This document shows, piece after piece, positions 1 to 64,000 of a DNA stretch of 64,000 nucleotides. A program made the translations under genes and the position numbers. This stretch comes from Scatophagus argus (taxonomy: Eukaryota > Chordata > Actinopteri > Scatophagidae). The notes under the pieces are model-generated. The model saw only the letters and a list, made by a program, of their open reading frames with translations, was not told the DNA's origin and searched no databases. The first letter of the stretch is position 1, and every line of letters starts with the position of its first letter. The DNA lies in the NCBI RefSeq assembly GCF_020382885.2, contig NC_058513.1, forward strand, positions 9,767,774-9,831,773, read 5' to 3'.

Positions 1-1216
1 TCAAACTAATCATCCAGTTGTACTTTTGTTTTAGAAATGTGAACAGTTTTGTCTGATGTAATCACATATAACTCACAACTTTTGCCACCAATTATGGATT
101 GTGACCTTTTTGAGCTACCAAAAGAAGTGCTTTGAGCTGGCAGGAGTTATGAGGTGGCCTCACACATGGTTATGAGAGATACATGAGGGTCAATCGACAG
201 AACGCCCTGGACCAAACCTTTTTCAATTACACATTTCTTTGAAAATCTCTAATCAGAATCAGAATTCCTTTATTTATCCCCAGTGTGAATTTAAAATCCA
301 GTGTTTCCCTGCTCCAACACCCGTGATTCAAATGAATGAGTTGTTATGAGGTTCTGCAGAGCTTCATGATCCATTGATCACATGGATCAGGTGTGTTGGA
401 AGAGGGGTGAGGGGTTTCTAGGAGTGTCGGAGGAAGGAAGACTTTAGGAGCCCAGATGATGTCTCACTGCAGAAGCTCTGCAGGTGCAGTGTCATCCAAT
501 TGTGCTTACCTGTCTCCAAAAGGGTGTATATAGGTTAGGACATTTCTCCAGTTATGGGCATAACATAGCTGTGTGCTCTAAAATGTGTGGATATGAAGTG
601 TAAAGATTACTCATATTTCAAGTTGCTGTCGCTGAGAGAAAACAAGCAACTAAATGTAAGCTGTTGCGGTGAGAGGAGACTACAAAATAAGCGTGAAGCA
701 AAATTCCATCACACACAACACAATGCCTGATTGGGTTTAAAATGATCCTTTTGCATCAACCAGGGTTTGAACCCATAACCATAGCAACAGAAGGCAAGAG
801 ATGGCTTCATGTAATGATAGTATGATCTAGGACATCAACAGGGTTGCATGTAAAGGCAGATTTCAAACTAGCATTAAAAAAATAATAATAATCAAGACAA
901 GATTTTGAAAATTTGTATACTTCGTCTAGAAAGAGAAAGATATATGTAATCTGTTTTAGGTTGATCGCTCCATACATGAGAAATTTTTGATTATTCACAA
1001 GTCTGTCTGCATTGTTTTGTGGAGGACAGTGCGAAGGGGCAGTGGAGCAAGTTTGGTGTCAAACTAAAAAAGCAAAAAAAAAAAAAAAAATGTTGGTGGA
1101 TTTTGTAATTGTTGGCAACTCAAAGGACAGGTAAAGTTCAGCTCAGTTGGGCCTGCATTTTGGTGAAACCTGCAAAGTCATAACATCTCCTCCATCTGTC
1201 CTCGTGTTCGTCTCAG
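1..1216. other. non-coding, probably intron of the leftmost protease gene
   Basis: No coding exon is recognisable here. The protease exon at 1217 begins in phase 1, so an upstream exon must exist. The exons for its catalytic His and Asp are not seen in this stretch, so it is most simply an intron whose donor lies outside the window. It holds a short repeat tail around 251-285 and an A-run around 1073-1090. Confidence 0.5.
251..285 (-). repeat. tail of a dispersed repeat (ATTCTG-type)
   Basis: On the minus strand this reads as an AATAAA-like stretch followed by GGAATTCTGATTCTGATT. That is the same type of tail as the insertion at 19531-19704. Only the tail region is clear, and the rest of any element is too decayed to delimit. 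Such tails are typical of short non-LTR-derived repeats in fish; the family name is not certain. Confidence 0.5.
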
Positions 1217-1827
1217 TCCCTCTGCAAGGAGTCGGGACTCTTCAGGAAGTGCGGGTGCCAATCATCTCCCAGAGTTCATGTCAGGAGATGTACCGAACCA
1301 ACCCGCTCAAGCAGGTGGACATCCTGTATGACATGATCTGTGCTGGATATCAGGAGGGCGGCAAGGACTCCTGCCAGGTACTGTTGGATCACATGTCTCT
1401 GCTGCTGTGTTTACATTCACAAATACACACTTGCATACACAAGCAAAAACAAGAACCAGCATTGAGAAGTACTCTGTCTAACATGTAAGACCTTCCTTTT
1501 GAGCACTTTGATACCTCCCAGTGGTGAGAACTGAATTAGACAGTGTGTGTTTGTGTCGCCCCCTCTCAGGGTGACTCAGGAGGGCCTCTCGTCTGCCAGA
1601 TGGTGAATGGGACCTGGGTGCAGGCTGGTGTGGTGAGTTTCGGACAGGGCTGTGCTCAGCCAAACCAGCCAGGTGTATATGCCAGACTGACCAGCTACTC
1701 AAGCTTCATCAGCAACACAATACCAGAGCTCCGACTGTATGGCCAAGCTAATCAGAACTGCTGTGGGAGGATGGCTGCTTTGTTCAGCTGCCTGTCCACT
1801 CTACTGATCCTGCTTCACAGATACTGA
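1217..1827 (+). CDS. trypsin-like serine protease, C-terminal two exons (partial)
   Basis: This is the 3' end of a chymotrypsin-fold (S1) serine protease. Exons are 1217-1377 (phase 1 start, CAG|GT donor) and 1570-1827 (stop TGA). Visible landmarks are MICAGY, GGKDSCQ with an Asp at position 189 (trypsin-like Arg/Lys preference), GDSGGP with the catalytic Ser195, SFGQGC and PGVYARL (Gly216 and Gly226 normal). The last 20 or so residues are hydrophobic ([12 protein letters not shown] end), which fits a membrane or GPI anchor as in prostasin/testisin-type enzymes. The His and Asp exons lie off the left edge. Its 3' end converges on that of MAPK7. Prostasin-like membership is inferred from the sequence style, and the exact orthologue is unknown. 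Confidence 0.85.
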
Positions 1828-2050
1828 AAACCAAAAACCTTGGAGGTACAATGACAATCAGGCCAAATGAAGGATGTGATTAATTATCTGACTTTGTGAA
1901 TAGTAAAACTGTTCCTGATATGTACATGGAGCCATACTGAACATGAAATTTAATATAATCTGAATTTTTAAAACTATAACTCTGCATTATGATCTTTTAG
2001 TCAAAGTAGTTTGGATAGGTTTTTGTATTTTAAATCAGAGTGATGAGATA

Positions 2051-2081
2051 AATAAATTACGTGTTCTGTATTTTAAATAAA
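2051..2081 (+). other. polyadenylation signals of the leftmost protease gene
   Basis: Two AATAAA hexamers lie at 2051-2056 and 2076-2081, 220-250 bases after the stop codon at 1827. They are the likely 3' end of the plus-strand transcript. Confidence 0.5.
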
Positions 2082-2410
2082 TTGTTAATTTGATTCTTAA
2101 AATCGGGTCAGTGCTCAGTTCAACTTCTGAAGGCTGAGTTTGGATTGGTTTGTTTTATGAGTATTATGTTGTGGATAAAAACCAAAACTTCAGTCGTGTT
2201 GATTCAGATACACCTAGTTACAACTGTAAATACTCGAAATTACCTTGAAAATAACATCTTTTTGAACAAATGTTACCTAGTTTAGAATACACAACACTTC
2301 AGAAATGCTGTTTTCATCTTTGTTTGCCATTTAAAATATTACTTTTTTAAAGTGTCAGAGTAACTTTGAGAGCCAAATAAAAGGGGCAGAGGCAGGCAAT
2401 GACAGTTTTC

Positions 2411-2416
2411 TTTATT
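2411..2416 (-). other. candidate MAPK7 polyadenylation signal
   Basis: TTTATT on the plus strand is AATAAA on the minus strand, about 200 bases past the MAPK7 stop codon at 2613. Confidence 0.45.
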
Positions 2417-2612
2417 ATAAAGAAAGCGCAGCATGTAATAATGGTTTTAAAAAAAAAGACTGCTTGGTAGTGCCTATTAAAAAAAAGCTAGCTTTTAAAT
2501 TAATTTGACAAATCTTCATTTGAGGGTTTCATGCTAAAACAAAAAACAAAAAACAAAAAACTAACATTTACACAAGTCCAATGGTTGTCTTAAAGATTTC
2601 AGGAAAGGAAAG

Positions 2613-9375
<6,763 letters not shown>

Positions 9376-10425
9376 ATGACATTGCCGAAATGGGAGAGAA
9401 AAGCGCGCATATTTCTGTGCGTTTTCGGATTGCTTTTGTCAGTTTATGCGCTTCACGTCGAGCTGTCCCGAGAGAGAAACCCAGATTACAGGGCGATGTG
9501 CGACTTGGGGGAGTCTGTGAGCTGCTCCAAAGTGTTTACCTCAAAGTATGTTTATCATTCCTCACTTTGTTTTTTATCTGATAGCAATTGCTTTGCTGTG
9601 CAGAACGCCGAGAGCTCGATTTGTATCTTAGTAACCTTTGAATCATTTCAGGTTCCACTGACTTTTGCTTGTAAAATCTGTATATTTCAAAGCAGGTCCG
9701 ACTACATTCACTGCCACGTGTTAAAATGTTCTGCAAATATTTTACATCTGATGCTATTTAACATCGTCACATTTTCACAAAAGAAATTATAAGCCATTGT
9801 TTAGGCTCTCTTTTCTTTTTCTTTTTTTAATAATGTGTTGTGCTGTTTTGAGTGTTTCCTCTTCCTTTTTGGCAGATGGGGACGTGGTTTTGGCCTGGTC
9901 CAGTACTTTGTTGCTAAAGATAACCCTCTGGACCAGCCCAATAGTGTGCTTGGCATCATATTTTACACTCTTCAGATGGGCCTTGGTAAGTCTATCATTG
10001 TCTTCTTCAAATTACAGAGCAGTGCTTAGTTTTTTTGGTCAAAATAGCTACTGTTTGCAATCCAGCATGTTAGTGAGCTATGGTTGGCCCTGCATTTCAG
10101 TAAAATTCAATATTGCATATTCTTTTAGGTTAAATATATTTACATATTGTATTATATGTTAATGGGTGGATGTATTAATGTACTAAACTCCTCTGTGTTT
10201 GTCTTTATTGCAGGATTGTCTCTGTCCAAAAGAGCTGCAGTGTTTCTGGTCCTCTCGTCCTGGGTGTCTGTCGCTGGCTCCGTCTACCTTGCATGTATTC
10301 TTGCATTCGTTCTTGGGGATTTCTGCATGGTCTGCGTGTCAACGTATATTGTCAACTTTGCATTGCTCTTCACCAACCTGAAACGAAGGAGAGCAATTGA
10401 AGAAATGAAGGAAAAAGCAGGTTAG
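9376..10425 (+). CDS. vkorc1: vitamin K epoxide reductase complex subunit 1
   Basis: This ER-membrane enzyme reduces vitamin K epoxide and quinone to hydroquinone for gamma-carboxylation of clotting factors. Exons are 9376-9545, 9876-9985 and 10214-10425, giving 163 aa, the same length as I recall for the human enzyme. Landmarks are YALHVE, the loop cysteines in [10 protein letters not shown], the WGRGFGL motif, the NS of the substrate-binding loop (LDQPNS), and the redox CXXC as CMVC in a late membrane helix followed by STYI. Several hydrophobic helices are evident. VKORC1 is preferred over VKORC1L1 because of YALHV and DYRAMCD and because the N-terminus is short. The residue after the conserved Thr-Tyr is Ile, where the mammalian motif is TYA. 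The gene is divergent from MAPK7. Confidence 0.95.
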
Positions 10426-12264
10426 AAAGTGTCACTTGTGAAATTCAACGCCTACATTTTTTTTCTTTTTTTTTCTTTTCTGCTGAGCTGAAGCTGCACT
10501 GGATCTGAAAAGCAAAACTTTCCTTCACGGTATTTCTGTATTGTTTAGACCTGTTAAGACTTTTCATAGAAACAGAGCTGAAAATGTGTCTCAGAAGATC
10601 TGTATGATAATTTTTAATGCAGAAATTTATAAAGAAGTGACAGTTTTTGTATATCAATGTGCATTTGTGATGCTGATTACACACTACATCCTGTCTCAAG
10701 TGATTTAGGCCCAGCTTGTGAAGCTAACAAAAATCCTGATGTGGATAAATAATATTGTACAGAAGATTACAAAAGTGGCAAATGTGAAGGTGTTAAAGTG
10801 CAACCATGCAGTGAGTCTATCTAACCAGTAGATGGAGCTAAATACACATGTTATGTCAATGTGGATGCAGGCCAAGTTAAATGTTTGATTTCAAGAACAC
10901 ACTGAATTTACAATGATTGAATTACATGTGTGAATAAAAATAGCAACTATAACACAAAAAGTAACGTGGATCCACAACCAAACATCCTTAAAACCATACT
11001 TAAACCTAAAGTAAAAGTTAGGCCTTGTGTCTACTTTAAGATGACAGTCTCAAGGTCAGCCATTCAGTTTTATCAAGCTGTTCATTAACTAACAGACCAG
11101 TAAGCTTCAGTTATTGTGTCATAAGCAATACAGCCTGTTGAATGCAGCTTCCCTCTAATATAAGGAAACCAGTGTTATGCTGAAGCTTTGCTCAAACGAA
11201 GAACAATCTTATAAAATATCAGATTTAAAGGGTTAAATATTTAAGGACAGCTATTTAGTAATAATAATTAATCACATTGTCCACACTTTTAAAAAAATGA
11301 CAAAACTCTTAGAAGAGTGCTGATGAGGGGTTCATGTGTATCTCTTAGCATTGACGGAGGGTGTGTCACAAAATCCCCTTTAAGCCTACAGCTGAGGTTA
11401 CTTGCAGCCAACATGAAAGGTTTAAGCAGCTTTAGTCATCCTCATACTGTTTGTCTTGCAGTGTGGACAAATGGCACATTAAAATAACATACATACAACA
11501 ACAAAGACTTGCTTTCAGCAGAACCAAACTGATAAATTTGTCTAATTTCTTATTGTTATTCATGATCTCATCCCCTCACTCAATTGTTCACTTAGTTTAC
11601 TTCCTCATAAGGTAACTTTCCCTAAGCAGAGCTGATTTTTTAATAATCAGTCACTCATTGGGTCAGTTGTCATGTTTAACCCCTGAGGTCAACAGGGAAA
11701 TCTGTCATGTCTCGAAACTGTGAAGAAAGGTTGCATTTTTCAAGACTTGAAATAAAGTATAAAATTATCCTAGACTTCCTTTATTTGATGTATGGATGTG
11801 CACACACATGCATTTTTTTGCAACCCTGTTACTGTAATTAATGGCACTGGTGTAGCAGACTTGCATCTGCTTCAATTCACTAACAAGAGACAATGTATTA
11901 TTTAGTAAAATTAAACATTTAATATTTATTTCTGAAACAATATTTGTAATTATGTGTTTTATTCAGGTTCCTGAGTCATTGTAACAGGATTGCATTAAGC
12001 ACAGCACACAAGAATTTAAATATCTCATAAAAAGTCTTTTTAATACATAATCATCCAACTGCAATAATTTAAACAATGACAAATTAATTACAGTTTAATG
12101 GCTGTTTTCAGGTATGTTTAGCAATGTAGCCATTCCAGGAAGTGGGAAAGCATCAAAACTTGGACGGGTGGCTTTTTATTTACTTACTGTCCAATACTGG
12201 TCTGTTGCCAGTTTAAAATGCTGGACTGCACATGAGACAACAAAGTAAGTAAGTCATTGTTATT

Positions 12265-12287
12265 TAATAATAATAATAATAATAATA
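12265..12287. repeat. (AAT)n microsatellite
   Basis: Perfect AAT/TAA trinucleotide run of about seven to eight units. Confidence 0.85.
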
Positions 12288-13835
12288 TTTACCAACCTTT
12301 GATTCTTTGAATTCCTTTGTGTTTGTCTCTTTTCAATAAACCTACAACCACACAGAACAGTGCCCTTTCAGCAGGCAGAGTCCCTCCTTCTTAGTGGCAA
12401 TAATAGAAAATGTTATATGTGAATATAAAATGTTTTTCTGCTGTTGAAGGCTCAACTAGCAGATTTTTAGACTTTAGACTAGTTTTTGTACTAACCGCTA
12501 AGAAAAAAATCATTAGAATGTGCTAACAGGATACTCAGTAAAGTCCATCCAATGATCAAAAAATAACCAAACACGTAGCATGCTGTGTTGTTTTCAAATA
12601 TTACATAACTGCATTTGAAAAGATCTTTCCCCTCGTTGTCAAAATGTGTATTTGCTCTTTACAATTGCATAGGAAATGATGGATGAGGTGGTTGAAGACA
12701 TAACATGAATGTATAAATACCTGCGTAGTATTGTTTTTTCTTACATGAGCCTTTTCAGCTACATGTCAGCGAGAGATACTTATCACTCTGGTTAAATTCC
12801 ATACTGTCTTTCTTTTTTTCTTTTGCAACCGCAGTGAAACACAAGTTGGTATTTTCAGTTGTCAGTGACATGTTGTGGGTGTTGATGGAAGTCGTAATAA
12901 TCTCTATCTGTGAATGACGTACTTACCCACAACTCCTGCCCAGCAAACCCCAATAAACCCTACGCTTCAGGGTTTATTTTTAATTAGTAATGCCTGTTGT
13001 TTATTTTGAGTCAAGAAGATACTCAACAACCAAGATGAAAACATGTATTACTAATTAAATCAACTGCCATCAAACTGTAGGTATATGCTGTGTAATCTCA
13101 TTTATTCCATTTCTATAGATAATCAGTCACAGTGTCAGGAGAAGCCTCAATATTACGTCACGTCACATCAGCATAATAACAGCAGTGATGTAACCAAGAG
13201 GTGTTTTGTCTCTGAAATATTATTTTACCTATACGTTGTGAGCCGACGTGTTGAAATACACGATTGTTCCATGAACAATGACAGGAGACATCGTCACATT
13301 GAGTGAAAATGTTCCACTGCTGGTTATTTCTCAACTGTGGGACATTTTAGGTATTTGAACTCTCAAACTGGATTTGAAAAGCTCTCATGTGTGACTGGTT
13401 TGTCCACACTTTTGATGGAGACATGAAGGCAATGAAGGCCAATGTCAGTATATATGCAACAATATAGTTCTACTGAGCTCTGTTACTATTGGGTAGGGGG
13501 CAGTTCTGTCAGTAAAATCACAATTCATACTTAAGTTTTATTGCAGATATTATTATTATTATTGTAATTATATTGCTTATACACTTTGTTTAAATCTAGT
13601 TGCGTGTCCATTTTGCCAGCTATACTTTCCACACTTCTAATTTTTACTGTTAAAACATGTACACTAGGGACAGTGGTCTCTAAGCTGTGTAAGCAAGAAA
13701 TCTGTGCTGTAGTCTTTTTCCCAAAAATGAAGCTAAAGGAACAAGGAAACAAGTTGAAGTCCAGCTTATTGGATGTTGGGGGGGGGGCTCGTGGGTGAGG
13801 CCTAACTCATAGCAAGTGACAGGTCAAACTGGATA

Positions 13836-13844
13836 CATATAAAG
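13836..13844 (+). promoter_or_regulatory. TATA box of the polyserase gene
   Basis: CATATAAAG lies about 35 bases before the ATG at 13875. Transcription would start around 13866-13870, leaving a very short 5' UTR. The spacing is the argument; no other core elements were identified. Confidence 0.5.
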
Positions 13845-13874
13845 AGTGACAAACCAAAACTGTGCAGTTGCACA

Positions 13875-22826
<8,952 letters not shown>

Positions 22827-24346
22827 TGTTAAATATATCACCGGTGGGGCAGTTGAAGTTTTACAACCTGAAAGTCATGTTGGTTGATGGCTTTGAACAC
22901 TCTTCTGAATCCCACATTTATATTCTGTCAATGCACTTAACACTCAGGTTAAACCGATAAAACCTTGCTTCGTGAGGCACTTCATGAACTTTATATTTTT
23001 GTAAAAAGAAAAGGTATTTTACTGTAGTATGATGTTTTTTTCTAAAAATGAATTGTGCAGGGAAATATCTTTTTTAAAAATGTGTTCACTGAATCCAGTT
23101 CAATGAAGGACAGCTTGCTATTTATTCTTTGTTCTTCTTTTTAATCTCATATATCCAATAAATATTGATGAAGCATAAAATAAATGTCTTTTTATGTAAG
23201 CACTTTATTCCAAAGCAAGCAAAACTAATTGTCAATAAAAGTAGCAAGTGAGCAGCTCTTAAGCATACATATTGCATTTTAGCAGTTTTACAGTACAAGA
23301 TGTGTAAAAAAAAAACAGAATGCAGCTGATGATGATGGGTTTTCCCATCATACAACAAATTTGTATACATAGTTTGAAGAAATACAAATGCAGAAATGCT
23401 TCACTGTAGACAAATGATGTGATGTGTACAATATGTACAATGTGCAGTCATTTAGTAAAGCCTCCCAAAGTCACATATGGAGCACTATACTTACCCTCCA
23501 ACATTTTTTAATTGATTTTTAGTGAAATTTATGCTCTATAGTGCCTAAAATCTGAATTCAGTGCTCACTATGAAATATATCAAATGTCTATAATTGAGAA
23601 CAGCTGTTCCCAGCACAACTGTAATCCTTTCTTTGCAAGATTTTATTTGAAAATATATATAGAATGATTCAAAAATAATCCAAGCGGTGCCAAGCGTCCT
23701 ATCTACAGAGACCTTGGCTTCTGCCTGTACTTTCTTTTTGTTATTATTTTGCTGTGTTCAGGAAGTTTCTGGGTGTCAGCAGAGTTGGATATTTGCTGAG
23801 TCTCCCAGATCGTCAAATATCATTGTTTGGTGACTATTCCTTCATATCTTACTCACTTACATTGCCTTTGAATGTTGTATTTATAAGCAGCACCCAACAA
23901 ATTGTGCACAGATGAACAATTTTCCTTCTGAGTATAATTATTTTGAGGCACTTGAAACTTCATTCACTTTTTATTACTTCCTAACTTGTGACCATTTCAT
24001 GTCATTTTGTGACTTCTTGTTGGGGCCAAACAGTTAGTGAGGGAGTGATTTCAGACACAACCAAGGTTTCTTGTTTAAGTGTTAAAGTGGTGGTACAGAT
24101 ATTTACTGAGTACAAATTTTGTACATTCCTAAAATGGCAAGATATTTGTACTGTTGTATATTTTCTATTTCAGATTAGAAATGCTACAGTTCTGACATTG
24201 GTATGGATGAACTAATTAGAGATTACAGTGCCACTGTAAATATTCAATTGTTTTGTTTTTTGCAGTCAGCTGCTAGCAGCAGGCTAAAAGTTTGAATGAA
24301 CTGGAAGTAGCCCATGTCTGTAGGACATCACCTGACTTTATATTTG
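22827..24346. other. convergent 3' UTRs of polyserase and integrin alpha
   Basis: No coding exon is seen. AATAAA at 23158-23163 is the best candidate 3' end for the polyserase transcript. The minus-strand integrin 3' UTR extends left from 24346; TTTATT near 23970 is one candidate signal for it, but the choice is uncertain. The sequence is AT-rich. Confidence 0.45.
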
Positions 24347-27300
24347 TCATTCTGGTGTGGGTTCATCTCCAGTAAGCCCTGGATCTTCTGCTCCTTCTGC
24401 ATTATTAATCATCTCATTGTATTTACTCTTGAAAAATCCAGCCTGAGAGTACAAAACAAAGAAAATTATTCAAATACCTGCATTATAAAAAAAATGAATT
24501 GAACAAAACCACAAGAAAGAATCACTGTCAAATAGCCGACATGTAAAATGCCTCCATGAAGCTGTAGAATAAACTTAAATCTTGCATGTACAGTGTCTCA
24601 CCTTATAAAGGCCTGCAGTGATTAAAGCCAGCAGAGCCAAGCCACCAAGGGATCCTCCGACAATCTCTTTGGTGAAGTCTGGTTCAGTATACACTTCAAC
24701 CTCTGCCTCAATCTAAGAGATGTCAGAATGTAGATCAAATTCAAGCTCTTATATTGCACAAAAAAATCTAAACAATTTGTAAATACCTTGCGAATAGGAG
24801 GGTTGTTATTGGTTGAAAAGAAGATGTACTGGGTTCTGTCATATTCTAGACTGGCTGTGCTGGTCAAGAGGAATTTTGCAGATTGAAGTCCAATCTGTTT
24901 GAGAGAAAGATAAGTTGTGGGATGAACCCGTCGATTTGATCTTTAGCGTTGTCAAATTTCATCAAAAAAATAATTACTAATGCAAAGATATTTTACTGCA
25001 ATGTAAACAGGATTCTTTGTAATCAGAATACCTCTAAATACATTTTCTATAAGTCAATTGGTTAAATATTAAACATACAGTATATGATGATGACTTACCT
25101 GCTCTATCCATCCAGAACTAAGGTTGGCAGAGATTTTGTACACCGCCCTATCCTGCCTTCCCATGAACCTAGTGCACTTGAACACTCTGCACTTGGCCAC
25201 AGAGCAGTCCTGTTGTGGATTAAAAGGCAGAGAATAACCAGGCCTGAAACCTTCAGTAGTATAACAAATAGCAGCTACATAGTAGTTACCTAGGTGTAAC
25301 TCCACTTCAACGAGTATGTGTGTAGCTTTCTAACAAGCTTTGTTATAGGTTAGTCACATCAGGGCTCCCTGGGACAGATCTTTCCTTTCACTGCCCAATT
25401 AGCATGTAACAACCACACACTATAAAGCACATTCACCTCCCTTTTGAACTGAGTAACGGAACATGCACCAATAGAAAGAATCAGATAAACGCTATACATA
25501 CTCATTAAGGTATATTTTGTTTATTCAATATATGCCAGACTGAAATGCAGTGTAACACAATAATTTCTTTTAATTTGCCTGTGACAAAAATATACACGTA
25601 ATGCCATAATATACATTTCTAGATATACAGCTAAGTTAAATTCTAATGTTTAGATGATGAAGTCATACTTACCACTGACTTTTTTTCCCGTATCTGAGCA
25701 ACAAAATCTGTGACAAAAGGCAATTCATCTTTGTCCATTTGGCAGTCTGGAAACTGAAATAGAGCCACATGAAGTCATTTTAAGATAGAACAAGCAATGG
25801 TCTTCTTATAACAACATCCATCCATCTATTCATTCATGGGACTGTAAAAAAAAACCTACATTTGAGAGATTTTTCAGTTCAGTACCTGCAAACTGTTCAA
25901 ATCTACCCAGATGTCTTTATCGCCCAGCTTTACTGGCACCCTGATCACCACAGTGAAGTTCAGTGCTCTCATATCATTTGTAACCTAAAAAAAGGAGGAA
26001 AAGAAAAATGTGTCAGGTATTACAAAAACTAACCAAGCTTTAAACTTGGTTTGTAAGATCACTTTTAAAGATATTATGATAAGATATTTTACCACAATTG
26101 ATTGTTGAACAGGTTTCTGCAAATTATTCTTTCCAAAAGTGAAATTGTTGTAGCTGAGGGAACTAAACAGACAAATTAAACAATTAGTTCTAAAATATCA
26201 AGTTAAAATTGTCATTTTTTTCTATTGCTTCACATAGAACAACACAAACCTTTCAATTGTAACAAAAATGCTGTACTTGACATTAATACTTTTCGTTTTG
26301 TAGAGTTCGCTTGAGGGGGCGTGCACCTGATTCCCACTAAAAAAGAGTTGAAATTTGTTGCACAAATGGTAGAAGGATCATTTTATCACATGCACACTTG
26401 TATATTGCTGAGATTCAGGGCAGACAGCATAACAGTACCTAGTAGCATTTGCAGTGACAAAAATCCTCCTGCCAAGCTGACTATTGGTTTCGATCCCATA
26501 AGAGACAATGAAGAAAGCCTAAAATGGAATGAATGAGAGAGATCAGATGGCTTCCTCTTTTTACAGGACCATCTAGGCAGCATTGAAAAGCGACCCTGCT
26601 ATACAATGAACAAACCTTAGCGTTGTTCTTTAAAATTGGCTTGTCAACAGAGCAGTCTGTCTTTCCTCTCAATAAGCCATCGGCACTGTCCAAGGAGTTG
26701 CACTCTATTCTTCCCTTTATTAAAAGCAAAACAAAACAAAAGCAGATATCAACCGGAACTGCAGTATGACCCGAGAGATCAGTTGAGATGAACTGAAACA
26801 AACTGGATCGTGACACCTTACCTGCAGAACTGTAATTTTCCTATAGGAGAGACCAGCTGGATATGTGAGAATGACATGACTGTTGTAGGAGTTTTCCTCA
26901 GTGTTCTCCACTGAGACAGTGATATTCACCAGTTCATCAATGCCAACTTTAACCTCTGAGGAGCTGACAGATTAAAGGAAAGAGAAAAGAGATGCTAGAA
27001 GAAAACAGGACTCTACAGTCATGTGAGGCTTCAGCATAGCACTGCTGATATTTACCATATGAGTTTAGCATGTTAGCATGCTAGAAGTGGAAAAAAATAA
27101 AACTTTGATCTGTTGATGGCACTAGATGAAAAACTACAATTCATCCTGAAAGGGATGAACCAAATGCTATCCATAATCATCCAGCACTTAATAATTATAA
27201 TAATAATAATGTACAAATATAAAAACTCAACAAAAGAAATGTATGAATAAAACAGGAAAAAGGCTTAAGGAATAGAACTTAAAATGCAGATAAAGTTTGG

Positions 27301-29870
27301 AATGGGTGCAAGTGCAAGACTGCCAGATAATAATAATACTAATAATAAATCAATGGCAAAAATTTGAAAAAATTGATGAAAATGGGCCTTCAAAAGTGAT
27401 TTAAAACAAAATCTTCAGTCTCTAAGTGTGAGCTGGGAACAGTCAGCAGGTTCCTGTCTGAGGATCTCAGGCTGCACACTGGTTGGTAGTTCCAAAAGAA
27501 AACTTTGACTCAACCGCATACTGAAAGAATATAAATAAAAGAGCATGCTGATCAGTTGGAGTGTGCAACGTCTTGGCAGTTGCAGAAAGGAGAAACTCAC
27601 CTGGTGAAGTTGAAATCCACTTTCAGATTATCTGTACATGTGTTGTCAGAGCCACAGTTGATTTCAAACCCTAACTGTGGAAAAGAGTATGAAGTAAACC
27701 ATGTTTGTTCAGAAAGAGTGACAGAAAACAGCTAACAAAGACACAAAAGTTAAAAGCCTTCCTACCCCTGTTTACAAATCAGTAAAATTACAACTTATTA
27801 TTGTTTAGAGGCAAACAATGAAGAACACATTTAAGGAGTATTAGCAAGTTCAGACTGACTAATAAAGGAGGATGTCTTACTCACTGGATGAACAGATGTT
27901 GTTTGAGTCAGCAGGGAGAGACTCGGGCTGAGCTTTGTACTAGAAGGCAATCCGTCAAAGGTGAATTTGAGTTCATTGTAAAGTGGATTGAGGGCATCTT
28001 CAGGACAAGCCTGTAAGAGGAGGGCAGTCTTGTGAAGGCTGGACTTAACACACCATGGACTTCAAACATGGTTTCAAACACCGAACCTCTCTGGATTAAA
28101 TTAGTTTCTTCTGATGTTATTCAAAACCTGAGACTCTACCAGATTCTAACACTATGTATGTCTAACAACTTACTTCAATAAAAAAATCCACTTTGACACA
28201 CTGTGGCTCTGGTGAATCAAGAGGAGTTGATAGGGTTTTCACTCGATTTTTCTCACTGATGTAAGCCCGGTTGTTTGGGATCTTGCGTGTGGCATCCAGT
28301 GTAAAAGTAAAGTTGATCCTTGCATTAGCTGGAATAGATAGAGTAGAATAGAGTTTATTTATAAGGCCTTATTTATGCATACTCATCAAGGCTTGTCCAA
28401 AATTATGTGAAACTGCATGATTTTCATTGACCCCAAAATCCCTGCACCTAAGTCTTGCACAAAACTAGAGGAAAGGCGGTAAGTATTTAAATGGCTGGAC
28501 AGTAGAGAAGCAGGAACCTTCGTCTACTCTCGAAACCTGGGTCATGGCAAAGCAGATTTTAGCTGTGTTCTTCAGTGGTGCTGAGCAGTCTGAGTTTTGT
28601 GTAGAGATTTGGTTTGGGCTGAATTCCATTGCAACTTCCACCTTTACTATCGGCTTGGATCTGGAAATGGAAAGAGCAGGAAAATACATGTGAATAATAA
28701 TTATCTGCCTGACACCACCTGTTCTTGAACAGTTCTGTACTAAATTAGCACAAAGACACTGGGCAACTGTCTGTGAAGCTGAGGTTTAGTTGAACTGAAG
28801 GTGTAAATGTCTTGTTTTAATAGCAGGTAACTCCAATGGTTGAATTACATTAGAGATCAATTGGAATATCTTGGACTTACCTGAGTAAGACAACTTCACC
28901 CTTTGAACCCACGGTTAAGTCAGGCAGTCCATCCCCACTAAGGTCAAAAGATGACTGACTGATCGACATGCCAAAGAACTTCAGTCCTGTCTTGACTTCA
29001 GAGCCAGCAATTCTCTATGTAAATACAGATTTTTTACATTTATTAAAGTGGTAAAAGGGAAGCCATATTACTGGATCTCCTGTATCTCTTAAATCTGTAT
29101 CTGGCTCACCTGTGAGTAAGAAAGCCTGATGCCTTTTCTCCCTTCTCCATGGAATATGTAGATGCTGCCTTGACCGTCATTCTCCAGAGGTGCTCCAACA
29201 GCCAGATCACTGAGACCATCTGCGTTAAGATCAGGCAGTACAGCAAGAGAAGACCCAAACCTTGCTTTGTCAGATGTGTCCCCACTCATTATTGATGGAG
29301 AATCAACATTTGACTCAAAGTGACACTCGACATTCTGGTGAAAATGTAAGGATGGAAGTCAGCGTTGACGTAGTAAGTAAGTAAACACAAAAGGATTAAT
29401 GGCAATGGTTAAATCTGTTATTTACCAAACGAGTTAAGCTGCAAACATAAACTCTTCCCTCTTTATCTTTGTCCATGTACATCGGTGCGGATATGAGGAT
29501 TAGGTCAGTGTAGGTGTCACCGTTCACATCCATGGCACAAACTTCAGCCCCAAAATATTCACCACTCTGAAACTGTGTAAGCAATAAAGTATCAATTAAA
29601 AAAGAAAAAAGAAGGATACAACAGTTTTTATTGAGAAAATATTCCTGAATACACTTAGCATTGTCTTTCAGGACTGTCTATCCATTGAAATATAAACACA
29701 CACCTGCCACGGTGAGGGATCAATCATTTTGTGATTGCCATTTCTCTGAACTGCCACCACAACTCCTCTGTGTTGATATCTTGGGGCACCAACGATTGTA
29801 AGCGGGCCTTGCATTGTGTTAGCAACAGCCATGGAGTAACCTAAAATTTAAGAGTCAAACCCATGCATTA

Positions 29871-29906
<36 letters not shown>

Positions 29907-32900
29907 GTTCCTTAGACAAGCCTTCCAGTTCAAAATATAATTTTCTCATATTGTGTGCATTGCATATTTGAGACCTGATTTTCTGCAACATTCAAGTTTG
30001 GGCATCATGAACAGTCTTCACACATATCTAGGGATATTTTTGAGAGAGAGAAGATGGATTTCCTTCCTCTTCTAAAATACGGCCCCTATTGGCGTTTCAC
30101 ATGTGTTATAAAACACACACGCAAAATACAAAGATGCTTGCACACACTCCAAACTCTTCCAAAGACTCTGTACTCCTTGTTTGCCTTTTCCTGCACCCTT
30201 TGCAAAGTCTTGCATTTGCAAAAGATGCATTAGCACAGAGCATACACATGATAATTTATTGCTAGATTCATACCAAGATAACTGTCAGGCTCCATATATG
30301 ACGGCTCATAAGACCCCATCTTTGTGCCTTGTCTTGTGTATTGCAGGAAGCCTCCCTTCCACTGGTTGGCACCAACAATTCCCATCTGAATTCCCTGCTG
30401 AAAATATGTTTTCCACAAAAAAAATCAGCCAGAGGAAAGACTAATTGCTCCAATAATTCAAAATCTGGTGTGTAGCCTATATCTGTGTGTGTTCTTCATC
30501 CCCAAAGGGTGTGTCTGTGTTTCTACAAATACATTGCCAGTGAATGTCTGGTGATTCTAGTTACCCCAGGAACATAAGCTGCACTGAATCCCTCTTGAGA
30601 CATTTCCATTTTTAGTGTCTCTCCACTTGTTTGAGATCCTGTAACAGCACATTAGTAAGAATTTGAATTTGATTTTCTTAATTCAGCGTGACACCATGAT
30701 TTGTATCTAAGGTCTTGCAAGTTCATGCTTAGACTGAAAAAATATGTACAGTAAAAAAAACTATTAAGTCTCTGAGATGTAAAAACAGTGTGTATTTTCT
30801 TATATTGTCCATTTCACTAAGATCAAATGACTGTATGTCATCTCAAAATAAGACCCTCCAATAAACAACATTAACAGTATTACTTATTTACTGTTTTGAG
30901 GAAGAATATTTACATTAACTTCAACTTAAAAAGTGGTTTTAAGTTGTTATACAAAGTTTAAATCTGTACCCTCAATAGAGAAGATTTGTTCCTGCAAATT
31001 CTGTCTTATGGCTTCAAGTGCGTTGAAGTTGTCCACTCTAAACACGTGTTTTTGGGGGGGAGAAGATGCAATGGTGTTCAGTTCCTCTTTTGCTCCTTGA
31101 CTAGAAAAGGCACTCCCCACCTAGAAATGTTGAGAAAAAGCGTTGGAGATGCCGTACTGTCGTACAGAATTGTCATATGTTTTAATGTAAAATACTGACT
31201 TGAAATTGAATGAAAATGTAGGCAAGAGTTTACACTGTGAACACTTCACATTGTTTAAAGTGCATATAATGCATAAAAAAGCTGTTATATTGACATTTTG
31301 ACATTTTTTCTTTAGTCCTTTCATTAATGGTTACTTTAACAGCTACAGATATTTTGGGAACCCTTTTCTTTGGGTCATCTGAAGGCTTTTTAGAGGTTAA
31401 CTTGAATAGAACTTTAACTTTATCAGTCTATAGTATGTTCCACTGGTTCACATGCCAACCCTTGGCTAAGAGTAGCTTGGCTAAAGCAACATGCCTGTTT
31501 ATTCAAGCTTGTTATGGAAATTTTTATGTACATGACAGTAAAAAAAAAACACAACTAAATCTGTATCTATTTTGACAATAAACTTCTTAAATTCTTATTT
31601 AACGGTTGGTTGAGGTATCTTCTTCTCTTTCAGTTGTCAGTCTAGTTGAATCATTGAACAGTGTTTTGGCCTCCATGTGCAAAATCTTCAAATCCTTCAT
31701 ACAAAACTGAACCTATTTGTAAGTAGTTTCTGCAACCTAAAACATGAGAGTCCATTCAAAATGAAGTGTAGCCCTCTCAGAAATATGACTGTATAACAAA
31801 TTAAACTTTCTGTGGAAGGTGACTTTGAATGGTAGTGTACATTATATATAAAGATAAACATATACGTAGATACAACTTACCCCAATAGCAAATCGAACAA
31901 TGTTTTTACTCTGTGCTAAATTCGCTGCCTCTGGCAAGCTGGTTCGGTCATTAGATTCTCCATCTGTGATGACTATCAGAATCTTCTTCACATTTGGCCG
32001 AGAACCTCCAGCTGACGAGAAAACACCTTCGCTGTCAAAACAAAGATCCTCTTTCATTCAGTGTTCTTACAGTACATTTTGTAGTGTTAAAATTCATTGT
32101 GTTAAACTGATAGTCACCCAAAATCCCAGAGCACGTTTTCTCACTTACTTCTACTGTTTTCTATCGGTCTATATTTCTGAGTAATACTGCAATTGTTTTT
32201 GGAAACATTGCTATTTTTTTAATGCTATTAGCATTGCACATGAGATTTCATTCACACTCACTGTATTGGCCTGGAAGAAAAAATATCTGAGACATAAATG
32301 TCAAATAAAACCAAAATATCTGCATCTACTGTATAAATACCACTAGCCATGATATTGAATTGCTGTCTTAGTGCTTCTCCAGAAAATCCAGGCAATAGAG
32401 TCCCTGATGTGTCTAAAGTTCAATTTAAAGCAAGGTGCACTGTAAGTACTGTGCTTAGATATTACATGAATATTCATGTTCTGCATAATGTGTCTAACTG
32501 ATTTTTGATGACTCAGTTCATGTATATGTTGTGTTACAATCAAATAGGTTAAGGTTGGGTTTCAATATTTATAAATGGAAATGTCGGTTTCAAGATAAGG
32601 ACAGTAGAATTATTGGTTGCATTCAACAAATGGTTTATCATAAAAAGCTATCAGGTTCCATCTATTATATTAACATCTATGCTGTCAGGATCACAAGCTG
32701 CTCTATTGGTCCACTGTGAGTTTGAGCTGGAAATTTCTGTCTGGATTCATTTTGATAGCTTTTTGTATGTAAAATGTATAGGTGAATCCAGAGTTACTGT
32801 TTTGCATTTGCATGCCTCTACACACTGATCAAGTTGTAGTTTACATCGATGGCTGTTCAGACTGATCTAATGTAATGACTGATAGAGTGCTTCGTCACAT

Positions 32901-35900
32901 TGTGGAACATCAAACTCCTGAAGCTCAGTATCAGCAAAACCAATGAGCTTGTATTGGACTACAATGCTTCAGTGCTACAATACGGATGTTGCCGTCAAGA
33001 AGCTACAAACTCAAAAACGTTTTGTGGACAAGCCAAAAAGATTGCACTGTGTTTTTAGACTGCATAGAAACACAGTGCAGGCTTGATTCTACTATTTCTA
33101 CTAAATATATTTGCAAGATATCACCAAACAAAGAGAAGTCTATTCAAAATCTATGACAGGTGAATTTAAGAAAACCATATTGTTCACTTACCTGTACAGA
33201 AAATCAACATAATAATGATGATAATGTTACACAATAGCATCATGGCAGCACTTACACAACATGTTTGATGGCAGTAGCTGTATAAGTCCATCCCGTTAAC
33301 TGTCTTATTCGATTTATTTGAGTTTCCCAAGACCGAGGATCAAATGTGTTAAAGTTATAATGGATGGTGGGACTTGTGGAGAACTGGGCAATGGCAAACT
33401 GCAAAAAAGAAAAAAAGTAAATCTATAAATGTATGTGGATATAAATTGAAATATGCATGTAATGGGCAAGTTACAATTTTAAGATGAAGCAGCTAGGCTG
33501 TGGGGGCAATTAATAGAGTGTATAAAAACTGTATGGAAGGTTAAAGGTATTTGGTGGATGTTATGTAGACGTAAATGCGGGCATTGGTGGCTATTGAAAA
33601 AACACTTATCTATTAAGACAGTTTAGTAAACATCACCTGAATTCTTTATGCCTTGCCTCTTATGATAAAACAAGTTGTACTCACTGGTTATATTTTCGGA
33701 TGTTGGGGGAACAGTGCAGTTTTTTGTAAGCTCCAAAAGAAATATTAGTAGACAGGTCTTTCTTAAAAAAATCTATGTTTCATTATTTCATGCAATGCCT
33801 AAAGCTGCTTGACTTTTCCATATAAAACTCTCAGTGATTCAATACTTTGAACAGAATAACGCAATCTTACCTTTGTATCTTTTCCCAGGAATGACCTGAC
33901 AAGATCTTTCACAAAGTTTTTCATTGTTTGAAAATCAATTGCATCTACACTGCCTGAGCCGTCCAACAGAAATGCAATGTCTGCTTGGGTTCGGCACTCT
34001 GTCAGGAAGAAGAGGTGGATCAATGTCAATGTGAGTAGTTGTTTCATTTTCCCAAGGGTATATTGTCTGTGTACTCGTTCCAGGTCTCAAGTGTGCTCTT
34101 GTGCTCATCACTTCAGACAATCCTGTGCTGTATTACAACTGCTGCACCAGTATGCATGTTGGGGTATGCGTGTGAAAAGTGATACTCATATAGCTGCCAT
34201 ATATCTTATTTAATTATTGATATTGTTTTAACTCTGAATTTGAGATGATGAAAAATTCAACATATTTACCTTCAAGAGAAGAAGGCATAAAAGCTGCAAT
34301 ACGATCAAATCTGTTAATCTCAGCGCATATACCATTGTACATGGTGATGCTTTTGCAGTCCTTTGGAATGGTAGAGCCACATGCCTGAAAAGAGACATGG
34401 TCAGTCCTGTTTAAAAATCAGTTGACTCTCTAGCTGCAAAAAAAATATTTCACAAGTAGAAAGACCAGAAAAATTGATATGATATTAACAAGGTACTGTA
34501 AATCTTTTTTACCAGTTTACCAGCTCACCATAGTGTTTTGTGTGATGGGGTCGTGTGTCATTGTCAAACCAAGGGATGCATTGACTGCAAATTGTGGCAC
34601 TGCGTTGACAGCATTCATCAGATAAAGATAATTATAAAACAGTTTTTCAGGATAGTTTATCATAGCAACACAAGAACAGTCCCAGTGATCCATAAACCAC
34701 AGATACCACATACTTTCCTATTAACAGCTACCATTCACCAGCTTTTGCTAGTGTAGCTTACTTTGGATACAAACTATGCAACTATGATCCCATAACATTC
34801 TCGATCAAGGCAATTATTATATGACTGTACATATTTTACTAATTTCCAACATCACTGAATGGGACATTTTTATTCTAACAAGTCATTTTGTCTGTTATTC
34901 CTAAAACATGCAAAAACAAAAAGAACTGTGGTGGAAGCAAGTTGAGTGGTATTATATACCTGTCAGTAAGTTAACATATAGGCTGAATCTTAAACTAAAT
35001 ACCTTTTCAAGAAAGCTTTCTTACTTGATATATCTAGAAACCATATCTGTCAGGTGGTTCAAATTAGGTCCTGACTACATTCTTCCACAATCAATAACCA
35101 AACTTATATTTGTAATTTTTCAGAATGGTAACAGGAAATAAGATTTTGTGCTTGCAATTGCTTTCATCATCCTTCATCTTTATTTTAATAGTTTATTTAA
35201 AGCATTTGAAAATGAAGAACTGCTTACATGAAATTGACAGTGGACGGCAGGATGTGGTGGAGCACTTATATATTTTCCCCCTTTCACTTGGTGAATATTG
35301 TGCAAGAGGAGCACTGACCAGTGAGCTAAGGGAAATAAAACCAGTCACATGAAAAATACTGCAGGGTAAGCACAGTGCAGCTAAATGAATCCTGGTTTTT
35401 GTGTAAATGAAAATGCTACATACTTGACCGCTTATTGTACCACCACAACAGAAATGCTGCTTGGAAAAAACAAGTAGTAACATTTGGCTATCATGGACCC
35501 ATGTTGCCCATTAACATTCATGCTTTGACTTACTCTGACTGTCTCTGCACCACCTGGTATCCAAAACCTGCAGCTCCGGTACTCAGGGATTTCCAAGCCA
35601 CAGGATCAACATTAAAACAAAGTGCAGCTTTTAACACTGAGGAATGAAGAAGAAAGAACCACATCTGATCTAAAGCCACTTTAATATGATTAGATCAACT
35701 TTAAAGCTGATCTGATTGCATAGGTCTTTGCTGAAAATGTATCATTCATGTGCTGCTTTCACAGGGTATAGTGAATTGGTGTCTGCCAAGATGTCTTTCT
35801 GATAATTCCATAAGTCAGACATTTTCTAATTCTAAATACAGTGGCCCTAAATAGTTATTAATTTGAAGAAAAAAAAAGCAAAGAATGTATTCAAGATGGC

Positions 35901-37086
35901 ATTTTTTTTAGCCAGATATTTGCATCTCTGCGTGATTCTCTGTGTTATTTCCTCTGCAGAAACAAACTTGTTGTAATAAGTGAGACTAACTGAAGTGCAA
36001 TGATGCAGTAGGCTACATGGCAACATGTAGGAGGCGTCTCCTCAATATTTACTTCAGGCATGGGATTTCCTGACAATGAGTGATTGCTGTTACACAAGTA
36101 AAGCCTTTACAGCCTTTAAAAGCAACGGTACTGTTACCATTACTGTTGCTTTTATAGCTTCAAAAAGACAGTGACAGGAATGGTCTGTTATAGATTATAT
36201 TGATTAATCTTTCTTTCTTAATCTTGTTCAAAGTTATCCTTACATAATTTATTTCTGTTATCCATTTCTCTTGCTGTCTGAGACAATCTTAATCACTTGC
36301 GCTAAATACTGAAATAATCTAAACCACCAATAGCAATAAAACGTCATTAACCAAGCTGCAAGAAGTCTATCATCACACCCCTATGTGCTGCTACGCATGA
36401 GTAGGATGTGCTGCTACGCATGAGTAGGATGTGCTTTTTTGGTCATCACCTCACTTGTTAGGGAGGAGATGTCTGTTAAATTACATGTTTACTTCCAATT
36501 TCAAATACCACAATATTTTGGGATGTCTGTCTCTAAGGTTAGTGACATCATCTGCCTATTTATAAAGCTTTTTACTCAGACCTCCTCCACCGAAAGTGTT
36601 CTAGAATAGGTCACACCCATCCTTTTTTTTTAGACAAATTATCACACTCTTCCTCCTTCAAGCTTTACCAAATTAGTATACGCCATATTTGGATGGCAAC
36701 AGAGAAAATCAAAATGTTAAAATTTATATATATTTTTAATGTCATAATTTGTTCATTCGATTCAAACATTTACACTCTTCAACATTTGATGGTATTTTAA
36801 AGATAGATGCTGTTACCTTAACATCATAAATAGTCACAACTCAACAGTCACTAATCTGATACTGATGTGAGTATTTTAACTCACAGAAGAATTAAAATGT
36901 AAATGTAGAATCTCACCTATGACAGTTATTTATCATCGTATTCATAGTCCTGGTGGTTCTTAAAATATCCCAAATAAATGTATTAAAATGCTATTAAATG
37001 AAATGATAGGATGCAATAAAAGACAACTAATCGTATAAACTCTTCTTACCTGACAGGAGCACTGAAGCAGTAATTATCCAGTCCAT
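24347..37086 (-). CDS. leukocyte-type integrin alpha chain with I domain (CD11/ITGAM-like)
   Basis: This is the alpha subunit of a beta2-type cell-adhesion receptor. Thirty exons on the minus strand run from 37086-37050, 35636-35534, 35325-35228, 34599-34529, 34384-34270, 33998-33871, 33398-33256, 32031-31881 and 31120-30970 down to 24712-24602 and 24442-24347. All phases agree, giving 1138 aa, close to human CD11b. The signal peptide [11 protein letters not shown] is followed by CFNVDPVAW, the usual integrin N-terminus. The I domain has a complete MIDAS: DGSGS, the Thr in GWTYTAT, and ITDGES. It ends in IFSIEG, with the relay Ile. Beta-propeller repeats carry calcium motifs [18 protein letters not shown] and [10 protein letters not shown] transmembrane helix (24712-24602) precedes GFFKS, where GFFKR is usual, and a short tail. 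It resembles ITGAM/ITGAX/ITGAD/ITGAL; exact orthology cannot be decided. Confidence 0.93.
29872..29903. repeat. (AT)n microsatellite in an integrin intron
   Basis: Perfect AT dinucleotide run of about 30 bases between the integrin exons 30394-30274 and 29840-29704. Confidence 0.9.
32032..33255. other. integrin intron within the I domain
   Basis: 1.2-kb AT-rich intron separating two I-domain exons. No other gene, RNA or clear mobile element was recognised. Confidence 0.55.
35637..37049. other. first intron of the integrin gene
   Basis: The intron separates the signal-peptide exon (37086-37050) from the exon beginning [10 protein letters not shown]. It contains a 23-bp tandem duplication at 36384-36429 and otherwise only AT-rich sequence. 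Confidence 0.6.
36384..36429. repeat. 23-bp tandem duplication
   Basis: Two perfect head-to-tail copies of a 23-base unit beginning TGTGCTGCTACGCATG, followed by the first six bases of a third. No function is evident. Confidence 0.85.
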
Positions 37087-38250
37087 TCTGGTGCTCCTGT
37101 GAAAAAGTGTTTGTATTCTTTGGGCTCATTCAAATACGTTTGAAAACTATTGTGCTCTCTGGCTAACTAGTGATTTCTTATATGACTGAAACTGTCAAGA
37201 AGGGATCTGTCGAAAGAAAAATGCAGAAATTATAAGGTGACTCACAGCCAAGGCAGCCAGTTAGAGGAACACTAAGTAGGAGGAGTCACAATATTGGCAC
37301 ACTTTCTGTTTTATATGGGCATGTTGCATGTTATCACTTGATTTACCAAAGCATAAATATTGTTTAATTTTGATCCAATCAATCAACATATACTTGATGA
37401 ATGAAGATTTTAAAAAATAATTTATTAAACATAACCTCACCCCTAACAGTAGTTCTTTTGGTAGGTGTGGTGCTAAAGGGAGTGGGTAATAAACACTGAT
37501 GAAAGTGTTCTCATAAAATCTTAAACGTGTTTTCATCTATGTCATGTTTGTGACAGTATCCACATAAGCAAGAGAGCCTATAGAGCATTCAGCTGTAATA
37601 TAAATTAAGAAAAATGTTAATTCAAATTGCCCTTTCTTGATATACAACCATAAGTTCCTTTTTCCTAACAGTTCTATTAGTGCCTCTTTTCTCCAGCCAA
37701 TGCCTGTTTTGGAGAGAGGAAGTTGCATTCTACACTGTCGACACAACTCACCGCAGGTAACTGAGCACTTACCATCGTCATGTTTAAAGAATCCTTGTCA
37801 CGAAAAGAATCCTAAAAATAAAGAGGTCCATTTCTCCTTTTTGTCTTAACTTCCTCTGCATTGTCTCATCCCATCTATGAGTAAAAAAAACTGACAATGC
37901 GTCAGTTTTATGAAACTTTTGGAACTATGACATTTTAGAATAGTAGTGGATTCAATTTCCACAGAGTTTATCTGTGGCTGTTAATATACGATTCTGAAAT
38001 ACGAAAAAGAAAAAAGAAGAAGAATAAGAGCAGCTTGCTTTACAAAGCACATGGCTGCCAGATAAACCAAGTGACCTTACTTTCTTCATGTCCTTGTCAT
38101 AGCTCTGCTTATTGACTCAGTCAGCCCACAGTTCAGGAAGTGAACCTCTTTTCTCGCTACTGCTCACTGCTACTGATAAAGCTATACAGATGTCAGCACA
38201 ACCCAAAGCCCAACACTAACTACCTTCAAAGTGGTCCAAAATTTCATGCA

Positions 38251-38475
38251 CTCCACCATCCATCCTCTGTTCATTGTCACAGGGTGCTGGACCTGATCCC
38301 AACTGACACTGGCCCAAACATGGGGTACCCCCTAGACAGGTTGCCAGTTCACCACAGGGCTGACACACAGAGACAACAATTTACACTGAGATTCACAGAC
38401 AACCAAACCTAACATGCATGTCTGTGCACTGTAAGGAGAACATGGGGGAGAACATACAAACTTCACACAACGAAA
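38251..38475 (+). repeat. degenerate dispersed fish repeat
   Basis: The segment has the layout of a very common fish interspersed repeat: a CCATCCATCCT start, a GCTGGACCTGATCCCA stretch, GGGTACCCCCTAGACAGG, a CCAGTTCACCACAGGGCTGA block, an ACATGCATGTCT block and GGGGGAGAACATACAAACTTC. It is clearly decayed, with gaps. Recognition is from memory of the family pattern, and the family name is uncertain. Confidence 0.55.
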
Positions 38476-38770
38476 GCCTCGTGGTTAACAACGTGAGGCT
38501 CTGTTATATACCACCAAGTTTCCATTTCTATTCAAATGTGTGACTTAATAAAGTGAGAAAATGAAGCACACATAAAGTGCTTGAACTCATAACTATTTGC
38601 ACATGCAATCTTTGCTAAGTTCACCAGTTGATGAGCAAAGGCGATCGAGAAAGGTCATGAAAAGGTCAAGGATCAGCGCACTGTGTTGCTGTGTCTGGAT
38701 TAGATTTCTAAGGGCAGGTTAGCAATGTTGTCACATGCTCTCCAAACTTCTGTATGAGCATATGCATGTC

Positions 38771-38775
<5 letters not shown>

Positions 38776-38811
<36 letters not shown>

Positions 38812-38813
38812 TG
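38776..38813. repeat. (TG)n microsatellite
   Basis: TG dinucleotide run with one interruption (GTGGTG). Confidence 0.9.
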
Positions 38814-39352
38814 TGGGAGGGCTATTACCCCTTACACAGTTATCTTTCTCTGCATACCCTTTCAAATGACCTCTGGGTGCTGTGATGCTCTTCTCAGTAG
38901 AGACAGCAAATTTTAAACTAACTTCTTAAAAAGCATACAAAGTCTCCATTTTTATTCATTGTAATATGCAGACACAAACTGCAGGGAGCAGGGACGATCT
39001 TGGAAGATGCATCATTTTGTTTAAAGAGGATGCAGGGGAGCACTGACATCAAATTGAGGCTAATTCATCCACATCGTTCTGTATCACATATTTCTGGTTG
39101 ATATTCTTTACCCATCTACCTACCTATTTATACTATACCTTTGTACCACATTTCTGCTTGAATTTCTCCGTATAAACTTCCACCCTAATTGTCTCTCCCT
39201 CTGTCACACTCTTACACTCTTTGCCCTTTCACTGGTCGCTCACCACTATGTTACTCCAGCCTGAGTCTCTCTGAATGTCACGAGTCATCTCTGGTTGCAT
39301 CCTGTTCTTTTTATAGCTGAGCAGTTAAAATGTGAGGGGTCATAATGGGAGG

Positions 39353-39450
39353 ATAAATACAAGGGCCAGCAGACTGCAGGGGTGTCGCAGACGAAGGCCG
39401 GATCTTCTCCCTCCCTCTCTCTTGTCTCAGTTCTCGTCCTAACCTCAAAG
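39353..39450 (+). promoter_or_regulatory. aldolase A promoter and non-coding first exon
   Basis: A TATA-like ATAAATA at 39353-39359 is followed about 30 bases on by a probable start near 39385. A pyrimidine-rich leader ends at CTCAAAG|GTAAAA (donor at 39451). The matching acceptor is TATCTAG at 40500-40501, seven bases before the aldolase ATG. A separate 5' leader exon of this kind is known for aldolase A genes. The start point is inferred from spacing. Confidence 0.6.
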
Positions 39451-40475
39451 GTAAAAAGAACAGAAAGTTTGATTGTGGTTGATTGTGAATGCGCTGAATA
39501 TTCAGTTCTTGTTCAAAGCATGGGGTGCAGAAACGTTCTCATACAAGAGAGATGCAGCGTTTCACTGGCTTTTTTGTTGAAATGCATTTGTGGTTACTGT
39601 GACCTTTACAGCTATATTTCAGTGTCACATTTATCTTCAGATGCATTCTAGTTATAGTATAGTATAAACTGTTTCCATGCCGTCTAGCTCATCTGTCATT
39701 GTTTCACTGGTTGTTGCTACACCCTCCTCTGTGGTGATTCAGTGGTTTGACTAAACTCTTATACAAAACTGTCAAACCTTGTCCTGGCTGTCTTGCTGTT
39801 CATTTTCCTATGCAGTGCATGACTTCTGAAAAGTGTTGTATATAGCTGCACAGTTCTCTTTCACGTAAGGCCTTGCTGCTGAGCCACGGGGCTTCGTTGC
39901 CTTGCAATAGTTAAATGTTTATATTTAGTTCAGCCTAGTGATAGTGGACGCACACATGCAGGGGAGAGGCAGGAGTGTGTACAGGAGGTGTGGACTAGAA
40001 GAGCTGGGAGGAGGAATGGAGAGGGAAGGGGAGCGGTGAAGTGGAATGGAAAGGTCAGGGATAAGAGGACAGAAAACGGAATAGGTCATCCACATGCTTG
40101 TCATGTTTTTTGTAAAGGGTGGTCACATATATGAGGGGTGGGGCAGAGAGAGATGGAGGTCTCTCAGACACTGGATCTCCTGTGTCATATGTGTGCTTGA
40201 GGAACAGTGTGTAACCCCAGCACATAAAGTGCCTCATGGTACTGGAGCAGTTGCAAGTTTAACGACTGCACTCACGCAGTGGCAACACCAGCTGATTGTT
40301 AAAAAGAGAAACTGAGAAGAGAGTACCAAAACCAGACATTAAGGCGTATTTCATCACTTCCTTCACACAGTCAACTCACTATTTTGCAACTTGAATTTTG
40401 TTAGATTTTCCTTTCACACTGCGTAGTTTCAGACTTATGTCTTCCTTATTAGCCCGCCAAATATTTGCTTACTAA

Positions 40476-43137
<2,662 letters not shown>

Positions 43138-43487
43138 GCATGGACACTCACCAAATCAGTCTCCATCTTCTTCCCACCTCACCATGGAAAAGGCCATTTC
43201 CTCTTAACCACCACCTAACAGCACTTTTACAGCATTCTGGTAGAAGGCGAAAGAGAAAGATGGAAAAAAAAAAACAACAACTTTCCTTTAAGCTGTTGCT
43301 GCAGATGGGAGATCTTGAAAAAAAAATAAAAATAAAAAAAACGTTCTGCCTCCATTCCCTCACCTTTTATTTTTAAACACCTTTACTCAGGTGAAGATTC
43401 CCACACTGTTTTACACAAATTGTACAATTTTTTTTTCCTTGGTCTTATTCCACCACGCGCAGTATTTGATTTATACTGGTAACATGG

Positions 43488-43493
43488 AATAAA
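43488..43493 (+). other. aldolase A polyadenylation signal
   Basis: AATAAA about 350 bases after the stop codon at 43137, preceded by a normal-length AT-rich 3' UTR. Confidence 0.65.
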
Positions 43494-44227
43494 GTATTTA
43501 CCCTAACGTCTTGCTTTACTTCATTTTTGAGTCTGTTCCGTGTTAAGGTCACATTGAAACAACACTAAAAAGAGATAAGTAAAAATTAAAAAGAGTTAAG
43601 TAATTTTTTTCTAATGAATATGTTTAAAGCGAAATGTTGTCCTGGACGACAACAGCCCCATCCATTTCTGCATCTTGTATGATAATGTCTTTTCATTGTT
43701 CATCAACTTAGCTCAAGCTGAGGATAGTTGTTTGGTCTCAGACCTGAGAATGTGAATGAAAAAAAATGTAGAGGTCTTTTACTTGCGCTTAAATATTTTT
43801 ACATCAAGGATGTGAGTATTTCTTTCATCACTTGCCAATCATTAATTATTAGTAATAAAAATACACTTTCAATCAAATTCAAATAATCTTTTATTTCAAC
43901 CCACTGGACAAAACAAGCCATTATTATTTGTGACTGGTATTTCAGAGACTAAGCATATTTTAAATGAAGTTTGTGTTTTATCAGAATAGGCCAACAGGAA
44001 GTTAAGTGCAGTGCAAAAACATGTCTATCGTGCTTTAAATACCACCATAAACCTCATATGAAACAAACACCGAGATACAGGAAGAAAAAAAGAAAAAGAG
44101 ATTTCCTTCTACACTATATCATAGAAACTCATTCACAGTTTCCATGACATTGTAAGTCATAAATCACAAGTGTAACCTGACTCTTGACAAACATAAGACA
44201 ACAGAAGAAAGAGTTGTCCAAACTGAG
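43494..44227. other. convergent 3' region between aldolase A and the prostasin-like protease
   Basis: The stretch is AT-rich with no coding potential. The left part follows the aldolase poly(A) signal; the right part is the 3' UTR of the minus-strand protease whose stop codon is at 44228-44230. TTTATT near 43890 is a possible minus-strand poly(A) signal. Confidence 0.45.
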
Positions 44228-48095
<3,868 letters not shown>

Positions 48096-50015
48096 ACTGT
48101 ACTGCTGCTGCTCTTCTGTATTCAGTGGGTTTTCTATTGTCACTCCTCCTCATTCTTGCACAGGGTGAGGTGTACACATCCTACACAGACTTGTTTTTCT
48201 TGATACCTCAGACATACATCCATTCTGCCACACATATGTATTGCCCGTGTGTAATTTGTTTCCTCTAAGTGATCAGGCCTTCTTATTAAATGCATTTTGA
48301 CCTCTGCTCAGATCTTCATTAATGTCCTACAAAATGCATATCCAGAACAGTTGCGTGATATTTGAGCTATTGTTTGTTTCAGTCACCTTCTGAATGCACA
48401 TTAACTTCAGACTGTTTAAATAGTTTGCTGGCTTTAACTGTTCCTGTTCTGCTCCCTCTCTGCTTTACTTTGCTTAGCAACTAAAATAAACACAAGTTGA
48501 GGGAAGGAGTGAAGTGATCTGACTACTGTCAATATATTTTCACGACTGTCATGCTATAAATCAACCTGTTTAATTGTGACTTTTTTTATTATTATTATTT
48601 TGCTTTAACTACATACAAACACGGCTGGATTCTACTCTTGACAGTCTGGACTAAAAATGTATATGATTTAAATACTATGAGATTAGATAAGAATGTTCTG
48701 TACATTTTTGCAGTGTATACCTTGTCAAGGTGAACTAGCCTGCAGCATTATATAGGGACAAAACAAACACTGGCTCTAGAGAAGGCCGTTCTTCTCATGT
48801 TTTTAGCCCATGGAAGCAGCGGATTAGGTGAGGGTCATTCACTGTGCTGCAGTTTGTGACGTCACCTCTAGATGCTTGATAAAATCCTACCCACTGGACC
48901 TTTAGGACACCTTCATTTAGAAGTCATACTCAAATTAACAGACATTTAAAAACAGAAAATAGAAAATAAATATGAAAGAATTATTTTCTTTCATATTTTA
49001 GAAAGACAGAAAATGCAATGCCGTTAACATAAATAAAGTGGCAAGCTAGTTCACTGTGAGAATCTATTTATTACATATAAACATACACATTGATTTAAAG
49101 CTTGACAATCATGAAGATATCTTTAATATAACTGGTGTGTCCTCACACGTCCCTCCTCTTCTTAGACCCTCCTGAAGTGCCCTCAATCTTTCAACCCGAT
49201 GAAAGGAATGAGAACGTCACAAATACAAAGAAGAGCAAACAAGACGTTTAATCGGAGAGTCATGCACAAGCACAAAGCACCAAACACAAACAAGAAAATG
49301 GAACACATTCATCACCTCCTTTAATCATTTTAAGTCTCTTTTGTTTCTACCTGCAGCAAAGGGAACAAGAGAAGGCAAAACTGCCAGACACAACTCAGTG
49401 ACGCAGAGAAATTATCCTATGTTCACCGACTGGTGTGAGTTAAGAACAATTAAATTGCAAAGTCAAACAATTTAGACAGATAATGCAGTTAATGAATATT
49501 CAGAGTGGGTTGAAAGAGACAACACCTTTTCCTTCAAGCACTTGTCCTGGCTAAAAATTAACTCCAGTCAGAGACACGGATCATAGCAGGAGCTCAGCAG
49601 AAAGATAAACAGCCTGTTCACTGGGGAAAAAGTGCCTTTCTCGTGTTTTTATCCTCTTTTTCTCCACATTCAACAGCACACCATCTTTAGATAGAAAAGA
49701 ATTGTAGTCTCGCCTGAATGTTTGCCCACATAAGCTCAGCGTGATCACCCTCTCCGTTTGTTCATAGCAACACTGCACCAATGTAAAGTAGCCCCAAAAC
49801 CTTGGCCAGAGGCCCGTCTGAATTTTAAGTTTGCCCACTTGTGTGTCCCTGCACATCTCCCTCCTTCTCCTTCTCGCTCTATCAAGCCTCCGGGGCTCAC
49901 TTATTTAGGAGGACATACACATATCAAGGGCCTCCTTTTAGTCCTCTGAGGCCCAGGGACAATATTTCTTATTTCCTGTCCGGCTGGACAAACCCGCCCA
50001 CTGTCACCTCATTGC
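48096..50015. other. divergent intergenic region, prostasin-like protease / Ig-superfamily gene
   Basis: The two genes are transcribed outward from this 1.9-kb interval. No coding exon is supported. An 11-bp inverted repeat (ATATGAAAGAA and its complement) occurs around 48971-48998. The promoter of the Ig gene lies at the right end. Confidence 0.5.
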
Positions 50016-50024
50016 TCTATATAA
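50016..50024 (+). promoter_or_regulatory. TATA box of the Ig-superfamily gene
   Basis: CTATATAAG lies 57 bases before the ATG at 50081. Transcription would start near 50048, leaving a leader of about 30 bases. This supports the ATG at 50081 and argues against in-frame upstream ATGs, which lie before or within the core promoter or leader. Confidence 0.6.
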
Positions 50025-50080
50025 GACAGCAAAAGGCCCTGATGATAAGAAGTTGGTTTGGTCTCAAGATAAGCCTGGCC

Positions 50081-53000
50081 ATGAAGTGTAAAGTCCTAGT
50101 CTATGTCGCCTTCCTGACTCTCATGAAGAATGGTGAGTGTCTTTACATACACACAGGCTGCACTGTTGTTTCTTCACCTAATAAACAGGTTTGCGCTGAT
50201 GAGGTGAAATTGGAGATATTTACTCTCAGTTATCTCCGATGGACTGAAATTTGAAAGCTTGTAACAGACAGTTTTCACAGAATAGCCAATCAGTTAGTTT
50301 GTGTTGATCCTACTGAGTTAACCGTACACGTACAGCTGGTGCATGTCGGTCATTTTCCGAAATGTAGGAGGTAAGATGCTTCTGATCTCTACTTTGTGCT
50401 TTGTGTTGATTTATGGTAACTTTCAGAGTCAGCTCCCCCTTCGTGGCTGTATTAGCCTTTGTGACTGTATTCAAATCAATGCATAGGACTGTTTCACATC
50501 ATTATTGGATTTACGGAACTATTGCATTAATGTAATGAGGTCCTGTGATTTGTCACATGTTTGTTTCAGCCAAAACTGCGCATTTAAACCTGGCTATTAT
50601 ACAAAATGTCTCCAGATTAAATTTATAGAAAATGTACAGTGTTACAATGCATATCATGACTTATGATATTGCAGTGTAAAATATAGCCATAAATCCCTAA
50701 AGTCTAATAATATTCATATGCACTGAGAATAATAATAAAAAAAACCCTGCTGTTTACAGCTGCACTGCCAGTGCTTATTTAGAATGGCTTAAATGGCCTT
50801 ATACATCAGGTGGCACACATCTTCTTTGTTTACCTGACCTATGTTATCATTTTGATTTGACTATGTGCACTTTTGTAGTCAAAAATAGACACAAATGAAA
50901 ACAGAGCATTCATGTCATTTAAAGCTCTTGGTTTTTTCCTACCTCTAAACCTGCTTTGATCCGCCCATCTGTCACACTTAATAAATACACTTCACACAAA
51001 GCAAGTTTACAAGTTCTTGGTTCTATGCCTGAGGGTATTTATTGTACTAGTTACTAATTAAGCTGATTGGGCGACCAAACCTGAATGAAAAGCTTTATAT
51101 GTACACTCATTCAAGGGGGTATACTGAGATTATTGATTTACGATTAGGGGTGAAAAGAAAGAATGTGCAGTGGAAAGTTTCATGAGACTCAAACCCCCAG
51201 CACAACAGTGTTTGTTCAGGTATTTTTGCATGTTCCAAGTGGAAGAGAAAGATTCTTCTTTTGAAAGAAGACATGACACAATGTAATGCAATGTTATGTA
51301 AGCTAGCCTTTAGTGTTACCCTTGACTCAGATTATGAAAGTTTAATAGCAAAAATATACTGAATTCAAATACAAATATTTTGTCGTCCTTTTCCTTCAAC
51401 AGAAATGTATTTTAAATTAAAACTGCAGTTGAACATCAGACTCAAACAGTAAGCTAATATTACAGGCTCATTTCACAGACCTGTCTGTGTTGTACTAAAT
51501 AGCATCAGTGAGTGAGTAAAAGCTCTTCATTTTCTCTCCATCTAAACTTCTTCTTTTCTGCTTGCAGTGTCTCCAAGTGACATTCAGGCCAGCCCAAATA
51601 CAAATGCAACCTTCCCCTGTAATGTGACGTTCCCTGTTGCTTTGAAGAGGGACAAAGTAGACATGTCTCTCATCAAAGCCAGCTGGAGGAGTAACGGCTC
51701 TGACATTGCCTCATTCAGTAAAGCATCAGAACAAATAACAGAAGGCTTCAGCTGGGACACCAGAGATTTCATCAATGGGGACTTTTCACTGACCGTCCTC
51801 AGGGCCAGTCTTGACCTGCAGGGGGTGTATGAATGCACAGTCAGCTACAACTCCACAATGCAGCACTCCAGTAACGTTACATTTAGCATCCTCTGTAAGT
51901 CTTTGTTCAGTCGTTGAGATTTGATTTGGGGTTTAAGTGTCCATTTGAACGCAAAAGAATAAACAAAGCTTCTACTTGTCCCCTCTTTAGCTTCCCCTGC
52001 TCTCTCAGTCCCTCAGCAGTGGGTTGTGTTGGAAAGAGACAGCCAGCTTAAATGCCACGCATATGGCTACTACCCTCCTCCTGTGTCTTTCTCGTGGACC
52101 AGAAACGGGCAAGTGATTCAGCCTCCCTATCACACTGAAGGTGAACGGACTCCAGATGGGTACTACATGGCCATCGGCAACCTGACCTTCTATCCTTCCC
52201 GTCAGGACCAGAATGTGACCTTTGGCTGCAAAGTTTCACACAGTGGCAGTGATCAGGAGCTGGATTTCCGACTCAATATCACCTGTGAGTGGCTCAACAA
52301 CACAGCACATTAAAGGTCGCAAAGGTCTCTTTCATGTAGAACTAGCATGACTACTTCTGTCAATCATTATAAGACTGAGAACCAAAAGATTTTATTTTGT
52401 TTACTGTCTTTATTTCTCAGATCTCCCTATTGTTAGACTTTCAGCCTTGCCCTCACAGTCCAAAAACATCCCTCTCACGCTTTACTGTGATGTGGAGAGT
52501 TTCTATCCAGAGGAAGTGTCTGTGTCCTGGCTTCAAAATGGCACACTTCTCCCTGAGCCACCTGCCACTCAGCAAAACCCAGACGGGACCTACAGAAGCA
52601 GACGTTTTCATACTTTGAGCTCCCAGCAAAGAGAACAAGGTGGCAAAGTTGAGTGTGCAATAAATCAGCCTGGAGTTGTGCATCCAGTCAGTGCCTCAGC
52701 ATACCTAGAAAAACTGGATCCTCAAGGTAAAATCTAAATTAATTACCTGCATTATCTGTGAGAACAAGACACTCTACAGTTTAAACCTTATGTTCAAACA
52801 GTCTGTGAGTCATTCAACTAATAAAAGAACAAGTCAGCTTCTTTATGCCTAGGCTAAATATTGTTGTGCTATTCCTGTAGGCAGCTGCACTGTTGTAACC
52901 TGTTCCTCTTGTTCTTGGTGCTTTGTCAATGCTGCCTTTTATGGTTTATCACTCTTTGTAAACTCAGATGAACCTCCGGTGTTGACTAAATCAGCCAAAG

Positions 53001-56000
53001 CATCTGTGGCCATGATGTGTATTTCTCTGGTGCTGGTCTTCCTGCTCTGCTTTGGCTTTTCTTGGAGGAGGAGGGATGGTGAGTCAGACCCTTTAAATGA
53101 AATAAAGCCCGGTTTGTGACACTCATCACGGAGAATGACCTAAGGGTGGAAAATGGCAACTTTTTCATTTTGAAATGATCTTATTTGGCTTTTGAGAGAA
53201 GAAAAAACTATATTTCACAAGAAAAAAGTCAAACCTGGCAGAAAGATTAAAATATACAGAATATAAATGTTTTCTTTCTTATCCTTTAAATTCTGACCAG
53301 TTATGTATGCCAGGACATATACAGATATTAAAAACATAAGCAAATAAAGTTTCCAGTAAAAACAGATGCATTGTCGTAGTTTCAGTTCTCCAAGCTGTAA
53401 GCACACACTGAATTTTGGAAACACTTGGTCCAACATATTATAGCCTTTAATTATTGCACAATAACTGCCATGTCAGTTTCCCTTCTCTTTCACTGACTTT
53501 TTTATCTCCATTCTTTCTCTTCTCACTCAGAGAAACAGAAGTCTCTGAATGTTTCAGGGATCATCCTCCCTCCACGTGTGACTGTAGGCCAAAAGGGCAG
53601 GGTGACAGTAAGCATTGAGGGCAGGAGGGTAGACCGAGTCCTGACTGCATGGTTCCTCAATGACACCCCGATCTCTGACACTTCACTGACAGGTAGAAGA
53701 GCTCACACACACACTGACATAACCAGGTTATTGTGAATAAGTCTTTGACCACACAGGGCTGGATCAGGCCAATATAGTTTTAAATTTTAGTGGATATCAC
53801 AAAATTTACAAAACACCACTCTGTATTGTATACACCAAAGCAGAAATACAGCTGTTGTGTAAACAGTGACTTCTGAGGTGACTGTAAGCTTGTTAATCAA
53901 CCAGTGGAGACACCAGTAGCTGGCAGTTGGAATTTGTTGCCTTTGGACAGCACAAAGTTAGTTGTGTTTCCGATTGTTGTGCTATGCTAAACTAAATGAC
54001 TGCTGGTTATTGTTTCACAACAACTCAATTAGAGCTACTTTAAGGGAAATGAAAAGGAGGAACTGGATATTAGATGTTTATTAAACATTTTTGAAACATG
54101 CTGTTCATGGTGCATTATGGGAAGAATATGAGCCAGCATGTACACCATGTATGTTGGAGCTTGAATCTAATAAGACTCTAAATTTCTGAATATCTGGAAC
54201 TGTGCTGAATTGATAATTAACTTTCTATTGTTGAACTTGTGGGGGGAAAAAAAACAAACTTTTGTGTTTTCTCTTTTACACTTAATTCTGCTAACAATTT
54301 ACAATCTTACACACATAGGAACATCCACAGCTAACTTTAACTGTCTCTATAACCCCTTAACCACCATCCATCTGCCCTACGGTCTAACTCTCACCTCCCC
54401 AGTATCAGAGAAAGGTCCTCTGCTGCCCTCCAGAGGCGAGATGGGTTACTACAAGCTGCACACGCAGGGGCCGCTGCACTCATCTGGAAGTGACACTCAA
54501 CAGCTGATCTCCTCCCTCACCTTCATCCCTCAGATTTCTCTCCACAAGGGGGCGGTGTTTAAATGTCAGGTGTCCTACGCAGGCAAAGACAAGATTGTGG
54601 TGGAGAAGGTGTCAGAAAAGTTTACAATTCTGTGTAAGAAAAGATGTCCTCTTATTTACTTTGCTGCTGCTTTTCTATGATTTCTTTTTTAAGTTTTTAA
54701 AATTTTGTCTTTTTTTAAAAAAAAAAATGTTTTTAAAAACTTTGTCTTTTAGCTGCTCCAGAAGTATCAGAAATTCAGCTGGCAGAGACACAAAATGACT
54801 CCAGTAAGTCAAACAGTTTATGTCTCTACTATGGTTAAATACATGTAACATTTTTGGTTTTGTGTGAAGCCACATCCCTGTAATTTCTGTCTTCCAGATG
54901 TCATCAGTATGACTGTCAAGGCATCACATTTTCATCCTGATGTCATTACCTTCCGCTGGTTCTGCCAGGGGGGTGAGCTGAGCCCTGTGGCTTCCCAGGC
55001 TTCATCCTCACCTCGACCCAATTCTGAAGGCTTGTTTTCAGCCTACAGTCAATGTAAACTGCCCCTGAGTGAACTGGAAAAGGGAAGCACAAAAGTGTGG
55101 GTCAGTGTCCACCACATTTCCCTGAAGCAACCGATCACTCGTGAGACCACAGGTGAGACAGAGGGGAAGTAAGGCATAAAATTTAATGGTGCATAATAAT
55201 AAGTGCTTAATTCCCTTTTTATCTCAAATAGGCTTCATCAAGAGGCCATGTGTATCTGAAATCGTCAGCTCCGCTGCTTCCCCAGGTCAGACTTTGACCT
55301 TGGGATGTGAAATCACAGATTTCTACCCTCCAAACATATCTGTCACCTGGCTGAAGCTCAGAGAGGGAGAGCAAGATGACCGAGAGGAGGAGGTGATAGA
55401 GGGAGGAGAGATGTGGGGCCCCATACAGACTCATTCCAGACTCTACAGGGCCACAGCCGCACTGACAAGAAGGGCAACACATCAAGAGAAAAAGGAGCGT
55501 GGAGGAGGGCTTATATGTAGAGTGGAGCACTGTTCCCTAGCTGAGCCTATTGAGAGACACTGGAGAAATGGTGACATAGGTGTGAATCATTATAGTCACT
55601 TTTACTGTCGATAGATTACTCTTTTTGATTTTATCCACACAATATGGAGGATATTCCTACAACATCAATACAAAAAAATTATACAAGTTCATATGCTTTA
55701 ATGCTTTTTCATTCAATTGCACTTTCTGTTTGCGTTCCTTTAGTTGCTCCCTCCATTCCTGCATCGATCTCAGTGTGTTGGAGCAGTGAAGGAGTTGGTG
55801 TGTTCTCTCTCCTGTTGAAGGGAGGTCACCCTAAGGTCAAACTACTCTGGGCAGCGGGAGGACTCAATCTCTCGCCACTGGTGTCCAATGAGACAGAGGA
55901 GATAGGAGATGATGGACAGAGGGAGCTGAAAAGTGTGTGCGCCCTGGAGAGGTCCACAAGCCCGCCAAGTCAAACAAGTAAACAGCTGGAGAGACAGAAG

Positions 56001-56913
56001 AACGGACATGCAATAAGTACTTGTCCTTTATATATACATGTATATAGACGCATGGCAGGGCTGTTCCACTGGTCACACGCCTGATGCATTTCCAAAAGAG
56101 TTTTTTTCTTTAGTCTTTAAAAAGTGAGTAACATTTGCGAAAAGTTTGAGGTGAAACAGTGATTTAGTGCATTCAAACACCAAATCCCATTCATCTAAGC
56201 CACAGAACTTGTTTCAAAATGTCGGAAAACATTTCACAAAACATTGCTAAATTGTTTGTAGTATTTAAAGAAGAACTCCAATAATTTTAATGTTCACTCT
56301 GCAAAAACTATTGTGTTGTGTTTCTCTTGTAAACTCTGGTCGTAATCTTCTTCTTTTTTATTTACTGCTGTTGCTTCACAGAAACAAAAGCTGCTGTCAC
56401 AGACCCTGACGCTGAGGGAATAGAATACATTGACGAAAAAGTGGATGGAGAGAATAACAACATTGACAGGGACGAGGAAACAACATCAGAGGCGGATGAG
56501 GATAGCAACAAAGAGAGGGAGGAAGACCCCAGCGCTCTGCACATCAACAGAGTCAACTTGAAGAAGGGTCCCAGAGAAAATGAGAGAGCGCGTCTGAGAG
56601 TCTGTGTGGAGATCACACACCCTGCACTCAAGCTTCCTGTTTACAGAACCTGGACAGGTAAGTCATTGCAAACGGATCACTACTGTAGAATCAGTTTCTC
56701 AAATTAACATCTTAGTGGTAGTGAATTAATTGATACAGCATAACATCCAAATGGCGTTTTTAAGCACACATGCAAATTAAAGAGTGTGTCATGAAAAACC
56801 TCTCACTAAGGCCGTGAAAGATTACAGAGAAGTGAACTGTCATTTTGTTGGTTCGTTTTTCAACTCCATCTTGTGTCCTTTTTTCAGAGCCCAATGAGGA
56901 AATTTCATCTTAA
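50081..56913 (+). CDS. Ig-superfamily membrane protein with Ig-like domains on both sides of the transmembrane exon
   Basis: 931 aa from 13 exons, every internal junction in phase 1: 50081-50132 (signal peptide), 51568-51894, 51991-52284, 52421-52726, 52968-53078, 53531-53692, 54319-54633, 54753-54803, 54898-55152, 55232-55579, 55744-56016, 56382-56657, 56888-56913. Exon 2 encodes a V-like domain (FPCNVTFP...GVYECTVSY). Exons 3 and 4 encode two C1-like domains (LKCHAYGYYPP; LYCDVESFYPEEVSVSW). Exon 5 encodes a helix (VAMMCISLVLVFLLCFGF) followed by WRRRDEK, a stop-transfer signal. Unexpectedly, further Ig-like segments follow: exons 6-7, exons 8-9 (cysteines lost), exon 10 (LGCEITDFYPPNISVTW with a paired Cys), and exons 11-12, split by an acidic insert. 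The front half recalls SIRP or tapasin (V-C1-C1). I do not recognise the whole protein, and no ligand can be named. Two genes cannot be fully excluded. Confidence 0.78.
50133..51567. other. first intron of the Ig-superfamily gene
   Basis: 1.4-kb AT-rich intron between the signal-peptide exon and the V-like exon. No other feature is recognised. Confidence 0.6.
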
Positions 56914-58784
56914 GCGTGAAACTGCTGATGCATGCAGGAGTGCCTCTCTATTTCATATATCCCTTACAGTATAATATATCTAATACTCTGTATGTCTGTG
57001 AAGTTAGTATTCATGTTTTTTGGATATCCAGGTGTGGTGTGGTTTTGCTTCCAACATTTCTGGTCTTTATTTATTACTTTATATTCTTAATCTGTCATCC
57101 ATTTTTTTTTTTCAAACTGCACGATTTTTACAAATGTTTTCATATTTTTGTACAAAGAATTTTACAATAACAATCCAGGTATTTGGATTCTTTTCTAAAT
57201 CTGCGCTGGAAAATAAAATCTACATTTTGTGAAGAGATGTCTCTTTTTGTTTTGTTTTGGATTTTGTTTTTGTCTATGAAAACTGAATCGGCAGTCACTG
57301 TTGGTTGTTGGTCACTAAGTTCCATTTGGTGTTCTGACATTTGTTGTTCGATAAGTTCTCGCTTCAATACAGTACTTCTGTTTTTCTTGTTTGCTCTCCG
57401 ACCACAGAAGTGTCACTTCACTATGCTATGCAGTGGAGGTGCTGAGTGGTTGAAATGAGTAATCAAGATGTCATTTAGTTAAGAGCTTCCTCCTGTGAGA
57501 TGATACAGCAAGGGCTTTTGTCATGGCTGCCCAATGTCGACAAATGGAAACATACGTGTTGTAGAATACAGTTTTTGTTCCTTTTACATGAAATTAGGCT
57601 TGTGTGTTTTGACAAAATTCTAACAATTTTCCTGTATATTGCATTCAATATTGCACAAGATAAGGGACAGCATCTGAAAAAACGTATAGGCCACATAAAA
57701 ACTGAGTAATAATGATTGCAGTATATGTGACATATGGGGGAGAATAAATATTGAATAAATAAAAATAGAAACTAAATACAAAAGACAGGATCAATTACAT
57801 ATAAAGCTTAGAGTGAGTCTACGTGGGTGGCAACAGGGAGCAATTGTAGCGTGCAATGTTGTTCAGTTATTAAAATGTATTCTAAATGTTAACGCTAAAA
57901 GTGCTGTTAAAAGGGTTCTCCGCCCATTTAACATTGCAAAACCAAAGAGATGATCTTTTTTTGTTCCACACATCCTTCCTCTTGCCAAAGCTTGGTGGCT
58001 ACTTCACCCACAATTAAAGTCACAACTTCTGTTGGACTAGCACTTGTTGCCTTTGCTTGTTGTTGGCATCCTCTGTGTGTGTGTGTGTGTTTAGGACTGC
58101 ACATTCAGACATAAAAAAGCAGGCAACAAAGTTTTAATTTATTGCTTTTTAACCCCACAGCTACTAGACCTTGTTTTGTTTTTTTAAAGGGACACTGACT
58201 CACGTGACATCGAGGTAATTAGTCAGTCTTTGCGCAGCTGCCTCCAGCCACAAAAGCCTTTCACGGGTTTTGATCGATTCATATGAAATGTGCTTAACAT
58301 ATATATCAAAATTAAGATCTGTTTGCTTTATGTTGTTGTTTTTTATTTTTTTAATTCACAGACTGTGCAAAAATGAGTCAGAGCTCCTGGTGTTTTTGTA
58401 ACATGTTACTGATGAATATGCGGTGGGAAAGCGGAAACACACGTATCACACATCAACTCACGAACCATCATCACACACAGACACACACTTGTTGGCTTAA
58501 TTTGGCCTGTCTGAAGCTCTGCGCACATCCGCAAACTGTGCAACACGTAGACTTGATGCACCGGCGACTCAGCTGTGTTAATCACACTCTTCCTGATCAT
58601 GAAAGATCGGACAGCAGCACGGGGAACTGAAGTGGACGTGCTGAAATCTGGTCGCGTTTGGAGGGAGCTTACCGTCCACTTTCTGATTTACCTTAGATTA
58701 TCAGATAAGCTCATTTGATTTGTGAGCACATCCACAGGTAATTAAATCTGATGGTCAGAGAATCGGGGAGGAGGAAGTTTGAAG
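56914..58784. other. 3' UTR of the Ig gene and promoter region of the acidic-protein gene
   Basis: AATAAA at 57212-57217 is a likely poly(A) site for the Ig gene. A (TG)n run occurs at about 58074-58092. The right part, around 58350-58784, is less AT-rich and probably contains the promoter and 5' UTR of the next gene. No coding exon is supported between. Confidence 0.45.
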
Positions 58785-61700
58785 ATGGACAACGACAGTC
58801 CCGTGTCCAGGGTGGAGAGGACTTTTTGGACAGTTTGGGTGAGCATCATCTCAAAACAAATGTGCACTGATACATTAGATTTAGTTTTTAATTTTAGAGG
58901 CTGTGAGATGTGGATGTAAGGTCTCATTTTTCATGTGTCCTTCACCTCCTCCTCCTCTCACACCACAAGGCAGCATGAAGTCTCTCTCTCTCTCTCCCTC
59001 TCCCCCCCTCTCCCTCTCTCTCTCTCTCTCTCTCCCTCTCCCCCCCCCCTCCCTCTCTCTCTCTCTCTCTCCCTCCCTCCCTCCGCCTCCCCTTGTCTGT
59101 GTTTTTGTTTACCTTGGCTGCTCTCTCTAGTCATCATTCACTGATTGTGGGAAATTTATTTTTCATTTATGTTGAATTGCAAATTTGCCTGTCGGACTTT
59201 TTTTTTCTTTTTTGTTTGGTTTTTTTTTTTTTTTTTTTTTTTGCATTTTCAGCCGGCTTTAGCAGTTTAACAGTGTCTAGCAACCCTCCTAAGAAATTAT
59301 TAAGAATTTGTAGGTCCATGAACTAAAACGTTATTGATTGATTTTTCTTTTTCTTTTTTTTTTGATCTCAGCCACAAGTATGGTGAGGTTTAGCATTAGT
59401 GAGGTTTTGTACTGATGATGAACAACAAGGTCTGGCTCGTGTATGGTGTTTCAGACCCTTTTCACAATAAATAGTTTTGCCTGATGAAACTAAGAACATC
59501 AGTGTTGAATATATTACATTTAGAGGTTCAAGTGTCATGTCCCTGCTTTTGCTGCAGGCTGGGTCACTTGGAGGACTTACAGTACTTAATGCTGACAACT
59601 GTTCATATCAATGTTTTTATATTTACAACAGATCAATTGTTGTGCTTTTACAGCTGCAACTTTACCGTTTTGATTTCTTTCACTGATCTCATCAACTTTG
59701 TTTCCAGATGTCCTGGTAGATGTTTTTAGAGGGGGGGGGGGGGCGATAAAATCACCTGATAACCAGACCAAACTTTCAGAGGAAACCGGGTTAATTATGC
59801 ATTGTACATTGGAGCAGCTCTATAGCCTGTCAAGATCTACCACACCAAACTCAGGAAATGAACCTGGCTTTGTGCGCGAGGGCATTGAAACAGGAAAGGG
59901 CTTTCCCAATAATGTTTCTGCAAAGCTTTGAGGGCATTATTGTGTAAATAGCCTTGTATGATGTAACAATAAGATTTCCCTTAACTGGACATCTTAACAA
60001 AGACAGCAAATGTACATGGAATGCATAATAATAAAAAAGATAATTGTATAAGAAATGAGAACATACATAGAACAAATGTGCAGTCAATTATGGAAATAAA
60101 CAAGTCAAAAAGTCTCTGAAAAAAGCCTTTTTTTTTCTCTCCATCTCATTCTCAGTACTATATAACTGGAGCAGTCAACAGATTCCTCAGTCCAGACCCC
60201 ACTAACACTGTTAGAAATGAGTCAGACTCCTTCCAGGATTCTGCAGCTGACAGTGAGCCTGCAAACTGTGGCCATGCAGAGGGTAATGCTGGTGAAATGG
60301 AAGTCGTGGGGGAACTGCCTCTTGCAACAGTCTCTGTGGTTAGCTCATCTCAGCCACTTGTTGCTTGGGAGCTTCCCACCACAGACATTGACTTAGGGCC
60401 CGATGAAGAAAGAGTGCAGTTCAAAACCCAGCTGAGCAGAGGCAGTGAAGGCAAAGCATCTGATGAAGCTGAGGACATGACAGAAGAACAGTTTGCCCTA
60501 ACAGGAAATGATGGAGCAGGACTGCTCATCCCTGAAGATGCAAAAGAAAACAAAGAAGAAGAAAATGGGGCTCAGATATTGTCCACTCATAGACTAGATG
60601 AGATGCAGGAGAATGATGAGTATGAAGAACATATGAGCACCAGGTCTTCAGGACTTACAGGTGATGCAGTGAATGAAGATGTGGAGGAAAGAGGAAGACA
60701 AGCCGTTGCTGAGGAGGAGATGACACCAAATGATCGACAAAAAATGGATGAGAACTTAACAAAGATTGAAACAGAAGAAGAGGATAAAATGCTTCATGAA
60801 GATGAACAAGATTTGAAGGCAGAAGACGTTGAGGTAAAATTATGCACAGTCACGACTTTCAGTCTAGAAGAGGGTGGAGTGCACATAGAAGAGGCAAAGG
60901 TGCAGAGAGACATGGCAGATACAGCAGTGAAGCACGAGGGGGTAGAAGAAACCGATGGTGCATTACTGCTGGCCTCTGAGAATGAAAACAAGTCTGATGA
61001 GAGAACAAGACAAGCTGAAAATCAACTCATAGTGTGTGAAGATTTGGCAGATTATGACAGAGATATCCAGGAAAACCAAAGCTTTACATCATTACACGCT
61101 GAGTTACAAATGGACAAAAGTCCATTTGAAAGCACATTGGATGAGAGGGAGCAGGGTGTCATCACTGAGGAAAAAAAGGGAAGTGAGGCTGCAAACCAAA
61201 CAACAGATGAAATGCCAGCCCAGGAGGACAACATCAAATCAGTTACAGAAGGTCAAGAAGAAGACATTTCAACCAGACATGTCACAGTCGGTGAAGAATT
61301 CATGCAGAATGCTCTAACAGAGCTCCACCCTGTTGAATTCACAGTTGGAGAACAGGAGGGTGTGGCTAAGGACACAGGCGTACAAACCAAGGCAAGAGAG
61401 ACAGATGATGTTAAAACAGAAAGCCATGGCGAAGTGATCGAGGGAAACGTTTACATGACAACAGGAAACATTTCTGTAGATGAGAAATTTATTGATAAAG
61501 ATCAAGTAGAAGCTGAGCGACTTCTCAGTGAAAGAGATGGCAAAGAAAGTTACATGGAAGTAGCATGTACAGCCACCTCAGTTACAGTAAAACCTGAAGG
61601 CGAGACTGGTCAGGAAATAAGTGGAGAGTTTAAAAATACTCCCCCAGGGATTTGTGAAGGCCAGTTTGTTGTGTCGCAGGAGCTAAATTCTCCAGCATAT

Positions 61701-63893
61701 GAGGAAACACAAGAGGGAGTTCCTGAATACAACAATGAACCAGGGCCAGATGAAAATACAACACAAAGGTTCCTGGAAGAAGGAGATTGCAAGGAAATCC
61801 AGAACACGCAATTACCAGAAGAGGTGGAGAGCAAAGAGCTGGAGAGCTTTCAAAACAGCGACTGTGGCAGTGGAGCTGACTTTTTACTCGTGAGGGAGCA
61901 TATAGAAGAGGAACAAGAACGCACAGAAGATATTAAGAACAGCTTTGAGTTGGTGGTGGAGCAGGACACTGGAATACTGCATCTCACTGATGCTGGATTG
62001 TCAGAAGAAGGAGAAACACCACTTGCTGAACCAGTAATTCAAGGATCAGGACTTTTATTTGAGGAAGAGAAAGGACATTTATTGGTTGACTCAATGAAAG
62101 CGGTGATTGAACACTCAGAAAAAGAGTCTGAGATGCACATGGGATTAACAGATGAGACTGATGCAACAACAAAACTGCTGCGGGATGAGACTGAAGAGAT
62201 TGTGGTTGAGAAAGATGAGCTGTTATGTGATATCAAAGAAGCTGATGGTGCTGGAGATCACCAGGAGATGACAGGAGCCATAGCAGCAGAGGAAGTGGTC
62301 GGATTGGTTGATGGAACTTCAAAATTTCCAAAGGCTGAAGTGCAGAAGATAACAGAGACACACAGGGAGAGGGAAGATATTATAAACTCAGAGCAAAACA
62401 GCTGCAGGACATCAAGTTTAGTAGAAGACATTACTGAATCTGGATTCCTGAAACAGTTGGTTGAGAGTGAGCCTAAATTACCAGAGGATATTGCTGTAGA
62501 AATGCAAGATGCATCGATAGATATGGAGAAATCACATCACAGAGTTGAGAAGGAAGCAGCAGAATATGAAGTGCAGAACAAAAATGAGATTGAAATTTTA
62601 AACCTGCAGTTAGCAGAAATGGCAGCTGGACCAACTACAGAAAGGAATGAAAAAGAAAACACTTTGACTGCAGAATCTGAGTCACCAGGCACTCAAAATC
62701 AACTGTCAGCAGAATCACTTGAAATAAGCAACAAGGAGACTGAAGCATCTGGTCAATCAGTGACAAGTGACTCCGAACCAAACGATTTGACTGCGATATC
62801 AGAAGAAGAAATATCAAAACCTGTGACAGAATCAGAGGGGAGTTACGCTGAAGGATCAGTGAGCCTAGTCGGCGGACATCAGGATGTGATTGATGAAGAA
62901 ATCCTTGACTTGTGGATACAGACAGCGTTGTCGGAGGACACTGATGGCACAAAACAAGAAGGCCCTGAGCCTGGACAACAGATGGACAGAGAAATAGAGC
63001 CATCTAAGGAGGAACAAAATGAAACGTCATCAGTGCAGACAGAGAAGGATAAAGAGCAGCTTGAGGAGTCCAATTCAGGGGAATCTGAGTTAGTGAGTGA
63101 CCCAGAGATGTCTTCATCAGCAGGAGAGTCTGGGTTTTTGGACAAGTCTCCCTGGGAATGGGGTGCTCAGAACAATGAAACTCAGCTTTTGACATCATCT
63201 AGCACTGGGTCAATTCAAGGCGTATGCGACATGTTGTCTAATATGTCAGAATCCACAGACATCTCTGAACTGTCGACACACCGATCTAACTCTGAATCTC
63301 AGGAGATCTTGATGGAGGAAGCCACTGAGACAGTACAGTCAAACCTGAAAGAGGAGGAATCAGTCCCTGAGACAGGATCTCATCATCATAATTCAGGAGT
63401 TACATCATCAGAGGCAAGCCATCTCGATCAAGACCTAGATACATTGCGAGACGACACAGAAGAAGAAACTGGATCGAAGAAGGAGACTAATGCTGAGGTA
63501 ACAGACCTTGCAATGAAAACCAGCTGGAAAGATACTGTAGAAGCAGGTGCTAAGTCACTGACAGAGATGAGTACCCTTTTAAAAGCTGAAGAAATTGAAG
63601 TGGAAGATGAGCCTCTTGAAATGACTGTGTCGGACTCTCCGGAGGGAACGGAGCACACTGACTCAGGATGCTCTAGAAGTGGCTCAGAAGCTTCGTTAAA
63701 GGAGGAAATTTTATCAACAGATTCTGGATCACAAGACGGCAGCTGCACTGAATCAGAGAAGGAGTTACTGAAGTTGCCCACACTGGAGAAACCACAGACT
63801 GAACAGTCAGAAGATGATATTGATTTATTAGCTGGCCTAAATAAGGCTGAGGTGACAGAGGAGCTGACAACAGAGGCTGAAGATCAGTTGGAG
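58785..63893 (+). CDS. large acidic protein, 5' part (possibly apolipoprotein B receptor-like)
   Basis: Two exons in the window: 58785-58838 (MDNDSPVSRVERTFWTVW, GTGAGC donor) and 60156-63893, joined in phase 0, for 1264 residues. The first 35 or so residues look structured (WTVWYYITGAVNRFLSP). The rest is a low-complexity chain very rich in Glu, Asp, Ser and Thr, without cysteine pattern, signal peptide or clear internal repeat, so it is probably disordered. The large exon ends at DQLE with a GTACTG donor at 63894; reading through would stop at 63911 after only five more residues, so more exons probably follow outside the window. A short aromatic head followed by a giant Glu-rich exon is the style of apolipoprotein B receptor (APOBR), whose human gene lies near VKORC1, CD11 and ALDOA on 16p. 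The assignment is tentative. Confidence 0.7.
58839..60155. other. intron of the acidic-protein gene
   Basis: 1.3-kb intron containing a long CT/C-rich low-complexity block (58980-59092), a T-run (59219-59242) and a G-run near 59731. Short reading frames here are artefacts of these repeats. Confidence 0.65.
58980..59092. repeat. (CT)n / poly-pyrimidine low-complexity block
   Basis: Over 100 bases of almost pure C and T, with several CTCTCT runs separated by C-runs, on the plus strand of the intron. Confidence 0.95.
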
Positions 63894-64000
63894 GTACTGT
63901 TTCACATTTAACCTATTTATACATAATGCTTTATAAATTCACAAATACAAGCAGACGGTGTTACGGAGATGTTGTGAATTCAGCTGTTTTGGTCACTGCA
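63894..64000 (+). other. start of next intron of the acidic-protein gene
   Basis: GTACTG donor followed by AT-rich sequence up to the window edge. The alternative reading, a terminal exon with TAA at 63909-63911, is less likely but possible. Confidence 0.5.

Follow-up and report, generated by a model that had tools for sequence, protein, structure and literature searches.

A fish gene predicted to encode Ig-type domains on both sides of its only transmembrane helix, and a second gene built on the same plan

Closest described receptors and cytoplasmic Ig proteins

Antibodies, MHC molecules and tapasins are built from C1-type Ig domains, and the vertebrate domains of this type are, to our knowledge, extracellular or lumenal. 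SIRPalpha signals through tyrosine motifs, and SIRP tails either carry an ITIM (alpha) or are short and accompany a charged transmembrane (TM) segment (beta). We know of no SIRP with Ig domains beyond the TM segment, and of none placed there in the B7-H6, CD276 or tapasin-related TAPBPR families. Titin, MyBP-C and palladin have I-set rather than C1 domains and are not receptors with a mid-chain TM segment. An excerpt of a report on another receptor describes these three as cytoplasmic Ig proteins that bind cytoskeletal partners (PMC13133943), and an Ig location in the cytoplasm is what they would share with the tail proposed here.

The receptor of that excerpt is AjNLR-new, a sea cucumber membrane immune receptor whose intracellular Ig domain is reported to bind actin and recruit Fidgetin (PMC13133943). 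The gene presented here may be likened to it as a membrane immune receptor with (here predicted) intracellular Ig domains. The likeness is one of description, and AjNLR-new differs in its NACHT ectodomain, its topology and its echinoderm origin. Non-rearranging V-C1 genes, among them shark UrIg, are perhaps remnants of antigen-receptor precursors according to an excerpt that calls UrIg a non-rearranging shark antibody and mentions no mid-chain TM segment (PMC10751288). UrIg (PDB 9dmx, titled V-C1-C2-C3) and our gene both have several C1 domains per chain. In searches of open-licence papers, no title or abstract opening among those listed pointed to a receptor of vertebrates whose Ig domains follow the TM segment.

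The window, a 64,000-nucleotide stretch of contig C21 of the fish Scatophagus argus, contains a gene that is like the SIRPs in having a V-C1-C1 ectodomain followed by a TM segment. Unlike the SIRPs, it has no ITIM or ITSM in its tail and no charged residue inside the TM helix, and because its tail departs from the SIRP pattern we do not place it in the SIRP family. According to the gene model, Ig domains are encoded after the chain's only TM segment, as expected of a receptor with cytosolic Ig domains. In this respect it differs, as does a second gene on contig C3, from B7-H6 (NCR3LG1, 3pv6), CD276 and TAPBPR, which the C3 gene resembles in its V-C1 ectodomain. We read the window gene as a novel form within the B7/SIRP/tapasin-like group of V-C1 receptors, its Ig tail being putatively cytosolic. 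More specifically, we lean slightly towards a single gene for a type I receptor, with a B7/SIRP/tapasin-like V-C1-C1 ectodomain, one TM segment and a cytosolic tail of four tandem Ig-type domains.

Exon chain and domains of the window gene

Thirteen exons on the forward strand, spanning positions 50081-56913 of the window, splice into a single open frame of 903 codons with a stop at its end only. All 12 introns have GT-AG ends and all 12 are in phase 1. The predicted domain order, signal peptide-V-C1-C1-TM-Ig-C1-C1-Ig, with domains D1-D3 before the TM segment and D4-D7 after it, stands as read from gene models in one genome.

Exon 1 (50081-50132) supplies the start codon and, by inspection, a signal peptide (MKCKVLVYVAFLTLMKN). 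The V-type domain D1 is encoded by exon 2 (51568-51894; Pfam V-set 3.6e-8), and the C1-type domains D2 and D3 by exon 3 (51991-52284) and exon 4 (52421-52726); both score above the C1-set cut-off, D3 in a genome-wide search. Exon 5 (52968-53078), 111 nt long with phase 1-1 boundaries, encodes SVAMMCISLVLVFLLCFGFSWRRRD, a TM helix with a Kyte-Doolittle mean of 2.59 over 19 residues and an interior free of charged residues, followed by an RRR stop-transfer signal. The best hydropathy stretch outside exon 5 reaches only 1.39, and we therefore infer no second TM segment in the spliced window chain. Just within intron 5, at 53101-53106 on the forward strand, an AATAAA precedes the stop codon met when exon 5 is read through, marking a possible short-tail isoform.

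Downstream of the TM exon, D4 is divided between exon 6 (53531-53692) and exon 7 (54403-54633), and D5 starts in exon 8 (54753-54803) and is completed in exon 9 (54898-55152). Exon 10 (55232-55579) encodes the C1-type domain D6. The first part of D7 lies in exon 11 (55744-56016), an acidic insert and the last strands of D7 in exon 12 (56382-56657), and the C terminus and stop codon in exon 13 (56888-56913). A forward-strand AATAAA poly(A) signal follows at 57212-57217, ~300 nt 3' of the stop codon. The chain of a TM exon and eight further in-frame exons, proposed in an earlier reading of the sequence alone, is thus borne out, with 903 codons, phase 1 throughout and a single strong TM segment.

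The same sequence-only reading had proposed several Ig-like segments after the TM segment, and this holds in full for two of them. Pfam C1-set matches exon 10 at 4.9e-9 and exons 8-9 at 1.4e-4 (22.5 bits, cut-off 21), whereas the best match of exons 6-7 is Ig_2 at a non-significant 0.058 and exons 11-13 have no significant Pfam match, so that for D4 and D7 the term Ig-like rests on C-W-C spacing judged by eye. The genome-wide C1-set search recovers D2, D3 and D6; D5 is absent from its matches. Against solved structures, the first half of the protein matches an Ig heavy chain first, UrIg2 second and SIRPalpha eighth (2wng, over residues 87-309, 7.1e-11). The best matches of the post-TM half are Ig heavy chains (1.6e-9), with the SIRPs 2wng at 3e-8 and 4i2x at 4e-7. 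UrIg (9dmx) matches both halves, at 4.6e-13 and 1.3e-7.

Several features mark the post-TM exons as coding. Exons 6-13 provide 540 codons in one frame with no stop, where 2000 composition shuffles of these codons averaged 26.2 stops, the lowest count being 11. Codons before and after the TM segment have the same third-position GC, 0.53, compared with a GC of 0.345 in introns 6-12, and six of the seven exons from 6 to 12 have stops in both alternative frames. Splice donors were scored with a consensus built from general splice-site frequencies and ranked against all GT sites in the window. On this scale the exon 5 donor is strong (6.1 bits, 99.7th percentile), the donors of exons 5, 8, 9, 10 and 12 all reach at least the 96th percentile, and those of exons 6, 7 and 11 stand at the 93rd, 89th and 64th. 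The description of the splice sites as good GT-AG sites is therefore right as to the GT-AG ends of all introns and too generous for the exon 11 donor at 56016, which is weak (-3.6 bits).

A second gene with the same layout on contig C3

The assembly of the same fish (570.7 Mb in 48 contigs) was searched with the post-TM half of the window protein, and the best matches outside its own locus fell on contig C3, a different chromosome (E 0.12 and 0.18). The gene found there (C3:4204806-4209500) has the layout signal-V-C1-TM-Ig-C1-C1-stop, is in phase 1 throughout and encodes 615 residues. Its exons encode the signal peptide (C3:4204806-4204869), the V domain (C3:4204980-4205321), the C1 domain (C3:4205778-4206110), the TM segment (C3:4206206-4206325) and three post-TM domains, Da (C3:4206986-4207321), Db (C3:4208101-4208418) and Dc with the stop codon (C3:4209166-4209500). 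Pfam C1-set matches Db at 5.7e-11 and Dc at 2.5e-17, and Da is I-set-like, slightly under the Pfam cut-off. Third-position GC after the TM segment is 0.66, compared with 0.32-0.41 in the introns of this gene. Among solved structures, its V-C1 ectodomain matches CD276 best (2.1e-25), then B7-H6 (1.9e-19) and TAPBPR (4.8e-19), the latter two over almost its full length. Hydropathy of both spliced chains, that of the window gene and that of the C3 gene, shows no alternative TM segment. As far as gene models can tell, the C3 gene argues that the layout is genuine and inherited, and against two genes having been read as one.

The two proteins give one colinear alignment that runs from D3 (or the C1 domain of the C3 gene) through the TM segment into the tail, with 24.7% identity over 493 columns and an E of 5e-22 in a two-sequence comparison with no database correction. 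D3 and the C3 C1 domain are the closest pair of those compared (z ~20). When the three C3 tail domains were set against D4-D5-D6 in all six orders, the natural order scored best (140; next 129, others 79-105). Against D5-D6-D7 a non-natural order was slightly higher than the natural one (104 vs 95). Singly, the nearest domain to D4 is D2 (z 8) and to D5 an MHC domain (z 9.0, then C3 C1 8.0 and Db 7.5), D6 is about equally similar to C3 C1, MHC and Db, and Da has no special likeness to any domain compared. When the C3 ectodomain was searched against the genome, window D3 headed the matches beyond the C3 locus itself (E 0.0086), just ahead of one on C5 (0.0088). With the pre-TM half of the window protein as query, MHC-like loci on C23 come first (6.4e-6) and C3 later (0.0064); with the C3 tail, MHC-/Ig-like loci on C9 and C16 come ahead of window D2 (0.008) and D6 (0.49). 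From the alignment and the domain comparisons, common descent of the two genes is likely; homology of the tails is weak for each domain taken singly, and the register between them is ambiguous.

In the genome-wide C1-set search, 150 of 177 candidates were scored and 149 matches were listed. Among these 149, four places have at least three matches on one strand within 5 kb: the window on C21 (D2, D3 and D6), the C3 gene, one spot on C9, and C16 at 10.18-10.31 Mb. We take the C9 and C16 places to be MHC class II and IgH. This criterion is blind to genes with fewer C1-set hits. A candidate on C5 (C5:20205000-20211499) contains many Ig segments, one of them like the C3 C1 domain (7.5e-7), and its 6.5 kb show no trace of the post-TM Ig layout. 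Of 18 other C1 loci, five (L020, L022, L039, L042 and L048) gave no row; those read, in part, resemble MHC, beta-2-microglobulin and Ig constant exons. No relatives were found in viral contigs searched with three single domains or in prokaryotic contigs searched with one domain.

Side of the membrane and competing readings

The sequence-only reading had the post-TM Ig folds in the cytosol. The layout part of that claim is upheld above, and the side of the membrane can be approached through cysteines. Inspection by eye shows Val in D5 at the two canonical Cys positions, confirming that exons 8-9 lack the usual pair, D4 and D7 keep the F-strand Cys alone, and D6 has both, leaving the pair incomplete in three of the four window post-TM domains. 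In the C3 gene the pair is present, again by eye, in all three post-TM domains. The window tail has 8 cysteines outside complete canonical pairs, and the C3 tail has 9. For both genes together this is 17 in 878 post-TM residues, compared with 1 in 558 pre-TM residues (Fisher P 0.0025) and 1 in 847 residues of nine trimmed control C1 domains of the same genome that we take to be extracellular (P 1.4e-4). Three of the 17 are debatable, two as lone F-strand cysteines and one because it adjoins the C3 TM segment; without them 14 remain, with P 0.013 against the pre-TM residues and 0.001 against the nine controls.

The nine controls, of which L021 and L056 were trimmed, were picked from 19 rows derived from a motif that requires a Cys, a Trp and a later Cys; the other ten rows were omitted as incomplete, duplicate, V-like or probably intron-bearing. 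When the 12 complete distinct rows are used untrimmed, the controls have 11 unpaired cysteines in 1257 residues and P becomes 0.05, or 0.15 with 14. The excess in these untrimmed controls comes largely from two rows, L017 (4) and L056 (3), whose upstream parts, where these cysteines lie, are probably intron. The extra cysteines of the C3 tail might make further disulphides. Overall, the cysteine patterns appear to favour the cytosol for the post-TM domains, the unpaired-Cys part of this depending on how the controls are trimmed. Because the contrast weakens with untrimmed controls, we set our confidence in a cytosolic tail, and in the two-sided receptor family proposed below, slightly lower, and in skipping of the TM exon slightly higher.

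Glycosylation sequons do not separate the two sides. They occur at 13 of 22 Asn before the TM segment and 7 of 29 after it (P 0.02), the window tail having six (shuffle P 0.05). Their post-TM density of 0.80 per 100 residues equals the 0.83 of the nine extracellular controls, and sequons are thus uninformative on the side of the membrane. A low sequon count as proof of a cytosolic tail was dropped for this reason, the extracellular C1 controls being equally low. The same holds for the sequons of exon 10, which the earlier suggestion had weighed, along with its cysteine pair, for the lumen; the pair is there, and the exon has one sequon (NIS), not several.

A cytosolic location of D4-D7 is favoured in the gene models on the presumption that exon 5 is usually included, and the strong exon 5 donor and the RRR charges behind the helix support it. 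The main rival is alternative splicing, in which forms with exon 5 would end as a short-tailed receptor and forms with exons 6-13 would skip exon 5 and yield a secreted V-C1-C1-Ig4 protein, leaving no Ig domain in the cytosol. The length and phases of exon 5 mean that skipping it preserves the frame, as does skipping the TM exon of the C3 gene. Read-through of the exon 5 donor gives a short tail with the AATAAA close by, and in the C3 gene splicing to an acceptor 3' of the TM exon would give a tail of 12 residues (DLAQMEMTEVNP) and then a stop. The intact Cys pairs of every C3 post-TM domain and the control-like sequon density of the tails also suit a secreted chain. However, the exon 5 donor is among the strongest in the window, and short tails arise readily by chance, eight acceptors in intron 5 opening tails of 1 to 47 residues. 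The incomplete pairs of D4, D5 and D7 and the many unpaired cysteines would also be unusual in a secreted chain, an argument that is weaker with untrimmed controls. We regard this splicing alternative as unlikely without being negligible.

Two other readings deny that the tail belongs to the receptor at all. The sequence-only reading had offered two adjacent or fused genes as its alternative, that is, a V-C1-C1-TM receptor and a separate Ig-domain gene read as one. The TM segment does complete an ordinary receptor unit, and with phase 1 throughout, neighbours could be joined by splicing on paper. Against this, exons 5 and 6 are only 452 bases apart, exon 6 begins at a splice acceptor, and intron 5 contains no ATG-led signal-like peptide, its longest ATG frame being 25 residues and non-hydrophobic by eye. 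The layout also recurs in the C3 gene, which makes a local fusion or misreading unlikely, since a chance gene neighbourhood would be needed twice. We rejected the two-gene reading on these grounds and give it little credence. It is very improbable that exons 6-13 are a dying duplicate, untranslated in the main product. The poor Ig matches of D4 and D7 and the weak exon 11 donor would fit such decay, but the 540 stop-free codons (~26 stops expected by chance), the coding-like third-position GC and the C1-set matches of D5 and D6 speak against it.

Returning to the receptor with a cytosolic Ig tail, signalling through tyrosines is unlikely because neither ITIM, ITSM nor YxxM motifs occur in the window tail. 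The ectodomain may bind a ligand on another cell, and the tail could then serve as a rigid docking rod of several domains, using its beta-sheet surfaces to bind partners in the cytosol or one another. Docking on engagement of the ectodomain would replace ITIM/ITAM phosphorylation, by analogy with muscle Ig proteins and AjNLR-new. A wider proposal, which we hold tentatively and think somewhat more apt to fail than to hold, is that the window and C3 genes represent an old, hitherto undescribed vertebrate family of two-sided Ig receptors, with an antibody-like ectodomain, a docking tail of tandem C1-type domains that operates in the reducing cytosol and does not use tyrosines, and a mid-chain TM segment older than the duplication that separated them. 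If true, a conserved receptor with a cytosolic C1 array would be a new route of immune-receptor signalling and a natural example of C1 domains losing their disulphide. If TM-exon skipping is true instead, the gene would alternate between a receptor in the membrane and a long, antibody-like protein that is secreted.

The acidic insert of D7 is long, and the end of exon 11 just ahead of it offers an in-frame choice of donors. Use of the site at 55977 (0.5 bits), which scores better than that at 56016, would make the chain 13 residues shorter and keep the frame.

Surroundings of the window gene

Trypsin-like serine protease exons were recognized by reading as four nearly identical tandem copies at 15666-21684 of the window (+ strand). 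Additional trypsin-like exons occupy 21964-22823, and others are encoded by the - strand between 44231 and 45543; Pfam Trypsin was matched in two pieces that were tested. The neighbours found within 5178-45543 include a protein kinase, presumably MAP-kinase-like, VKOR, a VWA-domain gene that we take to be integrin-alpha-like, and aldolase. The set is reminiscent of human 16p11.2, where no gene of the window-gene kind is known.

Next on the 3' side of the window gene comes one uninterrupted reading frame, 1263 codons long (60120-63908, + strand). Its codons from 60234 onward gave no match in a search of solved structures and nothing significant in Pfam. Within the window gene itself, the last Ig-type segment is divided by a long acidic stretch, EGIEYIDEKVDGENNNIDRDEETTSEADEDSNKEREEDPS (exon 12, about 56411-56533), in which CK2-like sites are present.

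The similarly organized gene on contig C3

The surroundings of the C3 gene were covered by loci L032-L035 and L029 (C3:4182000-4231999). A kinase frame, which we assume to be TP53RK-like, precedes the gene, and frames close to it are presumably SLC2A10-like and SERINC-like; this neighbourhood resembles human 20q13. An acceptor 3' of the transmembrane exon (L029, 4465-4503) leads into a 12-residue tail, DLAQMEMTEVNP, followed by a stop; this tail could represent a short-tail isoform.

Other Ig loci in the genome

At L070 (C5:20205000-20211499) Ig-like segments lie in a row with numerous sequons, and one segment is similar to the C1 domain of the C3 gene (7.5e-7). The genome-wide C1-set search detected a 128-kb array of ten C1-set exons with identical scores (C17:1578465-1706082, - strand). 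This array may have expanded recently, or it may be a segment that the assembly repeats.
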